Source: Selenomonas dianae
Lineage (GTDB): Bacteria; Bacillota; Negativicutes; Selenomonadales; Selenomonadaceae
Assembly (NCBI RefSeq): GCF_030644225.1
Contig: NZ_CP128650.1
Location: 382,001-446,000, forward strand
DNA: 64,000 nt
Reading direction: 5' to 3'
Both the position numbers and the translations under genes were made by a program. This document shows positions 1 through 64,000 of this stretch, piece by piece. Numbering within the stretch: position 1 is the first letter of the stretch; every line of letters begins with the position of its first letter. Under the pieces are notes generated by a model. It had not been told where the DNA came from. It was given only the letters and a program-made list of their open reading frames with translations, and searched no databases.

Positions 1-1
1 C

Positions 2-289
2 GAGCCGTCGAGCAACCCGTTTACACAGGAAGAACAGGAGAAATCCGGCGCATCCGCCCGCACGAATGCCGAGGAGAAACGCATGGAGGCGGTCGCAACG
101 CCGCCCGAGGGCAAGGCGCTCGTGCCGAACTTCATCGGACTCTCCATGCGCGAGGCGGCACGCCTTGCCGAGCAGCGCGGCCTTTTCTTTGAGAGCGAGG
201 GGACGGGCGCCGCCGTATCGCAGAGCCTCAGTGTGAATGATATTGTCGAGCAGGGGACGCGTGTAAAAGTTTATTTTGCGCCGACATGA
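2..289 (+). CDS. C-terminal end of a PASTA-domain penicillin-binding protein (5' truncated by window)
   Basis: The frame is open from base 2 to the TGA at 287-289, so only the last 95 residues are seen. A Pro/Glu/Lys-rich linker is followed by a PASTA-like domain beginning VPNFIGLSMREAARLAEQRG and ending in VKVYFAPT. The VPN(F/V)xG start and the A-x-x-L-A-x-x-x-G helix are typical of PASTA repeats, which sit at the C-terminus of class B penicillin-binding proteins (FtsI/SpoVD type) and of Ser/Thr kinases and sense peptidoglycan or lipid II. A transpeptidase is more likely than a kinase in this group, but the catalytic part lies outside the window, so the parent protein is inferred. Confidence 0.7.
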   Translation, partial: EPSSNPFTQEEQEKSGASARTNAEEKRMEAVATPPEGKALVPNFIGLSMREAARLAEQRGLFFESEGTGAAVSQSLSVNDIVEQGTRVKVYFAPT

Positions 290-352
290 TCCCGCCAAAA
301 AGATGGGACAAACAGCCTCCCCATATTTCAGCTGTATTTGACGAAAATTAAC

Positions 353-385
353 AAAAAGAGGGACAATGAACCCTCTTTTTATTTT
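353..385 (+). terminator. Rho-independent terminator of the PASTA protein gene
   Basis: Ten-base-pair perfect stem (353-362 with 371-380) with an 8-nt loop. Its T-rich 3' arm runs on into further T residues. It closes the transcript ending at 289. Confidence 0.8.
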
Positions 386-456
386 CTGTTGATTATTGTT
401 TTAAATCTGAATATTTAAAAGAACGTGTTGTATTTGGCAGATTAAATCGAAAACAC

Positions 457-485
457 TTGCAAAAGATGTAATTGTTCAGTATAAT
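457..485 (+). promoter_or_regulatory. Promoter for the EIIA-like gene
   Basis: TTGCAA (457-462), 17-nt spacer, TATAAT (480-485). This lies 40 nt upstream of the chosen ATG at 525. Confidence 0.65.
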
Positions 486-524
486 ATTCCTATACTCATA
501 AAGGTGAGCGATAGGAGGATCATT

Positions 525-968
525 ATGGTAGGAGTTATCGTATGTGGGCACGGAAATCTGCCGCAGGAATTCGTGCGCGCCGCCGAGATGATCTGTGGCA
601 TGCAGAAGAATATCTGTGCCGTTTCTTTCCAAATGTGGGAAGACCCCTGTCTTGTCCAGGAGCGGTACGAGGAGGCGATTGAGGAGCTGGACTGTACGGA
701 CGGCGTTCTCTTCCTCTGTGATCTGTTTGGCGGGACACCGTTTAACGAGGCAAGCCGACTGGTCGCCACGGATGAGACCTACGGCATTGTTACGGGGTTG
801 AACCTTCCCCTCCTGATTGACATTCTTACCTCCCGGCGCAAGCTGAACGGATCCATGGCGATGCGTGATCTCTTGGCGGAGGTAAAGCGTCTTGCACATG
901 AGGGAATTGCGAGTCTGCATATGGATGATCTCGATGCAGAGGATATGGCGAGTGGAGTCGCCTCCTAG
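525..968 (+). CDS. Orphan PTS EIIA component, mannose/fructose family
   Basis: 147-residue cytoplasmic protein of the EIIA-Man fold, which carries a phosphohistidine and passes phosphate from HPr to a EIIB partner. The N-terminal beta strand VGVIVCGHG contains the expected phosphorylatable His (residue 9 from this start), and DLFGGTPFNEA matches the conserved DLFGG(S/T)P(F/Y)N motif of the family. The ATG at 525 is chosen over an in-frame GTG at 504 because AGGAGG (513-518) sits 6 nt before it. The gene stands alone between its own promoter and terminator, with no EIIB, EIIC or EIID next to it. It may therefore be a regulatory phosphocarrier or serve a distant permease. Confidence 0.85.
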   Translation: MVGVIVCGHGNLPQEFVRAAEMICGMQKNICAVSFQMWEDPCLVQERYEEAIEELDCTDGVLFLCDLFGGTPFNEASRLVATDETYGIVTGLNLPLLIDILTSRRKLNGSMAMRDLLAEVKRLAHEGIASLHMDDLDAEDMASGVAS

Positions 969-990
969 GCAACGGGTGCTGTTGATCGGA

Positions 991-1047
991 ATCGGGGCTG
1001 CTGTACAAAGGCTGAAAGGTCTTTCTACAGCAGTCCCGATTTTTTAT
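991..1047 (+). terminator. Rho-independent terminator after the EIIA-like gene
   Basis: Long stem formed by ATCGGG-CTGCTGTA and TACAGCAG-CCCGAT, followed by TTTTTATTTT. Confidence 0.8.
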
Positions 1048-1055
1048 TTTGCCTC

Positions 1056-1110
1056 TTGACAGAATCGTTCAAAACAGGTAATATATAAACATACTTTTTA
1101 GATATGTTTA
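1056..1110 (+). promoter_or_regulatory. cysK promoter with 8-bp inverted repeat (candidate operator)
   Basis: TTGACA (1056-1061), 17-nt spacer and TAATAT (1079-1084) form a strong promoter. Directly downstream, TAAACATA (1086-1093) and TATGTTTA (1103-1110) form a perfect 8-bp inverted repeat with a 9-nt spacer, covering the likely transcription start. A second TATAAT lies at 1112-1117. The position suits a repressor such as a cysteine-responsive regulator, but I do not recognise the sequence. Confidence 0.55.
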
Positions 1111-1144
1111 CTATAATGACTTGTGAAATAAAGGAGTATGAACT

Positions 1145-2080
1145 ATGGCGTATGTATATCAGTCGGTGACGGAACTCATCGGGCGTACCCCGCTGCTCGC
1201 AGCAAAGTCCTTTGCAAAGGCACACGACCTTCCGGCGAATCTCGTGGTGAAGCTGGAGTATTTCAACCCTGCGGGATCTGTGAAGGATCGCATCGCGGTG
1301 GGGATGATCGAGCAGGCGGAGCGTGACGGCAAGATCGCACCGGGCGCGACGTTGATCGAGCCGACGAGCGGCAATACGGGGATCGGTATCGCTGCGGTTG
1401 CGGCAGCGCGCGGCTATCACGCGATCCTCACGATGCCGGAAACGATGAGCGTGGAGCGGCGCAATCTCCTGAAGGCATACGGTGCGGAAATCGTGCTGAC
1501 GGACGGCACGCAGGGGATGAAGGGCGCGATTGCACGCGCTGAGGAGCTGCAGAAGGAGATCCCGAACTCGTTCATCCTGTCGCAGTTCGAGAATCCTGCA
1601 AATCCTGCCGTGCATGAGCATACGACAGGGCCTGAGATCTGGGAGGACACGGACGGCGATGTGGATGCCTTCGTAGCGGGGGTCGGTACGGGCGGTACGG
1701 TTTCCGGCATCGGACGCTATCTGAAGAGCAAAAACCCCTCCGTACACGTCGTTGCTGTCGAGCCGGAGGACTCGCCCGTTCTTGCGGGCGGCAAACCGGG
1801 ACCGCACAAGATCCAAGGCATCGGGGCGGGATTTATCCCTGCGACCCTCGATACCAAGGTTTACGACGAGGTCATTCAAGTGAAGAACGAGGATGCCTTT
1901 ACTTACGGCAGGGAATTTGCCCGTCGTGAGGGGGCGCTCATCGGCATCTCCTCGGGCGCTGCGCTTGCAGCGGCGGTGGAGCTTGCCCGCCGTCCGGACT
2001 TCGCGGGCAAGACGATTGTCGCACTCCTGCCCGACGGCGGCGACCGCTATCTCTCGACGGAACTGTTTCTCGATAAATAA
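1145..2080 (+). CDS. cysK: Cysteine synthase A (O-acetylserine sulfhydrylase)
   Basis: 311-residue PLP enzyme that makes L-cysteine and acetate from O-acetyl-L-serine and sulfide in the cytoplasm. The PLP-binding lysine is in NPAGSVKDR (Lys47). The substrate loop [11 protein letters not shown], the phosphate-binding glycine loop GTGGTVSG and the late [10 protein letters not shown] segment are all conserved. The length is normal for CysK. The start is fixed by AAGGAG (1131-1136), 8 nt upstream of the ATG. The gene is monocistronic, with its own promoter and a strong terminator. CysK and CysM are hard to separate by eye, and CysK fits better. Confidence 0.95.
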
Positions 2081-2086
2081 TATGTC

Positions 2087-2126
2087 GGCTGTTCGAAGCA
2101 ATGATCCTGCTTCGAACAGCCTTTTT
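2087..2126 (+). terminator. cysK terminator
   Basis: Perfect 14-bp stem (2087-2100 with 2108-2121), 7-nt loop, then TTTTT. Confidence 0.9.
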
Positions 2127-2202
2127 GATGGAATGAATATTTGAAAGATAACATTTACAATGGATTTTTCACAAAAACCTTGCGACATGGGAGTAAGAAA
2201 TA

Positions 2203-2255
2203 TATACTAAAAGAATATTGAGGAGTATGGAAACGCTGAATGTATCAGTGCATCC
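2203..2255 (+). promoter_or_regulatory. pel operon promoter region with short copy of the dispersed hairpin repeat
   Basis: TATACT (2203-2208) is a candidate -10 without a convincing -35. The 27-nt imperfect palindrome at 2229-2255 (GGAAACGCTGA ... TCAGTGCATCC) lies in the leader. It matches hairpins at 21737, 39989 and 53923, each just downstream of a -10 box. About 120 nt of leader with no other obvious structure separates it from the pelD start. Confidence 0.45.
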
Positions 2256-2378
2256 TACTATGTGAGAGGGCGGCTGAAGAGGCTTGGGTGTCAGCCCTCT
2301 CTTTGCTGTTGCCATAGTGACAGCGGTCACAGGATGCGTTTTGTGACGAACAGAGCGGATGGGGAATGGGACGATCGT

Positions 2379-4511
2379 ATGAGTACATGGACGAGAAAAG
2401 TCATGTTCGTGGGGCTTCCACGTTACTTCGAGCAGCTTCTTGCGGCGTGCTTCCGCAAGGAGGCGTGGGAAGTTTTTCGCATGGCGGCAGGGGAGACACG
2501 TTCGCCGCAGGGGATTCATACCTATGACTGCGATGTGACCGGCGCGGAGGCAAAGTCCGTCTTTGCCGTGCAGAACCTCGATCTCCTCATCTATCGGTTC
2601 GAACGTGAGCCGGCAGATGCGCTGCAGCATCTCGATGTGCTTCTGCGGATGGCGCAGACGGCGAAGGTAAAGCGTATTTTCCTGCTTTCCGGTGATGCGG
2701 TCTTTGCCCCCGGGACGCAGCCCGTGGAGACGGATCCGACCGCCCCCGAGACAGAGGTGGGGGCTCTTTTGGTGCGCCTCGAAACACTGAGCCTGTCCTA
2801 TCGTGCGCAGGGGCTTCCCGTCTCCGTCCTGCGTCTGCCCGAGCTCTTTGCGCCGGGGCAGACGCAGGAGGATGGGTTCATCGGCGGGCTTTTCAGCGCA
2901 CCGCTCATGCGCCGTCCGATCCCGCGCTATCCCATGCCGGAGGCTGTTTCCTACGGTCTTTTGGATGCGCGTGATGCCGTCTTTGCCATCTATCAGGCTG
3001 CTGCACGTGATTTTGCGGGAGCGTATCTCCACATCGCCCCCGCCGCAGGGACGACGGTCGCGGAGCTGTATCAGATCTGTGCGGGGTTTTTCCCGTGTAT
3101 GAATGAGAGATCAGAGCCGCGTGAGCCGCAGGGGCGTGCGGTTCTGCGGAGTGCGCTCATCGAGGAGCAGCTGGGCTGGCGTGCGCGCCGTGCGCTCGCC
3201 CCCGGGCTGAAAGAGACATACGAGGTGATGGAGGCGGCGCGCAGCACCAATACAGATGACCTGCGTGCGCTCGCACGGCGCGCACGGTTTGCGCGGCTGC
3301 GTCAGCGGATTGTTCCATACGCGGAAAACATCGCAGGAGCGCTCGTGACGTTCGGCATCTCGTATTTGCAGAGCGGCTCGTCTGTGAACAGCATGACGGC
3401 GTTTGACTTTGCCTTTCTCTACATCGGCTGCATGGGTCTGCTCTACGGCAAGGGGCAGGCATTGATTGCGGCGGGATTCTCGCTCGCTCTGCTCATTCAC
3501 AACGGGCTTGCAGCGGGCGGTGATCTCGTGGCGATGCTCTACAACCCGCGCGAGTTCCTGCATTTCGTGTCGTATTTCTTTGCCGCCGTGCTGACGGGGT
3601 ATTTTGCCGACCGCGCGAGCTATCAGCAGCTCGCGGACAGCCGCATCAAGCGTCGTCTGCAATATCGCTATTCCTTCCTTGAGAATATCTTTAAGGAAAA
3701 TCTCGCGATCAAGGATCGCCTCTATCGTCAGATTGTGAACTCGGACGACAGCATCGGCCGTCTCTACCGTATCGTTTCGCGTCTGGATTCCGTTGAGACG
3801 GAAAACCTCTACACACAGACGGCATCCGTGACGGCGGACATCTTGAGCGTGAAGGATATTGTGGTCTACATCGTGGGGGAGGGCGGCTGGTATCTGCGCC
3901 AAAAGGTGCGTCTCGGCACGCAAACGCATGACCTGCCGCGTTCTGTGCGCGTGGAGGACAATCCGTACCTCGTACAGATGCTTGAGGAGAAAAAGATTTT
4001 TGTCAACCGCGACCTCATCAAGGGGCTGCCCGATCTCGCCGCGCCCATCGTCTATGAGGGGCGCGTGATTGCGGTGCTCCAGATCTACCATCTGGACTTC
4101 GAGCAGTGGAGTCTGTATCAGCAGAACCTCCTGTCGATTACGGCACGCCTTGTTTCAAGCTCGCTCGGACGTGCGTATGAGTGGGAGAAGGAGACGGCGG
4201 ATCGCAAGTACGTGGGCGGGACACGCATCCTGAACAGGGAGGAGTTCGAAAAGGTGATCGAGGAGTTCCGCGAGCGCCGCCGTATGCAGCCGGACTACCC
4301 GGTTACGCTTCTCGCAGTCAAGATGGACGGGCGCAGCTACAGCGATCTGGATCGTCAGATCGCGCACAGCATCCGCGGGGAGGACTTTATCGGCACAACC
4401 GCTGAGGGCGTGTCCCTCCTCCTGCCCGATGTGGCGGGCAGGACGCTCGATATGGTGCGCGAACGTCTCGCCAAAGTCGGGGTGGAGACGGGGGAGAGTC
4501 AGGCGCTATGA
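2379..4511 (+). CDS. pelD: PelD-like c-di-GMP receptor with N-terminal degenerate epimerase (SDR) domain
   Basis: 710-residue inner-membrane protein. Residues 5 to about 275 resemble an NAD-dependent epimerase, but the Rossmann glycine motif is replaced by VGLPRYFEQ and the catalytic YxxxK is missing. Residues about 310-410 hold four membrane helices, about 447-594 a GAF-like domain, and about 637-707 a degenerate GGDEF domain. In that last domain the active-site motif has become TTAEGV, while the upstream inhibitory-site motif RxxD is kept as RGED (666-669). Membrane helices, GAF and dead GGDEF in this order are the layout of PelD, which binds c-di-GMP and switches on Pel synthesis. The stop overlaps the next start (ATGA), consistent with a pelDE pair. 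The start is uncertain: GTG 2262 and ATG 2334 are in-frame alternatives. Confidence 0.85.
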   Translation: MSTWTRKVMFVGLPRYFEQLLAACFRKEAWEVFRMAAGETRSPQGIHTYDCDVTGAEAKSVFAVQNLDLLIYRFEREPADALQHLDVLLRMAQTAKVKRIFLLSGDAVFAPGTQPVETDPTAPETEVGALLVRLETLSLSYRAQGLPVSVLRLPELFAPGQTQEDGFIGGLFSAPLMRRPIPRYPMPEAVSYGLLDARDAVFAIYQAAARDFAGAYLHIAPAAGTTVAELYQICAGFFPCMNERSEPREPQGRAVLRSALIEEQLGWRARRALAPGLKETYEVMEAARSTNTDDLRALARRARFARLRQRIVPYAENIAGALVTFGISYLQSGSSVNSMTAFDFAFLYIGCMGLLYGKGQALIAAGFSLALLIHNGLAAGGDLVAMLYNPREFLHFVSYFFAAVLTGYFADRASYQQLADSRIKRRLQYRYSFLENIFKENLAIKDRLYRQIVNSDDSIGRLYRIVSRLDSVETENLYTQTASVTADILSVKDIVVYIVGEGGWYLRQKVRLGTQTHDLPRSVRVEDNPYLVQMLEEKKIFVNRDLIKGLPDLAAPIVYEGRVIAVLQIYHLDFEQWSLYQQNLLSITARLVSSSLGRAYEWEKETADRKYVGGTRILNREEFEKVIEEFRERRRMQPDYPVTLLAVKMDGRSYSDLDRQIAHSIRGEDFIGTTAEGVSLLLPDVAGRTLDMVRERLAKVGVETGESQAL

Positions 4512-5452
4512 TGTGGGACGGACTTACAGCAGCAGACCTTCTCGGGATGATTCACGGGCGCTCTGCCCTTCCGCAGATCCTTCTGATCGCCTATCTCGCG
4601 CTCACCCTTCTCTATGTGCTCGTTGAGATGCGGCGGCGTGGGCGGATCTCGGCGGTGACCAAGGGGGCGTTTGCCCTCACCGTTCCGGGCTTCGGGCTTT
4701 TGATGCTCGTTCTCTACGAAATCATCGGTACGGCGCTCGGACTGATGGGACGCACGGGGCCTGAGGAGGAGGACGAGGATCTGAGCATGTCGTTTGGAGA
4801 GCACGCCTACAGCGGGGATATTGTACCGCTGCGGGATGTGTTTCTCGTGGACGATCCGAAGCTCAAGCGCAAGTTCTTTACCGATGCAATCAAACAGGAT
4901 GTTGTGGAGCGGCAGGCGATCCTGAGCGAGGCGGTGCATGACAGCGACCGTGAAATCGCCTACTATGCCGTGTCGATGATGACGGCGCATATGGAGCAGC
5001 TGAGTGAGGAGATCTATGCGCTTGAGGAGGCGATCAAGCGTGGGGCGGATGACGACGATCTCCTCAATGAATACGTGGACAAGGTGCGTGAGTTCCTGCT
5101 GCGTCAGTACGGCGATGCGGTGACACGGGAGCAGCAGCATACGCGCTATATGGAGATGCTGCGGATTCTCGCGGAGCGTCATCCCGATCACCCCGCTTAT
5201 CAGGCGGAGGAGATCCGTGCGCTGATCCGCAGCGGTCGGCTGCAGGAGGCGGAGGATGCCTGTGCGGCATTCCGTCAGCGGCATCCGGATGCGGAGCTGC
5301 CGCTGCTCCTCATGCTGCAACTCTATCAGGCCTCCTATGATTTGGCGAAGATACGGGAGACGATTGCGGCGATGAAACAGCTGCCGACCCGCCTCAGCAA
5401 TGAGGCAATGCAGGCACTCCGCTATTGGGATGGAGGTGCGGTACGTGAATAA
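4508..5452 (+). CDS. pelE: PelE-like membrane protein with TPR-type helices
   Basis: 314 residues. Two N-terminal membrane helices (about 20-40 and 53-75) are followed by an acidic linker (EEEDEDLS) and a long alpha-helical cytoplasmic region. Its repeating helix pairs in the last 100 residues look like tetratricopeptide repeats. PelE has this layout and in Pseudomonas forms the inner-membrane synthase complex with PelD, PelF and PelG. Sequence similarity is weak by eye. The assignment rests mainly on topology, on the 4-nt overlap with pelD and on the position before the deacetylase and pelF. Confidence 0.7.
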   Translation: MMWDGLTAADLLGMIHGRSALPQILLIAYLALTLLYVLVEMRRRGRISAVTKGAFALTVPGFGLLMLVLYEIIGTALGLMGRTGPEEEDEDLSMSFGEHAYSGDIVPLRDVFLVDDPKLKRKFFTDAIKQDVVERQAILSEAVHDSDREIAYYAVSMMTAHMEQLSEEIYALEEAIKRGADDDDLLNEYVDKVREFLLRQYGDAVTREQQHTRYMEMLRILAERHPDHPAYQAEEIRALIRSGRLQEAEDACAAFRQRHPDAELPLLLMLQLYQASYDLAKIRETIAAMKQLPTRLSNEAMQALRYWDGGAVRE

Positions 5453-7274
5453 GCGCAGTCTTTGCATTCTGCTCTTCATCGCGTTCCTCGCGGGGCTGTT
5501 CTTCCAGTACAGCCGCATGGACGGTTTCCTGCATCTGGGGCTGAGGGGCAATGCGTTGGATATGGGGCGGCTTTTGCGTCCTGCGGGGACGGGCGCGGAT
5601 CTCCCGCGCGAAAAATACCTCATCGTCTACGATCCGGCGGATGTGCCGAGTATGTATTCACGGCACAATATGGAGACGCTCCTCACGGAGAAGCGCAAGG
5701 CGTTCGAGAGCCGTCCGCTCACGGACAGCGTTGCGCCGGATGCCTCCTATCGCGGCGTTTTCCTCACGACGGGGCGGCTCGGGGCGGTGAAGTCTCTGCC
5801 GCAGCTTTTGGATTATGTACGCAGTGGGGGAACCTTGCACATCTTGCAGAAGTTCGAGCAGGAGGAGGACTTTCCCATCTCGGACGATGTACTGCATACG
5901 TTCGGTGTGGAGCAGATGGGGCGGGAGAAGGATGTCCTCGGCATCCATCTGCTGACGAACTTCCTTGTCGGTGGGAAGGATTTCCATTTCGGCGAGGGGA
6001 CGGTCTACACGACGCACGCCAATCTGCTCACGCTCGCGGCATCCGCGACGCGCCATATCGAGGCGCTGGACGGGACGCCGCTCCTCTGGGAGCAGCCGCT
6101 CGGCGCGGGGCGCATCTATGCCTACAACGGTGTGGAGCGCGATGATCGGACGAACGTCGGCATCCTGACGGCGATGATTGCACACTGCGGTGCGGATACG
6201 ATCTATCCGCTGGTGGGCGTAAAGATCTTTTATATCGACGATTTCCCGGCGCCGATTCCGGAGGGATATTTTTATAAAATCTACGATGAGCTCGGCGTCG
6301 ATACGGAGACGTTCTACCGTAAGATCTGGTGGCCGTTCATGCTGCAGCTGGCAAAGGATGAGGACATCCGCTATACGGGGGTCATCATCGAGACGTACGG
6401 CGCACAGGTCAAAGGACCCTTTCATCCGCTCGGCGGGCGTGCTGCGCGTGACGGGCTCATCATCTACGGACGTGAGCTCTTGAAGGCGGGCGGCGAACTG
6501 GGGCTGCACGGCTACAACCACCAGTCCCTCGCCCCCGATGGCTACGGACAGGGCGAGTTGGACTATGTGCCGTGGGAGAGTCAGGCGGATATGGAGGAGG
6601 CACTGCGCGAGCTGCGCAGCTACATCAAGTCCGTCTATCCGAACTACGAGTTCCGCTGCTATGTGCCGCCGTCGGATATTCTGAGCCCCGAGGGGAAGCA
6701 GGCGGTCGAAAATGTATTCCCCGAGGTCAAGGTGTTTGCCTCGCTCTTTGACGGGCCGGCGGATCACAAGGCGTACTACCAGAACTTTGAGCGCCGGGCG
6801 AACGGGGTGTATGAGATCCCGCGCATCAGTTCGGGACACGCCGCATCGGGGCTGATGTACTGGCAGGAGATCGGTGTGCTGAACTACATCGGTGTCTTTG
6901 CCCACTTTGTCCATCCCGATGAGATCTTCTATGAGGAGAGCAAGGACAGCAGCTGGGGGATCATGGGAACGGGGCTGAAAAACTTCATGCACGATGTCAA
7001 TCGGCGCTACCCGTGGCTGACGGCGACAACGTCCTCGGAGAGTATCCCGTACTTTTCGGATTTCTTCGACATGGACTACCGCGTGCGGTACACAGATGAC
7101 GGCATGGAGCTCTATACGTGGAACACGGCGGGCGAGCTGCGTTTCCTCCTGCGCACCGCGCATGTGATCGACCATGCGGAGGGATGCACGTTCGCGGTGG
7201 CGGATGAGGGGGTATACATCATCCGCACGAGCGAGCCCGAGGCGCGGATCTACTGGAAGGAGGCGGAGGAATGA
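5445..7274 (+). CDS. Membrane-anchored polysaccharide deacetylase-like protein (PelA deacetylase part, DUF2194-like)
   Basis: 609 residues with a single N-terminal membrane anchor (about 5-22), so the bulk is predicted to be periplasmic. A first Rossmann-like region (about 45-230) precedes a NodB-type (CE4) barrel. IDDFPAP places an Asp pair at 265-266, as in the metal-binding motif 1, and HGYNH gives His355 and His359 as in motif 2 (HxxxH). In Pseudomonas PelA, a CE4-like domain removes acetyl groups from the polymer. Here that activity is on its own protein and the hydrolase is encoded at 12557. The start is GTG 5445, 8 nt after GGAGG (5432-5436), overlapping pelE by 8 nt. Confidence 0.75.
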   Translation: MNKRSLCILLFIAFLAGLFFQYSRMDGFLHLGLRGNALDMGRLLRPAGTGADLPREKYLIVYDPADVPSMYSRHNMETLLTEKRKAFESRPLTDSVAPDASYRGVFLTTGRLGAVKSLPQLLDYVRSGGTLHILQKFEQEEDFPISDDVLHTFGVEQMGREKDVLGIHLLTNFLVGGKDFHFGEGTVYTTHANLLTLAASATRHIEALDGTPLLWEQPLGAGRIYAYNGVERDDRTNVGILTAMIAHCGADTIYPLVGVKIFYIDDFPAPIPEGYFYKIYDELGVDTETFYRKIWWPFMLQLAKDEDIRYTGVIIETYGAQVKGPFHPLGGRAARDGLIIYGRELLKAGGELGLHGYNHQSLAPDGYGQGELDYVPWESQADMEEALRELRSYIKSVYPNYEFRCYVPPSDILSPEGKQAVENVFPEVKVFASLFDGPADHKAYYQNFERRANGVYEIPRISSGHAASGLMYWQEIGVLNYIGVFAHFVHPDEIFYEESKDSSWGIMGTGLKNFMHDVNRRYPWLTATTSSESIPYFSDFFDMDYRVRYTDDGMELYTWNTAGELRFLLRTAHVIDHAEGCTFAVADEGVYIIRTSEPEARIYWKEAEE

Positions 7275-8713
7275 GGATCTGTCTCTTGGCGGAGGGCTGC
7301 TACCCATACGTTGTGGGCGGCGTGTCCTCTTGGGTTCAGATGCTCATGACGGGGCTGCCCGAGCATGAGTTCATCATCTACTCGATCGGTGCGGAGGCAA
7401 AGGATCGCGGCAAGTTCAAGTACAAGCTGCCCGAGAACTGCGTCGGGGTCGAGGAGGCATTTTTGGATGAGATTCTCTCCCTGCGCGCCTCAGATATGCG
7501 CGAGAATATTCTCACGGGGGAGGAGACGCAGACCCTCTATGAGTTCGTCAGTGAAAAGCGGAATGTGCCGCTGAAATATCTGGCGGAGATTTTTTGCTGC
7601 GGACGATGGAAGTCGCCGCTCGAAGTCTTTATGTCGAGCGACTTCTTCGATGTCATTGTACGCGTCTATCGTGAGCAGCATAACAATCTTCCATTTACGG
7701 ATTTTTTCTGGACGATGCGCTCGATGCTCCTGCCGCTGTTCTACCTGCTCCAGCAAAAACTGCCCGAGGCGGATGTGTACCACAGTGTCGCGACGGGCTA
7801 CTGCGGTGTGATCGGGGCGATGGCGGCAACGGTCTACGACAAGCCGTATATGATCACGGAGCACGGGATCTACTCGCGTGAGCGCGAGGCGGAGATCATC
7901 AAGAGCGACTGGGCAAAGACGGATTTCAAGGGGGTCTGGATTCAATACTTCTACTATCTGGCACGCCTCTCGTACAATACGGCGGATCACCTCTACACCC
8001 TGTTCGAGCACAACGGACAGATCGCCGCTGATCTCGGCTGTGCGCCGGAGAAGATCAACATTGTCCCGAACGGGGTTCATATGGAACGGTTTTCGCACAT
8101 TCCCGCGCTCGTCGATCACGGCGGGCCGATCACGATCGGCGCGGTGGTGCGTGTCGTGCCGATCAAGGACATTCTCACCCTCCTGCGTGCGTTTGCCATT
8201 GTCAAGCGCGAGATGAAGGATGCGACGCTCTATGTCATGGGCGGACTGGAGGAGGATCCGGACTATGTTGCGACGTGTCATCGGACGGTGCAGATGCTCG
8301 GGATCGAGGACGTGATCTTCACAGGTTCCATCCCCGTCGCGGACTATCTGCCGAAAATGGACATCATGGTGCTCTCAAGCATCAGCGAGGGGCAGCCGCT
8401 CGCCGTACTGGAGGGGTTCTCCGCGCACCGTCCCTATGTGACGACGGATGTGGGGTGCTGTCGCGAGCTGATCTACGGCGACAGCAAGGACCGATTCGGA
8501 ACGGCGGGCGCGGTGGTCGCGCCGATGGACTACGAGGCGATGGCGCATGAGATCCTGCGTCTGGCACGCAGCTATGAGCTGCGGCGCGACATGGCGGAGG
8601 TCGGCTTTGCGCGGACGCAGGCGTACTATACCTACGAGCAGTTTATCGAGGCGTACCGCAGGGCATACGAGATCGAGGCAAAGGAGGCAGGACATGGCAG
8701 GCGTCGGGTTTGA
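7271..8713 (+). CDS. pelF: PelF glycosyltransferase (GT4)
   Basis: 480-residue cytoplasmic GT-B enzyme. The N-terminal loop GGVSSWVQ and the opening MRICLLAEGCYPYVVGG are highly characteristic of PelF, which polymerises UDP-activated amino sugars. In the C-terminal half the EX7E motif is seen in SEGQPLAVLEGF. The length is close to the usual PelF (about 500 residues). The gene overlaps the deacetylase by 4 nt and pelG by 20 nt, so translation is probably coupled through the operon. Confidence 0.93.
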   Translation: MRICLLAEGCYPYVVGGVSSWVQMLMTGLPEHEFIIYSIGAEAKDRGKFKYKLPENCVGVEEAFLDEILSLRASDMRENILTGEETQTLYEFVSEKRNVPLKYLAEIFCCGRWKSPLEVFMSSDFFDVIVRVYREQHNNLPFTDFFWTMRSMLLPLFYLLQQKLPEADVYHSVATGYCGVIGAMAATVYDKPYMITEHGIYSREREAEIIKSDWAKTDFKGVWIQYFYYLARLSYNTADHLYTLFEHNGQIAADLGCAPEKINIVPNGVHMERFSHIPALVDHGGPITIGAVVRVVPIKDILTLLRAFAIVKREMKDATLYVMGGLEEDPDYVATCHRTVQMLGIEDVIFTGSIPVADYLPKMDIMVLSSISEGQPLAVLEGFSAHRPYVTTDVGCCRELIYGDSKDRFGTAGAVVAPMDYEAMAHEILRLARSYELRRDMAEVGFARTQAYYTYEQFIEAYRRAYEIEAKEAGHGRRRV

Positions 8714-10166
8714 GCTGAAACGCCTCTTCCGCGCACGTACGGCGGCGGGACACATCAAGGCGTATTCCTATTCCGCAATCGTGACGACGGGACCGTTCGC
8801 GCTCCTCACGGGCATGGTGCTCGCGATTCAGATGCTCTTTCAGGTCTACGATGCGGGACTGGATGAGTCGGCGGTCTTTCTGGGGGCGGTGGTTTACTCC
8901 TTCGTCTTTTCACAGCTGCTCTCATGCGGCTTTACGATTGTTTTAACGCGCTATCTTGCGGACTGTCTGACGGTGCAGCACTATCGCGATGTGACCCCCT
9001 CCATGTTCGGCATGAGTGCGCTCCTGCTCGTTCTCGGATCCATCGCCTCCCTCCTCTTTTTCTGGGGAAAACCGCTTGCCGTCGAGCTCAAGGTGCTCTC
9101 GCACCTTTTTTTCTCGCTGCTGCTCATGGTCTGGGTCGGCAGCGTATATCTCACGGCGGTCAAAAAGTTCAAGTATCTGATTCTCGGCTATCTGTCCGGG
9201 GTGCTCATCAGCTTCGGGCTTGCCGCGCTCTTTCTCCATACGGCGTGGCTTCCGCCCGCTGCGGGGGCGCTTTTTGCGATGGATGTGGGGATGGGGGTGC
9301 TGGTTCTCTTTTTCTTCCTCTACGTGACAAGCTGCTTCGGTCTGCCGCGGGACGGCATGATCTTTGCCTTTCTCCCGTACCTCGGGCGGCACGGACGGCT
9401 CTTTATCGGATCGTTCGGCTACACGCTCGGACTCTTTTTGCCGAACATCATCATCTGGCAGGGACCGTGGGGCGTTCTCATCCACGATACCTTCCTCTAT
9501 GCGCCGCGCTATGACGTGGTGGTGTTCTATGCGCTGCTCTCCATCCTGCCGCTCACAACGATGTTCGTCGTGAAGGTGGAAACGCATTTTTATGAGCGTT
9601 ATGCGCATTATTTCGGCGCAATCACACACGGCGGCAACCTCCACATGATCGAGGACGCGCGCAAGGATCTGCTCTATGTCATGTGGTTCGAGCTGCGGCA
9701 GGCGTTCGAGTTCCAGTTTGTCTTTACCCTCGTCTTTCTCGCGTTCGGCAACTATGTGCTCTCGTTTGCGGGACTGGACTACAACTCGGTGAATATGTTC
9801 AACGTCATGATCTTTGCCGCGTTCTTCTCGGGCGCACTGCAGGTGCTCATGATTATGCTCGAATACTTCGACTTCCAGAGCGGCGTGTGGCGCATCGGTG
9901 TGATCGCTGCGGGGGCGAATATCGTGTTTGGAATCCTCAGCCTCTGGATCGGCGAGAAGAGCTACGGATTCGGTTTCTTCCTCGCCACTGCCATCGCGCT
10001 CGCCTACAGTGTGTGGGCGCTCATCCGCTTCGGACGTGGCATCAACTACTATGTGTTCTGTGCGCAGCCCGTCTTTTATCAGGCAAATGCAGGGATTTTT
10101 TACACAATCGCGAATTTCCTCTATGGGGAAGATCTTCCCGATCTCGAAAGGATGGAAAAGGCATGA
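8694..10166 (+). CDS. pelG: PelG, polytopic inner-membrane Pel transporter
   Basis: 490 residues, almost entirely hydrophobic, with about 12 predicted membrane helices. The start MAGVGFELKRLF is typical of PelG, a member of the flippase/MATE-like superfamily thought to move the growing Pel chain across the inner membrane together with PelD, PelE and PelF. The ATG at 8694 is chosen because AAGGAGG lies 7 nt upstream. It lies inside the end of pelF. The stop overlaps the start of the outer-membrane protein gene (ATGA at 10163-10166). Confidence 0.92.
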   Translation: MAGVGFELKRLFRARTAAGHIKAYSYSAIVTTGPFALLTGMVLAIQMLFQVYDAGLDESAVFLGAVVYSFVFSQLLSCGFTIVLTRYLADCLTVQHYRDVTPSMFGMSALLLVLGSIASLLFFWGKPLAVELKVLSHLFFSLLLMVWVGSVYLTAVKKFKYLILGYLSGVLISFGLAALFLHTAWLPPAAGALFAMDVGMGVLVLFFFLYVTSCFGLPRDGMIFAFLPYLGRHGRLFIGSFGYTLGLFLPNIIIWQGPWGVLIHDTFLYAPRYDVVVFYALLSILPLTTMFVVKVETHFYERYAHYFGAITHGGNLHMIEDARKDLLYVMWFELRQAFEFQFVFTLVFLAFGNYVLSFAGLDYNSVNMFNVMIFAAFFSGALQVLMIMLEYFDFQSGVWRIGVIAAGANIVFGILSLWIGEKSYGFGFFLATAIALAYSVWALIRFGRGINYYVFCAQPVFYQANAGIFYTIANFLYGEDLPDLERMEKA

Positions 10167-12535
10167 GTATGGTGCGAAAGACGCTGCGCCGGCGCAGTGT
10201 GTTCCTGCGTCCTGCCGCAGCTGCTGCGTGTGCCGTGTATCTGGCGGGGGCGGCGCATAGCGTGTATGCGGCAAGTCACGATACCCTGCACGATGTGCCG
10301 GGCTATCTTTCCTATATGATGAATGTGGAGGGGGAGATCCGCTCCTACCATGCCGCCGTGGACGCGCTCGCACAGGCGAAGATAGATCTTGCAAATGCGC
10401 GGCACAATCTCGATGAGGCGCGTGCGGCAAAGGCGGATGCGGCGCAGAACCTTGAGCTGGTCGGGCGCAATCTCCGCGCTGCCGAGGATCATCTCGCCGC
10501 CGTCCGAATCGCACTCGGCGTGGCGGAGGAGGAGAGTGCGGCACGTACCCGAGAGGCAATCGCGGCGCAGCAGGCGGAGGCGGACTATGCACCGACCGTC
10601 TATGCGCAGCGCACGCAGATGGAGGGGCTCTATGCGCAGGCGAATGCGCTCGCGGGTGTGAGCGGGGGCGGTAGTGACGCCTCTGCGCGGCGCGCCGAGG
10701 TGGTGGCGCGTGTTCTGGATGAGGTCGGGTACGAGCAGAACCGCATTGTTGATGCGCAGATCATGGTGGAGGCGGCGCTCGCGGGCGGGGTCTCCGGCGT
10801 ACAGGATAACAGTGCTGCGTTTGCGGCGATCTCCGCGCAGGTCGATGCGGCACAGGCACGGCTCGATGCGGTCGAGTCTCAATTCGATGCGCTGATTACG
10901 GCGCGTGAGGCAGCGGAGGATGCGGAGCGTGATGCGCGTGAACGCGTCGCGGACTATCAGCAGGAGATTACTGCGAGCGAGGCGGATCTCACGCAGCTAC
11001 GGAGCGACCGCGTCGAGGCGGAGAACTACGATGCCGCGACGAAAAAATGGACGGACGAGGCAGTGCGCGATGAGGCGGCTGCGGTAGAACAGCTCGCACG
11101 CAGCGAGCACGATCTCAAGTATCTCGGCGAGGGCAGGGGCTATCAGACCGGGGCGGAGTACTATGCGTGGCACGGGGAACGCGCAGGACATCAGTTCTAT
11201 CTGCCCCTGTCCTACTTTGCGCGCACCCATGCGGGAAAGACGAAGCTCGACTATGGCCTCTCGACGGGCTATGTCAAGTCCTCGACGGGCTTTGAGAACG
11301 GCAGCGTCTCGGGCTGGACGGACACACAGTTGAGTGTTACCCTGCGGAATGAGAAGAAGATCAACAGTGTCAACTATGGCTTTGGTATCAGTATGCCGAC
11401 AGGGCAGAATAAAATCTATCAGCGTTCCACTGTCCCTGAGGGGCTGGCACGCTTTACAGACTTCGGTGCGGGCTGGCAGGTGACGCCGAGTATTGAGGTC
11501 ATACATAAGATCACGGAGCGTGACCGTCTGACGGCGCGTATCGCCTATAACATTCGCAATGGCTATGACTATGCGAAGGAGTCGGATGCACTGAAGAATG
11601 TATATGATGCTTTCTGCGCACAGCATACGACGATTTGGGGGAGTATGTATGATGCTATGTGGAATTACTGCAAAGAGCAATATTCGTCTCTCACGGAAGA
11701 AGAGTTGAAATCGAAGGTGCGTGATCTTACTGGGCGCGTGGCGAATTTGAAGCTTACAGAAGAGGATCGCGTGTTTCTGCAAAAAATGTCAAATGATCTT
11801 GGAAAAAACCTCACACCATCGGAAAGGGTGATGTTGGAAAACATTTCATTGGGCAATCTACAGGATGTATGGAAACTGCTTAAACAGCATAATCTAACGC
11901 TTAATGATGTTGTTCTGGATCATATTCCAAATGCCCATACGTCTCCCGGAGATATATTTTCGCAGGAACTCGAATACCTTCATGCGGGAGAGAAGCAGCA
12001 GTACATGGTGCAGCTCTATCATAATTCGACAACGCGGACATCACAGTATGCCATTATTCCGGATTATTACTATATTGATGAAGCGACTAAAAAACTTCAT
12101 CTTGGCTGGAAAAAGAACTATTACCGCGACGGCGACGATTGGGAGCTGCGGTTCTTCTATAATCACGCGCTTTCCAAGCATGACGAGTTGCGGTTTTACA
12201 GCATCTACGCACTCACTGAGGCAGCGAGCGGCATCGCCTCGCAAAGCATCGCACGGCAGTACTATGGTCTGGGGTTGCGGCACCGTGTCTCGGACAAGCT
12301 CGCGTGGCTGGCGATGGCGCATTATGCACGCGTGAACAATACCTCGGATCCGCTGCGCACCGCGCTCAATACGGGCGGCGGCTTCCGGCGCACATCCTTG
12401 GTTGGCGGCGTGGAGTGGAAGCTCTCTGAGCGTCAGAATTTTACCTTCCAGTTGGAGCGTTTTGTGCGCAGCGACGACGGCGGATTCGGCTATAACGGCT
12501 GGGCATTCACCCTCTGGTATCAGGAGGTCTTGTAA
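10163..12535 (+). CDS. Unrecognised coiled-coil plus beta-barrel outer-membrane protein, candidate Pel exporter
   Basis: 790 residues. A signal peptide (about 1-38, cleavage near VYAA) is followed by an Ala/Glu/Arg-rich, heptad-like alpha-helical region (about 45-325) that should form long coiled coils in the periplasm. From about residue 330 to the end the pattern changes to alternating aromatic/polar strands with turns (for example YLPLSYFA, WELRFFYNHA, FTFQLERF, WAFTLWYQ), typical of an outer-membrane barrel. A helical insertion of about 120 residues (479-602) interrupts the barrel and is visibly AT-richer. I recognise no named family. It is translationally coupled to pelG and stands where Gram-negative clusters carry pelB/pelC, so export across the outer membrane is a reasoned guess. 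A generic porin is the main alternative. Confidence 0.6.
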   Translation: MSMVRKTLRRRSVFLRPAAAAACAVYLAGAAHSVYAASHDTLHDVPGYLSYMMNVEGEIRSYHAAVDALAQAKIDLANARHNLDEARAAKADAAQNLELVGRNLRAAEDHLAAVRIALGVAEEESAARTREAIAAQQAEADYAPTVYAQRTQMEGLYAQANALAGVSGGGSDASARRAEVVARVLDEVGYEQNRIVDAQIMVEAALAGGVSGVQDNSAAFAAISAQVDAAQARLDAVESQFDALITAREAAEDAERDARERVADYQQEITASEADLTQLRSDRVEAENYDAATKKWTDEAVRDEAAAVEQLARSEHDLKYLGEGRGYQTGAEYYAWHGERAGHQFYLPLSYFARTHAGKTKLDYGLSTGYVKSSTGFENGSVSGWTDTQLSVTLRNEKKINSVNYGFGISMPTGQNKIYQRSTVPEGLARFTDFGAGWQVTPSIEVIHKITERDRLTARIAYNIRNGYDYAKESDALKNVYDAFCAQHTTIWGSMYDAMWNYCKEQYSSLTEEELKSKVRDLTGRVANLKLTEEDRVFLQKMSNDLGKNLTPSERVMLENISLGNLQDVWKLLKQHNLTLNDVVLDHIPNAHTSPGDIFSQELEYLHAGEKQQYMVQLYHNSTTRTSQYAIIPDYYYIDEATKKLHLGWKKNYYRDGDDWELRFFYNHALSKHDELRFYSIYALTEAASGIASQSIARQYYGLGLRHRVSDKLAWLAMAHYARVNNTSDPLRTALNTGGGFRRTSLVGGVEWKLSERQNFTFQLERFVRSDDGGFGYNGWAFTLWYQEVL

Positions 12536-12556
12536 ACAGATCGGACGGGAGGTCGT

Positions 12557-13567
12557 ATGGAGAACATCAAAAAGAGCGTCGCCGCATTCCTCGTGGGGGC
12601 GGCGGGGCTGTTCGGGCTGAATCAGCTGCCGCACGCCTGCGGGAATTCCGTCACAGTCCCGCTGCGGATCGTTCCCGAAACGGCGATGATTGATCTCACG
12701 GAGCAGATCGGGGACTATGCACGCGGGCGCGTGCCATCCTTCCTGCTCGTCGGCAACGGTGCTGTGGCATTGCTTGAGGTGACGGAGGACAACGCAGAGG
12801 AGGATGTGGCGCGGCTCGTCCGCACACTCGACGGTGTCTTTATGGAGTCGGTCTTTTACGACGGCTACGAGGAACATGGGGACAAGGCGGAGCGGCGCGA
12901 TGCGGAGATGGACGAGTACATTGCCGCCATGCTGCGCAAGCCCCTCATGGCGGGCAAACAGGTCTTTACCCTCGACTATGTGAAGGGGGATAAAATTCGT
13001 GAGGTGCAGGGGCTGGGGGCTGCGGCGGGTTATGTCGCCGATGCGGGCGACCGTCTCCTCGATGTCGTTCCCGACCGCCCTCCGATGAACGAGAATGCGA
13101 ACGATGTCACGCAGCTGCGGCAGGTGAAGAACTTCCTTGTATTGCTGAATCCGCAGCATTATAAGACGCGTGCCGCGTATATCGACGCACTCGCCGCGAC
13201 GAACTACGATCTCCTCATCGTCGATCTCTACTATGGCGATACACCGCTCTCACCCTCTGAAACGCAGCGTCTGAGACACAAGGCAAACGGCGGCAAGCGT
13301 CTCCTCCTCGCCTATATGAGCATCGGCGAGGCATCGGACTATCGCACCTACTGGCAGAAGGACTGGGAAAAGCATCGCCCGCACTGGCTCGCGGAGCCGA
13401 ATCCCGAGTGGCCCGGCAGCTACAAGGCTCGCTACTGGTCGCAGGAGTGGCACGACCTCCTCTACGGCAGCCCTGATGCCTACCTCGACAAGATCATCGC
13501 GGCGGGCTTCGACGGCGCCTTCCTCGATGTCATGGATGCGTGGCAGTATTTTAAGAAACACGAGTGA
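12557..13567 (+). CDS. Exported PelA-type glycoside hydrolase (GH114/GH166-like, TM1410 family)
   Basis: 336 residues with an N-terminal hydrophobic signal (about 5-25). The fold is a TIM-barrel-like module resembling the polygalactosaminidase/PelA hydrolase group. LLIVDLYY (Asp223), AYMSIGEASDY (Glu258), the RYWSQEWHD strand and GFDGAFLDVMDAW (Asp324) line up with the acidic residues and strand ends of that group. It would cleave partly deacetylated GalNAc-type polymer during export or dispersal. It is last in the pel operon, 21 nt after the barrel gene and just before a bidirectional terminator. In Pseudomonas this activity is fused to the deacetylase in one PelA protein. Confidence 0.75.
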   Translation: MENIKKSVAAFLVGAAGLFGLNQLPHACGNSVTVPLRIVPETAMIDLTEQIGDYARGRVPSFLLVGNGAVALLEVTEDNAEEDVARLVRTLDGVFMESVFYDGYEEHGDKAERRDAEMDEYIAAMLRKPLMAGKQVFTLDYVKGDKIREVQGLGAAAGYVADAGDRLLDVVPDRPPMNENANDVTQLRQVKNFLVLLNPQHYKTRAAYIDALAATNYDLLIVDLYYGDTPLSPSETQRLRHKANGGKRLLLAYMSIGEASDYRTYWQKDWEKHRPHWLAEPNPEWPGSYKARYWSQEWHDLLYGSPDAYLDKIIAAGFDGAFLDVMDAWQYFKKHE

Positions 13568-13573
13568 TAAAAT

Positions 13574-13625
13574 AGAGCCTGTTGCACGAAGATCAATTTA
13601 CCTTCGTGCAACAGGCTCTTTTGTT
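13574..13625. terminator. Bidirectional terminator between pel operon and the PatB/MalY gene
   Basis: Perfect 18-bp stem (13574-13591 with 13602-13619), 10-nt loop, with T-rich sequence on the plus side. It separates the convergent genes ending at 13567 and 13631. Confidence 0.85.
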
Positions 13626-13630
13626 TGTAC

Positions 13631-14803
13631 TTATTCGGCAAATGCCGTTGCGAGGTTTTTCAAACCCGTTTCCAGTGTCGCCCACGGACAGGCGGTATTG
13701 ATGCGCTGGAAGCCGCTGCCGCCCGCACCGAAGATGGGACCGTCGTCGAGCCAGAGATGCGCGTCGCGGATGATCTTGGCGTTGAGCTCCCCATCCGAAA
13801 GCCCGTAGGCATGGAAGTCGAGCCAGAGGAGGTATGTCCCCTCGGGTTCGATGAGCGTTACCTTCGGGAGGTGCTGCGCGAGGAATGTCTTTGTGCGTGC
13901 GATGTTTTCCTCCAGATATGCGAGAAGTTCTCTGTGCCACGCTGCGCCGTGCTCGTATGCCGCTTTTGCGCCCGTGAGACCGAGTGTATTCGGCTCGTCG
14001 TAGCCCGTGCGGCTGAGTTCCTCCTTGAAGCGGCGGCGCAGTTCCTCGTTTCGGATGAAGATGTTCGAGATCTGAAGCCCCGCAAGGTTGAATGTCTTGC
14101 TCGGCGAGGTGCAGGTGACAGTGATCGCCGCCGCCTCGTCGGAGAGCGAGGCAAACGGGATATGGCGGAAGCCCGGGCGCACGAACTCCTCGTGAATCTC
14201 GTCCGCGACGACGACGATGTTGTGGCGCAGGCAGATCGCGGCGAGCTGCGCAAGCTCCGCACGCGTCCATACGCGCCCGACGGGGTTGTGCGGGCTGCAC
14301 AGGATGAAGAGTTTGACGCTGTGTGTGATGACCTTTTGCTCGAAGTCCTCGAAGTCGATCTCGTAGCGCCCCTCGATGAGGTGGAGGGGACTGTCGATGA
14401 GGACGCGCTCGTTCTGCCGGATCATGTTCGCGAACGGATAGTAGACAGGCTGCTGGATGAGGATGCTCTCGCCCTTTTTCGTAAATGCGCGGATGGCGTT
14501 TGCGATGGCAAAGACAACACCGGGCGTGATGATGAGGTCGCTGCGCTCGACGTTCCAGTCGTGGCGCGTGCGGAACCAGTTCTGAAGGACGGCGAAATAG
14601 TCGTCCTTTACCTGCGTATAGCCGAAGATGCCGTGTGCGGCGCGTGCGTTCAGCGCATCAATCACAGGGGCGGGCGCACGAAAGTCCATGTCCGCGACCC
14701 ACAACGGCAGAATGTCTGCGGGGTAGCCGCGCTCGGCGGCGAAGTCGTATTTCAGACAGGAGGTATTGCGGCGGTTGATGATTTCGTCAAAATTGATGGA
14801 CAT
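13631..14803 (-). CDS. PatB/MalY-type cystathionine beta-lyase (C-S lyase), PLP aminotransferase fold
   Basis: 390 residues. The PLP lysine is in TSPSKTFNLAGLQ. Other class I/II aminotransferase marks are CSPHNPVGRVWT, VVADEIHEEF and the C-terminal GSGFQRINTACPW. WVADMDFRAPAPV near the N-terminus is typical of the MalY/PatB branch, which cleaves C-S bonds in cystathionine or cysteine conjugates to pyruvate, ammonia and a thiol. In oral bacteria such enzymes release H2S. The ATG at 14803 has an AAGGAGA site directly upstream. An in-frame start at 14839 lacks one. It is monocistronic on the minus strand and not linked to methionine genes here. Confidence 0.88.
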   Translation of the reverse strand: MSINFDEIINRRNTSCLKYDFAAERGYPADILPLWVADMDFRAPAPVIDALNARAAHGIFGYTQVKDDYFAVLQNWFRTRHDWNVERSDLIITPGVVFAIANAIRAFTKKGESILIQQPVYYPFANMIRQNERVLIDSPLHLIEGRYEIDFEDFEQKVITHSVKLFILCSPHNPVGRVWTRAELAQLAAICLRHNIVVVADEIHEEFVRPGFRHIPFASLSDEAAAITVTCTSPSKTFNLAGLQISNIFIRNEELRRRFKEELSRTGYDEPNTLGLTGAKAAYEHGAAWHRELLAYLEENIARTKTFLAQHLPKVTLIEPEGTYLLWLDFHAYGLSDGELNAKIIRDAHLWLDDGPIFGAGGSGFQRINTACPWATLETGLKNLATAFAE

Positions 14804-14858
14804 AAGGTTCTCCTTGTTTTGTTGGTTTGCACTGTGCAAGTCCCACGTGAATACTTAG

Positions 14859-14920
14859 GGAAGCTCTGATAAATTCCACTCGCGTTTCTTGACGCATCTC
14901 ATATAAACACTTGGGGATGT
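14859..14920 (-). repeat. Partial copy of the dispersed GGAA-CTGATAAATT element
   Basis: Begins GGAAGCTCTGATAAATTCCA and continues with a TTCTTGACG segment like the copies at 15885 and 62364. It lies in the region upstream of the PatB/MalY gene. The right end is not clear. Orientation is arbitrary. Confidence 0.5.
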
Positions 14921-15008
14921 ATGCCAATCGGTATCACCTCTTCTTCATATTATAGCATACATTGGGGGAGCCTTCGCAGCTTTTTCTTTTTGTGCAGTGC
15001 GGCGCTAT

Positions 15009-15063
15009 GCAAAATAAAACGGCGGCAGTCCGTGAGGTTTTCCTCGTGGGCTGCCGCCGTTTG
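15009..15063 (-). terminator. Terminator of the minus-strand coiled-coil gene
   Basis: Long nested hairpin with outer arms AAACGGCGGCAG and CTGCCGCCGTTT. Read on the minus strand it is followed by TTTTATTTTG. Confidence 0.85.
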
Positions 15064-15076
15064 CGTGCAGTGCTTC

Positions 15077-15814
15077 CTATGTATCGCTTGTATTCTTATT
15101 GGTCGGAACGACGATTGCACTGAGGTCTGTGTGTTTCTTTGCAGCGGCGGTCTTTTGATACGCTCTGAGTGCGGTGCGTGCGGTCCGATCATCCGGCTGC
15201 GCTGCCGCAAGTGCTGCGCGTTCCTTTTCCTGCGCCTTTGTAAGTTCTGCATCGCGGTCGGCACGCTCCTGCAATGCCTGACCGCGTAGCTTCATCGTAT
15301 GATGATCCTTGTCCTTCATCTCGGATTTCAGTTGACTGATCCGGTTTTTATAGAGGCGGCGCGATCCGTCGATTTCATCATCGCTCACAAGCCCCTCTGC
15401 CACGAGCTTTTCGAGCGCATCCACCTTGCCGTGCAGCTCACTCAGCTTGTCCTCGTCCGTCATTCCGGCACGTTTCAGCTCATCCGCTTCCTTTTGCAGC
15501 TTTGCCTTGTCCTCGTCTGTGAGTGTGGCATCCGTTTGGATACGTTTTTCGATTTCAGCTGCTTGTGCTTTCTTTGCCTTCTTGTCGGCGCGTTCCTTCT
15601 CGTCGGCGGCAAGTGCCAGCTCTGCGGGGGTCAGATCCTCCTCCATATCCGTGCTCTCGTTCAGGGATTTTCCCTTTGCACTGATATAGACCTCGACTGC
15701 ACGGCTTAGGACATCCGCCACCGTGCTTTTCTTCTGCGCGGAATCCTTTCCTGACGCAGCAGAGCCGTCTCTGTGCGGGAACAGAAGTTTGTCTGTGTCC
15801 TGTGCGATACGCAT
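15077..15814 (-). CDS. Charged coiled-coil hypothetical protein
   Basis: 245 residues without signal peptide or membrane segment. It is very rich in Ala, Lys, Glu and Asp, with predicted coiled coil over about residues 65-215. One section (about 95-150) reads like a surface-exposed helical bundle with repeated DEDK(A/L) turns. The N-terminal RIAQDTDKLLF and Ser/Lys linker resemble small secreted or flagellum-associated proteins, but I do not recognise the family. The ATG at 15814 has a GGAG 8 nt upstream. The gene is alone, with its own terminator. Confidence 0.6.
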   Translation of the reverse strand: MRIAQDTDKLLFPHRDGSAASGKDSAQKKSTVADVLSRAVEVYISAKGKSLNESTDMEEDLTPAELALAADEKERADKKAKKAQAAEIEKRIQTDATLTDEDKAKLQKEADELKRAGMTDEDKLSELHGKVDALEKLVAEGLVSDDEIDGSRRLYKNRISQLKSEMKDKDHHTMKLRGQALQERADRDAELTKAQEKERAALAAAQPDDRTARTALRAYQKTAAAKKHTDLSAIVVPTNKNTSDT

Positions 15815-15884
15815 AGCACCATCTCCAATCCGTGGGATGCAATTCCTTCTAATAGTATTATCGGTGGGGGAGGTTTCATCTTAA

Positions 15885-15995
15885 AGAAGCACTGATAAAT
15901 TCAGTTTGCATCTCTTGGCGTGTTTTTTGCATGAACTGTGCTCTTGATTCTCCATCGTGCATTGTGCTATGAGAGATGCCCCCGTATCAGTAATC
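15885..15995 (+). repeat. Copy of the dispersed GGAA-CTGATAAATT element (about 110 bp)
   Basis: Starts AGAAGCACTGATAAATTCAG and follows the long copy at 62364 segment by segment (CTTGGCGT, a T-run, TTGATTCTCCA, and a small hairpin around TTGTGCTAT). It ends near a degenerate TATCAG-ATC terminus. It fills most of the gap between two minus-strand genes. Confidence 0.6.
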
Positions 15996-16012
15996 GAGCA
16001 GTCGGCATAAAG

Positions 16013-16050
16013 AAACATAACAAAAGGGCGTATCGTCGCCCCCTTGTTAT
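16013..16050 (-). terminator. Terminator of the zinc-ribbon membrane protein gene
   Basis: ATAACAA-AGGGCG pairs with CGCCC-CTTGTTAT. On the minus strand a T-rich stretch follows. Confidence 0.7.
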
Positions 16051-16062
16051 GACTCTATGGCA

Positions 16063-16641
16063 TTACGGCGTAAAGATATGACCGCAGCGCATACAGATAA
16101 AGCGCTTTTCCCACGCCGCGACTTTTTTGTGGTATGCCTCTATCTCACGCGCATATTCCTCTTTGCTTGCGCGATTGGCATCGTTCGTATTTCTGCGGTC
16201 GTTCCAGAGTTTCCAGATGATGAGGGCGGCGACCAGCCATGCGAGCAGATTGCCCATGCCGGCAAGCCCTGAAATGCGGTAGGCGACGAACTCCAAGATG
16301 AACGCCACAATCGGCATCAGGCAGCCGAAGGCAAGACATCCATGGGTCATTGTATTGTGTTCGCGCTGCGACAGCGTCGGCTCCTGCGGCGGTGCGATCT
16401 CACGTGCGAGATCCGTCACGGTGTAGGTCGGGCGCGTGACATTGCCGTATACGGCAGTTCGCCCCGTTTCCTCCGTCTTGGTCGATCCGTCCGAATAGGT
16501 GGTGGTCGTCGTTTCCACATCGTAGCCGACGATCTCCCGATGGGTTGCTGTCCCCGTCGCGTGTCCCCGCTTGTAGACGAGCGGCACAGATGCCGTGTTG
16601 TCACTGCCGCAGTGCGGGCAGGTCAGATGATTGCTTTCCAT
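16063..16641 (-). CDS. Zinc-ribbon membrane protein of unknown function
   Basis: 192 residues. CPHCGS at residues 8-13 and CMRCGH near the C-terminus could together bind one zinc, bringing both ends into a single ribbon. Between them are a Thr-rich low-complexity stretch (TTTTTYSDGSTKTEE) and a hydrophobic region of two closely spaced helices (about 100-145). The protein therefore looks like a membrane-tethered zinc ribbon. The ATG at 16641 is chosen because GGGAAGGGG precedes it, whereas a start 13 codons upstream has no such site. No function can be assigned. The gene has its own terminator. Confidence 0.65.
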   Translation of the reverse strand: MESNHLTCPHCGSDNTASVPLVYKRGHATGTATHREIVGYDVETTTTTYSDGSTKTEETGRTAVYGNVTRPTYTVTDLAREIAPPQEPTLSQREHNTMTHGCLAFGCLMPIVAFILEFVAYRISGLAGMGNLLAWLVAALIIWKLWNDRRNTNDANRASKEEYAREIEAYHKKVAAWEKRFICMRCGHIFTP

Positions 16642-16711
16642 AGATGCCCCTTCCCTGTTTGTACAAAAAACGCTGTCCATGTATTATAGCATACAATGTA
16701 GATGTCCTGCT

Positions 16712-16757
16712 GCAATAACAAACGGGTCTGCTTGAAAGATTTCTCCAAGCAGACCCG
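16712..16757 (-). terminator. Terminator of the small Cys/Gly-rich secreted protein gene
   Basis: Perfect 12-bp stem CGGGTCTGCTTG (16723-16734) with CAAGCAGACCCG (16746-16757). On the minus strand TTTGTTATTG follows. Confidence 0.8.
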
Positions 16758-16770
16758 CTCTTTCGCTTGT

Positions 16771-16998
16771 CTAACGTCCGCGCGCGCAGCCGCAGCCGCC
16801 ACGTCCCGCATATCCGCGTTCGCCGCGAGCCGGGGCACGGTCGCCGTCCCCGCAGTAACCTGAACCATCGCCGTAGCAGTATGCCGTGTTCTGCTGCTGC
16901 GGCAGCTCGCACGCGCCGTCCTCGCAGGTGTACGCAAGCGTCTGCGCTCCCGCACTGAGGATCAGTCCTGCGAACAGTCCCGCAATGATCTTTTTCAT
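16771..16998 (-). CDS. Small secreted Cys/Gly-rich protein
   Basis: 75 residues with a clear signal peptide (KKIIAGLFAGLILSAGAQTLA, cleavage near residue 22). The mature peptide of about 50 residues has six cysteines (CEDGAC, CYGDGSGYC, CGCARGR) and many Gly, Arg and Asp. This suggests a metal-binding or disulfide-rich exported peptide, but no family is recognised. ATG 16998 is preferred over ATG 17004 because GGGAGG lies 8 nt upstream. It is divergent from the DUF134-NifX fusion gene and shares its upstream region, including a perfect palindrome. Confidence 0.6.
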   Translation of the reverse strand: MKKIIAGLFAGLILSAGAQTLAYTCEDGACELPQQQNTAYCYGDGSGYCGDGDRAPARGERGYAGRGGCGCARGR

Positions 16999-17073
16999 GA
17001 CCATTTCCTCCCAAAATACAATATCATGTTCACATTCATTCTATCATATTTGTCAATGCAAAGCAAATTATAA

Positions 17074-17121
17074 TTGACATATGCCGAAAACTTTGATAAG
17101 ATTATAACTGTCATATGACAG
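17074..17121 (+). promoter_or_regulatory. Promoter and palindromic operator for the DUF134-NifX fusion gene
   Basis: TTGACA (17074-17079), 17-nt spacer, TAAGAT (17097-17102). CTGTCATATGACAG (17108-17121) is a perfect 14-bp palindrome at the probable start of transcription. The -35 region itself reads TTGACATATG, a second half-site of the same word. The HTH domain of the adjacent protein is a natural candidate for binding it. Confidence 0.55.
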
Positions 17122-17134
17122 AAATGGAGGAGTT

Positions 17135-17947
17135 ATGCCGCGACCAAAGAGATGCCGGCGCATCGGCGTTTATCCCGATTTTTGGAGTTTTGCGCCGGAG
17201 GATGCGGAGGAGGAGACGGCGGAGTCCGTTGTCCTCCAACTGGATGAGCTTGAGACGATCCGACAGATCGACTACGGGCGGCAGACGCAGGAGGAATGTG
17301 CCGCCGCGATGGGTGTGTCCCGCGCGACGGTGACGAGTATCTATGAGGCGGCACGCTACAAGCTCGCGGAGGCAATCATCTGCGGGAAGCGTATCCGCAT
17401 TGCAGGCGGCGCGTATCGGATCGAGAACCCGATTGCGCCGGAGATTCAGGACAAAGGAGAGTATATGATGAGAATCGCAGTACCCTATGAAAATGAGACG
17501 ATTGAGCAGCACTTCGGCAGGGCAAAACAGTTTAAGTTCTATGATGTCGAGAACGGCACGGTACAGTCCTCGGAGGTTGTGGACACGGTCGGCGAGGGGC
17601 ATGGCGCACTCGCGAGCTTCCTCCACAGTGCGAAAGCGGATGTTGTGATCTGCGGCGGCATCGGCGCGGGCGCACAGACGGCTCTCGCGGAGGCGGGCAT
17701 TGAACTCGTATCCGGCGTGAAGGGGAATGCGGATGAATGTGTCACACAGCATCTCGCAGGGACACTTGAGCGCAGCGCGGATGAGGGCAAGTGTACGCAT
17801 CGCCATCAACATCAGCACGGCAAGGATCATGCGCACGGGCATGGCTGCGGTCATGAGGAGCATGGTCACGGCTGTGGACATGAGGGACATGAGGGACATG
17901 GCGGACACCATGCGCATGGTGGACACTGCGGACATCACGCACACTGA
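17135..17947 (+). CDS. DUF134 helix-turn-helix / NifX-type cofactor-binding fusion with His-rich tail
   Basis: 270 residues. Residues 1-100 are a DUF134-type domain: the MPRPKRCRRIG start, then an HTH around QEECAAAMGVSRATVTSIYE, as in sigma-like regulators. Residues 111-215 match the NifX/NifB C-terminal (dinitrogenase FeMo-cofactor) fold, with IAVPYENETIEQHFGRAKQF and VVICGGIGAGAQTALAEAGIE. The last 50 residues are a His/Gly/Cys tail suited to metal binding. In many Firmicutes these two parts are neighbouring separate genes. An internal AAAGGAGA with ATGATG at 17465-17470 sits at the domain boundary, so a shorter NifX-only product is possible. No nitrogenase genes are nearby. Confidence 0.85.
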   Translation: MPRPKRCRRIGVYPDFWSFAPEDAEEETAESVVLQLDELETIRQIDYGRQTQEECAAAMGVSRATVTSIYEAARYKLAEAIICGKRIRIAGGAYRIENPIAPEIQDKGEYMMRIAVPYENETIEQHFGRAKQFKFYDVENGTVQSSEVVDTVGEGHGALASFLHSAKADVVICGGIGAGAQTALAEAGIELVSGVKGNADECVTQHLAGTLERSADEGKCTHRHQHQHGKDHAHGHGCGHEEHGHGCGHEGHEGHGGHHAHGGHCGHHAH

Positions 17948-17958
17948 TTCTGTAAGAA

Positions 17959-17984
17959 GAACACCGCTTCGGCGGTGTTTTTTG
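17959..17984 (+). terminator. Terminator of the DUF134-NifX fusion gene
   Basis: ACACCGC-TTCG-GCGGTGT hairpin followed by TTTTT. Confidence 0.85.
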
Positions 17985-18170
17985 ATGGGAAAAGATAAAT
18001 ATAAACTATCATAGATATAAAATAATGAATTATATATAGTTGTGATATAAAAATAAAAGTTCACATCAAGCTGAAGAAAATATGGACGTGTATTTATCGA
18101 TTCGTTGATATAAATGAGAATATAGTTGAGAATGAATATGTATTTTTATAAAGTCGGTGTAAAAAGAATC

Positions 18171-18249
18171 AATTATGAATTTGCTTCATAATTATTATTT
18201 ATGATTTTTAAGAAAACCTCTTGATTTTTATAGATGGTTGGTATATTAT
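18171..18249 (+). promoter_or_regulatory. AT-rich control region with overlapping dyads and promoter for the flavodoxin operon
   Basis: The gap 17985-18303 is strongly AT-rich and holds no gene. AATTATGAA (18171-18179) and TTCATAATT (18185-18193) form a perfect 9-bp dyad. The right arm also pairs with TTATGA at 18199-18204, giving three alternating half-sites. The promoter TTGATT (18221-18226), 17-nt spacer, TATTAT (18244-18249) follows. The layout suggests cooperative binding of a regulator, possibly an iron or heme sensor given the downstream genes; that identity is inference. Confidence 0.5.
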
Positions 18250-18303
18250 ACAAATGAACTAACCGTATAGAATATTCATGTTGATATATAGGAGCCTATT
18301 GTT

Positions 18304-18804
18304 ATGAAGAATGATATTGCTGTCATTTACTCCTCGCGTACGGGGAATACGAAAAAGGTCGCGGAGCATCTGGCGGAGGCGCTCGGTGCGTCCTGCCACA
18401 GCGTCAAGGATACGTCGGCAGTGCCCGATGGGGCGACGCTCTGCATCGGCACATGGATCGACCGTGGGACGGCGGATGCGGCGGCGAAGAAGTACATCGA
18501 GAGTCTGCGCGGACGGCGCGTTTTCCTCTACGGCACGCTCGGCGCGGAGCCTAACTCGGAGCACTGCGCGAAGTGCATCGCGAACATCCGCGCACTCTTT
18601 GATCCGTCCAATGAAATTTTGGGCGCGATCCTAGTGCAGGGGGCGATCGACCCGATGCTCATCGAGATGTTCAAGAGTATGCCGAAGGACAATGTGCACG
18701 CGTTCACCGCCGAGAACGCGGCACGCTACGAGGCGGCGGCAAGTCATCCCGATGCGGAGGATTTTGCAAAGGTGATTGCGGCGGCAAAGGAGGCACTTGC
18801 ATGA
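18304..18804 (+). CDS. Flavodoxin-family protein (HmuF/BilS-like)
   Basis: 166 residues. The FMN phosphate loop is SSRTGNTKKVAE (residues 10-21), and the later loops CIGTWIDRGTAD and LYGTLGAEPNSEHC fit a flavodoxin fold of the short-chain family with extra cysteines. Flavodoxins of this type occur next to anaerobic heme-degrading or bilin-reducing enzymes, where they supply electrons or act on the tetrapyrrole. The stop overlaps the start of the radical SAM gene (ATGA, 18801-18804), so the two are translationally coupled and probably work together. Plain electron carrier function for another pathway cannot be excluded. Confidence 0.75.
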   Translation: MKNDIAVIYSSRTGNTKKVAEHLAEALGASCHSVKDTSAVPDGATLCIGTWIDRGTADAAAKKYIESLRGRRVFLYGTLGAEPNSEHCAKCIANIRALFDPSNEILGAILVQGAIDPMLIEMFKSMPKDNVHAFTAENAARYEAAASHPDAEDFAKVIAAAKEALA

Positions 18805-20459
18805 ATACGTTTGAAACGAAACTCGCGGCACTCTCGGAGGAAGCGCGCGGCTGGCTGCTCGGTACGAAGTCGGAGAACCCGCTCGGCTGTGCCTTTGCGA
18901 AAAAGCGTGTGGTGCATCCGGGTGCGGGCGGCAAGCGGATGATTATGGACAAGGCGGAGCAGGCGCAGATCTGGGCGGAGCTGATGGCGCAGACCCCCGA
19001 TCCTGCTGACGAGCGTGCGGTCTACATCCACATCCCGTTCTGTGACAAGAAGTGCAGCTACTGCGGATTCTTTCAAAACTTCACGCGTGAGGAAGCGGCG
19101 CATCACTATGTCGATGTCCTCATCGACGAGATCGAGGCGGCGGCAGATACCCCTTATGTGACGGGGGCGCCGTTTCAAGCGGTATTCTTCGGCGGCGGTA
19201 CACCGACGGCGCTCAGTGATGCAGATCTTTCACGGCTCGTACGTACGGTACGCGAGCGTCTGCCGCTCACGAGCGACTGCGAGATCACGCTTGAGGGGCG
19301 TATCCACGATCTCTCAGAGAGCAAGGTCGAGGCGGCGATGAATGCGGGCATCAACCGTTTCTCCCTCGGCGTGCAGTCCTTTGATACGCGCGTCCGTCAG
19401 GCAATCGGGCGCATTGACGACCGCGAAACAGTGATCGCAACGCTGCGCCGCATGGTCGAAAAGCAGGGGGCTGTCGTCATCGCAGACCTCATCTACGGTC
19501 TGCCCTATCAGTCGATGGAGATCTGGGAGAACGATGTGCGCACGCAGTTCGAGATCGGGATTGCGGGCGGCGACCTCTATCAGCTCAATGTGTTCCCCGC
19601 GAGCGAACTGGCGCGGCGTATCGACTCGGGCGATCTGCCCATGCTTCCGACGACGGAGGAGCAAGCAGAGTATTTCAAACGAGGTATTGAGATCGTCGCG
19701 GAGAATCCGATGGCTCGCCGCATTGATACGACGCATTGGACGACGGATCACCGCGAGCGCAGCCTATATAATACGCTCGCCAAGCGCGGCAACGACGTTC
19801 TCGCGTTCGGCTCGGGGGCGGGCGGTTTCATCGGTCAGATGATGTGGCGCAACCACGGTGCGCTTGCACCGTATGAGAAGATGGTGGAGGAGGGCGCCAA
19901 GCCGTTTCAGTTCATGGGCGAGCAGGCGGACGAGCACCGTATGCACAGCGAGATCGGCGACCAGATCGAGCATGGCTGCCTCTACGCACCGTTCTTCGAG
20001 AAGAAATACGGCGTTGATCTCCTCACGGAACTTGAGCCGCTCCTTGCCGCATGGGCGGAGAACGGGCTCATCACGCGCACGCGTACGGGTTTCCTTTTGA
20101 CGCGTGCGGGCGAGTTCTGGCACGACAACCTCATCCAGGGCTTCCTCGAAGCGTACGCACTCACGCAGGAGGACGAGGTGAGGCTCCGCAAGGAGAACGT
20201 CGCGCTGCAGGACATGATTCCGAAATCCGTGCGCTCCATGCTTGAGGCGATGTTCCCCGACGGAATGCCGGAACAGATGGCGGCGGCACTGCGCGGCAAG
20301 CCGACACCGGAGATGGAGAACCATCCGCATATGCAAATGCTGCGGAATCTGATTGAGAAAGAGCGGGAGAAGGAACGCGCCTCGGCGGCGGAAAATGCTG
20401 CGCCCGACCTCAATACCGTGATGCGCACGCAGTCGCGTGAACTTGGAAAAGCTGTGTAA
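18801..20459 (+). CDS. Radical SAM protein of the coproporphyrinogen dehydrogenase-like / heme degradation (ChuW/HutW) group
   Basis: 552 residues. The cluster motif CDKKCSYC (CxxxCxxC) lies near residue 80, after the YIHIPFC strand typical of HemN-like radical SAM enzymes. FFGGGTPTAL, GVQSFDTRVRQAIGR and DLIYGLPYQ are shared by HemN, HemW and ChuW/HutW. The neighbour is a flavodoxin rather than heme biosynthesis genes, and the C-terminal half (about 370-470) differs from HemN. I therefore favour anaerobic heme ring opening with methyl transfer, as in ChuW/HutW. The N-terminal 75 residues and the charged C-terminal 80 residues look like extensions. A HemW-like heme chaperone role is the alternative. 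Confidence 0.7.
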   Translation: MNTFETKLAALSEEARGWLLGTKSENPLGCAFAKKRVVHPGAGGKRMIMDKAEQAQIWAELMAQTPDPADERAVYIHIPFCDKKCSYCGFFQNFTREEAAHHYVDVLIDEIEAAADTPYVTGAPFQAVFFGGGTPTALSDADLSRLVRTVRERLPLTSDCEITLEGRIHDLSESKVEAAMNAGINRFSLGVQSFDTRVRQAIGRIDDRETVIATLRRMVEKQGAVVIADLIYGLPYQSMEIWENDVRTQFEIGIAGGDLYQLNVFPASELARRIDSGDLPMLPTTEEQAEYFKRGIEIVAENPMARRIDTTHWTTDHRERSLYNTLAKRGNDVLAFGSGAGGFIGQMMWRNHGALAPYEKMVEEGAKPFQFMGEQADEHRMHSEIGDQIEHGCLYAPFFEKKYGVDLLTELEPLLAAWAENGLITRTRTGFLLTRAGEFWHDNLIQGFLEAYALTQEDEVRLRKENVALQDMIPKSVRSMLEAMFPDGMPEQMAAALRGKPTPEMENHPHMQMLRNLIEKEREKERASAAENAAPDLNTVMRTQSRELGKAV

Positions 20460-20469
20460 TATAAATAGA

Positions 20470-20513
20470 AATACAGCCCGCTTGGATGTGCTGATGTCCA
20501 AGCGGGCTGTATT
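20470..20513. terminator. Bidirectional terminator between the radical SAM gene and mutY
   Basis: Perfect 17-bp stem (20470-20486 with 20497-20513) with a 10-nt loop between convergent genes. There is no long T-tract on either side. Confidence 0.7.
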
Positions 20514-20521
20514 CGTGTGTG

Positions 20522-21628
20522 CTATCGCGGCGTAAAGTACCCAAACGCCGTGGGGATACTGTAGGTATCGGCAAGCTCTGCGCGGCGCACCCAGAGAAGG
20601 GCGGAGGGGGCAGCATCATTGTCCTCCGCTGCCATCAGCGGCGGCTCGTTCGTGTCGGCGACTGTGACCGCCCAACCCGTCAGATCCCATTCGATGTGCG
20701 AGAAGATATGACGTGCGGACGGGAGCGGCGCGATGTCGAGAATGTGAAATCCCTTTTCTTCGAGATGTTCGCGTACGGCACGTTTGTTTAGCTTTTTGTC
20801 GATGTTCGGATATTCCCAAAGACCTGCGAGGAGTCCCCGCGCAGGTCTTTTTCGTATGGCGATTTTTTCGCCGCAGGAGAGAAGGAGAACGGTTCGTTTC
20901 TCCTTGCGACGTGCTTTGAGTGCAGTTTTTACGGGATAGTTCTGCTCCGTGCCGCGATCATGTGCGAGACAGAGCTGCGCGACGGGGCAGGTGTGGCAGA
21001 GCGGCGCACCGTTCGGCAGACAGATGGTCGCACCGAGATCCATAAACGCCTCGTTGAGCAATCCCGCCTCGCGTCCGCTCGGATAGGAAGTGGCAAGCGC
21101 CGACTCAAGCGCACGCTTCGATGTGTCCTTTGCAATGTCGATCGCATTCGCCGTGATGCGTGCGGCGACGCGCAGGAAGTTGCCATCGACGGCGGGGCGC
21201 GGCTCTCCGTAGGCAAAGGAGGAAATCGCACTTGCGGTATAGCGTCCGATGCCGGGGAGGGCGAGCAGTGCGTCAAAGTCCTTTGGCAGCTGTCCTTCAT
21301 GTTCGCGAACGATGACCTCTGCCGCACGTTTGAGGTTGCGGGCGCGGCTGTAGTATCCGAGCCCCTGCCAGAGTTTCATGAGCGCATCGTCATCCACGGC
21401 GGCAAGCGCGCGGACGCTCGGCAGCGCATCGAGGAAGCGCAGATAGTAGCCGCGTACAACGGCGGCACGCGTCTGTTGGAGCATGATCTCCGAGATCCAG
21501 ACGTGATACGGCGTCGGTTCGTCGCGCCACGGCAGGTCGCGCGTGTCGGGGGCGGACGTGCGCCATGTGAGCAGAGCCGCGCACAGGGCAGGGAAAACAG
21601 AACTTCCCTCCCACGGTAAAATTTTCAT
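20522..21628 (-). CDS. mutY: A/G-specific adenine DNA glycosylase
   Basis: 368 residues. It removes adenine mispaired with 8-oxoguanine. SEIMLQQTRAAVV holds the catalytic Glu helix, LPGIGRYTASAI is the helix-hairpin-helix, and AVDGNFLRV holds the catalytic Asp. The 4Fe-4S cysteines read C-LPNGAPL-C-HT-C-PVAQL-C, with seven residues in the first gap where six is usual. The C-terminal part (about 235-368) is the NUDIX-like domain that recognises oxidised guanine. AAGGAGAG precedes the ATG at 21628. It is a single gene convergent with the radical SAM operon. Confidence 0.93.
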   Translation of the reverse strand: MKILPWEGSSVFPALCAALLTWRTSAPDTRDLPWRDEPTPYHVWISEIMLQQTRAAVVRGYYLRFLDALPSVRALAAVDDDALMKLWQGLGYYSRARNLKRAAEVIVREHEGQLPKDFDALLALPGIGRYTASAISSFAYGEPRPAVDGNFLRVAARITANAIDIAKDTSKRALESALATSYPSGREAGLLNEAFMDLGATICLPNGAPLCHTCPVAQLCLAHDRGTEQNYPVKTALKARRKEKRTVLLLSCGEKIAIRKRPARGLLAGLWEYPNIDKKLNKRAVREHLEEKGFHILDIAPLPSARHIFSHIEWDLTGWAVTVADTNEPPLMAAEDNDAAPSALLWVRRAELADTYSIPTAFGYFTPR

Positions 21629-21698
21629 GAAAAAGCTCTCCTTTTCTCCGAGATTTTACTAGCCTTACGTGAAACGGGAATGAAGGAACGGTCTTTTC

Positions 21699-21767
21699 TT
21701 TACAAAGTGCGCCCTTTGTACTATGATAAATTGATAGGAATCGCTGAATTTATCAGTGCTTCCTATC
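21699..21767 (+). promoter_or_regulatory. Promoter with 35-nt hairpin (short dispersed repeat) at the transcription start
   Basis: TTTACA (21699-21704), 17-nt spacer, TATGAT (21722-21727). GATAGGAA (21733-21740) pairs with TTCCTATC (21760-21767). The inner arms CGCTGA and TCAGTG close a short loop, giving a hairpin that begins about where transcription should start. The core 21737-21763 is the repeat also found at 2229, 39989 and 53923. Confidence 0.6.
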
Positions 21768-21789
21768 GTATGTGGATGGAGGCTCTGCT

Positions 21790-22167
21790 GTGATTTATAA
21801 CATCTGCAAAATCGATCTTGCACTTTATAGCGTTGTTGCCTCCAATATCGTTACGGATGAGGTTATTATTACGAGTGAGCGAATTGAGCACATACGAAGT
21901 CGGCACAGAGGCGCCTTTGAGGAATACGGGGCTTACTTTGCAGAGATTTTACAATCACCGGATTATATTCTGGAGAACAGACGTAATACAGCAGAAGTTT
22001 TGAAAGAAATATTGCACAACGGAAAGAAGTGCAAGCTGATCTTGCGCTTGCAGACCGGTAGCGATCCGAAGGGGTTCAAAAATGCTGTTATCACTTTCCT
22101 GCACATACGTGACAGTGAGTGGCGGCGGCTTCTCCGCAGCAAGAAAGTTCTTTACAAAAGAGAATAA
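21790..22167 (+). CDS. PBECR2-type (barnase/EndoU/colicin E5-D/RelE-like) nuclease-domain protein
   Basis: 125 residues. The pattern VIITSERIEHIRSRHRGAFE, then DYILENRRNTAEVLKEI, then KLILRLQT, and finally VITFLHI with a basic C-terminus resembles stand-alone PBECR2-like domains in Firmicutes and phages, which belong to an RNase-like toxin superfamily. The conserved His in the IRSRH motif would be a catalytic candidate. The start is GTG 21790, with GGAGG at 21778-21782 seven nt upstream. No antitoxin-like gene is adjacent, so whether it is a toxin, an immunity remnant or a housekeeping RNase is open. The family call is by pattern memory only. Confidence 0.55.
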   Translation: MIYNICKIDLALYSVVASNIVTDEVIITSERIEHIRSRHRGAFEEYGAYFAEILQSPDYILENRRNTAEVLKEILHNGKKCKLILRLQTGSDPKGFKNAVITFLHIRDSEWRRLLRSKKVLYKRE

Positions 22168-22185
22168 AATGTATAGAATAAAGAT

Positions 22186-22335
22186 AGCATAACAGCGATT
22201 TGAGGTGGGAGATTTCGTCCAGCCCACACGCCGATGGCACGACAGGGAGAACCCGAGTAGATGCAGGAGAATTGGACGCCTGCCAAATTGCTGTTACAGG
22301 AAAGCCGTCCGACATGGACGGCTTTTGCTTTTAGT
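22186..22335 (+). ncRNA. Candidate structured small RNA with own promoter and terminator, upstream of serS
   Basis: A promoter TTTACA (22151-22156), 17-nt spacer, TAGAAT (22174-22179) is followed by a 13-bp helix formed by 22190-22202 with 22284-22296 (one G-U pair). It encloses at least three small hairpins: GTGGG/CCCAC, GGG-AGAA-CCC and GCAGG/CCTGC. A terminator hairpin AAAGCCGTCC/GGACGGCTTT with T-rich tail ends at about 22335. No T-box sequence is present. The class is not recognised. It may be a stand-alone sRNA or a riboswitch-type leader of serS. Confidence 0.6.
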
Positions 22336-22353
22336 TTCTGTGTGTGATAGAAT
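22325..22353 (+). promoter_or_regulatory. Possible serS promoter
   Basis: TTGCTT (22325-22330), 17-nt spacer, TAGAAT (22348-22353). It overlaps the T-tract of the upstream terminator, so serS could be transcribed independently of the small RNA. Confidence 0.45.
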
Positions 22354-22384
22354 AACAGAAAATCTGCATAATGGAGTGATTATA

Positions 22385-23656
22385 ATGTTGGATATGAAAT
22401 TTGTGCGCGAGAATCTGTCGGCGGTGCAGGAGATGCTGAAGAACCGCTGCAACGCGCTCGATCTCACGCCGTTTGCGGCACTGGATGAGCGTCGGCGTGT
22501 GATTTTGCAGGATGTGGAGGAGAAGAAGGCACGCCGCAACGCCGTATCGAAGGAGATCGGTGTACGCAAGAAGGCGGGCGAGAACGCGGACGATGTGGTC
22601 GCTGAGATGCGTGCGCTCGGCGATGAGATCACGGCACTCGACGATGAACTGCGCGGCGTGGAGCAGAGTTTGCGCGAGCTGCTGCTCCAGATTCCGAATA
22701 TGCCGAAGGCAGACGTGCCCGTCGGAAAGGACGATACAGAGAATCCCGAGGTGCGCCGTTGGGGTACGCCTCGTACATTTGATTTCGAACCGCAGGCGCA
22801 TTGGGACATCGGGGAGAAACTCGGCGTGCTCGATGCGGAGCGTGCGGCGAAGGTCACAGGGGCACGCTTCACGTTCTACAAGGGGCTTGGCGCACGCCTC
22901 GAACGCGCGTGTATCAACTTCATGATGGATCTCCATGCACAGAAGCACGGCTACACGGAGATGCTTGCGCCCTACATCGTGAACGAGGCAAGCATGGTCG
23001 GGACGGGGCAGCTGCCGAAGTTCGCGGAGGATATGTTCAAGCTCGACGGGCTCGACTACTACCTCGTGCCGACGGCGGAAGTACCGACGACGAACTACCA
23101 CCGCGACGAGATCCTGGATGCGGAGCAGCTGCCGGAGTACTATACCTCCTATACGGCGTGCTTCCGTGCGGAGGCGGGCAGCGCAGGGCGCGATACGCGC
23201 GGTCTGATCCGTCAGCACCAGTTCAACAAGGTGGAGCTGATTAAATTCGTTACACCCGAGACGAGTTGGAACGAGCTGGAAACGATGGTGGAGGCGGCGG
23301 AGGACGTGCTGAAGACGCTCGAACTGCCGTACCGCGTCGTGCAGCTCTGCACGGGCGACATGAGCTTTACCTCGGCGAAGACGTATGACATCGAGGTCTG
23401 GATGCCCGCACAGGACAAATACCGCGAGATCTCGTCCTGTTCGAACTGCACGGACTATCAGGCGCGCCGCGCGAACATCAAGTATCGTCCCGCGCGCGGA
23501 GCAAAGCCCGCCTTTCTCCACACGCTGAACGGTTCGGGCGTTGCAGTCGGGCGTACGGTGGCGGCGATCCTTGAGAACTGTCAGCAGGCGGACGGCTCTG
23601 TCGTTGTGCCGAAGGCACTCGTGCCGTACATGGGCGGCGTTACGGTCATTCGATGA
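22385..23656 (+). CDS. serS: Serine--tRNA ligase
   Basis: 423-residue class II aminoacyl-tRNA synthetase that charges tRNA-Ser. The N-terminal 110 residues form the long antiparallel coiled-coil arm that grips the tRNA ([18 protein letters not shown] and the return helix). Motif 2 is seen in [18 protein letters not shown] with the following HQFNKVEL, and motif 3 in [17 protein letters not shown]. The ATG at 22385 has GGAG 8 nt upstream. The stop overlaps the ubiX start (ATGA). Confidence 0.97.
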
Positions 23657-24207
23657 AAAAGATTGTTGTCGGCATCACGGGGGCAAGCGGCAGTGTATAC
23701 GCCGTTCGCCTCATTGATGTTCTGAGGGAGCAGGGCATCGAGGTGCACGCCGTTGTGACGGACAGCGGACAGCGCGTGCTGGACTACGAGTGCGGTGTGA
23801 CGATGGAGGAACTTTCACGGCGCGTCGATGTGCTCTATCCGAATGCGGACGTGGGCGCGGCAATCGCAAGCGGCTCGTTCCGCATGGATGCGATGGTCGT
23901 CCTGCCATGCTCGATGAAGACGGCGGGGGCTATCGCCCACGGTGTGACGGATGATCTCCTCACGCGTGCGGCAGACGTGACGCTCAAGGAGGGGCGGCGG
24001 CTGCTCCTCGTGCCGCGCGAGACCCCCATGCACGAGATTCACCTTGAGAATCTGCTGCGGATCGCACGCGCGGGGGCGGTCGTGATGCCCGCCGCGCCCG
24101 GCTTTTACCACAGACCTGAGACACTGGACGATCTCGTCAATATGATGGTGGGCAAGATCCTCGACCGTCTCGGCATCGAGGCGGAGCTCTTTCCCCGTTG
24201 GAGGTGA
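23653..24207 (+). CDS. ubiX: UbiX-type flavin prenyltransferase
   Basis: 184 residues. It makes prenylated FMN, the cofactor of UbiD-family decarboxylases, from FMN and dimethylallyl phosphate. The FMN-binding start [16 protein letters not shown], the [19 protein letters not shown] segment and [17 protein letters not shown] are the standard UbiX signatures, and [17 protein letters not shown] ends the fold. It is coupled to serS by a 4-nt overlap. No ubiD partner is in the window. Confidence 0.93.
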
Positions 24208-24212
24208 CAGAA

Positions 24213-24842
24213 ATGACGTTTTTCAAAGTAAAAATGACGGCACTCGCGGCTGTGCTCGCGCTGAGCGCGGCGGGGACGGCGGCTGCTGCGCCCGCAGAGG
24301 CGGACGGGCATACGATGCAGATGCAGATGCACATGGGAAATTCCTCGGCGCAGGACAAGAAAGCCGAGATCCAGATGGACTATTTGGAGCATCGCGGCGA
24401 GCGTCGTTATATCGACCTTTACAATCTGCACGTTTTCCGCCAGTACAAGGAGATGCACGGGATGTCGCTCCACTGGGGGCTGACCGTTTCGCGTGCCGTC
24501 GGTTCGTGGGCGGAGAAGGACACGCCCGATGTGCGTCTCAACTCGTCCGCCGTTGGTGCGGGGCCTGCGTACATGGTGCGCTGGACGAAGCCGCTCGGCT
24601 CGAAATGGGAGGCGTCGTTTGACGCGACGGGGGCGGTTCTCGTCTACAACGACGTGCACCCCGCATACACGCGTAACTACGGATTTATGTGGCGCATCGG
24701 GCCGCGTATGACGTACAAGTTTAATGAGCACAACGCTCTGAGTGTTGCCTATCTGGGGCATCATGTGTCGAATGGACAGCGGACGAAGAATCCCGGCTAC
24801 AACGGCATCGGACTCTCGATCGGCTATCGGTACGCGTACTAA
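24213..24842 (+). CDS. PagL-like lipid A 3-O-deacylase / acyloxyacyl hydrolase family outer-membrane protein
   Basis: 209 residues with a signal peptide (VKMTALAAVLALSAAGTAAAA, cleavage near 28) and a Met/Gln-rich N-terminus of the mature protein (HTMQMQMHMG). The rest alternates as an eight-strand barrel. Near the end, LGHHVSNGQRTKNPGYNGIG matches the H-x-S-N and N-P-G-x-N patterns of the PagL/acyloxyacyl hydrolase group, where His and Ser are catalytic. It ends in an aromatic strand, SIGYRYAY. It would trim acyl chains from lipid A in the outer leaflet. The start ATG 24213 follows GGAGGTGA by 5 nt. Confidence 0.75.
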   Translation: MTFFKVKMTALAAVLALSAAGTAAAAPAEADGHTMQMQMHMGNSSAQDKKAEIQMDYLEHRGERRYIDLYNLHVFRQYKEMHGMSLHWGLTVSRAVGSWAEKDTPDVRLNSSAVGAGPAYMVRWTKPLGSKWEASFDATGAVLVYNDVHPAYTRNYGFMWRIGPRMTYKFNEHNALSVAYLGHHVSNGQRTKNPGYNGIGLSIGYRYAY

Positions 24843-24869
24843 AGGTGAAGTTACGGGCGAAGGGATTTT

Positions 24870-25046
24870 GTTCCTTACGTTGCTCCTAAGCGAACCCTAG
24901 TGGAGCAAGTGAGTAAAGCGTGCGACTCGCCCCCGGCGTACTTCTTTCGTTCAAGCGAAGCGCGTTTAAGAAGTGCGCCGGTATTTAGGCGAACGAGCAC
25001 GCGATCACTTGCGTAACTAAGCGTTCGCGTGGAGCGCGTAAGGAAC
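24870..25046 (+). repeat. MITE-like palindromic repeat, copy 1 (upstream of rnhA)
   Basis: 177 bp bounded by a perfect 10-bp terminal inverted repeat (GTTCCTTACG / CGTAAGGAAC). It contains AAGCGAACCCTAGTGGAGC and CAAGCGAAGCGCGTTTAAG, both present in inverted orientation in the second copy at 25793-25949. The two halves of the element are also imperfectly complementary to each other, so the transcript would fold into a long hairpin. No coding capacity. Confidence 0.75.
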
Positions 25047-25089
25047 GTGACTCTGGAACATTCCTCGTAAAGACTAAAGGGGCTTATTT

Positions 25090-25773
25090 TTGGCAAAGAA
25101 ATTTTATGCCGTGAAGCGCGGGCGCAAAACGGGCATCTTTACCGTCTGGGCGGAGTGCTCCGCGCAGGTGCAGGGCTTTCAGGGCGCGGTGTATAAGGGT
25201 TTTATGACCGAGGCGGAGGCGCGTGACTGGCTTGGCGGTGCGGGGAACTCGGCTGTGGTGAACACTGCAAAGTGTGGCACAGCAGCGAAAAAATCGTCCG
25301 CGCCGACCGTCGATGCTCCCGTTGACGCGGACTATATCATCCACACGGACGGCTCGTGTCTCCGCAATCCCGGCGGCGCAGGCGGCTGGGCTGCCGTTAT
25401 TGAGACAGTCGCAACGGGCGAGGTCAGAGAGCACAGCGGCGGCGATCCTGAAACGACGAACAACCGCATGGAACTGACGGCGGCACTTGAGGCGATGAAC
25501 GCTGTGCCGGAGGGGGCACGCGTCGCCCTCTATACGGACAGTCAGTATCTGAAGAACGCATTCACAAAGTTCTGGCTGCCCGCATGGAAGAAGCGCGGAT
25601 GGAAGAAGGCGGACGGCGAACCCGTGCTCAATCAGGATCTCTGGATACAGCTCGACGCAGCATTTGCTGCACGGCGCGTGCAGTTCCACTGGGTCAAGGG
25701 GCACGCGGGCAACCCGCGCAACGAACGCTGTGACGAGCTCGCGCGGAGCGAGGCGGAGAGATTCAATAGGTGA
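25090..25773 (+). CDS. rnhA: Ribonuclease HI with N-terminal hybrid-binding (viroplasmin-like) domain
   Basis: 227 residues. Residues 3-50 (KKFYAVKRGRKTGIFTVWAEC ... GFMTEAEARDWL) form the RNA-DNA hybrid-binding domain found in Firmicute and eukaryotic RNase H1. The catalytic domain runs from about 75: HTDGSCLRNPGG (first Asp), NNRMELTAALEAM (Glu), LYTDSQYLKNA (second Asp), and GHAGNPRNERCDELA with the His and last Asp. The start is TTG 25090 with AAAGGGG about 7 nt upstream. It is a single gene bracketed by the inverted repeat pair. Confidence 0.93.
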   Translation: MAKKFYAVKRGRKTGIFTVWAECSAQVQGFQGAVYKGFMTEAEARDWLGGAGNSAVVNTAKCGTAAKKSSAPTVDAPVDADYIIHTDGSCLRNPGGAGGWAAVIETVATGEVREHSGGDPETTNNRMELTAALEAMNAVPEGARVALYTDSQYLKNAFTKFWLPAWKKRGWKKADGEPVLNQDLWIQLDAAFAARRVQFHWVKGHAGNPRNERCDELARSEAERFNR

Positions 25774-25792
25774 TTTTTGTTTGTCTCGTGCA

Positions 25793-25949
25793 ATGTCCCA
25801 TGCGAACGCCTCGTTGCGCAAGTGATCGTGTACTTGTACGCTCAAATACCGGCGGACTTCTTAAACGCGCTTCGCTTGGACGAAAGAAATCCGCCGGGGC
25901 GTACCGCACACTTTCCTCACTTGCTCCACTAGGGTTCGCTTAGGGACAT
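25793..25949 (-). repeat. MITE-like palindromic repeat, copy 2 (downstream of rnhA, inverted)
   Basis: 157 bp with short terminal inverted repeats (ATGTCCC / GGGACAT). Its reverse complement follows copy 1 closely over about 150 bp, the first 30 positions from CCTAAGCG being almost identical. Together the copies form an inverted pair around rnhA. Confidence 0.75.
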
Positions 25950-26047
25950 CGCATCGATACGTCGCAACCTAAGCCTCCCTCTATGACGGAGGAGGGAGAC
26001 CGCTTGTGGTGGTGGAGGCATACAAAATCTACGAAAGGAGGGAATTC

Positions 26048-26815
26048 ATGCAGCGCATCTTCGAGGCGGTGGGACGCTTTGTCCTCACGCATCTTGCGAA
26101 CATCGGGCGCATCACACTTCTCTACGCCGAGACGGCGCGGCAGGTCACGCGGCGTCTGCGCGTGCGGAGCATCATCTACCAGATGGCGCATCTCGGTGCG
26201 GATTCCCTCCTCATTGTCGGGCTGACCCTCCTTTTCACAGGCATTGTGTTGACCCTCCAAATCGCACACGAGTTCATCCGCTACGGAGCGCAGAGCACCA
26301 TCGGCGCAGTCATCGCCATCGGCATCGGGCGCGAGCTCGGCCCCGTCCTCGTCGGTGTCGTCTGCGCGGGGCGCGTGGGCGCAGCGATTACGGCGGAGGT
26401 CTCCACGATGAAGGTCACGGAGCAGATCGACGCGCTGCGCGTTATGGCGGTCAGCCCCGTGAACTATCTCATCGTGCCGCGTATGCTCGCGTGCATGATC
26501 GTCGTTCCCGTCCTCACCGTATTTGGCGACGTGATCGGCGTTCTCGGCGGCTACCTCACGGCGGTGCACTACTCGGGCATATCGCCCTATACCTTCACAC
26601 ACTCCATCACGCAGTACGCAGCGATCTACGACATGACGGGCGGCCTCGTCAAGGCGATTTTCTTCGGCAATGTCATCGCCGTCCTTGGCTGTCACTACGG
26701 GCTGAACGCGCCGAGCGGCGCGGAGGGGGTCGGCAAGGCGACCATGCAGACCGTCGTTACATCCATCATCGTTATTTTTATTCTGAACGCCGTCTTGACA
26801 TTCTTCTTGTTCTGA
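26048..26815 (+). CDS. mlaE: MlaE-family lipid ABC transporter permease
   Basis: 255 residues with about five to six membrane helices. GRELGPVLVGVVCAGRVGAAITAEVSTMKVTEQIDAL is the hallmark cytoplasmic loop of MlaE/YrbE permeases (shown here only as identification; key residues are the GREL start and the EQIDAL end). It moves phospholipids between inner and outer membrane with MlaF and MlaD. ATG 26048 is fixed by AAGGAGG just upstream. It is first of three tightly packed genes. Confidence 0.93.
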   Translation: MQRIFEAVGRFVLTHLANIGRITLLYAETARQVTRRLRVRSIIYQMAHLGADSLLIVGLTLLFTGIVLTLQIAHEFIRYGAQSTIGAVIAIGIGRELGPVLVGVVCAGRVGAAITAEVSTMKVTEQIDALRVMAVSPVNYLIVPRMLACMIVVPVLTVFGDVIGVLGGYLTAVHYSGISPYTFTHSITQYAAIYDMTGGLVKAIFFGNVIAVLGCHYGLNAPSGAEGVGKATMQTVVTSIIVIFILNAVLTFFLF

Positions 26816-26824
26816 GGACACGCT

Positions 26825-27571
26825 ATGATACGACTGAACAACGTCAGAAAGTGTTTCGGGGACAAGGAAGCACTCAAGGGGATCAGCCTCACCATCGAAA
26901 AAGGGGAGACCATCGCCATCATCGGCGGTTCGGGCTCGGGCAAGTCCACCCTCCTGCGCCTGATGATCGGACTGGATCGCCCCACCTCTGGCGAGATCTA
27001 CCTCGGCGACGACAATATCACGGCGATGAGCGAGGACGCACTCGACCGCGTGCGCCTGCGCATGGGGATGGTATTCCAGTACTCTGCGCTCTTTGACTCT
27101 ATGAGTGTCGGGGAGAACGTCGCGTTCGGGCTGCGCGAGCATACCAATAAGGGTGAGGATGAGATTCGCCGCATCGTGGCGGAAAAACTTGCGCTTGTCG
27201 GACTGCCCGATGCAGCGGCGATGATGCCGCAGGAACTCTCGGGCGGGATGAAAAAACGCGTGGGGCTTGCGCGTGCGATTGCCACCGATCCCGAGATCAT
27301 CTTCTACGATGAACCAAGCTCGGGGCTCGACCCCATCATGACGGCAAAGATCGACGAACTGATTATTGATATGCAGCGGAAACTCGATGTGACCTCGATT
27401 GTCGTTACACATGACATGGTGAGTGCGAGCCGCATCGCCGACCGCATTGCCATGATTTACGAGGGGCAGCTTATCGCCGTCGATACGGCGGAGCGATTTC
27501 AGGATATTGAGGATGAGCGCGTACAGGCATTCTTCCGTACGCTGCACCATCGCAGGGAGGTTGGGGCATGA
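26825..27571 (+). CDS. mlaF: MlaF-family ATP-binding protein of lipid transporter
   Basis: 248 residues. The Walker A motif is GGSGSGKST (about 37-45), the Q-loop is in MGMVFQYSALFD, the ABC signature is LSGGMKKR, Walker B is EIIFYDEPSSGLDP, and the H-loop is VTHDM. It powers the MlaE permease on the cytoplasmic side. It starts 9 nt after mlaE and overlaps mlaD by 4 nt. MlaB- and MlaC-type genes are absent, giving a minimal mlaEFD set. Confidence 0.95.
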   Translation: MIRLNNVRKCFGDKEALKGISLTIEKGETIAIIGGSGSGKSTLLRLMIGLDRPTSGEIYLGDDNITAMSEDALDRVRLRMGMVFQYSALFDSMSVGENVAFGLREHTNKGEDEIRRIVAEKLALVGLPDAAAMMPQELSGGMKKRVGLARAIATDPEIIFYDEPSSGLDPIMTAKIDELIIDMQRKLDVTSIVVTHDMVSASRIADRIAMIYEGQLIAVDTAERFQDIEDERVQAFFRTLHHRREVGA

Positions 27572-28848
27572 GCGCAGAGGCAAAGGTTGGAGCGTTTACA
27601 CTCGGGGGCGTGGCACTCCTCATCGCCGTTGTCATGTTCTTCGGCGGGCTGCGCTTTGGCGGGAGTTCGGACTATATGCTCTACGCGGGATTTGGTCGCG
27701 CCGTCGGGCTGAACCCCGAGGCACAGGTTCTCCTCTCGGGCGTTCCCGTCGGACAGGTCGAGGAGATCGTGAGCGATGGACTGGGGGTCACGGTCTCCAT
27801 GCGCATTCGGGACGGCGTGAAGATCCCACGCGGTTCGTCCATCACGATTGGGCAGCCCGGCATTATGGGGGATAAATTCATCATCATCACCCCGGCGGCA
27901 AGTTCGGACTTTTATACGGGCGGCGACTACCTTTACGGCGAGAACGAGATGGGCATGGATACCATGTTCACCGAGCTGAACAAGATGATTATTCAGGTCG
28001 AGGCGATGCTCACATCCATCAACAACATTGTCGGCGCTCCCGGCTTCCAGACCTCGATGGTGCAGCTTGTCGTCAATATGGAGCAGATGACGGCACACCT
28101 CGACGGCCTGACCGCGACGTTGGAGCAGATGGCGAACGAGAACCGCAGCGACCTGCACGCCATGCTCGCGAACATGAACAATATGACGGGCAGCCTCGTG
28201 CAGACCACGGCAAGCGTCGAGCGCATCATGACGAATCTTGAAACCGTCGGCGCAGACCCGCAGACAGCAGAAAATCTCAGAAAGACACTTGAAAACATCA
28301 CTGCCTCCTCCGAGCGCATCCTGCGCATCGCCGAGGGCATCGAGGCAGTCGCGGGCGACCGAGAGACGCAGGAGGACGCACGCGCCCTCATTCACAACGC
28401 ACGCATGATGACGGACAAGGCGGGCGGACTTATGGGGCGGCTGCAGAACGTCAAGGTCACGCCGAAGGTGGACGCGATGTACAGCGGCAAGGCGGACGAC
28501 TGGCGCACGAACGTGAACCTCGATGTCGGCGAGAAACAGGGCATGTATGCGACATTCGGCGTGGACGACATTGGCGGCGGTGATAAATTTAATGCGCAGG
28601 TTGGTACACGCGGCACGTCCTTCGGCGCACGCGCAGGCGTCGTCGCGGGCGCGGCGGGGGTCGGCGTGGATGCCTACGCAGGTGAGAAATTCAAATTCTC
28701 TGCCGATGCCTACGATCCGAACGATGTCAGCGTACGTCTGCGTGCGCAGTACCAAGTGAAGGACGGCACATATCTCTTTGGCGAGTGGAACGATGTGAAC
28801 GACAGCACTCGCCGTGCGTTCTATACGGGCGTGCGACAGGAGTTTTGA
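27568..28848 (+). CDS. mlaD: MlaD-family MCE protein with predicted C-terminal outer-membrane barrel
   Basis: 426 residues. An N-terminal anchor (about 10-28) is followed by an MCE domain (about 35-112) with LSGVPVGQVEEI and the loop QPGIMGDKFIII. A long alpha-helical stretch (about 125-290) rich in Met, Asn and Glu is expected to form a tube. From about 295 the sequence turns into alternating amphipathic strands ending in YTGVRQEF, with a terminal Phe as in outer-membrane barrels. A MlaD that spans the periplasm and ends in a barrel has been described in the diderm Firmicute Veillonella. This protein fits that description and would carry phospholipids without MlaC or MlaA. Confidence 0.88.
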   Translation: MSAEAKVGAFTLGGVALLIAVVMFFGGLRFGGSSDYMLYAGFGRAVGLNPEAQVLLSGVPVGQVEEIVSDGLGVTVSMRIRDGVKIPRGSSITIGQPGIMGDKFIIITPAASSDFYTGGDYLYGENEMGMDTMFTELNKMIIQVEAMLTSINNIVGAPGFQTSMVQLVVNMEQMTAHLDGLTATLEQMANENRSDLHAMLANMNNMTGSLVQTTASVERIMTNLETVGADPQTAENLRKTLENITASSERILRIAEGIEAVAGDRETQEDARALIHNARMMTDKAGGLMGRLQNVKVTPKVDAMYSGKADDWRTNVNLDVGEKQGMYATFGVDDIGGGDKFNAQVGTRGTSFGARAGVVAGAAGVGVDAYAGEKFKFSADAYDPNDVSVRLRAQYQVKDGTYLFGEWNDVNDSTRRAFYTGVRQEF

Positions 28849-28865
28849 GACCCGATCAGTTTTGA

Positions 28866-28893
28866 TTGACGAGCAGTAGAATATATGTATAAT
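28866..28893 (+). promoter_or_regulatory. Promoter for the BrnT/BrnA pair
   Basis: TTGACG (28866-28871), 16-nt spacer, TATAAT (28888-28893), with a second TATAAT at 28893-28898. The likely start of transcription falls at or next to the ATG at 28900. Confidence 0.6.
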
Positions 28894-28899
28894 ATAATT

Positions 28900-29184
28900 A
28901 TGGATATACATTTTGCATGGGATGAAGAAAAGAACCGTTCCAATCAGAAGAAGCATGGCATTTCCTTTGAGGAAGCGGCGACCGTGTTCTATGATGATGA
29001 TGCTCTTCTCAAATACGACGAAGCACACTCTCTGGATGAAGAGCGGTTCGTTATGCTTGGAATGAGCAAAGCGAATCGTATGTTGGTTGTTTGTCACTGC
29101 TGCCGTATGGGAGGTGTGCTGCGTATCATATCTGCACGAAAGGCAACCCGAAGAGAGGAAAGTCAGTATTGGGAGCGTCTTTAG
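28900..29184 (+). CDS. brnT: BrnT-family toxin
   Basis: 94-residue protein of the BrnT ribonuclease toxin family (RelE-like fold), which cleaves RNA and is held in check by BrnA. FAWDEEKNRSNQKKHGISFE is the family's opening motif. HSLDEERFVMLGMS and LRIISARKATRREESQYWE follow, the last containing the conserved basic residues. A start at 28900 fits the family. An ATG at 28885 lies before or within the -10 box. No ribosome binding site is seen before 28900, and transcription may start at the ATG itself. BrnA follows 10 nt downstream. Confidence 0.88.
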   Translation: MDIHFAWDEEKNRSNQKKHGISFEEAATVFYDDDALLKYDEAHSLDEERFVMLGMSKANRMLVVCHCCRMGGVLRIISARKATRREESQYWERL

Positions 29185-29194
29185 GAGGGATACT

Positions 29195-29404
29195 ATGAAA
29201 GAAGAATACGATTTTTCGGATGCGATAAAAAATCCATATTCCAAACGTCTCAAAAAACAAATCACAATCAACATCAATGATGAAACCGTTGCGTACTTCA
29301 AGGCGCAGTCCGCAGAGGTCGGCATTCCTTATCAGACACTTATTAACTTGTATCTGTCCGACTGTGCGGCGCACGGCAGAAAACTGAATCTGTCATGGCA
29401 GTAA
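29195..29404 (+). CDS. brnA: BrnA-type antitoxin
   Basis: 69 residues. An N-terminal acidic part (EEYDFSDAIKNPYSK) leads to a ribbon-helix-helix DNA-binding domain: KQITININDETVAYFKAQSAE then VGIPYQTLINLYLSDC. This is the common BrnA layout. It neutralises BrnT and usually represses the operon. ATG 29195 is preceded by AGGAGG with 6 nt spacing, far stronger than the toxin's signal, consistent with antitoxin excess. Confidence 0.85.
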   Translation: MKEEYDFSDAIKNPYSKRLKKQITININDETVAYFKAQSAEVGIPYQTLINLYLSDCAAHGRKLNLSWQ

Positions 29405-29408
29405 AAAC

Positions 29409-29445
29409 AGCCTCATGAAACATCATCTTGTTTCATGAGGCTTTC
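29409..29445. terminator. Terminator after the toxin-antitoxin pair
   Basis: Perfect 13-bp stem (29409-29421 with 29430-29442) with an 8-nt loop and a short T-run. Confidence 0.8.
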
Positions 29446-29465
29446 GTATCTCTATAGATATATAG

Positions 29466-29490
29466 GCAGCGGTATCGCTGCTTTTTTATT
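29466..29490 (+). terminator. Second terminator reaching the end of the enoyl-CoA hydratase gene
   Basis: GCAGCG-GTAT-CGCTGC followed by TTTTTT. It functions on the plus strand. The T-tract overlaps the 3' end of the convergent gene. Confidence 0.75.
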
Positions 29491-30256
29491 GATTAAACTG
29501 GGGTTTTCGTCCCTCAAGGAATGCCGTCACCGCCTCGCGGTGGTCGGCAGACGCGCCCGCTCGTGCGAGGTTTTCCGCCTCCAGACGGCTGTACGCCATA
29601 TAGTCGCGGTAGAACACCTCATAGTAGAGCTGCTTTTGCATCGCGAGTGCGCCGAGCGGGCGGCGCAGGAGCTTCGCAGCAAAGGCGTGCGTCTCCTCCG
29701 CGAGCTTTCCATCGGGGGCGAGCCGCGTCGCAAGCCCCAGACGCAGCGCCTCCTCACCGTAGACGGGCGCACTCAGCGCCATGAGCTCAATCGTCCGCGC
29801 AAGCCCGACGATCTGTTTCAGATGATAGATACAGCCTGTATCACCGGGGAGCGCGACATTTGAGAATGCCGTGAGCAGACAACTTTTCTCCGTCATGATG
29901 CGGAAGTCCGCACCGAGTGCGATGCCGCAGCCCGCACCTGCCGCCGCACCGTTCACCATTGCAATCACGGGCTTCGAGCACTTGCGAAGAGAAAGCGATG
30001 CCTGTCCCGTCAGGATGGAGAGATCATAGCTGATGAAGTCGAACGATGCCATCTCCTTGATGTCGCCGCCGGCGGAGAAATTCTTGCCCGTGCCCGTAAT
30101 GATGAGAACCTTCACCGCATCGTCTGCGTCACAGTGCTCCACCGCAGCGATCAGATCGCGGAACATCGGCGCATTCAGCGCATTGTTCGAGGCGGGGCGG
30201 TCGATCGTGATCGTCGCAATGCCATCCTCGATATGCAGTTTAATATGTTCGTCCAT
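29486..30256 (-). CDS. Enoyl-CoA hydratase/isomerase family protein
   Basis: 256 residues of the crotonase fold. SAGGDIKEMASFD is the first oxyanion-hole segment (the usual AGADIKEM), and NGAAAGAGCGIALGADFRI is the second. ALPGDTGCIYHLKQIVG occupies the active-site helix, where the second catalytic Glu of hydratases is replaced by Asp or Gly-type residues, so isomerase or another crotonase activity is possible. The family acts on acyl-CoA thioesters. It is alone on the minus strand, so the pathway cannot be read from context. Confidence 0.85.
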   Translation of the reverse strand: MDEHIKLHIEDGIATITIDRPASNNALNAPMFRDLIAAVEHCDADDAVKVLIITGTGKNFSAGGDIKEMASFDFISYDLSILTGQASLSLRKCSKPVIAMVNGAAAGAGCGIALGADFRIMTEKSCLLTAFSNVALPGDTGCIYHLKQIVGLARTIELMALSAPVYGEEALRLGLATRLAPDGKLAEETHAFAAKLLRRPLGALAMQKQLYYEVFYRDYMAYSRLEAENLARAGASADHREAVTAFLEGRKPQFNQ

Positions 30257-30360
30257 GGGAGACCTCCTTAAAATAGTCTATTTGAAATTAACTGACGACT
30301 ATTCAAAAAATTATGCTTGTTGTTATGGTATCTCATTTCATATTGTCATGCAAGCACAAT

Positions 30361-30555
30361 TTATTTCTCAGCCACCACCTCGCTGTTGTCGATGGCGAAG
30401 TCGAGCAGGAGACCGATGAGTTCGTTGCGTGAGCGTCCCGTCTCGTCGGCAAGAGCATCCAGTCGATTGATAATATCTTCCCGCACGCGGATGGATAGGG
30501 TCTTATGCCCATCCTCTCCGCGTTTTCTTTTTGTAATGATGAGTTTCGCATTCAT
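30361..30555 (-). CDS. Small ribbon-helix-helix (CopG-like) protein
   Basis: 64 residues. KTLSIRVREDIINRLDALADETGRSRNELIGLLLDFAI matches the RHH pattern (identified by the beta strand TLSIRV and helix ETGRSRNELI). A GAGGTGAT site precedes the ATG at 30555. Such proteins are DNA-binding repressors or antitoxins. No toxin-like gene adjoins it, so it may be an orphan regulator. It lies upstream of, and divergent from, the flagellar genes. Confidence 0.75.
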   Translation of the reverse strand: MNAKLIITKRKRGEDGHKTLSIRVREDIINRLDALADETGRSRNELIGLLLDFAIDNSEVVAEK

Positions 30556-30680
30556 ACTATATCACCTCATCATTAGTTTATAGATGGGGCAATACAAAAT
30601 ATATGATTGATACATTGCTGTAAAACCTGTCAATATTTCATTTAAGTTGTGATATAAAATGAACGATATATTGTGTGTAA

Positions 30681-30704
30681 AAATATGTTATAAAATATGT
30701 TATA
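30681..30704 (+). repeat. Tandem 12-bp direct repeat upstream of the flagellar genes
   Basis: AAATATGTTATA occurs twice without spacer (30681-30692, 30693-30704). Both contain a possible -10 element. It is placed 19 nt before the first flagellar gene and may be an operator or a promoter element. No sigma-28 consensus is visible. Confidence 0.5.
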
Positions 30705-30722
30705 AAAGTAAAGGGTGAAACA

Positions 30723-31097
30723 ATGGAGATACATCCTGCTGTACAAGGGGGCGCCGAGCAGGGAAGCGCACGCGTCGGCAGGGGACAGGGAACGTCTCTA
30801 CCCAAGAATGTTTTCCAAGAGGTACTTGATGCGGCGGGCAGTCGCACAAAATTTTCCTCCCACGCAAAAACGCGCATCGAACAGCGCGGTGTCGATCTCA
30901 CGGCGGACGACATCACGCGTCTTGACGCAGCGGTTGACCGCATGGCGGAAAAGGGCGTGCGCGATGCGCTCGTCTATCTGAGCCGCGGGCTTGCGATGGT
31001 CGTCAGCGTGAAGAACCGCACCGTCATCACCGCGCTCGACGAGGCGAGTGCGAAGGAAAACATCTTTACGAATATTGACAGTGCTGCAATTTTATAG
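30723..31097 (+). CDS. Flagellar operon protein of the TIGR02530 type
   Basis: 124 residues, cytoplasmic. After a Gly-rich start (VQGGAEQGSARVGRGQG), the conserved part begins at FSSHAKTRIEQRGVDLTADDITRLDAAVDRMAEKG (key words: HAKTRIEQR and AEKG) and ends RGLAMVVSVKNRTVITAL-DEASAKENIFTNIDSAAI. This small protein is regularly encoded just before flgE in Firmicutes. Its role in hook assembly is unknown. An AAGGGTG site lies upstream. FlgE follows 25 nt later. Confidence 0.85.
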   Translation: MEIHPAVQGGAEQGSARVGRGQGTSLPKNVFQEVLDAAGSRTKFSSHAKTRIEQRGVDLTADDITRLDAAVDRMAEKGVRDALVYLSRGLAMVVSVKNRTVITALDEASAKENIFTNIDSAAIL

Positions 31098-31122
31098 GAA
31101 TGAATAAGGGAGAGATGCAACT

Positions 31123-33207
31123 ATGATGCGTTCGCTGTTCTCGGGGATTTCGGGGCTCAAAGGCCACCAGACCCGCATGGATGTCGTCGGACACAATATT
31201 TCGAATGTCAATACCACAGGCTTTAAGGCGAGCCGCGTGACCTTTGCCGATACGCTCTATCAGACCACATCCGGCTCCTCTGCGCCGCAGGGAAATCTGG
31301 GCGGCATCAATCCGAAACAGATCGGGCTTGGCGCGAATGTCGCCTCCATTGATACGGTCTTTGGGGATGCGAGCGTGCAGGGAACGGGCAAGAATACCGA
31401 TGTCGCGCTTGCGGGCAACGGGCTCTTCATGGTGAAGAATAACAGTGGTACCTACTATACGCGCAGCGGTGCATTCGAGTTCGATGCGAACGGCAACTAT
31501 GTCATGTCCGGCAACGGCTCCTTTGTGCAGGGCTGGATGGCACGCGAGAACGGCGAGCTGGTGACGACGGAGCAGCCCGGCAATATCACCATCAAGGCGG
31601 GCAAGAGTATGCAGCCGCAGATGACAACCTCTGCCACCTATCTGAACAATCTCAACGCCGATACGAAGGGCTATGAGATTGCGAGCATCGTCGCGAAGTT
31701 TGCCGATGGAACACAGAAGGCTCTCGGGACATATACGGAGAGTTCTGTTGGCGAGATGTCTCTTGGTGTGACAGGCACGACGAAACCGATTCCGTTGGAG
31801 GATGGTGTTGCAGATTATCCATTTAAAACAACAGATAAGGTTACACTCACGGGCATACCCGTGAAGGGAAAAGCGTTGTTTTCGACGACAGTTACCTCTG
31901 TTGAGACTAATGGAGCGAATGTCAAAGTGACCTATGAGGGGGATAAATCCTCTGTTTACGGAATTGTTGACAGCTCAGGGAATCCCATCTCCGTCACACA
32001 TACAACTGGAACGCATGCGATTGGTGATATATCTACAATTTCTGGAAAGATAGCAGCGGGAGGGGTAAAAACCTCAGGCTCAAACCCGGGAGAAACAGAA
32101 TTGACGCTTGCTACGGCAACAATAGGCGGACAAACGTTTACGAACGTGAAAATCACTGTTCCAAACCCTAAGAATTTTACATATGCAGATGGACAGACGG
32201 TGAACTTTTCACTAGTGAAGAAAAAAATAGAAGCTGACGCAGGCGCAAAAATCCATACGCCCAATACATATAGCGATGGTACGGTGCTGGATGCCAATGA
32301 AGCAACGGCGGGGGCACCCTTCACTGTTACGCAGAAGAATCAGCGTTATATCTATAAGGGGCGCGTTGATGGAAGTGAGGGGACGATTAAATCAGTCACG
32401 CGAAAATCAAAACAACCAACAGAAGTTACTCTCACCATGAAGGACGGGCAGGTTTTTACGGGCGCGGTCAACGGTGAGTACAAGGTCGGCGGAATGTACT
32501 ATCCGCCCTCGGTGACGACCTTCACCGTCTACGACAGCCTCGGCGGCGCGCACAGCGTTCCGCTGACCTTCCGCAAGACGGGTGCGAATGAGTGGGATAT
32601 GAGCCTCGGCGGCAGTGATACCTATACCTACAAGGAAAAGAACGGGATGGAGGTCACGGCGACCCTCACAAAGACGAAGCTCAAATTTGACCAGACAGGG
32701 CGCTATGTCAGCGGTGATGCGACCGTTTCCATGACCTATAAGCGCGAGGGCGAGGAGGAGCCGAAACCGCACAAGGTCACGGTCAGTCTCGGTGCGCTCA
32801 CGCAGTACAGCGGCAGCAGTACGATCAAGGCGGAGTCGGACGGCAATGCCGAGGGCGTTCTGAAAAGTGTCTCGATTGACAAGACGGGGACGATTACAGG
32901 CGTGTACTCGAACGGCAAGATCAAGGCAGAGGCGCAGCTCGCCGTCGCTCAGTTCAACAACCCGGCGGGACTGACGCGCGCCGGCGGGAACTTCTTCGAG
33001 ATCTCGAACAACTCCGGCGCGGCAAATGTCAAGACCGCGGCCGATCTCGGCTGCACGATTACCCCGTCGGCTCTGGAGATGTCCAACGTTGACATTGCCG
33101 ACCAGTTCTCCGACATGATCGTCACACAGCGCGGTTTCCAAGCGAACTCCAAGACCATCACCGTCGGCGACGAGATGCTCGAAACCCTCATCAACATGAA
33201 GCGGTAA
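31123..33207 (+). CDS. flgE: Flagellar hook protein FlgE
   Basis: 694 residues. The conserved N-terminal region SLFSGISGLKGHQTRMDVVG with HNISNVNTTGFK, and the C-terminal MSNVDIADQFSDMIVTQRGF ending in LETLINMKR, form the coiled-coil core of the hook rod family. The middle (about residues 200-430, nt 31730-32420) is AT-richer with different codon use, matching the surface-exposed, antigenically variable hook domains. FlgE polymerises outside the cell after export by the flagellar type III system. No other hook genes (flgD, fliK) adjoin, so the flagellar locus is split. AGGGAGAG precedes the two possible start codons. Confidence 0.95.
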   Translation: MMRSLFSGISGLKGHQTRMDVVGHNISNVNTTGFKASRVTFADTLYQTTSGSSAPQGNLGGINPKQIGLGANVASIDTVFGDASVQGTGKNTDVALAGNGLFMVKNNSGTYYTRSGAFEFDANGNYVMSGNGSFVQGWMARENGELVTTEQPGNITIKAGKSMQPQMTTSATYLNNLNADTKGYEIASIVAKFADGTQKALGTYTESSVGEMSLGVTGTTKPIPLEDGVADYPFKTTDKVTLTGIPVKGKALFSTTVTSVETNGANVKVTYEGDKSSVYGIVDSSGNPISVTHTTGTHAIGDISTISGKIAAGGVKTSGSNPGETELTLATATIGGQTFTNVKITVPNPKNFTYADGQTVNFSLVKKKIEADAGAKIHTPNTYSDGTVLDANEATAGAPFTVTQKNQRYIYKGRVDGSEGTIKSVTRKSKQPTEVTLTMKDGQVFTGAVNGEYKVGGMYYPPSVTTFTVYDSLGGAHSVPLTFRKTGANEWDMSLGGSDTYTYKEKNGMEVTATLTKTKLKFDQTGRYVSGDATVSMTYKREGEEEPKPHKVTVSLGALTQYSGSSTIKAESDGNAEGVLKSVSIDKTGTITGVYSNGKIKAEAQLAVAQFNNPAGLTRAGGNFFEISNNSGAANVKTAADLGCTITPSALEMSNVDIADQFSDMIVTQRGFQANSKTITVGDEMLETLINMKR

Positions 33208-33235
33208 GGAAGCAGAATCGCATACGATTTTGGAA

Positions 33236-33262
33236 AGGGCTGTCCTTAGGGGCGGCTCTTTT
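33236..33262 (+). terminator. Terminator after flgE
   Basis: AGGGCTGTCC pairs with GGGCGGCTCT (several G-U pairs), followed by TTTTC. Confidence 0.6.
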
Positions 33263-33410
33263 CTGCACCTAAGGATAAATTTATTTGAAAAAGACGGTCA
33301 CAGCTGATACAATGATAGAACCTGTCAATACAGTTCATACAGTTGATACGGACAGCTTTGGAGCAGCCCGCCGTTCGGGTGCATCCGTTACGGACGAGGA
33401 GGAAATGGTT

Positions 33411-34925
33411 TTGAATACACAGGGTCTTTTTGCGAAACGGTTGGTACGCGCACTGGCTCTCTCGGCTGCGGTCGGGCTTTTTGCGGGGACGGCATCGGCG
33501 GAAACGGTGCAGGTGGATCTTTCGCGCAGCGTGCAGATGGCGCTTGAGAGCAACCGCACGATCAAGCAGGCTCTGACGGATGTGGATGCGGCGCACGCTT
33601 CGCTTTCGCAGGTGAACCGTACGATGGGGCCGACGCTGACGTGGCAGACCTCGGCGAACCGCGTCGGGGGCGAGGCGTATCGGGGCTCCGGGGTCAAATA
33701 CAACTACGGAAACACGGGTACGGTTTCGCTGCCGGTCTATAATGCGGCGCTGAACGCACAGCGGAAGGCGGCGCGTTACGGGCTGAATGCGGCGGACTTT
33801 GCACTGGAGCAGACGAAGCAATCAATTCGCCTGACGGCGACGACAGACTATTTTAATATTCTTCAAGCACGCAATTTGGTGAAGGTACGCGAGGATACGG
33901 TGGCGACGCTGCAGACCCATCTCGCGGATGTGAATGCGCAGCTGCGTGCGGGTACGGTGGCGCGTGCGGATGTGCTCGCCTCGGAGGTGGAACTGGCGAA
34001 CGCACAGCAGAACCTGACGACGGCGCGGAACAACTATGAGGTTGCGGTGGCGACGCTGAACAATGTGATCGGTGTGCCGACGGATACGACGCTCGACATC
34101 AACGATGAGCTGCGTTATACGAACTATGATCTCTCCCTCGATGACTGTACGGACTATGGGCTGCTCTACCGCGCGGACGGTGCGGCGGCACTCTATGCAC
34201 TTAGGCGTGCAGAGGAGGGGGTTCGTGCGGCAAAGGCGGGCTATCAACCGACGGTGAATGCGGCGGCGACGCGCTCGATCGCGGGCGAACGCCCCTTCAA
34301 GGACGATCATAAATCGAGCGATACATGGGCGGCGGGGCTGAGTGCATCGTGGAATATCTTCGACAACGGTGTGACGGCGGCGCAGGTCGATGCGGCAAAG
34401 GCGACGCTTCGAAAAGCCGAGGAAGCTCTTGCGGCGACGGATGAGCAGATCCGCCTCGATGTGCGTACGGCGTATCTGAACCTGCGTGCAGCAGAGCAGA
34501 ATATCGAAACGACGGAGAAGGCGGTCTCCCGTGCGGAGGAGGACTATAACATTGCGCGCGTCCGCTACAATGCGGGGGTTGGTACGAATCTTGAGGTGAT
34601 GCGCGCCTCCGACAATCTGACGACGGCACGGATGAACTATTCGACCGCGCTCTACAATTACAATATGGGCAAGGCAGCCCTCGACAATGCGATGGGCGTT
34701 CCTGTCGATCTCGATGCGGTGCGCTACCGCGCGGCAGAGGAGGACGGGCAGCGTGTGCAGGGGGCGCGTGCGGCGGCACAGATCCATGAGGGTGCACGCT
34801 TTGAAACACCAAAGGCGGAAGGCGTTCGCCCCGTTCCGGTGCATACCCCAAAGGAGCCGGCGACGGCTGCGGCGGCACGCGTACAGAAGGCGAATGCTGC
34901 GTATGAGGCAGAGATGAACAGGTAA
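33411..34925 (+). CDS. tolC: TolC-family outer-membrane efflux protein
   Basis: About 504 residues with a signal peptide ending at ASA (near residue 29). Two homologous halves of long helices are visible: LARSVQ-like start (DLSRSVQMALESNRTIKQA), YFNILQARNLVKVREDTV, AGTVARADVLASEVELANAQ, and in the second half LNLRAAEQNIETTEKAVSRA with YNAGVGTNLEVMRASDNLT. These helices build the periplasmic tunnel, and the trimer forms a 12-strand barrel. The start TTG 33411 is set by AGGAGG (33397-33402) 8 nt away. ATG 33405 and a TTG at 33285 are alternatives. No inner-membrane partner pump is adjacent; TamB and BamA follow. Confidence 0.9.
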   Translation: MNTQGLFAKRLVRALALSAAVGLFAGTASAETVQVDLSRSVQMALESNRTIKQALTDVDAAHASLSQVNRTMGPTLTWQTSANRVGGEAYRGSGVKYNYGNTGTVSLPVYNAALNAQRKAARYGLNAADFALEQTKQSIRLTATTDYFNILQARNLVKVREDTVATLQTHLADVNAQLRAGTVARADVLASEVELANAQQNLTTARNNYEVAVATLNNVIGVPTDTTLDINDELRYTNYDLSLDDCTDYGLLYRADGAAALYALRRAEEGVRAAKAGYQPTVNAAATRSIAGERPFKDDHKSSDTWAAGLSASWNIFDNGVTAAQVDAAKATLRKAEEALAATDEQIRLDVRTAYLNLRAAEQNIETTEKAVSRAEEDYNIARVRYNAGVGTNLEVMRASDNLTTARMNYSTALYNYNMGKAALDNAMGVPVDLDAVRYRAAEEDGQRVQGARAAAQIHEGARFETPKAEGVRPVPVHTPKEPATAAAARVQKANAAYEAEMNR

Positions 34926-34934
34926 GAGGTTTCT

Positions 34935-37900
34935 ATGAGACGGAAGGCGTATATCGGGGCTCTGGTTCTTGCGGCAGTCCTTGTCTGCGCAGCAGTCCTC
35001 CTCCACATGGTACGCGCCCAGTCCTTCATGGAACAGGCGGGGCGGATGGCAGAGCGTCTTGCGGCAGAGAAGCTGGGGACGGCTGTGCACATCGGTGCGG
35101 TGGAGGTCCGTTCTCTGCATGAACTGACAATTGACGATATTGTGATCTATGACAAGCAGGCGGAGCCGGTTCTCCGCGCCGATGAGGCGCGGGTGACGCT
35201 TCGTCTGCTTTCGTTGCTTTCTGCGCCGGAAACAGCAGTTGATGAGATCTTTCTGACGGGGGCGCGCGCACAGATTGTCCGCCGTGCGGACGGTACGTGG
35301 AACTATGCCGACATCGGTGCGGATGATGCGCAGCCGTCGACGTTCGAAGGGCGCGTCCGCGTGGAGGGTGCCTCGGCGGCGATTACGGCGGATGGACGTA
35401 CGTATGAGCTGGATCAGATCGCGGGCACGGTGGAGATTGACGGAGCGGATCTCTCCTATGATGCTGCGGGCGTGTTTGCAGGGATTGCCCTGCGTGCACG
35501 CGGACAGAATGCCGGCGGTACGCAGGTTGTCGAATTCGCTGCGGATCAGGCGGGACTTCTGCCACTTTTGGACGAGCTGCCCTCGGAAACGCTGCCGGCA
35601 GAGGTGCAGATCCATGCGCTGAATGCTGATCATCTGCGGGTGAATCTGCGCCGCACGGACGGTGTGCTGACGCTCGACGGGCGCGTGGACGGTATGCGTG
35701 GGACGGCGGATGTCTATGGCGTGGCGATGGCGCTGAAAAGCTCCGCGCTCACGTTCAATGAGCGATCCGTTTTCCTCGCGGCGACTGCCGAGGCTGCGGG
35801 GCAGACGGCACGCGTCGACGGGACGATCCGCCTCGATGCGGATGCGCCCTATCTCGATCTTATGGTACGCGCACAGGATTTTGCCGTCGATCAGATCCGC
35901 GCGGACAGTCCCTATACAGGAGCAGTGACCGCGGATGTGCACGTTACGGGAACACTCGCCGCTCCGATGGCGGAGGGGAAACTGTCGGCGGCGGACGGTG
36001 CGGTCGACGGCGTGTCCTTCCATACGGCGGCGGTGGATGTCTCCTATGCGGACGGGCTCGTATCGTTCCAAAATCTGACGGCGGAACTGTTTGGCGGACG
36101 TGTCTCGGGGACGGGTGTTTTCGATACTGCGCACAGATCCTATACGGCGCATCTTGCGGCGGACGGCGTGTCGCTCGCGCAGCTGCGCCGTGCGGATGTA
36201 TCTCTGCCGGAGGGCTTGGACGGTGCGCTGCACGTCGATCTCGGCATCAGCGGCGGGATGGATGACGCTGCCCCGCGCATCTATGGCAGTGCCGAGGTTC
36301 TCGATGGCGCGTACCGCAATATTCCTGTGGAGCGTGCAAATGCTTCGTTTGCGTTTGATGGAAGCGATCTGACCATCGACTTTCTCAGCATGAAGCTCCC
36401 GCATGGCACGGAGCTTGGCGTGGAGGGACGCGTGGCGGGCGGGACGCTGCTGGATCTGCGCTTCTATGGCGCACATGCGGATCTCGCGCTGCTGAACGGT
36501 CTGGACGAGCGTCTCAGCTTCTCGGGGCTTGCGGATTTCTCGGGAGAGGTGCATGGTGACATCCGTGATCCCCACGTCGATATGAAGTTCTCCGCGACGC
36601 ACGGCGATCTCCTGTACCAGCCGTTTGACAGTCTGCTGTTCCGTGCGGACGGTTCGCTCTCCGGCATCGGCATCTATGATTTCTCGATGGAGCGCGGCGG
36701 GCGTGAGGTCTGGCTTGTGAACGGCACGATCGGCCTTGCGGGCGAGCGGCGCATTGATCTCCAGATTGATACGATCGGCGCACGCATGGAGGATGTGGCG
36801 GCACTCGTCGCCCCCGATCAGCCGATTACAGGCAATATCGACAATATCATCAAGTTTACGGGGACGCTTGACCAACCGCACGCAGTCGGCTATGTCCATT
36901 TCTATCGTGGGAGCTATGCGGGTGCGGTGCTCTCCGGAATGGACGGCGACTACTTCCTGGAGGATGGGATCATCCGTGTGCAGGTGTTCCACATCTATTC
37001 GCCGATGGTGGATATGGTGCTGAACGGCACGATCAATACGCAGGGGTTGCTTGATTTCGACGCAGAGGTACGCGATCTCGACATGAAGCGTTTCGAGCAC
37101 AAGCTGCCCTATGAGGTCGCGGGGCATGGCTTGTTCAAGGGCAAGGTCGGCGGGACGATCTCACGCCCCATTTTCCGCGGAGAGCTGAATGCCGATGCGA
37201 TTACGATGAATGGCGTGGAGCTGCGTGAGGTTCATGGATTCGTCCACTATGAAAACGGGATGATCGACATGGAGCGCACGGGCTTCCGACAGGGGGCGGA
37301 TGCCTCTGTGTCCGCGCATCTGCGTTACGATACGGAGACGCGTTCCATGCGCGGCACACTGGACATCGTGCAGATGGATGTGGAGGCGCTGCTTGCGCTC
37401 GCCAATCAGAAGGAAAACAGGCTGACGGGGGCGATCACGAGCAAGGTGCAGCTGGGCGGGTCGCTGGACAACCCGTCGATCACCCTGTCCGGCGAAATCG
37501 CCGAGGGAACGCTCGCCTCCTATCCGATCAGCAATGTGGAGATTGATGCCTCGCTTGCCGACCGCGTGTTGACGCTGCGGCGGCTTTCGGGGAAACAGGA
37601 GCAGGGATCGTTTTCCGCTGTCGGTACGGCGGCGTTTGACGGCACCGCCGATATGGATGTGACGGCATCCGATCTTGCGCTTGGGCTCTTTGCACGCTTT
37701 GCGGGGGTTGAGGATGCTGTGACGGGGACGGTGTCGCTGACGGCGCACATCGGCGGCAGGACGCAGAACCCCACGGCAGATGTCAAGCTCACGGCGAAGA
37801 ACGGCGGTGCACGCGGCGCATCGTTTGATGAGCTGACGAGCAGGATGCAGCTGCGCAATGAGGTCATTCATCTGAATGAGCTGACGGTGACGAAGTATAT

Positions 37901-39263
37901 GGACGGCATTGCCTATGTAGCGAGCGCCCACGGGAAGCTGCCCCTGCGTGCGCTCACGGCGGAGGACGATCAAGCGTCGGATGTTCGGGAGGAGTTCGAT
38001 CTGACGCTCTCGCTCGACCATGCGGATCTCTCGCTCCTGCCTGTATTCTCGGAGCAGGTGGAATGGGCGCTTGGGCGTACGGAGGGCAGGTTGAAACTGT
38101 CCGGAACACGTGTCGCGCCTCGTCTGACAGGGACGCTGAATGTGCGGGGCGGTGCGGTGAAGCTGCGCTTTTTCGAGCACCCCCTGACGGATATGGAGAT
38201 TGCGGTGGATGCGCTTGGCGAATCCGTTTCCGTGCGTACGTGTACGGGACACATGGGTACGGGAACGTACCAGCTGACGGGGCGCATGGGGCTTGCGGGC
38301 GGGCGGCCGACGGCGTATGATTTTACGTTTGTGATGGATGCGCTCGCGGTCAAGACATCGTTTTTCGACGGCCCTCTGAGCGGTACGCTGCATCTCACGG
38401 AGGGGGAATACTGGGGGGAGAAACTGCCGCAGGTTTCGGGGACGATCAACATGGATCGCGCACTTGTCACGATTCCGTCGATTCCGGAGACGGACGACGC
38501 ATTGCCGCACATCATCCTCGATGTGGGGCTGATGGTTGACCGACATGTGCATTTCTTCAGTCCGAACCTCTATGACATACACCCGTCCGGCTTTGTTCAC
38601 TTCGGCGGTACGACGCAGCACCCGCACACGACGGGCATGATTGGTGTGCGGCGCGGAGATACGGTCAGCTACCTCCGAACGGTGTTCAAGATCCGCGAGG
38701 GGACGGCGACGTTCAACCAGCCGGAGTCGTTCCTCCCGGAGATCGCATTTTTCGCTGAGGCGCGCCTCACGCATACGCGCGTATTCCTCTCGGCGCATGG
38801 TCCGCTCGACCATATGGACTTCCGTCTTGGATCCAGTCCTGAGATGTCGGAGGAGGAGATCATCCGTATGCTGACGCTGCGCAGTGCCTATCATAGCGGT
38901 GAGGGCAGCCTGACGGCGGCGGATATACTTTCGATCGGCCTTCAGATGAGCGTCCTCTCGGAGGTGGAGGATTCGGTGAAGAATTTCCTCCATCTGGATG
39001 TGCTGCGCCTTTCGAGCGGGAGCGGCACGCTGTTCGAGACGAGGGACGAGGAAGCGGTGAAAAAGAGCGGCGATGAGTATAATATCGAGGTGGGCAAGTA
39101 TTTCGGCGATCATGTGCTCATGCACTATGTGCAGGGGCTTGGCGCGGCATCGAACAAGTATCGGTACGGCATCCAGTACGATTTCAGTGACAAGTTCGGT
39201 ATATCATATGACCGCGAGGGATCGGAACAGCTGATCAGCGTGGAGGCGCGGTTCCGGTTTTAG
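34935..39263 (+). CDS. tamB: TamB-like translocation and assembly module protein
   Basis: 1442 residues. One N-terminal membrane anchor (about 5-27) is followed by an AsmA-like start and a very long repetitive beta-rich region that should form a hydrophobic groove bridging the periplasm. The C-terminal DUF490 part carries the family marks DIHPSGFVHFGGTTQHPHTTG, LGSSPEMSEEEIIRMLTLR and a final VGKYFGDHVLMHYVQGLG followed by an aromatic-ended strand VEARFRF. TamB-type proteins move phospholipids to, or assist protein insertion into, the outer membrane. In diderm Firmicutes the gene is typically next to bamA, as here. Confidence 0.95.
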   Translation: MRRKAYIGALVLAAVLVCAAVLLHMVRAQSFMEQAGRMAERLAAEKLGTAVHIGAVEVRSLHELTIDDIVIYDKQAEPVLRADEARVTLRLLSLLSAPETAVDEIFLTGARAQIVRRADGTWNYADIGADDAQPSTFEGRVRVEGASAAITADGRTYELDQIAGTVEIDGADLSYDAAGVFAGIALRARGQNAGGTQVVEFAADQAGLLPLLDELPSETLPAEVQIHALNADHLRVNLRRTDGVLTLDGRVDGMRGTADVYGVAMALKSSALTFNERSVFLAATAEAAGQTARVDGTIRLDADAPYLDLMVRAQDFAVDQIRADSPYTGAVTADVHVTGTLAAPMAEGKLSAADGAVDGVSFHTAAVDVSYADGLVSFQNLTAELFGGRVSGTGVFDTAHRSYTAHLAADGVSLAQLRRADVSLPEGLDGALHVDLGISGGMDDAAPRIYGSAEVLDGAYRNIPVERANASFAFDGSDLTIDFLSMKLPHGTELGVEGRVAGGTLLDLRFYGAHADLALLNGLDERLSFSGLADFSGEVHGDIRDPHVDMKFSATHGDLLYQPFDSLLFRADGSLSGIGIYDFSMERGGREVWLVNGTIGLAGERRIDLQIDTIGARMEDVAALVAPDQPITGNIDNIIKFTGTLDQPHAVGYVHFYRGSYAGAVLSGMDGDYFLEDGIIRVQVFHIYSPMVDMVLNGTINTQGLLDFDAEVRDLDMKRFEHKLPYEVAGHGLFKGKVGGTISRPIFRGELNADAITMNGVELREVHGFVHYENGMIDMERTGFRQGADASVSAHLRYDTETRSMRGTLDIVQMDVEALLALANQKENRLTGAITSKVQLGGSLDNPSITLSGEIAEGTLASYPISNVEIDASLADRVLTLRRLSGKQEQGSFSAVGTAAFDGTADMDVTASDLALGLFARFAGVEDAVTGTVSLTAHIGGRTQNPTADVKLTAKNGGARGASFDELTSRMQLRNEVIHLNELTVTKYMDGIAYVASAHGKLPLRALTAEDDQASDVREEFDLTLSLDHADLSLLPVFSEQVEWALGRTEGRLKLSGTRVAPRLTGTLNVRGGAVKLRFFEHPLTDMEIAVDALGESVSVRTCTGHMGTGTYQLTGRMGLAGGRPTAYDFTFVMDALAVKTSFFDGPLSGTLHLTEGEYWGEKLPQVSGTINMDRALVTIPSIPETDDALPHIILDVGLMVDRHVHFFSPNLYDIHPSGFVHFGGTTQHPHTTGMIGVRRGDTVSYLRTVFKIREGTATFNQPESFLPEIAFFAEARLTHTRVFLSAHGPLDHMDFRLGSSPEMSEEEIIRMLTLRSAYHSGEGSLTAADILSIGLQMSVLSEVEDSVKNFLHLDVLRLSSGSGTLFETRDEEAVKKSGDEYNIEVGKYFGDHVLMHYVQGLGAASNKYRYGIQYDFSDKFGISYDREGSEQLISVEARFRF

Positions 39264-39307
39264 GAAATCGTTTGAGGATGGTGCAGCACAAAGAAGGAGG
39301 TGTGCCC

Positions 39308-39946
39308 ATGTTTTCGGATTATGTAAAAAAACTCTCCGATGTGCAGAAACTCACGACGGAGGAGGAGCGGGAGCTGTGGTGCGCCTACAAGGAGCGCGGC
39401 GATGAGGCGGCGCGGCGGCGGCTCATCGAGTCCTATCAGCCGCTCGTCTTTCGCGAGGTCATGCCGTATCGTACCCTGCCCGCCGTGATGGATGCGGTGC
39501 AGGAGGGGACGATCGGTCTCATTGAGGCGGTGGAGCACTATGAGCCGATACGCGGCGTGGCGTTCAGCCTCTATGCCGTGCATCGTGTGCGCGGACGTAT
39601 TCGGAACTTCCTTCGCCGTGAGGGGCAGGCCGATCTGCCCTGCCTTGAGGCACAGACGGGGGCGGCGGAGACGGCAAAGGAACTGCTGGTCGATGTGCGC
39701 CCCTCCGTGGCGGAGGTGGTGGAACACCATGCGCTTGTCGGCGTGCTCGGCGCGGCGATGGAGCGACTGCCGACGCGGGAGAGACTTGTGCTTGAGGGCG
39801 TGACAATCGGCGGTGCGCCTGCGCGAACCATGGCGGACACGCTCGGCGTGACCCCTGCGCAGATCTATCGGCTGCAAAAGAACGGCATTCGCCGCATACG
39901 TGGAATGCTCTCGCGCTTCATGCAGCATTGGTCGTGTGATAATTAA
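39308..39946 (+). CDS. Short sigma-70-family sigma factor within the outer-membrane gene block
   Basis: 212 residues. Region 2 covers RRRLIESYQPLVFREVMPY and DAVQEGTIGLIEAVEHYEP (core binding and -10 recognition). FSLYAVHRVRGRIRNFLRRE is the rest of 2.3-2.4. Region 4 is MERLPTRERLVLEGVTIG followed by MADTLGVTPAQIYRLQKNGIRR, a helix-turn-helix for -35 contact. Region 1 and most of region 3 are missing. AAGGAGGTG directly upstream sets ATG 39308. Sitting between tamB and bamA, it may direct envelope genes, but its targets are not visible here. Confidence 0.85.
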   Translation: MFSDYVKKLSDVQKLTTEEERELWCAYKERGDEAARRRLIESYQPLVFREVMPYRTLPAVMDAVQEGTIGLIEAVEHYEPIRGVAFSLYAVHRVRGRIRNFLRREGQADLPCLEAQTGAAETAKELLVDVRPSVAEVVEHHALVGVLGAAMERLPTRERLVLEGVTIGGAPARTMADTLGVTPAQIYRLQKNGIRRIRGMLSRFMQHWSCDN

Positions 39947-39958
39947 AATTTTTGTTTC

Positions 39959-40015
39959 TTGAATCTGTCCTATGGACTGTAGTATAATGGCAGTGCTGAA
40001 TTTGTCAGTGCTTCC
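39959..40015 (+). promoter_or_regulatory. Promoter with short dispersed-repeat hairpin for the 40036-BamA unit
   Basis: TTGAAT (39959-39964), 18-nt spacer, TATAAT (39983-39988). The hairpin core at 39989-40015 starts directly after the -10 box (arms AGTGCTGA and TCAGTGCTT). AAAGGAGG and the ATG at 40036 follow. Confidence 0.6.
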
Positions 40016-40035
40016 TTGGGAAAGGAGGCGCGGCG

Positions 40036-40572
40036 ATGGATATGGAGCGCAGAGAACGCGCGAAATCCATTCGTGCGGCGCGGGATTGGCTCACGGGGGC
40101 GGAGAATGCCATCGCGGGTGAGGATGATCTTGCGGGCGACCTGAAGGTCATGCTCGCGCGTGCGGAGCTTGCGCGTATGGCGGCGGATCGGCGGGCGTGT
40201 CTGCGTCGATGGGGGCTGCGGTTGCTGCCGCCGCTTGCTGCGGCGGCAGTTCTTGCATACATACTGTGGCAGCCGCCGGCGGAGGAGATGTCCGCCCCCG
40301 CTCGGGCGCAGAGCGCAGAGCAGCGCGTGGAAGCGCCTGCCCCTGTGACGGAGAAGGCGGCGCGGCAGGAGTCTTCGCCCGCCGAGTATGAGCCTCCGTC
40401 TCCTGCCGAGCGTCCTGTGCAGCAGCCGGTGGAACGCGTGCAGGAGCAGCCTCCCGCAGCCGATGCTTCTGTGCCGCCCCCTGCGGAAGCGGTGCAGCAT
40501 ATGCCGGCACGTGTGCCGGATGCGGATATGCAGCGTCTGATGCAGGTCGGAGGCAAAATTTTACGGGAGTAA
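40036..40572 (+). CDS. Single-pass membrane protein with proline-rich periplasmic part
   Basis: 178 residues. A charged cytoplasmic N-terminus (about 1-55), one membrane helix (LLPPLAAAAVLAYILW, about 62-80), then a Pro/Ala/Glu/Gln-rich segment to the end (PVQQPVERVQEQPPAADAS). The layout is TonB-like, but no TonB C-terminal domain is recognised. AAAGGAGG sits 8 nt before the ATG. It is the first gene after the hairpin-bearing promoter and precedes bamA by 63 nt, so a role in outer-membrane assembly or energy coupling is conceivable but unproven. Confidence 0.6.
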   Translation: MDMERRERAKSIRAARDWLTGAENAIAGEDDLAGDLKVMLARAELARMAADRRACLRRWGLRLLPPLAAAAVLAYILWQPPAEEMSAPARAQSAEQRVEAPAPVTEKAARQESSPAEYEPPSPAERPVQQPVERVQEQPPAADASVPPPAEAVQHMPARVPDADMQRLMQVGGKILRE

Positions 40573-40635
40573 TCCGATGCCCGTCCCTTGGGGCGGTATG
40601 CAGGGAATCACTGATTATTGTAGGAGGTTTCGCAT

Positions 40636-42537
40636 TTGAACAGCAAGAAATATCAGAAACTCATTCGCGCCGTCCTTCTCGGCGCAGGCGTGTCCGTTGT
40701 TGCTTTGCCGCACGGGTTTGCCGCCGAGCAGAAGGCTGTGCCTGTGCAGAGCGAGGCTGCCGCCGATGCTGCCCTGTCGTCGATTGCCGCGCAGGGGCCG
40801 GCACTGACCGCCGCACCAGCGACAACCTCCTCGGATGACCGTGCCGCCGCATGGGCGGCACAGCGTCCCGCAGAGGATGCGGTTTCGCGGTACCTCGCCG
40901 CATATGCGGGCAAGACCGTGGTGGAGATCAAACTCAGCGGCGCAACGGAGGCGACGGAAGGGGCGGCGCGTGCCGCGCTTCGGATGCACGTCGGGGATCC
41001 TGTGACCGAGGAGAGCTTGGTGAAGGATCGCGATGCGATCTACGCGACGGGGTATTTCTACGATCTCTATCCGTCCTTTGAGGCGGTGCCGGAGGGGGTT
41101 GTACTGACGTACAACGTGCTTGAGAACCCGCAGCTCAAGGAAGTGAAGATCGAGGGGAATACAGTCGAGTCCACAGAGAGCCTGATGGAACTCGTCACGG
41201 TTGAAAAGGGGGCGCTCCTCAACGCGCGTACCCTGCAGGAGAATGTGCAGGCGATCCAGGAGAAATATCGCGCGGATGGCTATATCCTCGCAAAGATCAC
41301 GGATCTGAACATTGCACAGGACGGTACGCTCACGATCAAGATCAGCGAGGGCGTTCTTGAGGGCTACAAGGTCAAGGGAAATCAAAAGACGAAGGAACAC
41401 GTCATCCTGCGCGAGATGCGGCAGAAGGTCGGTGAGCCGTTCAATGCGAACATGGCGCGCCGCAGTATGCAGCGTGTCTACAACCTCGGCTTCTTCGAGG
41501 ATGTCAACGTGAAGATGAACCCGGGCGTGGAGCCGAATGCGGTCGTCATGGAGCTCGATGTCAAGGAGAAGCGTACGGGTGCGTTCGGCATCGGTGCGGG
41601 CTACTCCAGCTCCGACGGCATGGTCGGCATGGTGAGCATCAGCGATACGAATTTCCGCGGGATGGGCGATACCATCAGCCTCAGCTATGAGATGAGCGGC
41701 GACGACTCGGATGCGCGTGGCTATACGTTCATGTACCGCCGCCCGTGGCTCGATCAGAAGGAAACGGCGGGAACGCTCCGCGTCTACAACCGCACCTATG
41801 AGTACGACGACTACGATGAAAACGGAAACCACAAGGAGTCCTTTATGCGCAAGTACTCTGGCGGGGAGTTTACCCTCAGCCGACCGATGAGCGAGTATTC
41901 GACGAATTTCGTTACGCTGCGCAACCGAAAGGACAAATACGTCCGTCACACGGAGTACGGAAATGCGGGCAACCGCAGCGGCAATACGGCATGGCTGAAC
42001 AACAATTTCGGCACGACGCGCAGTGTGACGCTGGAGCATGTGACGGATACGCGCGACAATGTCTATGAGCCGACGATGGGCGCGCGTGCCTCGCTCTCGG
42101 CGGAGTTCGCAGGATTTGGCGGAGACTTTACCTATCAGAAGTGCATCGTGGGCGATGCGCACTATCTGAAGGCGGGACGTGCGCAGGTATTCGTCCTGCG
42201 CGGGCAGTACGGCGCAAGTCACGGGTCGCTTTCGGAGTTCAGTCAGTTCCGCATGGGCGGACAGGATACCATTCGCGGCTACCGCGAAGATCAGTTCCGT
42301 GGGACGCGTATGGCACTCCTCTCCGCTGAGTACCGTTTCCCCATCGTGTCGAAGGTGACGGGGGCTCTCTTTACGGACTACGGCGGTGCGTGGACGGATG
42401 GTTTTATGCCGGAAAAGATGCACGGGAGCGTCGGTGTCGGACTTGGGCTCAACACGCCGATCGGTCCGCTGCGCCTTGACTACGGGCGCGGCTCGCAGGG
42501 CGGTCGCGTACATTTCCGCGTCGGCGGCACGTTCTGA
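40636..42537 (+). CDS. bamA: Outer-membrane protein assembly factor BamA
   Basis: 633 residues with signal peptide (about 1-30). After an Ala/Thr-rich linker come POTRA domains: VEIKLSGATEATEGAARAAL, LKEVKIEGNTVESTESLMEL and YKVKGNQKTKEHVILREMRQ mark three of them (about 90-330), as is usual in diderm Firmicutes where the count is lower than in Proteobacteria. The barrel starts near VKEKRTGAFGIGAGYSSSDG. The Omp85 loop 6 motif is RGYREDQFRGTRM and the final strand is VHFRVGGTF. The start is TTG 40636, 8 nt after TAGGAGG. It folds and inserts outer-membrane barrels with Skp-type chaperones. Confidence 0.96.
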   Translation: MNSKKYQKLIRAVLLGAGVSVVALPHGFAAEQKAVPVQSEAAADAALSSIAAQGPALTAAPATTSSDDRAAAWAAQRPAEDAVSRYLAAYAGKTVVEIKLSGATEATEGAARAALRMHVGDPVTEESLVKDRDAIYATGYFYDLYPSFEAVPEGVVLTYNVLENPQLKEVKIEGNTVESTESLMELVTVEKGALLNARTLQENVQAIQEKYRADGYILAKITDLNIAQDGTLTIKISEGVLEGYKVKGNQKTKEHVILREMRQKVGEPFNANMARRSMQRVYNLGFFEDVNVKMNPGVEPNAVVMELDVKEKRTGAFGIGAGYSSSDGMVGMVSISDTNFRGMGDTISLSYEMSGDDSDARGYTFMYRRPWLDQKETAGTLRVYNRTYEYDDYDENGNHKESFMRKYSGGEFTLSRPMSEYSTNFVTLRNRKDKYVRHTEYGNAGNRSGNTAWLNNNFGTTRSVTLEHVTDTRDNVYEPTMGARASLSAEFAGFGGDFTYQKCIVGDAHYLKAGRAQVFVLRGQYGASHGSLSEFSQFRMGGQDTIRGYREDQFRGTRMALLSAEYRFPIVSKVTGALFTDYGGAWTDGFMPEKMHGSVGVGLGLNTPIGPLRLDYGRGSQGGRVHFRVGGTF

Positions 42538-43847
42538 TGTATATGGCGCATCGCTTTGTGTGCGCCCGTGCGTTCGCGCTTCTCTTTTTCGCAGTTTTGG
42601 GGCTGTATGCCCCCGTCTATGCCGCAGCGTCCTCCCGCGTGGAGGAGACTGCGGCTATTGTCGTGGGCGATCAACGGATTCCTCCCGTGGTGCGCGCGCG
42701 TATGGAGCGCACGGTTGCGGCAATCGCGGCGGAGCGTATGGAGGGGCGGCGCGTGACGGAGATCTCTGCGGCGGAGGAGGCGGAGATCATCGGCGCGGTC
42801 TTTGATCGTCTGCTCGTCGGTTATACGGTGACGGGGGTCACTGTGCGCCCCGCGCCGCAGGCGGAGGTGGAGATTCATCTCGTACCGTGGGCGGATACGA
42901 TTCAAACTGTTACGGTCGATACGACAGTGGAGGGAATGCCGCCCGCCGTCGAGGAGATGGTGCGTGCCGATCTCGCGGATGTAGAGGACGTTTTTTCGGA
43001 TGCCCTTGTGGGTCTGCCCGTGGCGGCGACGGACTGGGCGGCGGGTGCGCTGAAGCGCAGTCTGAACGCGTATATGGAAGAACGTCTGCCGGAGTTCCGT
43101 GCGGACTACGATCTGGAGGTCGATGCAGCGGCACGGGTGCGTCTGACGGTCTATCCGCGTCTGCCCGTCGTGCGGACCGTCGATCTCTCCATGCGTTCGG
43201 ATACGATTCCGAACGTGGCGCTGCTCTCGCAGCGCAGTGCGATGGAGATGGCGGTGAACCGTCTTGTCGGTGTTCCCGTCGCCTTCGTCGCGCGTCACCG
43301 TACCGCATTGGAGCATCAGCTCGCACAGATGCTGGATGCACGGAGCGACGTTCGCCGCCTCCGTCTTACCTCACAGGTGACAATTGCGCCGGGCGAGCGC
43401 ATGGCGGTCATGAGCCGTACGGATACGACGCGGTATCGGCTGCGCCTTACGGGGTGGCTGGACATCGGGCGCACGTCTGCGGCAGGCGGCGATGTGCGGC
43501 GTGATCTGCAGGTACGTCTGCACGCAGGGCGGATGGTGAGTGCACGGGATGAACTCTATGCGGAGACGGATGCCTCGCCGGAGGATCTGCATCTTGACTG
43601 GCGCTTGGGATATGCGCGTGCGCTTCTGCCCCATTTGACGGGGGAGCTGCGCTATGATCTGCGTGATGATCGCCTCTCGCTCGCGGGCAGCTATGAACTC
43701 CATCCGCGCTGGTGTGTGCGCTACGAGCAGTGGCCGGAGCAGGGCGCATGGGAATGGGAGCTGCGGTACAAACTGCATGACTTCATGAGCATCGCAGGAC
43801 TGATTGACCAAGACGATGCGTGGGTGCGTCTGATTGGGAATTTCTGA
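42537..43847 (+). CDS. Exported protein of unknown function coupled to bamA, barrel-like C-terminus
   Basis: 436 residues with a signal peptide (to about residue 29, AYAA-like). The middle (60-290) mixes alpha and beta with POTRA-like spacing (VTGVTVRPAPQAEVEIHLVP, YPRLPVVRTVDLSMRSD). The last 150 residues show alternating strands (LRLTGWLDIG, LQVRLHAGRMV, WRLGYARAL, WCVRYEQW, WEWELRYKLH) and end in VRLIGNF with terminal Phe, a BamA recognition pattern. The start codon overlaps the bamA stop (TGATG), so production is coupled. I know no family for it. It may be a BamA accessory or a BamA-dependent outer-membrane protein. Confidence 0.65.
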   Translation: MYMAHRFVCARAFALLFFAVLGLYAPVYAAASSRVEETAAIVVGDQRIPPVVRARMERTVAAIAAERMEGRRVTEISAAEEAEIIGAVFDRLLVGYTVTGVTVRPAPQAEVEIHLVPWADTIQTVTVDTTVEGMPPAVEEMVRADLADVEDVFSDALVGLPVAATDWAAGALKRSLNAYMEERLPEFRADYDLEVDAAARVRLTVYPRLPVVRTVDLSMRSDTIPNVALLSQRSAMEMAVNRLVGVPVAFVARHRTALEHQLAQMLDARSDVRRLRLTSQVTIAPGERMAVMSRTDTTRYRLRLTGWLDIGRTSAAGGDVRRDLQVRLHAGRMVSARDELYAETDASPEDLHLDWRLGYARALLPHLTGELRYDLRDDRLSLAGSYELHPRWCVRYEQWPEQGAWEWELRYKLHDFMSIAGLIDQDDAWVRLIGNF

Positions 43848-43870
43848 TGGATGAGGGGAGGGCTGTAACG

Positions 43871-44824
43871 GTGAAACGGATTTCGATTGTGGTACCGGTC
43901 TACAACGAGGAGGACAATATCGCCCATTTCACGGAGTGTGTGGAGCGGGTCATGGATGCGCTGCCCTACGCGTATGAGATTCTCTTTATCGACGACGGTT
44001 CATGCGACCGCAGCCGCACAATTTTGCTGGAACTCGGCGCACGTGATCCACGTGTTCAGTCGATCTTTCTCGCGCGGAACTCCGGGCATCAGATTGCGCT
44101 GACCTGCGGCACGGATCATGCGGAGGGGGATGCGGTCATCACGATGGACGGCGATATGCAGCATCCGCCGGAACTCCTGCCCGTTCTGCTCAAAAAGTGG
44201 GAGGCGGGCTGTGATATCGTTCAGACGGTGCGGATCTCGACGGAGGGGGTTTCCGCGTTTAAGCGCCTAACCTCGAAGTACTACTATCGCCTCCTCAATG
44301 CGGTGACGGATGTGCATATTCAGGAGGGCGGGTCGGATTTTCGCCTGATGGATCGCCGCGCGGTGCTTGCGCTCCGCCGCTATCATGAGCACGCACGCTT
44401 CATCCGCGGGATTGTCGGCTCGATGGGGTTTCGCAAGACGACGGTGGAGTTCGTTGCACCCGAGCGTTTTGCGGGGCAGTCGAAGTTCTCCCTGCACAAG
44501 ATGATTGCGTTCGCGCTCGACGGGATTCTCGCGTACTCGGTGCAGCCCCTGCGTGTGGCATTCTATGTGGGGATACTCTCGGCACTGCTGGCAGTGGTGC
44601 TCTTTCTCCACGTTCTTTTTGAAACGCTGCGCGGGGAGACGGTGGCGGGGTGGTCGACGATTGTCGTCTGCAGCCTGTTCTTCGGCGGGATGCAGATGAT
44701 GATGCTCGGGATCTGCGGCGAGTACATCGCACGTATCCTACAGGAGGTAAAGAATCGTCCGCTCTATCTGGTCGCGAGCGACAACCGTCGTCGGAGCGGG
44801 CGACAGGGGGAGGAAAGCGTATGA
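43871..44824 (+). CDS. GT2 family polyprenyl-phosphate glycosyltransferase (ArnC/GtrB-like)
   Basis: 317 residues. The GT-A domain starts ISIVVPVYNEEDNIAHF. FIDDGSCDRS and ITMDGDMQHPPELLPVL give the nucleotide-sugar and metal-binding Asp residues, and QEGGSDFRLMDRRAV and RKTTVEFVAPERFAGQSKFS are typical of the DPM1/GtrB/ArnC group. Two C-terminal membrane helices (about 235-260 and 270-295) follow. Such enzymes put a sugar on undecaprenyl phosphate. GTG 43871 is preferred because GGGGAGGG lies 8 nt before it. ATG 43847 is an alternative. It overlaps the ArnT-like gene by 4 nt. Confidence 0.85.
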   Translation: MKRISIVVPVYNEEDNIAHFTECVERVMDALPYAYEILFIDDGSCDRSRTILLELGARDPRVQSIFLARNSGHQIALTCGTDHAEGDAVITMDGDMQHPPELLPVLLKKWEAGCDIVQTVRISTEGVSAFKRLTSKYYYRLLNAVTDVHIQEGGSDFRLMDRRAVLALRRYHEHARFIRGIVGSMGFRKTTVEFVAPERFAGQSKFSLHKMIAFALDGILAYSVQPLRVAFYVGILSALLAVVLFLHVLFETLRGETVAGWSTIVVCSLFFGGMQMMMLGICGEYIARILQEVKNRPLYLVASDNRRRSGRQGEESV

Positions 44825-46278
44825 ACGAGCGGCTTACAAGCGCGGTGGCGTTACTGTGTCTTGTGGCGCTGTACTTCTGGGGCAACGGTGCGCTTCCTGT
44901 GACCGCGCCCGTTGAGGTGAACTACACGCAGACAGCAAAGGAGATGCTTGCGGCGGGGGATTTTCTCTCGCCGCAGATCTACGGAAACTATTGGTACGAC
45001 AAGCCGATTTTCTTCTACTGGGAACTGCTTGCGGCGTTTTCTGTGTTTGGCGTAACCGATTTTGCCGCGCGATTTTTCCCTGCGCTGTTTGCGGCGGCGG
45101 GGCTCGGTCTGACCTATGCCTTTGCGCGGCGGCTCTACGATGAGCGCACGGCGTTCTGGTCGGCACTCATCCTTGGAACGAGCGTCCTCTATTCCTTCCT
45201 CGCAAAGCTCATCCTCACGGATCTGAGTCTTTTTGTCTTTTTCGGCGGAACGCTTGCAGCGTTCTATATCGGTTATCGGGAGCGGCGCAGATCTTTTTTT
45301 TATATCGCTTACGCCTGTGCGGGGCTTGCCGTCCTCACGAAAGGTCCGATCGGTTTCCTCCTGCCGGGGCTTATCATCCTCGTCTTTCTCCTCGCAGCGC
45401 GTGACCTTTCCGCGCTCGGACGCGTCTGTCTCCCGACGGGGCTGCTCGTCTTTGCGGCGGTCTGTGCGCCGTGGTACGTCTATATGTATCTCGTGCATGG
45501 CGCGGACTTTGTCAATACCTTCCTCGGGATTCACAACGTGCTGCGTGCAACAGTGTCCGAGCACGCGCAATGGGATGTCTGGTATTTCTATCTTGGCATC
45601 TACGTTCTCGGGATGTTCCCGTGGAGCTTTGCCCTGCCGCTTGCGCTCTTCCGCGCATGGCGCGTGCGTCCTGTTGTGGAGACGCGGACGCTCTTTCTGC
45701 TCGTCTGGGCGATTGTTGTGCCCGTATTCTTTCAGATGATGGCGACGAAGTACCCGACGTACAGTTTTCCCGCCTTTCTGCCGACGGCGATCCTCACGGC
45801 GCGCCTTCTCGCGCAGAATACGCGCGTGCTCAAGGCGGGGGCGATCGTTGGGATGGGGTTCTATCTCGCCGTGGTCTTTGCAGCGACGAACTACGCGGGG
45901 CGCGACGGTCATTTCAGCGGCAAGGGGGCGGCGGCGATTCTCTCCCGGACCATGCAGACGGACGATCTCCTCGTCTGTTACGGCGACTATACGGCAACCG
46001 TACCCTACTACACGGGGCATACGATGTATGAACTCGCAACGCGTGAGGAGATCGCGGCACGTGCGCCGAGGGAGATGAGCTGGAACAGCAAGAATGTCAT
46101 GCCGTTTCTGCCCATCGACGAGCTGCCCGCCGACCGCACGGTCTATCTTGTTCTGGAGCGCCATGCGTTTGACGCGTTCGAGGAAAATTTCGCAGGGCAG
46201 GGCTGGGAGGAACTGGGCGCACTGCCCGTCGAGGGGCGGACAAAGCTGCGCCTCTATCGGCGGACGGTGCAGCCGTGA
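44821..46278 (+). CDS. ArnT-like lipid-linked glycosyltransferase (GT83)
   Basis: 485 residues with about 11 membrane helices. The first periplasmic loop holds EVNYTQTAKEMLAAGDFLSPQIYG with DKPIFFYWE (the usual (D/E)-x-R/N-Y and D-K-P segments), typical of ArnT and related GT-C enzymes that transfer a sugar from undecaprenyl phosphate to lipid A. LTKGPIGFLLPG is another family mark. Coupled to the GT2 gene, it probably uses that enzyme's product to modify lipid A or another envelope glycan. The sugar is unknown, because the rest of an arn operon is not here. Confidence 0.85.
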   Translation: MNERLTSAVALLCLVALYFWGNGALPVTAPVEVNYTQTAKEMLAAGDFLSPQIYGNYWYDKPIFFYWELLAAFSVFGVTDFAARFFPALFAAAGLGLTYAFARRLYDERTAFWSALILGTSVLYSFLAKLILTDLSLFVFFGGTLAAFYIGYRERRRSFFYIAYACAGLAVLTKGPIGFLLPGLIILVFLLAARDLSALGRVCLPTGLLVFAAVCAPWYVYMYLVHGADFVNTFLGIHNVLRATVSEHAQWDVWYFYLGIYVLGMFPWSFALPLALFRAWRVRPVVETRTLFLLVWAIVVPVFFQMMATKYPTYSFPAFLPTAILTARLLAQNTRVLKAGAIVGMGFYLAVVFAATNYAGRDGHFSGKGAAAILSRTMQTDDLLVCYGDYTATVPYYTGHTMYELATREEIAARAPREMSWNSKNVMPFLPIDELPADRTVYLVLERHAFDAFEENFAGQGWEELGALPVEGRTKLRLYRRTVQP

Positions 46279-46295
46279 GGAGTTCGTTTTTCTTC

Positions 46296-46324
46296 TTGAA
46301 TGAACGTCCGGAATAGTGTATGAT
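46296..46324 (+). promoter_or_regulatory. Promoter for the lipoprotein gene at 46367
   Basis: TTGAAT (46296-46301), 17-nt spacer, TATGAT (46319-46324). Confidence 0.65.
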
Positions 46325-46366
46325 AAAAAAGTATTTTGGAGAGTTCTATCGGAAAGAGGGATTGTC

Positions 46367-46768
46367 ATGATGAAAATCAACAAACTCGGTCTTGTGGCGG
46401 CGGCATTTGCTGCATCCTCCATGCTTATTGCGGGCTGCGGTGCAAAGACGGCGGATCGTGCGCCGTCGGCGGGCTCGTGGCAGGGCGTCCGCGATGCACA
46501 GAATGTCATTACGAAGGAGAACTTTGACGGTCTCGGAGCGGGCTTGAGCCTCAGTGATATGGAGACCCTGTACGGCAAGGCGACCCTCGTTCATCAGAGC
46601 ATTGTGGACGGGGTCTACAGCTCCACCTACCGCTTTCAGGACGGTTCCAAGATTGTGGATGCGACCTTTGCACATGAGAATTGGCTGAACAATCCGCTCA
46701 GCCGCCCCACACTCACCGGCATGGAGTTCGCGGAGATGCCGCTTGTCGCTCATCGCGCAACAAAATAA
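46367..46768 (+). CDS. Small lipoprotein of unknown function, possibly BamE/SmpA-like
   Basis: 133 residues. The lipobox LIAGC (cysteine near residue 25) predicts a lipoprotein. The mature domain has one helix pair and strands (LGAGLSLSDMETLYGKATLV, then YSSTYRFQDGSKIVDATF). The glycine-rich turn before a helix and the 'metal/partner-free' two-strand hairpin resemble the SmpA/OmlA (BamE) fold, but the match is only structural impression. AGAGGGAT precedes ATG 46367 (ATG 46370 also possible). It has its own promoter and precedes the ompH gene. Confidence 0.6.
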   Translation: MMKINKLGLVAAAFAASSMLIAGCGAKTADRAPSAGSWQGVRDAQNVITKENFDGLGAGLSLSDMETLYGKATLVHQSIVDGVYSSTYRFQDGSKIVDATFAHENWLNNPLSRPTLTGMEFAEMPLVAHRATK

Positions 46769-46770
46769 TA

Positions 46771-46799
46771 TTGAACTCTGCGGTACTCTTTGTTATAAT
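46771..46799 (+). promoter_or_regulatory. Promoter for the first ompH gene
   Basis: TTGAAC (46771-46776), 17-nt spacer, TATAAT (46794-46799). Starts just after the lipoprotein stop. Confidence 0.75.
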
Positions 46800-46853
46800 G
46801 GATGGCGTTCGGTCAGTGTACCGACGGGTCTGGTAGAAAAGGAGATTATATCT

Positions 46854-47318
46854 ATGATCAAATTGCAGCAGAAGCAGGTTAAGATTATCAGCATTCTCAT
46901 CGCCGTCGTCTTCGTCGGCTCGGTGGTTGCGCTCGCACTCACGCAGAGCGGTTCGGGCATTGCCTCGGCGGCGACGTCCTCCGTGGGCGTTGTGGACTAC
47001 CGTCAGGTCGGCAGTCAGCATCCGCAGCTTGCAGCGGCGAATGCGGAGATGCAGAAGGCTTCGCAGGAGGCACAGGCGGACTTTGAGGCGAAGTCGGCGA
47101 GCATGAACGACCAGGAGAAGGCAGACTACTACCAGCAGACGATGCAGCGCCTTCAGCAGAAGAATGAAGAGCTGATGGAGCCGATCGACAAGAGCATCCA
47201 GGATGCAGTCAAGAGCGTTGCCGAGAAGAAGGGGCTTTCCGTCGTCATCGAAAAGGGATCTGTCGTCTATGGCGGTCAGGACATCACGCAGGATGTTGTG
47301 AAGCAGCTGGGCAAGTAA
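46854..47318 (+). CDS. ompH: OmpH/Skp-family periplasmic chaperone, paralogue 1
   Basis: 154 residues. A hydrophobic N-terminus (IISILIAVVFVGSVVALAL, about 11-30) acts as a signal or anchor, with a possible cleavage at IASA. VGVVDYRQVGSQHPQL is the conserved start of the OmpH domain, followed by the coiled-coil arm (about 55-110) and the closing strand SVVIEKGSVVYGGQDITQDV. It holds unfolded outer-membrane proteins on the way to BamA. An AAAAGGAG site lies before ATG 46854. It is transcribed from its own promoter and ends at a terminator. Confidence 0.9.
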   Translation: MIKLQQKQVKIISILIAVVFVGSVVALALTQSGSGIASAATSSVGVVDYRQVGSQHPQLAAANAEMQKASQEAQADFEAKSASMNDQEKADYYQQTMQRLQQKNEELMEPIDKSIQDAVKSVAEKKGLSVVIEKGSVVYGGQDITQDVVKQLGK

Positions 47319-47336
47319 TCCGCAGGGAATATGCAT

Positions 47337-47372
47337 ATGTACCGGGCAGAGCTCTGCTCGGTACATTTTTAT
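47337..47372 (+). terminator. Terminator between ompH paralogues 1 and 2
   Basis: ATGTACC-GGCAGA pairs with TCTGC-CGGTACAT, followed by TTTTTAT. Confidence 0.8.
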
Positions 47373-47397
47373 AGACGGGGAAATGCGGGGGACGGCT

Positions 47398-48453
47398 GTG
47401 AAAAAACTATGGCAGACGAAACGCAGGGAAATCCTTGCGGGCGCGGCAATCCTGCTGCTCCTTCTCATCTTGTTTTACGCCGTTCCGGAACGCAGGACAC
47501 CAATGCCCGAACCTGAGATTGGGACGCTGCGGATGGCAGAGGTTCTTTCGGCGCACCCATCCTATGCGCGTCTTGCGGCACTGCGTGCCGAGGAGCGTAC
47601 GCTCACGCTGCTTCTGCGCGATCTGCCGGAACTGCCGGAGATCACGCCGCCCGCGACAGATCCGCAGCCGTTCGAGGACTCGGTCTGGCAGAAAAATGCA
47701 CAGACGGTAATCTCGGCACGTGTGGCGCTGGAACGTGAGCAGAAGAGCCTGACGGAGTCGGTTCGCGCGGCGACGGAGGCGGACTATGAGGCACGCAGGA
47801 AGGCGATTGACGACGACTATCTGAACGCCATTTTGAACATCAACCTCAAGATTGACAATCAGCGTGCGATGCATGGACCGAAGGTCAGTGAGGAAGAACT
47901 GGCGCGTGAACGTGCGAACTGGGAAGCGGAGCGCGATATGCTCAAACACGAGCGTGCTGCGCGTCAGATGGAGCTCTACCGCCAGTGGCAGGAGGAGATT
48001 CGGGCGCGTGTCGCCGCGCAGATCAACCCGCGCGAGGCGGAGTGGACGCGGCAGATGCAGGAGACACTGGAAGCACAGAAGGGCGAGGCGCTGCGTTTGC
48101 AGCACGAGGCGGAGGAGCGCAGCGTCAAAGAAACGGAACGTGCTCTGGCGGCGCAGGAAGGCAGGACGGTTCAAATGCAGCGCGCTGTGCGGCTTGCCTC
48201 CGTGCGCGCGGAGGCGGATGCCCTTGCCGATGAGATCCTGCGCGATGTGCGCAGCCGTGCGGCAAAACTGGCGATTCAATATCATCTCTCCCTTGTACTC
48301 GCCTCCCCCGAGGCAGAGGGAAGCCGCCTCCTGCAGCGCAGCGAGCTCTTTGTCACGTCCCGGTATGTGCCGATCCTCGGTGACGGTGTGCGCGATGTGA
48401 CGGCACAGATGGTGCGCGAGATGCAGCAGATCACACCTGCGGCGCACCAATGA
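47398..48453 (+). CDS. Large membrane-anchored OmpH-like coiled-coil protein, paralogue 2
   Basis: About 351 residues. One N-terminal membrane helix (AGAAILLLLLILFYAV, about 14-30) is followed by a helix start (IGTLRMAEVLSAHPSYARLA) resembling OmpH, with an insertion of very long charged coiled coil (about 90-290, many Glu, Arg, Gln, Ala). The end SLVLASPEAEG and DGVRDVTAQMV matches the closing strand and helix of the OmpH domain. It looks like a Skp relative with enlarged arms that stays in the inner membrane. The start GTG 47398 has GGGGGA upstream. ATG 47383 is an alternative. Confidence 0.7.
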   Translation: MKKLWQTKRREILAGAAILLLLLILFYAVPERRTPMPEPEIGTLRMAEVLSAHPSYARLAALRAEERTLTLLLRDLPELPEITPPATDPQPFEDSVWQKNAQTVISARVALEREQKSLTESVRAATEADYEARRKAIDDDYLNAILNINLKIDNQRAMHGPKVSEEELARERANWEAERDMLKHERAARQMELYRQWQEEIRARVAAQINPREAEWTRQMQETLEAQKGEALRLQHEAEERSVKETERALAAQEGRTVQMQRAVRLASVRAEADALADEILRDVRSRAAKLAIQYHLSLVLASPEAEGSRLLQRSELFVTSRYVPILGDGVRDVTAQMVREMQQITPAAHQ

Positions 48454-48494
48454 TATAGTTTGGGGTCTGCACGAATGGAAAGGATTTTATACAG

Positions 48495-48929
48495 ATGAAT
48501 GTTATCAGTAAGGCAGCTGCGGCATGCCTTCTTATCGTGAGCACGTGTGCTGCCGGCTGCGGTCAGGTACACATCGGTACAATGGATCGTGAGCGCGTAC
48601 AGCAGGAAGCCCCTCAGATCAAGGCGGTGGTTGCAGAGGCAAATGAAAAGCTCATGGAGGCGCAGAAGGAAGCACAGGCGAAGTTCGAGGCGAATCCGAA
48701 TATGACCACCGAGGAGGCGCAGCAGCTCCAGATGGAGACGCAGCGCAAGATGGCGGGACTGAATCAGATGTATATGATCCAGTATGAGCAGAAACTGAAC
48801 GTCGCCGTACAGGACATTGTCAAGGCGAAGGAGCTGGACATCGTGCTGGATGCCGGCACTGCGCAAACACCAACTGTGTTTGCGGGCGGTGTGGACATCA
48901 CGGACGAAGTGATCGGCAAACTCCAATAG
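48495..48929 (+). CDS. OmpH/Skp-family lipoprotein, paralogue 3
   Basis: 144 residues. The signal ends in a lipobox-like CAAGC (Cys22), so it is probably lipid-anchored. VHIGTMDRERVQQEAPQIKA is the OmpH domain start, the arm runs about 40-100, and IVLDAGTAQTPTVFAGGVDITDEVIGKL closes the domain. With paralogues 1 and 2 it gives three OmpH-type proteins in a row, differing mainly in how they are held at the membrane. AAAGGA precedes the ATG. LpxD follows 13 nt later. Confidence 0.88.
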   Translation: MNVISKAAAACLLIVSTCAAGCGQVHIGTMDRERVQQEAPQIKAVVAEANEKLMEAQKEAQAKFEANPNMTTEEAQQLQMETQRKMAGLNQMYMIQYEQKLNVAVQDIVKAKELDIVLDAGTAQTPTVFAGGVDITDEVIGKLQ

Positions 48930-48942
48930 GAGGCATATGCGC

Positions 48943-49968
48943 ATGGAAAAGACAGTCAATGAGATCGCAGTCCTCGTCGGCGGCACAGTCAGCGGCGACG
49001 GCACGTATGTGATTCGGAGACTTGCGGCACTGGATGAGGCGGGAGCGGACGCGCTTGCCTTTGCCGTGCCGCCGCACATCGAGGCGGCGCGTGCAGGTGC
49101 AACGGCGGGGGCGCTCCTCCTGCCGACGGGGACGGAGGGCTTTGTCTGTCCCGTGATCTACGTTGCCGACCCGAAAGCGGCGTTCGCGAAGCTGCTGACG
49201 ATCTTTACTCCGCCGATTGAGCACAGCGTCGGAGTGAGTGACCGGGCATACGTTGGAACGGACGTGAAGATCGGGGAGGGCGTGACCATTCTGCCCTTTG
49301 CCTATATTGATGATTATGCGGTCATCGGTGCGGGTGCAACGATCTATCCCCATACCTACGTCGGACAGTACAGCGTGATCGGTGCGGATACCGTGCTCTA
49401 TTCGAGCGCGACGGTGCGCGAGCACTGCCGCATTGGTGCGCGCTGCACCATCCACAGCGGCGCGGTCATCGGGGCGGATGGCTTCGGTTTTACGACGGAG
49501 GCGGGTGTGCATACGAAAGTACCGCAGGTTGGCGGTGTCGTCATCGAGGATGATGTGGAGGTCGGCGCACACGTCGGCATCGACCGCGCGACGCTCGGTG
49601 CGACGGTGATCGGCAAGGGGACAAAGATCGACAACCTCGTGCATATCGGTCACAACTGCAACATCGGCGCGAATTGTCTCATTGTTGCACAGACGGGCAT
49701 CTCCGGCTCGACGAAGGTCGGGCACAACGTCACATTCGGCGGGCAGGTCGGTACGGTCGGTCATATCAGCATCGGTGCGAACTCGGTCTATGCCGCACGT
49801 TCCGGCATCATCGGGGATATGCCGGAGGGCGTGTTCTGTGCGGGCTTCCCCGTGCAGCCGCATACGGAGTGGCTGCGCGTGCAGGCGGCGATCCGCCGTC
49901 TGCCCGAGATGGTGAAAAAAATAAAATCCCTCGAAAAAGAGCTTGAGGGACTGCGTGGGAAGGACTGA
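48943..49968 (+). CDS. lpxD: UDP-3-O-acylglucosamine N-acyltransferase
   Basis: 341 residues. It adds the N-linked acyl chain in lipid A synthesis. The N-terminal uridine-binding domain (about 1-100, with YVADPKAAFAKLL) is followed by a left-handed beta helix of hexapeptide repeats (VGTDVKIGEGVTI and so on). The catalytic His is in NLVHIGHNCNIG. The C-terminal helix ends the fold. ATG 48943 is preferred because AGGAGG is 9 nt upstream. ATG 48937 is too close to it. LpxL follows after 1 nt. Confidence 0.96.
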   Translation: MEKTVNEIAVLVGGTVSGDGTYVIRRLAALDEAGADALAFAVPPHIEAARAGATAGALLLPTGTEGFVCPVIYVADPKAAFAKLLTIFTPPIEHSVGVSDRAYVGTDVKIGEGVTILPFAYIDDYAVIGAGATIYPHTYVGQYSVIGADTVLYSSATVREHCRIGARCTIHSGAVIGADGFGFTTEAGVHTKVPQVGGVVIEDDVEVGAHVGIDRATLGATVIGKGTKIDNLVHIGHNCNIGANCLIVAQTGISGSTKVGHNVTFGGQVGTVGHISIGANSVYAARSGIIGDMPEGVFCAGFPVQPHTEWLRVQAAIRRLPEMVKKIKSLEKELEGLRGKD

Positions 49969-49969
49969 G

Positions 49970-50842
49970 ATGTTTTCCTATGCTGCGATGAAGTTCCTCA
50001 GCCGTCTGATCTGTCTCCTGCCGCACGGTGCTGCGATGGCGCTCGGCACGGGGCTCGCACGGCTCGCGTGGATCTTTATCCCTGCACGGCGCAAGGCACT
50101 CGCACGGGAGCAGGTCATGCGCTGCCTTGGCGTTTCGGATGCAGAGGCGGAGCGCATTGCTCGTGCGAGTAGTCTGCGCTTCGGTCCGATGCTGATGGAG
50201 GTGCTGCGCTATCCCGTCATGAAGGAGTACATCGAGGACTACGTCACGCTCACGGGCGCAGTGGAAGAACTGCGTGCAGTTGTCGAGGAAGGGAGCGGGG
50301 CAGTTTTTGCTACCTCGCACAGCGGCAACTGGGAACTCATGGGCGGTGCATTCGCCTCGGCGGGCTTTCCTTTGGTGGGCGTGGCGAAGCGGCAGAGCTC
50401 GGCGGGGATGGATCGCTTCATCAATGAGTATCGTTCGCTCGTCGGGATACACGTCACCTATCGTTCGGGCGTGCGCGAGATGTTCCGCATGATTGACGAG
50501 GGCTGGATCATTGGGCTCATCAGCGATCAGGATCCTGCGCTGCGCGATGGCGTTATTGTTGACTTTTTCGGGCAGCCGACGAATACATTTACGGGGGCGG
50601 CGGCGATTGCGCGCCGCTGCGAGGTGCCGATCTTTCCTGTGTTCATCCATCGGGAGGAAAATGGGCATCACGTAATTACCGTCGAGCCACCCCTTACCGT
50701 CGATAAGACCGACGACCGTGCGGCGGATGTGCGGCGCGTGACGCAGTGTGTCAGCGACCGCATCGAGGCGTGGGTTCGTCGCTATCCCGAGGAGTGGTTC
50801 TGGCTGCATGACCGTTGGAAATCCCTGCGGGAGGAACAGTAG
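49970..50842 (+). CDS. lpxL: Lipid A biosynthesis acyltransferase (LpxL/HtrB family)
   Basis: 290 residues. One N-terminal membrane-associated helix is followed by the HX4(D/E) motif in ATSHSGNWELMGG (the His and Glu six positions apart), with ISDQDPALRDGVIVDFFGQPT and YPEEWFWLHDRWK typical of the family. It adds a secondary acyl chain to lipid A or its precursor at the inner membrane. GGGAAGGA lies upstream of ATG 49970. It ends the envelope block at a strong bidirectional terminator. Confidence 0.92.
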   Translation: MFSYAAMKFLSRLICLLPHGAAMALGTGLARLAWIFIPARRKALAREQVMRCLGVSDAEAERIARASSLRFGPMLMEVLRYPVMKEYIEDYVTLTGAVEELRAVVEEGSGAVFATSHSGNWELMGGAFASAGFPLVGVAKRQSSAGMDRFINEYRSLVGIHVTYRSGVREMFRMIDEGWIIGLISDQDPALRDGVIVDFFGQPTNTFTGAAAIARRCEVPIFPVFIHREENGHHVITVEPPLTVDKTDDRAADVRRVTQCVSDRIEAWVRRYPEEWFWLHDRWKSLREEQ

Positions 50843-50869
50843 GGAAAACGCGGGTTTTTCTTTGCGCAT

Positions 50870-50916
50870 CCAACAAAAAAAGAGCTTCTGCTGCGGTGGA
50901 AGCTCTTTTTTGTTGG
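50870..50916. terminator. Bidirectional terminator between lpxL and the FtsA-like gene
   Basis: Long stem 50870-50887 with 50899-50916, A-rich on the left and T-rich on the right, so it works in both directions. Confidence 0.88.
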
Positions 50917-50922
50917 GGGAGA

Positions 50923-53421
50923 TCAATCGTAGCGCATGAGGGAGTCAATCGTAACTGTACCGCCGGTCTGCGGTGGCTTTGGTGTCGGCGGCTCGTCTGT
51001 TTCCTCCGGAATCGGTTCCGCGCAGCTTGGCGCATCCTGCATGAGTCCTGCGCGTGCGGCAATGCCGGAGAGAATGGCGCTTGCTGCGGGGGTGTCTCCG
51101 ACGGGAGCGGCGGCAGCGGGAGACGCACTTTCGAGCGGTGTGAACTGCACTTCCAAGGTATCTCCCGTGCGGATGGGACTGGTAAAGTCCGCCTTGACTC
51201 CATTGACGAGGATCGTAAAGGTGACGCGGCTTGTTGCGGGCGGTGGTGTGAAGCCGACGGCAAGCAGTGCCTCGCTGACGTTCGCCGTGCCGGTACCCTT
51301 CTGGTAGACGATGACAGCACCGTCCTCGACGATGGTATCGGGCGATACCTCATGTCCGTTGATCGTGAGGGCAAAACCGGCGGCGGGGATGTGGTGCTCC
51401 GCTCCTTCGTATGTAATGGTCGCATAGGAGGCGGCAGCGGAGAAATTCAGCACGGATGCGACCGTCGGGATCGCAGTCTCCTCGTACTCGATCACGTCGC
51501 CCTCGTGCAGCATGGTGGAGAGCGGCGCAGGACCGTCGTTCAGCGTGATCTTCGGCTGGGTGGAGAAACGGCGCGCCTCGCCGTTGAGTGTGTAGGAGAT
51601 GCGGCGTCCCGTGGGCGGCAGATGCTCTGCGCGCAGCACCTCGCCGAGGGTGCGCTCGCGCCGCGAGATGATAATGTCGCCGTCGCGCAGGACAGGGTCG
51701 CCGTTTGGAATATTGTCGTTGACGAGGATGCTTGCCGCGACCGTCTTTTCCTCTCCGTTGAGTGTGACGGTGTAGCTGTCCGCTGTGCCGATGACTTCGC
51801 TGAGATGGAGTTTCGGCTGCGTGCCGTTCTCGCCCGCAACGAGCTTGATGCGGCAGTCGTCGTGAATGGGGGAGTCAAGCCCCGCACTCTTACCGTCGAT
51901 TGTGATCTGTGCGAGTGTTCCCATCGTGCCGGGGAAGCTGCGCCGTTCACCGTTCACGGTAATCATGAGCCCCATGCCGGGGCGACCGTTGTATTTCCTG
52001 AGGCTGATGCCGGCCGCGAGCAGGGCGTCGGAGACATTGAGCTCGCGGAAGTTAAAGAGGCTGTACTCGATGTCGTTGATCCAGACGGCGAGGAAGTGCA
52101 GCGTGTTGATGGAGGCGATCTTCAGGATGCCGAGCGGTGTGACCGCATCGGGGGCGTGGAGTTCTTCGGGCAGCTCTGCGACCCCGTCCACCTCGTCCGG
52201 ATGCCGCACGGCGACACGCGCCTCGGGAATGCCAAGTGCACCCGCCACCAGCTCCGGCATCATGGGCGTGAGTGCGCCGCCGCCGACCAGCATAACCGCC
52301 TGCGGCGGCTCGCCGTTCAGATCCAAAATCTGCTTTGCAATCGCCGTTGCAAGGTGCTCGACCCCCGGCTTGATTGCGGTGAGAACCTGATCGGCGGTGA
52401 GTGCGAGCTTCATGCCGAGGATGTCCGTGAACGAGACATCTTGTCCGTCCGCCGCCTTGCGCTTGATGTCCTCGGCGATGTTGAAGTCGAGCAGGTACTC
52501 GCGCGAGATCGCCTCCGTGATCTCATCGCCCGCCATCGGCACCATGCCGTAGGCGATGACAGAGCCGCCGCGCGTGATGGCGACGTCGGACGTGCCCGCG
52601 CCGATGTCCACGAGGACGAGATTCAGATGGCGCATCGTCGGCGGGATGAGGACATTGATGCCCGCAATCGGTTCGAGGGTGAGCGCGCGCATCTCAAGAT
52701 GCGTCTCCCGCAGTGCCGACTGCATGGAGTCGACGACCTGACGGGGGAGGAAGGTCGCGATGACCGTCGCCTTTGCGTGTCTGCCGCGCTGCCCCGTGAG
52801 GGTCTTGAGCTCGTTGCCGTCGAGCTCGTAGCGGATCGTGCTGTAGCCGACGCAGTAGTAGCGCGTCGGATCATCGACCGTATGCGAGTGCGCGAGCTTC
52901 CGCTGTGCCGCCTGTACACCGGCAAAGTCGAGATCGCGCTGCTGTGCGGGCGAGATCGTGCCCGTGATCTCCTGCTCTGCCTCCGCCGTCATTGTGTAGA
53001 GCGCGCGTCCTGCCGCAGCCACGGCGGCACTGCTGAGTGTGCCCGTACGCTCGGTGAGGCGGCGTTTGACCTCGCGGATGATCGCAGCGACCTGCGGCAC
53101 ATCGTGAATCTGTCCGTCAAGCATCGCGCGTGTCTTGTGCTCCATGCGTTCCGTGGCGAGGATGTGGAGCAGCCCGTCCCGCTGCTCGGCGACGATGCCG
53201 ATGACGCTGCGCGTGCCGATGTCGAGCGCAAAGACCAACTCAGTAGGCCGCTGGCGGCGCGGTGTGACCTGCGCGGCGGCGGTTTCCCCCTTCTTCGGTC
53301 GGCCGCGCTTCTTGGCGACGGTGTCCTCCGTATCTTCCTGTATGCGTTTTTTCGGACGACCGCGCCGCTTTGCCGGCGTGCTCCCGTTCATCTCTTCCTT
53401 TGTCTTATCCGGATCCGTCAT
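50923..53421 (-). CDS. FtsA-like actin-fold ATPase with AT-hook-like N-terminus and long C-terminal repeats
   Basis: 832 residues. The first 60 are basic and carry two RGRPKK words (KRRGRPKK, KKRGRPKK), like AT-hook minor-groove DNA-binding motifs. An actin/FtsA-type domain follows (about 60-400): FALDIGTRSVIGIVAEQ (phosphate 1), LVLVDIGAGTSDVAITRGG (phosphate 2), and VMLVGGGALTPMMPEL (adenosine). The remaining 400 residues are repeated beta modules containing 'T(V/I)NGxxxxF' turns (ITVNGERRSFPGTMG, VTLNGEEKTVAAS, YTLNGEARRFSTQ), similar to ubiquitin-like or SLBB repeats. It ends in a Pro-rich tail. It could link DNA to the division or envelope machinery. Not the standard ftsA, since no ftsZ is adjacent. 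Confidence 0.75.
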   Translation of the reverse strand: MTDPDKTKEEMNGSTPAKRRGRPKKRIQEDTEDTVAKKRGRPKKGETAAAQVTPRRQRPTELVFALDIGTRSVIGIVAEQRDGLLHILATERMEHKTRAMLDGQIHDVPQVAAIIREVKRRLTERTGTLSSAAVAAAGRALYTMTAEAEQEITGTISPAQQRDLDFAGVQAAQRKLAHSHTVDDPTRYYCVGYSTIRYELDGNELKTLTGQRGRHAKATVIATFLPRQVVDSMQSALRETHLEMRALTLEPIAGINVLIPPTMRHLNLVLVDIGAGTSDVAITRGGSVIAYGMVPMAGDEITEAISREYLLDFNIAEDIKRKAADGQDVSFTDILGMKLALTADQVLTAIKPGVEHLATAIAKQILDLNGEPPQAVMLVGGGALTPMMPELVAGALGIPEARVAVRHPDEVDGVAELPEELHAPDAVTPLGILKIASINTLHFLAVWINDIEYSLFNFRELNVSDALLAAGISLRKYNGRPGMGLMITVNGERRSFPGTMGTLAQITIDGKSAGLDSPIHDDCRIKLVAGENGTQPKLHLSEVIGTADSYTVTLNGEEKTVAASILVNDNIPNGDPVLRDGDIIISRRERTLGEVLRAEHLPPTGRRISYTLNGEARRFSTQPKITLNDGPAPLSTMLHEGDVIEYEETAIPTVASVLNFSAAASYATITYEGAEHHIPAAGFALTINGHEVSPDTIVEDGAVIVYQKGTGTANVSEALLAVGFTPPPATSRVTFTILVNGVKADFTSPIRTGDTLEVQFTPLESASPAAAAPVGDTPAASAILSGIAARAGLMQDAPSCAEPIPEETDEPPTPKPPQTGGTVTIDSLMRYD

Positions 53422-53507
53422 GTCGATCTCTCCTGATCCTGTGTGAGTTCATGTATAACATTATATGTATTCGGTTCTTTTCAAAAAAATCCTGCCGCAC
53501 TGCGCAT

Positions 53508-53744
53508 ACAAAAAGGTCAGAACAGAGCCGCCGCAGGGGCAGTTCCACTCTGACCGCAAGAGAGGGGTCTGAAATGCCGTATGACTTATATGTCTATACC
53601 TGCGTAAAGCAGGTGGGTACCCTAAGTCCGACTACCGCGTCCTCCGAAGGAGTATCGCATTCACCGGAATCAATTCGGATTCCCTAAATAATCTGTAGGT
53701 TAGACATTGCTAAGGCATACGCACACCTAAGGCTCACCTTCTTG
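53508..53744 (-). ncRNA. Candidate structured RNA (about 240 nt) upstream of the FtsA-like gene; class unassigned
   Basis: A minus-strand promoter (TTGCGG, 17-nt spacer, TATCAT at 53779-53751) precedes it. Paired segments include GTATG/CATAC, ATGTCTA/TAGACAT, a CTCC-TTCG-GGAG hairpin with a longer imperfect stem (TCCGA/TCGGA), and CCTGC/GCAGG. The 3' end is a terminator (GGTCAGA/TCTGACC plus T-run). Size and the long interrupted hairpin would suit a 6S-type RNA or a regulatory leader. No SRP or tmRNA signature is visible. Confidence 0.55.
53510..53555 (-). terminator. Terminator of the minus-strand RNA candidate
   Basis: GGTCAGA (53515-53521) pairs with TCTGACC (53549-53555), with further pairing inside. 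On the minus strand TTTTTG follows. Confidence 0.7.
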
Positions 53745-53750
53745 TGCATT

Positions 53751-53779
53751 ATGATAGCATAAAAAAAAGTGAGCCGCAA
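53751..53779 (-). promoter_or_regulatory. Promoter of the minus-strand RNA candidate
   Basis: Read on the minus strand: TTGCGG (53779-53774), 17-nt spacer, TATCAT (53756-53751). Confidence 0.55.
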
Positions 53780-53887
53780 GACTTGACAAACACGGGAATT
53801 GCAATTTGTACCAACAATTTGAAATCTGTCTTTTCGAAAACCTGCTTGAAATGTGTGAATGCTCTTTTCCTATCGAAAATCCCGTGC

Positions 53888-53949
53888 TATAATAATATAT
53901 GTGAGAATATGGAAAACTCTAAGGAATCGCTGAATTGATCGGTTCTTCC
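53888..53949 (+). promoter_or_regulatory. DhaL-like gene leader with short dispersed-repeat hairpin
   Basis: TATAAT (53888-53893) has no clear -35. The hairpin core GGAATCGCTGA ... TCGGTTCTTCC lies at 53923-53949, with AAG/CTT extending its base. The remaining part of 53780-53887 shows nothing recognisable. Confidence 0.5.
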
Positions 53950-53972
53950 TTCATTTCGGGAAAGATGGGGCG

Positions 53973-54602
53973 ATGGAGATGGCAAATGTAAGGGATGCGG
54001 TGAATGCAGTCATCACCGCGATTATGGCACAGAAGGATTATTTGACGGCGGTGGACGCGAGGACCGGAGACGGGGATCACGGTCTGAATATGGCGCGCGG
54101 CTTTACGGCGGCGGAGGAGCGTCTGGCGGATCTGCCGCCCGATGCGCCGGTCAAGGATGTGCTCTACCACATCGGACGCGCGTTCATCGAGAACGTCGGC
54201 GGCGCGGCGGGACCACTCTACGGGATCGCCTTCGTGCGTGCGAGTGAGGCGGTGAACGATCAGACGCGGCTGGACGTGCATAGCTTCGAGAAGCTCTTTA
54301 CGGCAGGAATTGCGGCGATCCAACGGCGCGGACGCGCCGAGCGCGGAGACAAAACCATGCTCGATACGCTCATTCCGATCCGCGATGCGTTCCGCGCGGA
54401 GAATGCGGACGGCAAGAGTCTGCGCGAGTGCCTTGAGGATGCGCTGAACGAGGGGCGCGCGGGCGCAGAGTACACAAAGACCATCGCGGCACGCCGCGGA
54501 CGTGCGGCACTCGTGGGACCGCGCAGCATCGGCATCGAGGATCCCGGTGCGATGAGTTCGCTCATCATGTTCCGTGCTCTGTGCAGCTATCTGCGCGGCT
54601 GA
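53973..54602 (+). CDS. DhaL-like (dihydroxyacetone kinase subunit L) protein
   Basis: 209 residues. The ADP- and metal-binding motif DARTGDGDHGLNMARGF (Asp residues for two magnesium ions), GGAAGPLYGIAF, then RGDKTMLDTLIPI and ALVGPRSIGIEDPGA are the standard DhaL signatures. In PTS-type dihydroxyacetone kinase, DhaL holds ADP and takes phosphate from DhaM to phosphorylate a substrate bound to DhaK. Neither DhaK nor DhaM is adjacent. It is alone with its own leader before gltX, so the partner and substrate are unknown. ATG 53979 is a possible start with better ribosome binding site spacing. Confidence 0.88.
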   Translation: MEMANVRDAVNAVITAIMAQKDYLTAVDARTGDGDHGLNMARGFTAAEERLADLPPDAPVKDVLYHIGRAFIENVGGAAGPLYGIAFVRASEAVNDQTRLDVHSFEKLFTAGIAAIQRRGRAERGDKTMLDTLIPIRDAFRAENADGKSLRECLEDALNEGRAGAEYTKTIAARRGRAALVGPRSIGIEDPGAMSSLIMFRALCSYLRG

Positions 54603-54626
54603 TTTTTGGATAATGGAGGAAATACG

Positions 54627-56102
54627 TTGACAAATACGGAGATTCGCACCCGTTTTGCACCGAGCCCGACGGGCTATATGCACATCGGTAATCTGCGCAC
54701 GGCACTCTATGCGTATCTCTTTGCGCGTGCAAACGACGGGACATTTATCCTGCGCATTGAGGATACGGATCGGAACCGCTACGTTGCGGATGCCGTGGAC
54801 TTCATCCGCCGCACCCTTGACGCGGCAAAGATCGTGCCTGACGAGGGCCCCGATGGGATCGGCGGCGACTACGGTCCCTACGTTCAGAGCGAGCGCATGG
54901 CGATCTACAAGGAATACGCCGAGCGGCTCGTCGCGAGCGGACACGCCTACCGCTGCTTCTGCAATCATACGGAAGAGGCGGAGCCTGCGGACGGTGAGAA
55001 GTCGTTCGGCGGCTATCTGCGTACCTGCCGCGACCTCAGCCCCGCCGAGGTGGAGGAACGTCTCACGCGTGGTGAGGAATACGTCATTCGTCAAAAGATG
55101 CCGCTCGTCGGCGAGACGACATTCTACGATGTGCTCCACGGAAATGTCACGATTCCGAATACGGAGCTCGAAGATCAGGTGCTCTTAAAGCGTGACGGGA
55201 TGCCGACGTATAATTTCGCGAATGTCATCGACGATCACCTCATGAGGGTGTCGCACATCATCCGCGGTACGGAGTTCATCACATCGACGCCGAAGCACGT
55301 TCTCCTCTATGAGGCGTTCGGGTGGGAACCGCCTGTATTCGTCCATCTCGCACCCGTCATGGGACGCGACGACGCGACGGGCCGGACGAGCAAGCTCTCA
55401 AAGCGTCACGGTGCAACGAGTTTTGCCGATCTCGTGGCGATGGGCTATCCTGCCGAGGCGATTGTGAACTACGTCGCACTCCTCGGGTGGAGTCCGAAGA
55501 CGACGAATCAGGAAGTCTTTTCGATGGACGAACTGATCGAGGCGTTCTCGCTCGAAGGACTGTCGAAATCGCCCGCCGTCTTTGACTACGACAAGCTCGG
55601 CTGGATGAGCGGGGAGTATTTCAAGGCGATGACGGATGAGGCGTTCGCCGAGGCGGCGCGTCCGTTCGCGGGAGAACTCCCCGCGCGGCTGGCGGAGCAG
55701 TGGGCGGCGATTGCACGCCTCCTGCGTACGCGCGTGACAAAGCTCTCCGACGTGCGCCCCTCCATCGCATTCCTCATTGAGACACCGCCCTTTGATGCGG
55801 CACTCTACGAGAACAAGCGCAACAAGGTGACACCCGATACGGCAAAGGAGCTCCTGCCCGCGCTCATCGACATTCTCGCGGCACTGCCCGCCGAGCACTG
55901 GGAGAACGATCTCCTCTATGCCCTGCTTGAAGAGTGCATCGAGCGTGAGGGGTGGAAGAAAGGGACGGTCATGTGGGTGCTGCGCATCGCGGCGGCAGGA
56001 CAGTCGGTGACCCCCGGTGGGGCGACGGAACTGCTTGCCATCCTCGGCAGGGAGGCGGGGCTTGCACGCCTGCGTGCGGCACTTTCGCATCTTTCGGCAT
56101 GA
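54627..56102 (+). CDS. gltX: Glutamate--tRNA ligase
   Basis: 491-residue class I synthetase charging tRNA-Glu (and probably tRNA-Gln where transamidation is used). RTRFAPSPTGYMHIGNLRTA contains the HIGH-type motif (HIGN), ILRIEDTDRNR follows, and SKLSKRHGAT holds the KMSKS-type motif. The C-terminal anticodon-binding domain runs from about 330. The start is TTG 54627 after GGAGGA with 6 nt spacing. Two tRNA-Glu genes lie directly downstream. Confidence 0.96.
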   Translation: MTNTEIRTRFAPSPTGYMHIGNLRTALYAYLFARANDGTFILRIEDTDRNRYVADAVDFIRRTLDAAKIVPDEGPDGIGGDYGPYVQSERMAIYKEYAERLVASGHAYRCFCNHTEEAEPADGEKSFGGYLRTCRDLSPAEVEERLTRGEEYVIRQKMPLVGETTFYDVLHGNVTIPNTELEDQVLLKRDGMPTYNFANVIDDHLMRVSHIIRGTEFITSTPKHVLLYEAFGWEPPVFVHLAPVMGRDDATGRTSKLSKRHGATSFADLVAMGYPAEAIVNYVALLGWSPKTTNQEVFSMDELIEAFSLEGLSKSPAVFDYDKLGWMSGEYFKAMTDEAFAEAARPFAGELPARLAEQWAAIARLLRTRVTKLSDVRPSIAFLIETPPFDAALYENKRNKVTPDTAKELLPALIDILAALPAEHWENDLLYALLEECIEREGWKKGTVMWVLRIAAAGQSVTPGGATELLAILGREAGLARLRAALSHLSA

Positions 56103-56126
56103 CAGTGAAGTTTGCGAAAAAAATGC

Positions 56127-56155
56127 TTGTGTTTTTTGTAAAACTATGATATAGT
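56127..56155 (+). promoter_or_regulatory. Promoter for the tRNA-Glu genes
   Basis: TTGTGT (56127-56132), 17-nt spacer, TATAGT (56150-56155), 20 nt before the first tRNA. Confidence 0.6.
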
Positions 56156-56174
56156 ACCTCCTGTTAACATATGT

Positions 56175-56249
56175 GGCGCCTTCGTCAAGTGGTTAAGACA
56201 CCGCCCTCTCACGGCGGGTTCATGGGTTCGAATCCCATAGGCGTCACCA
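56175..56249 (+). tRNA. tRNA-Glu (CTC), copy 1
   Basis: 75 nt including encoded CCA. Acceptor GGCGCCT pairs with AGGCGTC (one G-U). The anticodon stem CCGCC/GGCGG closes the loop CTCTCAC with anticodon CTC. The T-loop is GGTTCGAATCC. Confidence 0.95.
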
Positions 56250-56255
56250 ATTCTC

Positions 56256-56330
56256 GGCGCCTTCGTCAAGTGGTTAAGACACCGCCCTCTCACGGCGGGT
56301 TCATGGGTTCGAATCCCATAGGCGTCACCA
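56256..56330 (+). tRNA. tRNA-Glu (CTC), copy 2
   Basis: Identical in sequence to copy 1, 6 nt downstream, CCA encoded. Confidence 0.95.
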
Positions 56331-56341
56331 TCGCAATAGAT

Positions 56342-56366
56342 AGGAGCTGCTATGCAGCTCCTTTTA
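56342..56366 (+). terminator. Terminator after the tRNA pair
   Basis: AGGAGCTGC (56342-56350) pairs with GCAGCTCCT (56354-56362), followed by TTTTA. An ATG inside the loop is not used as a start. Confidence 0.75.
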
Positions 56367-56411
56367 TATTATGGCGATGCGGGCTTTCCTGCATCGCCGG
56401 AGGAGAAAGCC

Positions 56412-57170
56412 ATGCTCTTTTTGTCCATGCTCCTCATGGGTGGGATCATCGGCTTCGTTGGGGCGGGCGGCAGCGGTGTTATCATCACACTGCTCGTGGT
56501 AGGGTTCGGTGTTCCCATCCATCAGGCTCTTGCCGTCGCGCTCGGCTCGATGGCGTTCACCACGCTCTCGGGCGCGATCAGTCACTATCGGGAGCGCGAG
56601 GTTGTGCCGCTGACGGGCGCTGTCCTCGGTACAGGGGGGCTCGTCGGCGCACTGATCGGCGCGGTTCTGTCGAACCACATGGAGGCGCCCGATCTCAGCC
56701 TTTTTACGGGGCTTATGCTGCTCTCCAGTGCCTTTCTTCTCTATCTGCGCATCTATCAGGCGCAGTGGCTGGCGCGTCAGATCCCTGTGCGCGAGACCCT
56801 GCTGACGGGGCGCCGGCTCTATCTCTGCGGACTGCCCGTCGGCTTCCTCTGCGGCGTGCTCTCCGGTGCGTTCGGCATCGGCTCGGCGGCGTACATTCAG
56901 ATCGCGCTCATGGTGATCTTTGGCGTTCCTCTTTTACAGGCGATCGGCACGACGATGATGATTATTGTACCGATCTCCGTCAGCGGCGGCATCGGCTATA
57001 TTCTCTACGGACAGCTTGAGCCTTGGCTCTTCATCCAAACGCTCCTCGCGCTCTCGCTCGGCTCGTACGTCGGGGCGAAGCTGACCCATCTCGCGCCGCT
57101 GCCCGTCCTGCGCTTTTGGATCGTCGCATTGCCGACGGTGGGCGGGATGATTATGGTATTCTTTCGATAG
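56412..57170 (+). CDS. TauE/SafE-family membrane permease
   Basis: 252 residues with seven to eight membrane helices in two homologous halves. Glycine-rich helix starts GIIGFVGAGGSGVIITLL and LCGVLSGAFGIGSAAYIQIAL are the family's repeated motif. Members export or take up sulfite, sulfoacetate or other sulfonates. The substrate here is not known. ATG 56412 is chosen because GGAGGAGA is 7 nt upstream. An upstream in-frame ATG at 56352 lies inside the tRNA terminator. Two rhodanese lipoproteins follow, which also hints at sulfur chemistry. Confidence 0.85.
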   Translation: MLFLSMLLMGGIIGFVGAGGSGVIITLLVVGFGVPIHQALAVALGSMAFTTLSGAISHYREREVVPLTGAVLGTGGLVGALIGAVLSNHMEAPDLSLFTGLMLLSSAFLLYLRIYQAQWLARQIPVRETLLTGRRLYLCGLPVGFLCGVLSGAFGIGSAAYIQIALMVIFGVPLLQAIGTTMMIIVPISVSGGIGYILYGQLEPWLFIQTLLALSLGSYVGAKLTHLAPLPVLRFWIVALPTVGGMIMVFFR

Positions 57171-57207
57171 ATTGCCGCACTGCGGCATCGCTTTTGGGAG
57201 GAAATCT

Positions 57208-57609
57208 ATGGGAAAGATTTTGGCAGGTCTTCTGTTGGTCGTGATGACCTTCTCCGCTGTCGGCTGCGGCGAGATGGAGGAAGATCATAAGGAACAGGCG
57301 AAATATCGCCGCATTACCGCCGACGAGGCTCAGGTGATGATGGCAAAGACAGAGAACTATCTGATTCTCGATGTGCGCACGCCCGAGGAATTCGCCGAGG
57401 GGCATATCCCGCACGCGATCAATATCCCGATGGATCAGTTTGGAGAAGATCCGCCGCGGCAGCTGCCCGATCGCAGTCAGACGATTTTCGTTTACTGCGT
57501 CAAGGGGATCCGCAGTATGAATGTCGCCAATCGGCTTGCGCATATGGGGTACAGAAACATTGTCGAGATGGGCGGTATTCAGGATTGGCATGGCGAGATT
57601 GAAAAATAA
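57208..57609 (+). CDS. Rhodanese-domain lipoprotein 1
   Basis: 133 residues. The lipobox is SAVGC (Cys20), so the protein is probably anchored outside the inner membrane. The rhodanese domain shows YLILDVRTPEEFAEGHIPHA and the active loop VYCVKGIRS, with the sulfur-carrying Cys, then IVEMGGIQDW. Such single-domain proteins move sulfane sulfur or act in redox sensing. GGGAGG precedes ATG 57208. The second copy follows 23 nt later. Confidence 0.88.
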   Translation: MGKILAGLLLVVMTFSAVGCGEMEEDHKEQAKYRRITADEAQVMMAKTENYLILDVRTPEEFAEGHIPHAINIPMDQFGEDPPRQLPDRSQTIFVYCVKGIRSMNVANRLAHMGYRNIVEMGGIQDWHGEIEK

Positions 57610-57632
57610 TTTTTTTGATTGTGAGGTTTTGT

Positions 57633-58070
57633 ATGAGTAAATTTGTTATGGCGCTTTGTCTGAGTGTGTGGTCACTGGGGATCTGCGGATGCGGCAGTGC
57701 GCAACAGGCAGACGCTCCGAAGTCCGTCGCTGCGTCCGATGCAAAGGCGCAGGGGACGGCATTTCAGCGTGTCGGCTCCGATGAGGCGGCGAAGATGATG
57801 GCGGCAGAGTCCGGGTATCTGATCGTCGATGTGCGGACGGCGAAGGAATATGCTGACGGGCATATTCCGAATGCCATCAATGTCCCGAACGAATCCATCG
57901 GGGGAGCACCGCCCAAGGAACTGCCCGACAAGGCACAGAGGATCTTTGTCTACTGCCGCAGCGGCGCACGCAGTCAGCAGGCATCGGAGAAGCTCGCGGG
58001 TCTTGGCTATACGAACATCGTCGAGATGGGCGGCATCAAGGACTGGCACGGCGAGATTGTAAAAGAATAG
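57633..58070 (+). CDS. Rhodanese-domain lipoprotein 2
   Basis: 145 residues. The lipobox is GICGC. After a Gln/Ala/Lys linker, YLIVDVRTAKEYADGHIPNAI and the active loop FVYCRSGARS (Cys-Arg-Ser-Gly-Ala-Arg, the commonest form) are followed by NIVEMGGIKDW. It resembles copy 1 along the whole domain, so a tandem duplication is likely, with a different active-site loop. GAGGTT precedes ATG 57633. Confidence 0.88.
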   Translation: MSKFVMALCLSVWSLGICGCGSAQQADAPKSVAASDAKAQGTAFQRVGSDEAAKMMAAESGYLIVDVRTAKEYADGHIPNAINVPNESIGGAPPKELPDKAQRIFVYCRSGARSQQASEKLAGLGYTNIVEMGGIKDWHGEIVKE

Positions 58071-58106
58071 GGGAGCAGTGCTTCCTTCTGCATGGAGGTT
58101 GTTCCG

Positions 58107-58607
58107 ATGAAACGAATCCTATTTCTATGTGTTGCCATTTTTCTGCTCTGTCAGACGGCGGCACTCGCCCACACGATGACCCGCGATGAGATGTATGTCG
58201 GCGGCGTCGGGCGCGGCTGCTCGCTCGGCTATGTCGCGAGCGTCTATGGTGAGCCGGCAGATAAGAAGGAGTTTAGGGGCGATGGCATCCGCTCAGTAAC
58301 CTACATCTATTCGCCGACCTTCTCCATCACAGCGGTCGGAGGGGCGCAGGATGTTCAACCCGAGAGTGATCTGCGCGTCAACGGCTTTTCCTGCAAGGAC
58401 GCATATCTTAAGACACCGAGCGGACTTGCCGTCCGTATGCCGTATTCTGCGGTAGTTGCGAAATTCGGCGAGGCGACGATGACGAAGGTCGATCAGGATG
58501 GACGCAAGATGTATATTTACGACGTGTATCACGGCATTCAAGAAATGGTGTTCTACGTCGATGCAAACGAGGTCATCACGGAGATCCGTGCCGGGACGGA
58601 AATTTGA
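58107..58607 (+). CDS. Exported hypothetical protein
   Basis: 166 residues with a signal peptide (RILFLCVAIFLLCQTAALA, cleavage near 22). The mature part starts HTMTRDEMYVGGVGRGCSL, and two similar blocks (YVASVYGEPADK and VVAKFGEATMTK) suggest an internal repeat of a small alpha-beta unit, as in BamE-like or DUF4309-like proteins. Two cysteines (CSLGY, SCKDAY) might form a disulfide. GGAGGTT precedes ATG 58107. Family not recognised. Confidence 0.6.
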   Translation: MKRILFLCVAIFLLCQTAALAHTMTRDEMYVGGVGRGCSLGYVASVYGEPADKKEFRGDGIRSVTYIYSPTFSITAVGGAQDVQPESDLRVNGFSCKDAYLKTPSGLAVRMPYSAVVAKFGEATMTKVDQDGRKMYIYDVYHGIQEMVFYVDANEVITEIRAGTEI

Positions 58608-58628
58608 TCGGCATAAAACAGTTCGCTG

Positions 58629-58683
58629 CATACAAAAAGAACGCCGCTTCCCAAATCATCGGGAGCGGCGTTCTTTTTGTATG
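58629..58683. terminator. Bidirectional terminator between the 58107 gene and the PTS gene
   Basis: Long A-rich left arm and T-rich right arm with GAACGCCGCT / AGCGGCGTTC core and about a 9-nt loop. Confidence 0.88.
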
Positions 58684-58713
58684 GGAATTGCTGCGGGAGT
58701 TGTGATCTGTACG

Positions 58714-60864
58714 TTATACCGTCGCGACCGAATCGAGTGCCTTGACCTCGCCCGTAGCGGTCATCTCAACGCTCGTGCCTTCGGGTAGACCCGTGAAGAT
58801 TACAAGACAGGCATCGGATTTCGCATTCTTCCGAATGTAGTCGATGTCGAACTCCATGAGCTTGTCGCCCTTCTTCACCTGCTGTCCCGATTCGACAAAG
58901 ACATTGAAGCCCTGTCCGCCGAGCGCGACCGTATCCACACCGATGTGGAGCAGATACTCCATGCCGTCTGCGCTCTTCATGCCGATGGCGTGCTTCGTGT
59001 CAAAGACAAAGACCACCTCGCCGTCGGCGGGCGCGACGACCTCGCCTTTGCTCGGGTAGATGAAGAAGCCGTCGCCCATCATCTTGCTTGCGAACGCCTC
59101 GTCGGGTGCCTCCGTGATCGGGTGTACCGTGCCTGTGACGGGGCTGCAGAGTGTGCGCCGCGCACCTGTGGAGGCTGCGGCTGCCGGTGTTTCCGCAGCG
59201 GTGGGACGTTCCTCGACGGGGGCTGCGGCAGGTGCATTGTCCTCCGGCTCAACCTCGGGTGCGGTCTCAAGATAGGTCTCAAGGTTCGACTTGATGACGG
59301 CGACCTGCGGACCGTAGATGACCTGTACGCCTGTGCCCTTGACGATGACGCCGACCGCGCCCGTCGCCTTGAGCAGCTTTTCATTTACCAGCGAGGAGTC
59401 TGCGACCGAGCAGCGCAGACGCGTTGCGCAGCAGTCAACGGACGTGATGTTACGCTTGCTGCCGAGTCCGCGTGCAATCGCTGCGCTCTTTGCATCACCC
59501 GACGCGCCGCCTGCGCCCTCGCGTGCCTTGTAGTCCGCCTTTGTATAGAGTTTCGTTTCCTCGTCGTCGTCCTCACGGCCAGGCGTCTTGAAGCCAAAGT
59601 GCTGAATCATCCAGCGGAAGATGAAGTAGTAGAGGAAGAAGTAGATCACGCCGACCGGGATGACGTACATCCAGTTCGTCTTTGCCTCGCCCTGCAAAAT
59701 ACCGAAGATGAAGAAGTCGAGGAGACCGCCGGAGAACGTAAGACCCACGGCGATGTTCAGCATGTGTGCAATCATGTACGCCGCGCCTGCGAGTGCGACC
59801 TGCACCGCGAAGAGCGCGGGAGCCACGAAGAGGAACGAGAACTCGATCGGCTCCGTGATACCCGTGAGCATACAGGTGAGCGCCGCCGAGAGGAGAAGTC
59901 CCCCCGCGACCTTCTTCTTCTCGGGACGCGCACAGTGGTACATAGCGAGTGCCGCGCCCGGCAGACCGAAGATCATGAAGATGAACTCACCCGAGAAGTA
60001 GCGCGTCGCGTCTGCACTGAAATGTGCGACGTTCGGCGAGGCGAGCTGTGCGAAGAAGATGTTCTGACCGCCCTGGATGAGCTGACCGTCGATCATCATC
60101 GATCCGCCGACGCCCGTCTGCCAGAACGGCAGGTAGAAAACGTGGTGCAGACCGAAGGGGATGAGCGCGCGCTTGATGATACCGAAGATCAGCGTGCCGA
60201 TGTAGCCCGTACCTGTGACGAGGCTGCCAAGGGCGAAAATCCCCTGCTGTGCGAGCGGCCAGAGGAAGTACATCGCAATCCCGACAAAGAGGAACACAAT
60301 CGTCGAGATGATCGGAACGAAGCGCGAACCGCCGAAGAAGGAGAGTGCATTCGGCAGGACGATCTTGTGATACTTGTTGTGCAGCCATGCGACACCGATG
60401 CCGACGATGATGCCGCCGAACACGCCCATCTGGAACGACATAATGCCGCAGGAAGCGGCAATCGTCCCTTCAAGAACTGTCGGAGCGACAGAGCCGTCCG
60501 GCAGGATCTGCCCGCCGAGTTTCAGCATCGCATTACACGCTGTGTGCATGACGAAGAACGCGATCATCGCCGAGAGCGCCGCGACCTCCTTCTCCGCCTT
60601 TGCCATGCCAATGGCGACACCGACCGCGAAGATGATCGGCAGATTGCCGAAGATTGTGCTGCCTGCACTCGCCATGATCGTGAGCAGTGCATTCAGTGCC
60701 GTGCCCGCACCGAGGATGCCGCCGAGACCGTATGTCTCAATCGTCGTCGGGTTCGTGAACGACGCACCGATGCCGAGCAGAATGCCCGCGATCGGCAGAA
60801 TCGCCACGGGCAGCATGAAGCTGCGCCCGACGCGTTGGAGCACACTAAAGATCTCATCTTTCAT
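58714..60864 (-). CDS. PTS transporter, glucose/N-acetylglucosamine type, EIICBA
   Basis: 716 residues. The IIC membrane domain (about 1-400, opening LQRVGRSFMLPVAILPIAG) imports the sugar. IIB (about 435-520) carries the phosphorylated Cys in VDCCATRLRC. IIA (about 575-700) carries LLHIGVDTVALGGQGF with the phosphorylated His. A single chain with all three domains is like NagE or some PtsG. The IIC loop GITEPIEFSFLF is shared by both, so glucose or GlcNAc is not decided. The start ATG 60864 follows AAAGGGGT. It is monocistronic from its own promoter. Confidence 0.93.
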   Translation of the reverse strand: MKDEIFSVLQRVGRSFMLPVAILPIAGILLGIGASFTNPTTIETYGLGGILGAGTALNALLTIMASAGSTIFGNLPIIFAVGVAIGMAKAEKEVAALSAMIAFFVMHTACNAMLKLGGQILPDGSVAPTVLEGTIAASCGIMSFQMGVFGGIIVGIGVAWLHNKYHKIVLPNALSFFGGSRFVPIISTIVFLFVGIAMYFLWPLAQQGIFALGSLVTGTGYIGTLIFGIIKRALIPFGLHHVFYLPFWQTGVGGSMMIDGQLIQGGQNIFFAQLASPNVAHFSADATRYFSGEFIFMIFGLPGAALAMYHCARPEKKKVAGGLLLSAALTCMLTGITEPIEFSFLFVAPALFAVQVALAGAAYMIAHMLNIAVGLTFSGGLLDFFIFGILQGEAKTNWMYVIPVGVIYFFLYYFIFRWMIQHFGFKTPGREDDDEETKLYTKADYKAREGAGGASGDAKSAAIARGLGSKRNITSVDCCATRLRCSVADSSLVNEKLLKATGAVGVIVKGTGVQVIYGPQVAVIKSNLETYLETAPEVEPEDNAPAAAPVEERPTAAETPAAAASTGARRTLCSPVTGTVHPITEAPDEAFASKMMGDGFFIYPSKGEVVAPADGEVVFVFDTKHAIGMKSADGMEYLLHIGVDTVALGGQGFNVFVESGQQVKKGDKLMEFDIDYIRKNAKSDACLVIFTGLPEGTSVEMTATGEVKALDSVATV

Positions 60865-61007
60865 AACATTACCCCTTTCTCCCTCCGCTTTCATCTCCCT
60901 GTACACCTCTCCTTTGGGCAATATATGGGAAAAACATCCAAAAGATTATAAAACCGATGTTGATGTTTCGCTGATGAACTGCGGAATCTATAAAATCATA
61001 CGTGGTA

Positions 61008-61036
61008 ATTATACCGTAGATGGAGCGGGCGTGTAA
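61008..61036 (-). promoter_or_regulatory. Promoter for the PTS EIICBA gene
   Basis: Minus strand: TTACAC (61036-61031), 17-nt spacer, TATAAT (61013-61008). A 140-nt leader follows, with another TATAAT at 60950-60945. No antiterminator-type hairpin is clear. Confidence 0.55.
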
Positions 61037-61088
61037 AGAGATGATTTTGAGAAGAAGGATAACGGTGGAAAGATGACTGTAATTCTTT

Positions 61089-61182
61089 GCGGATTTTCCT
61101 GAAAAATTTTTAATTTGGGCAGGAAAATCCGCGGGGGGGGGAATAATATACTCATAAAAGATCATCAAGAATAGTTGATGAT
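61089..61182 (+). promoter_or_regulatory. Inverted repeat, G9 tract and second inverted repeat before the small gene at 61202
   Basis: A 13-bp perfect inverted repeat (61089-61101 with 61120-61132) is followed by nine G residues (61133-61141), a -10-like TATACT (61148-61153) and an 8-bp perfect inverted repeat ATCATCAA/TTGATGAT (61161-61182). Nothing else is seen in the gap 60865-61201 apart from the PTS promoter. Confidence 0.5.
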
Positions 61183-61201
61183 AAGAAAGGAGGCATCCTT
61201 T

Positions 61202-61369
61202 ATGGCTACATTTCGCGTATTATGGGATGAACTTTCGCCGAATGCTAAGTATCCAAATCGAAAGGGGACGACGGTGCAAGCGTCTTCGATGGCGGAGGCG
61301 AAATCAAAAGTGAAACAGAGAGTTTCTAGAAATGTGAAGATCAGTAATATGACAGCGGTAAAGCTGTAA
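61202..61369 (+). CDS. Small hypothetical protein (55 residues)
   Basis: 55 residues, basic, soluble. It begins ATFRVLWDELSPNAKYPNRK and ends in a Val/Lys-rich part. The segment SMAEAKSKVKQRV suggests one helix between two strands. No family recognised. AAAGGAGG lies 8 nt before ATG 61202, so translation looks real and strong. Confidence 0.6.
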   Translation: MATFRVLWDELSPNAKYPNRKGTTVQASSMAEAKSKVKQRVSRNVKISNMTAVKL

Positions 61370-61425
61370 GCTAAGATCTTCTTGTATGCTGTGCAGGATC
61401 TGTATAATTAAAGGGAGCGATTCAA

Positions 61426-61947
61426 ATGTCGATGTTGCCGGTGAGCAAAGTTCAGGATGCGGCGATGGGCAAGGCTGTGGATATGGTGGCGGGGGAGATT
61501 GAAAAGGGGACGCGTGAACGGGATGAACTTCTGTCTGTTTACAACGAATCTGTCAAAGGGAAAATTTCATCCATTGTCAACCAACATAAACTTATCGGTG
61601 CGGCTGTGGGGCCTCTACCGACGCATGGCGTGTTGACGACCATCAATATGATTGTTCTCTATCGTCGCTTGGGCGGTGCCGTTGATATTAAGGTGATGCA
61701 GGAGTTGGACGCACTGATAGGCAGGGCGGTTTCTGCATCCCGGTGGTCATTTATCAAATTGGGGACATCCTTGTTTCTGATCAAGCAGGTGGTCAGCATT
61801 CTGGATGAATTAGTTGTTTCTGCACCGATCGGTATAGTGGCAGGTCTCATATGCGGGTATAAATTCACACATTGGGCGGGCTTGAATTTTGCTAAGAACA
61901 TCAGTAATATGGTCGATGAAGCAATATTGAAGCACGAAACGAAGTAG
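61426..61947 (+). CDS. Hypothetical membrane protein (DUF697-like topology)
   Basis: 173 residues. A charged helix (about 15-45) precedes hydrophobic segments (about 62-80, 105-125 and 130-150). LLSVYNESVKGKISSIVNQHKLIGAAVGPLPTHGVLTT (key words KLIGAAVG and PTHGVLTT) resembles small GTPase-associated or stress-related membrane proteins, but this is only an impression. AAAGGGAG precedes the ATG. It belongs to a run of small genes (61202-62363) of lower GC. Confidence 0.5.
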   Translation: MSMLPVSKVQDAAMGKAVDMVAGEIEKGTRERDELLSVYNESVKGKISSIVNQHKLIGAAVGPLPTHGVLTTINMIVLYRRLGGAVDIKVMQELDALIGRAVSASRWSFIKLGTSLFLIKQVVSILDELVVSAPIGIVAGLICGYKFTHWAGLNFAKNISNMVDEAILKHETK

Positions 61948-62003
61948 AAACGCCGAGAACATCTTATTGACGTCTGTATCACAAATGCAGGAGTTGAAAA
62001 CAA

Positions 62004-62135
62004 ATGCTCAAGGGTGTGATTGATTTTTTCATTATGGTGGAAAGATGGGGATGGGAAGATGCTGTTCTCACACTGATTGGTCTCTTTGTGCTCATTTGGG
62101 TGGGAGAGAAAATATACGCTTTATGGAAGCGTTAA
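62004..62135 (+). CDS. Small membrane ORF (43 residues)
   Basis: A 43-codon frame with one membrane helix (VLTLIGLFVLIWVG) between a Trp-rich start (FIMVERWGWEDA) and a basic end (YALWKR). AGGAG lies about 11 nt upstream. The spacing between neighbours and the typical single-span layout support it, but there is no family match. Confidence 0.4.
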   Translation: MLKGVIDFFIMVERWGWEDAVLTLIGLFVLIWVGEKIYALWKR

Positions 62136-62156
62136 AGGTGCACGGGAGGGGCGGTT

Positions 62157-62363
62157 ATGGAACTCGTCAATATCAGCGGGAAATCGTTCCGTAAATGTGG
62201 GTTCTGCAAGCATTGGTATGACCCGACGAATGCGGCGATCCGTCCGCGTGCGCCACGCATTGGACAGTGGGAGTATGAGCCGCAGATGAAGAACCGTTGC
62301 CTCCTCACGAATGCGGAGCTGCCCGCCTTTCACTTCTGCGGGAAATACGAATGCAAGATTTAA
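62157..62363 (+). CDS. Small putative zinc-binding protein (68 residues)
   Basis: 68 residues. CGFCKHWYDP and C-GKYEC with further Cys and His between them (CLLTNAELPAFHFCG) could bind one or two zinc ions. GGGAGGGG precedes ATG 62157. The stop is directly followed by the dispersed repeat. No family recognised. The CxxC-x-x-W pattern is like small proteins of defence islands or mobile elements. Confidence 0.55.
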   Translation: MELVNISGKSFRKCGFCKHWYDPTNAAIRPRAPRIGQWEYEPQMKNRCLLTNAELPAFHFCGKYECKI

Positions 62364-62523
62364 GGAAACGCTGATAAATTCAGCCACGCCGTCTTGACGT
62401 ATTTTTTTGCCCGCACTGCGCCCTCGATCCTCCACATAGCCCTTGCTATGTGTCCGGTTTGTCTCCTTGTTCGGACGAAAAAATCTACGCCAATCTGACG
62501 GACTTCATTTTATCAGCGATTCC
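62364..62523 (+). repeat. Longest copy of the dispersed element (160 bp) with terminal inverted repeats
   Basis: Left end GGAAACGCTGATAAATT, right end (reverse complement) GGAATCGCTGATAAAAT, 15 of 17 positions matching. The interior holds a hairpin around CACATAGC / GCTATGTG and no frame. Looks like a MITE. Shorter relatives are at 14859 and 15885, and hairpin-only forms at 2229, 21737, 39989 and 53923. Confidence 0.75.
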
Positions 62524-62586
62524 TTAATGAATGATCTGCTGCGGGAAATTTTTTCCTGCGGCAGATTTTTTGTGGAAATGTTTCTT

Positions 62587-62615
62587 TTGGTCTGTCTGTA
62601 AAGATGTGGTATAAT
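62587..62615 (+). promoter_or_regulatory. Promoter for the Rpn-type nuclease gene
   Basis: TTGGTC (62587-62592), 17-nt spacer, TATAAT (62610-62615). It places the in-frame ATG at 62604 upstream of the transcription start, so that one is not used. Confidence 0.65.
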
Positions 62616-62648
62616 AACGAAAAACGATCTATTGAGGCAGGTGATCCG

Positions 62649-63521
62649 ATGCGTACGGCAGGAGGTCGGCAGTATCAGGACTCGGTGTTCCGTATGTATT
62701 TCAACAACGAGGAGCGGTTGAGGGAGCTTGCGGGTGCGCTGCATGGATGCGTGTATGCGCCGGAGGAGCGGATCGAGATTGTAACGCTCGAAGGCACGTT
62801 CCTGTCACAGATCAAAAATGATGTTTCGTTCGTGTTGGCGGATCGCTATCTTGTGTTTTTGGAGCATCAGAGTACGCCGAATGGAAATATGCCGCTGCGC
62901 TGCTTGTATTATGTCTGCGAGCAGTTTCGGAAGGACATTGCGCCCAAGGAACTCTATGCAAAAAAGAAAATTCGGCTGCCAGTGCCGGAGTTTCACGTGT
63001 TTTATACGGGGGAGGACAATGAGCCCGAAGCGTATGAGATGAAACTCTCGGATGCATATGTCGCGGCGGGGGATGCCGTCAACTTGGAGCTTGTGGTTCG
63101 TTTTCACAATGTTTCCTATGATAAGGCAAAGGTGCTCCTACATCAAAGCCATGCCCTTCATGACTATGCCTTCTTGGTATGGTGTGTGAAGGAAAATATG
63201 CGACAGGGAATGGCACGGGAAAGTGCAATTCGTGAAGCAATTCGATACTGCATAGCACATGATGTGATGAAAGATTTTTTGGAAGCACATGAACGCGAGG
63301 TGATGAACATGGTCGGGTTTGAGTGGAATGAGAAGCTGTTTCGCGAAGCCGTATTTGAGGACGGTCTTGAACAAGGACTTGAGCAGGGACTTGAGCAGGG
63401 GCGTATCTCTGCTGTCCTCAATATGCTGAAGGAAAAACTTCCGCTCGACATGATCGCACGTGTGTCGGAGATGTCGGTCGAAAAAATTCGGGAGATCGGC
63501 AGAATGCACAGCTTGCTATAG
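62649..63521 (+). CDS. Rpn-family recombination-promoting nuclease / PD-(D/E)XK putative transposase-like protein
   Basis: 290 residues. QYQDSVFRMYFNNEERLREL opens the family. NDVSFVL...YLVFLEHQSTPNGNMPLRCLYYV carries the nuclease core (Asp, then Glu-x-Gln, key words EHQST and NMPLR). The C-terminus has GLEQG repeated three times before a helix. Members promote RecA-independent recombination or degrade DNA. They are often in many copies per genome. Promoter and AGGTGAT before ATG 62649 fit. Confidence 0.85.
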   Translation: MRTAGGRQYQDSVFRMYFNNEERLRELAGALHGCVYAPEERIEIVTLEGTFLSQIKNDVSFVLADRYLVFLEHQSTPNGNMPLRCLYYVCEQFRKDIAPKELYAKKKIRLPVPEFHVFYTGEDNEPEAYEMKLSDAYVAAGDAVNLELVVRFHNVSYDKAKVLLHQSHALHDYAFLVWCVKENMRQGMARESAIREAIRYCIAHDVMKDFLEAHEREVMNMVGFEWNEKLFREAVFEDGLEQGLEQGLEQGRISAVLNMLKEKLPLDMIARVSEMSVEKIREIGRMHSLL

Positions 63522-63542
63522 TTATCTTTCGTATGCTATAAT
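63513..63542 (+). promoter_or_regulatory. Promoter for the acetolactate synthase gene
   Basis: TTGCTA (63513-63518), 18-nt spacer, TATAAT (63537-63542). The leader is about 32 nt, too short for a T-box or an attenuator. Confidence 0.6.
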
Positions 63543-63580
63543 ATTCTTATCATTGTGTCGTGCTGTTGAGGAGTGCGTGT

Positions 63581-64000
63581 ATGAGAGGTGCGGAGGCGGT
63601 TCTGGCGTGTCTGCGGGAGCAGGATGTTGATACATTGTTCGGCTACCCGGGCGGGATGATCCTGCCGCTTTATGATGCGCTCTATGCACAGAAGGATATA
63701 CGCCAGATTCTTGTGACGCACGAGCAGAATGCCGCCCATGCGGCGGATGGCTATGCGCGTGCTACGGGGCGCGTCGGGGTCTGCATTGCGACGTCGGGAC
63801 CGGGCGCGACGAATCTCGTGACGGGACTTGCGACGGCGTATATGGACTCGATTCCGATGGTTGCGATTACGGGGCAGGTGGACATCGCCCTGCTCGGGCG
63901 CGATGCCTTTCAGGAGACGGACATCCTCGATGTGACGATGCCTGTTACGAAGCACAACTATAAAATTAAAAATGCGGCGGATCTCGTGCCGACGATTCGT
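63581..64000 (+). CDS. Acetolactate synthase large subunit, N-terminal part (3' truncated by window)
   Basis: 140 residues are seen. [34 protein letters not shown] (the Glu that activates thiamine diphosphate) and [16 protein letters not shown] are the standard signatures of the ThDP enzyme family, closest to IlvB. Such enzymes make acetolactate for branched-chain amino acids. MTHEQ-type start and the lack of a long leader do not separate biosynthetic IlvB from other ThDP enzymes, but [16 protein letters not shown] supports IlvB. GAGGAG lies 7 nt before ATG 63581. Confidence 0.9.

Follow-up and report, generated by a model that had tools for sequence, protein, structure and literature searches.

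A coiled-coil and beta-barrel protein encoded next to pelG: a candidate polysaccharide exporter in Negativicutes

How does Pel, the biofilm sugar polymer made by a pel operon, leave a Firmicute cell that has an outer membrane? The monoderm-type pel operon (pelDEA-DA-FG) comes without an outer-membrane component, whereas the cells of Selenomonas and its relatives are enclosed by such a membrane. For Selenomonas sputigena, the available sections of a 2026 paper (PMC13339959) report PelF and PelG homologues in strains of the species, with ATCC 33150 lacking them, and a robust surface biofilm for ATCC 35185. Excerpts of the openly licensed PMC literature (including PMC7112168, PMC7112194, PMC12141448, PMC10665443, PMC5491611, PMC13339959 and PMC12826042) describe no outer-membrane part for pel in Negativicutes. 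Here, a family of coiled-coil/barrel proteins is presented as a testable answer to the question of polymer exit, one that covers several synthase types at once. We consider it likely that the member encoded after pelG is the outer-membrane exit of the Pel machine in this diderm Firmicute.

The pel locus and the gene coupled to pelG

The window is the whole stretch of Selenomonas dianae DNA that was analysed, 64,000 nucleotides long. Its pel genes follow the order PelD, PelE, DUF2194 deacetylase, PelF, PelG, coiled-coil/barrel gene, GH114 hydrolase:

2379..4511, + strand: PelD-like protein, with an epimerase-like N-terminus and GAF
4508..5452, + strand: PelE-like protein, TPR_14 above its cut-off
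5430..7274, + strand: PelA-type deacetylase (DUF2194, PF09960, E 3.3e-119)
7271..8713, + strand: PelF glycosyltransferase (NF038011, E 7.4e-115)
8694..10166, + strand: PelG (PF16933, E 8.3e-121)
10163..10166, + strand: ATGA overlap of the pelG stop with the start of the coiled-coil/barrel gene
10163..12535, + strand: candidate exopolysaccharide exporter, coiled-coil plus beta-barrel protein, 790 aa
12557..13567, + strand: GH114-type glycoside hydrolase (PF03537 match; TIGR01370 below its cut-off)

Judged from their sequences, the assignments of PelG, DUF2194 and PelF are unambiguous. In the open reading frame listing, the frame 10163-12535 is nested within a longer GTG-started frame. Its ATG (10163-10165) overlaps the pelG stop TGA (10164-10166), and the translational coupling to pelG that the original prediction had proposed is therefore real. 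A four-base overlap with pelG (ATGA or GTGA) was kept in 9 of 17 further related loci.

Predicted architecture and family kinship

The protein was divided into the following parts:

10163..10273, + strand: signal-like start, residues 1-37 (pLDDT below 50, by-eye call)
10292..10654, + strand: long helix 1, residues 44-164 (AlphaFold2 model)
10655..10816, + strand: hairpin tip, residues 165-218, variable, low confidence (alignment and model)
10817..11119, + strand: long helix 2, residues 219-319 (AlphaFold2 model)
11132..12529, + strand: predicted 16-stranded barrel, residues 324-789 including the insert (models)
11582..11923, + strand: helical insert, residues 474-587, within a loop placed on the outer side (alignment and model)

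By eye, residues 1 to 36-37 are signal-like, with an A-x-A site. The AlphaFold2 model of the 790-aa window protein (17-sequence alignment A1; mean pLDDT 78.4, pTM 0.60) showed a disordered N-terminus, helices at 44-164 and 219-319, and antiparallel strands up to residue 789, with the barrel (324-789) broken by helices at 475-585. A barrel-only model was built for the close homologue in locus L002 (46-sequence alignment A3; mean pLDDT 91.7, pTM 0.86). It had 16 membrane strands by our own count, after joining strands split by DSSP. Both termini lay on one side with short turns and the long loops on the opposite side, and because of these positions the insert 474-587 was placed in an outside loop. 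Broken or partial copies (from genomes G031, G026, G023 and others) were excluded from both alignments.

The original prediction had read a signal peptide, a helical arm and an outer-membrane barrel from this one frame. The frame, the signal-like start (a by-eye call), the helical hairpin and the predicted barrel were all recovered. Arm and barrel stand in one protein in the full-length model, and a barrel is present in both models, so that the model without a barrel named as a refutation in the original prediction did not turn up. The predicted length of the barrel, about 450 residues, was too generous: the barrel takes up about 350 residues, and the rest is a mostly helical insert. This insert (~110 aa) is absent from the closest relatives of the window protein. 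In a relative of 1194 aa (G028, L037:5073-8657), this loop of the barrel holds a very large insert. Several relatives (L037, L038, L041, L046) have, before the signal-like segment, long N-terminal extensions that are rich in arginine and contain RMSRKRR-type repeats.

Positions P412-T413-G414, Q344, G437, Y468, Y777 and G779 (window numbering) are invariant in the family alignment. From sequence alone, the signals were modest: for helix 1, 186 of 2000 shuffles equalled the heptad-range periodicity, for helix 2, 69 of 2000 did so, and the strand alternation of the barrel was matched by 31 of 2000. The case for the architecture, which is established at the level of models, therefore rests on conservation and models and not on the shuffle tests. 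The net charge of the lumen, whose side was assigned from strand alternation and not from coordinates, was about neutral and not negative, which runs against the simplest electrostatic expectation. Seven lumen-assigned positions were acidic in at least 30 of the 46 barrels, and conserved basic positions (e.g. R743 and K753 of P0001) were lumen-side as well.

No Pfam or NCBIfam family matched the window protein above cut-off, the best matches being coiled-coil look-alikes; that it belongs to no described family, as first proposed, was thus upheld by these searches. The profile of the whole family matched myosin, SMC and tropomyosin coils, and these matches therefore indicate a coiled coil, no more. 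With E allowed up to 10, the barrel profile matched no PDB sequence. In structure comparisons, PelB was among the matches listed for the full model and absent from the 50 matches listed for the barrel alone, and general porins reached similar Z in both. In size and fold class, the predicted barrel is like those of known exporters. The coiled-coil/barrel family is real and well conserved, and is not part of any described family found.

The similar Z of general porins would suit an ordinary porin, or an OmpM-type envelope tether, that lies in the operon by chance. So would PF13557 (Phenol_MetA_deg), which was matched by 2 of the 46 barrels (best E 3.3e-6); the window protein was not among these, and a re-scan of ten did not reveal the two. 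Against this stand the lack of a Pfam match to SLH or any known porin family at E up to 1 for the window protein, which also keeps it out of the SLH/OmpM type named as a possible refutation in the original prediction, the co-occurrence with PelG in 58 of 59 genomes, and the repeated linkage to several synthases described below. A chance porin is very improbable, and this explanation has largely been refuted already.

Distribution with PelG and beside other synthases

Among 60 relatives, the coiled-coil/barrel protein was found in 19 and PelG in 18, and all 18 had both. No PelB barrel was detected in the 60, with the positive control passed. In 380 genomes of the class, 67 had a strong relative of the window protein, 59 had PelG above cut-off and 58 had both (Fisher P 1.3e-57, kinship ignored). 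A relative was called strong at a best E of 4.5e-35 or better. Of the 85 genomes with a match within a limit of E 0.001, this kept 67; the matches in the remaining 18, at E no better than 3.2e-7, were short and lay in the helical part, none over the C-terminal half of the barrel. PelG matches below cut-off in G079 and G247 were dropped, and the 58 of 59 takes in broken or partial copies (e.g. G031, G026). The sole PelG genome without a relative was G262, whose contig stops 52 bases past pelG.

The relative lay directly downstream of pelG in 55 of the 58 genomes, on the same strand and with its start between -10 and 599 bases past the PelG match. In the remaining three, it was 5.6 kb away in the same cluster (G025) or on a different contig (G016, G236). 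The expected tie to pelG in diderm Firmicutes was therefore borne out in the class by both co-occurrence and adjacency. Within the window's genus, six genomes had both PelG and the relative, and eight had neither. A sample of 398 genomes of the phylum gave strong relatives in five, all of the window's family, and PelG above cut-off in 13. The eight PelG genomes outside the class had no strong relative in this sample, and the neighbourhoods of six of them contained no relative.

In one of the 58 carriers (G046, L048:8171-11578), PelG and the coiled-coil/barrel relative form a single open frame of 1135 aa, with the signal-like segment internal. This could be a real fusion that is cut by signal peptidase, or a sequencing or assembly artefact. 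The homologue in G031 (L036:11117-12670) is split by ~1.5 kb with a 476-aa transposase-like frame, by eye ISLre2-like, and the pel genes upstream appear whole. In G236, pelG (L091:8551-10038) has no other recognised pel gene within 18 kb, the exporter relative being on another contig. A phage origin of the family was rejected, with no relative in viral contigs and one weak PHROG coil match (E 2.2e-4). Spread by plasmids was rejected as well, since tblastn against the plasmid collection gave no match with E allowed up to 10.

Nine of the 67 carrier genomes had no PelG. Seven relatives in six genomes adjoin other synthases, of GT2/BcsB-like, GT2/deacetylase and BcsA-like/MBOAT types; they comprise the copies of five of the nine PelG-less carriers and second copies in G046 and G119. 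The G301 copy neighbours a GT2 synthase together with GGDEF and DUF2334 proteins and a member of the BcsB family (146 bits against a cut-off of 21), and by eye the surroundings in G294 are alike. The neighbours in G090, G118 and G119 are a GT2 synthase (by Pfam in G090) and a polysaccharide-deacetylase-like protein (above cut-off in G118, below it in G090, by eye in G119). Both second copies adjoin a BcsA-like GT2-PilZ protein, followed in G046 by MBOAT, AlgX-like and GH5 proteins. The tree placed the seven non-pel copies, five pel copies and the G037 copy in a single set of 13 rows (100/99), and the pel/non-pel label requires two changes. The proposed link to pel thus stands in that nearly all PelG genomes carry the family, but the family also occurs outside pel.

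A BcsC-type barrel (PF05420) was found in none of 11 genomes carrying the family. That the family is common to several synthases, in the absence of BcsC-type (11 genomes) and PelB-type (60 relatives) barrels, is the main reason for calling it an exporter. Given its near-constant company of pel genes, and its relatives beside other polymer genes, it probably gives such polymers the exit gate that was missing in bacteria lacking the known exporter.

Wzi holds and organises capsule polymer at the cell surface. A similar role for the present protein, with another channel exporting the polymer, would agree with the great variation of the extracellular loops (the 110-aa helical insert, and the far larger one in G028) and with four PelG-less carriers without a synthase around the copy (G037, G126, G162, G291, two of these at contig ends). 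We regard such a surface role as unlikely, as the missing PelB-type and BcsC-type barrels, the helical arm that is periplasmic by predicted topology, and the adjacency to pelG with one in-frame fusion all argue against it.

Proposed route of export and comparison with known systems

The best reading is that the family is an outer-membrane exporter for several polymer synthases in Negativicutes, acting like PelB without TPR or detectable sequence kinship. The original prediction of a helical arm and a barrel, outside any described family and tied to pelG, is supported overall. We infer that the protein resides in the outer membrane, contacts PelDEFG and lets the polymer pass through its barrel, with the hairpin as polymer path or strut. 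After Sec export, the C-terminal 16-stranded barrel would insert into the outer membrane, with the helical hairpin reaching into the periplasm. The hairpin, which if straight would be as long as about 18 nm (121 residues, 0.15 nm each), would span the peptidoglycan and bring the barrel into reach of PelDEFG and of the PelA-type deacetylase, so that the coiled coil would do the job of the TPR scaffold in PelB, PgaA and BcsC. PelF would synthesise the polymer, PelG and its partners (PelDEG) would carry it across the inner membrane, and the DUF2194 enzyme would deacetylate it before it leaves via the barrel; the GH114 enzyme would trim or release it. The hairpin may serve as strut and docking arm, and possibly as polymer guide. 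The same exporter family would serve other synthases within the class.

Synthase-dependent exporters have an outer-membrane barrel encoded with the synthase, and so does the coiled-coil/barrel family with its predicted barrel. The exporters PgaA (PNAG) and BcsC (cellulose) have TPR arms, whereas the window protein has none. In alginate export, the barrel of AlgE is 18-stranded and the TPR part is supplied by a separate partner, AlgK; the window protein has 16 predicted strands and its arm in the same chain. The periplasmic arm of such exporters thus need not be TPR.

With PelB, the window protein shares its location in a pel operon and, in prediction, a 16-stranded outer-membrane barrel. It differs from PelB of Proteobacteria (PelBC structure 9h80) by its hairpin coiled coil and in that no adjacent PelC gene was seen, and it has a signal-like start where PelB has a proposed uncleaved anchor. 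At E up to 1, the window protein matched neither PF24604 (B-barrel_PelB_C) nor a TPR family, the model having two long helices instead. PF24604 was also not among the 14 families listed for the 46 barrels (control Azonexus PelB, 3.6e-56). An orthologue of PelB was rejected on the lack of PF24604 and TPR and an hhalign probability of 2.8%.

In the available parts of PMC12141448, the PelB TPR scaffold is modelled at >20 nm and binds PelA. This binding, the long hairpin and the neutral lumen would also fit a scaffold in the periplasm, or a spacer of the envelope, that holds the PelA-type deacetylase and the GH114 enzyme in place, its barrel being a mere outer-membrane anchor. However, in predicted size and fold class the barrel resembles known exporters, and the searches for PelB-type (60 relatives) and BcsC-type (11 genomes) barrels brought up no alternative, which makes a scaffold quite improbable and favours export through the barrel.

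Two other systems of the same class resemble the proposed exporter. According to excerpts of PMC10665443, the transenvelope MlaD of Veillonella parvula likewise has an extended helical part and, at its C-terminus, an outer-membrane barrel in one chain, which reduces the parts list, but it serves lipid transport, has an MCE domain and an uncleaved inner-membrane anchor, and is a hexamer. OmpM likewise has an outer-membrane barrel and a periplasmic extension, as described in the accessible parts of PMC5491611; PMC10628300 also concerns OmpM. It bears an SLH domain, and OmpM was rejected for the window protein for want of an SLH match.

In Fusobacteriota, too, the position downstream of pelG in pel operons of the DUF2194 type is taken by a barrel candidate. 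PelG of Cetobacterium somerae (L114:10409-13427) and Fusobacterium vincentii (L123:10415-14653) is 703 and 772 aa long, respectively, with an in-frame lipoprotein-like tail of YDxNGFN-type repeats, and has next to it a barrel candidate of 305 or 316 aa (PF13505 match in L123 only, 1.4e-6). These candidates of about 305-316 aa have no coiled coil, and no kinship with the coiled-coil/barrel family was detected in a comparison of just the two sequences. We give an even chance to a broader scheme, in which Negativicutes have one coiled-coil/barrel family as a synthase-independent exporter of Pel, of cellulose-like polymers and of others made by GT2 enzymes, its hairpin docks on quite different inner-membrane synthases, one lineage is fused to PelG, and Fusobacteriota separately reached a comparable solution with a lipoprotein-tailed PelG and a small barrel of their own. 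In Fusobacterium vincentii, a frame that by eye is GH114-like follows the barrel candidate.
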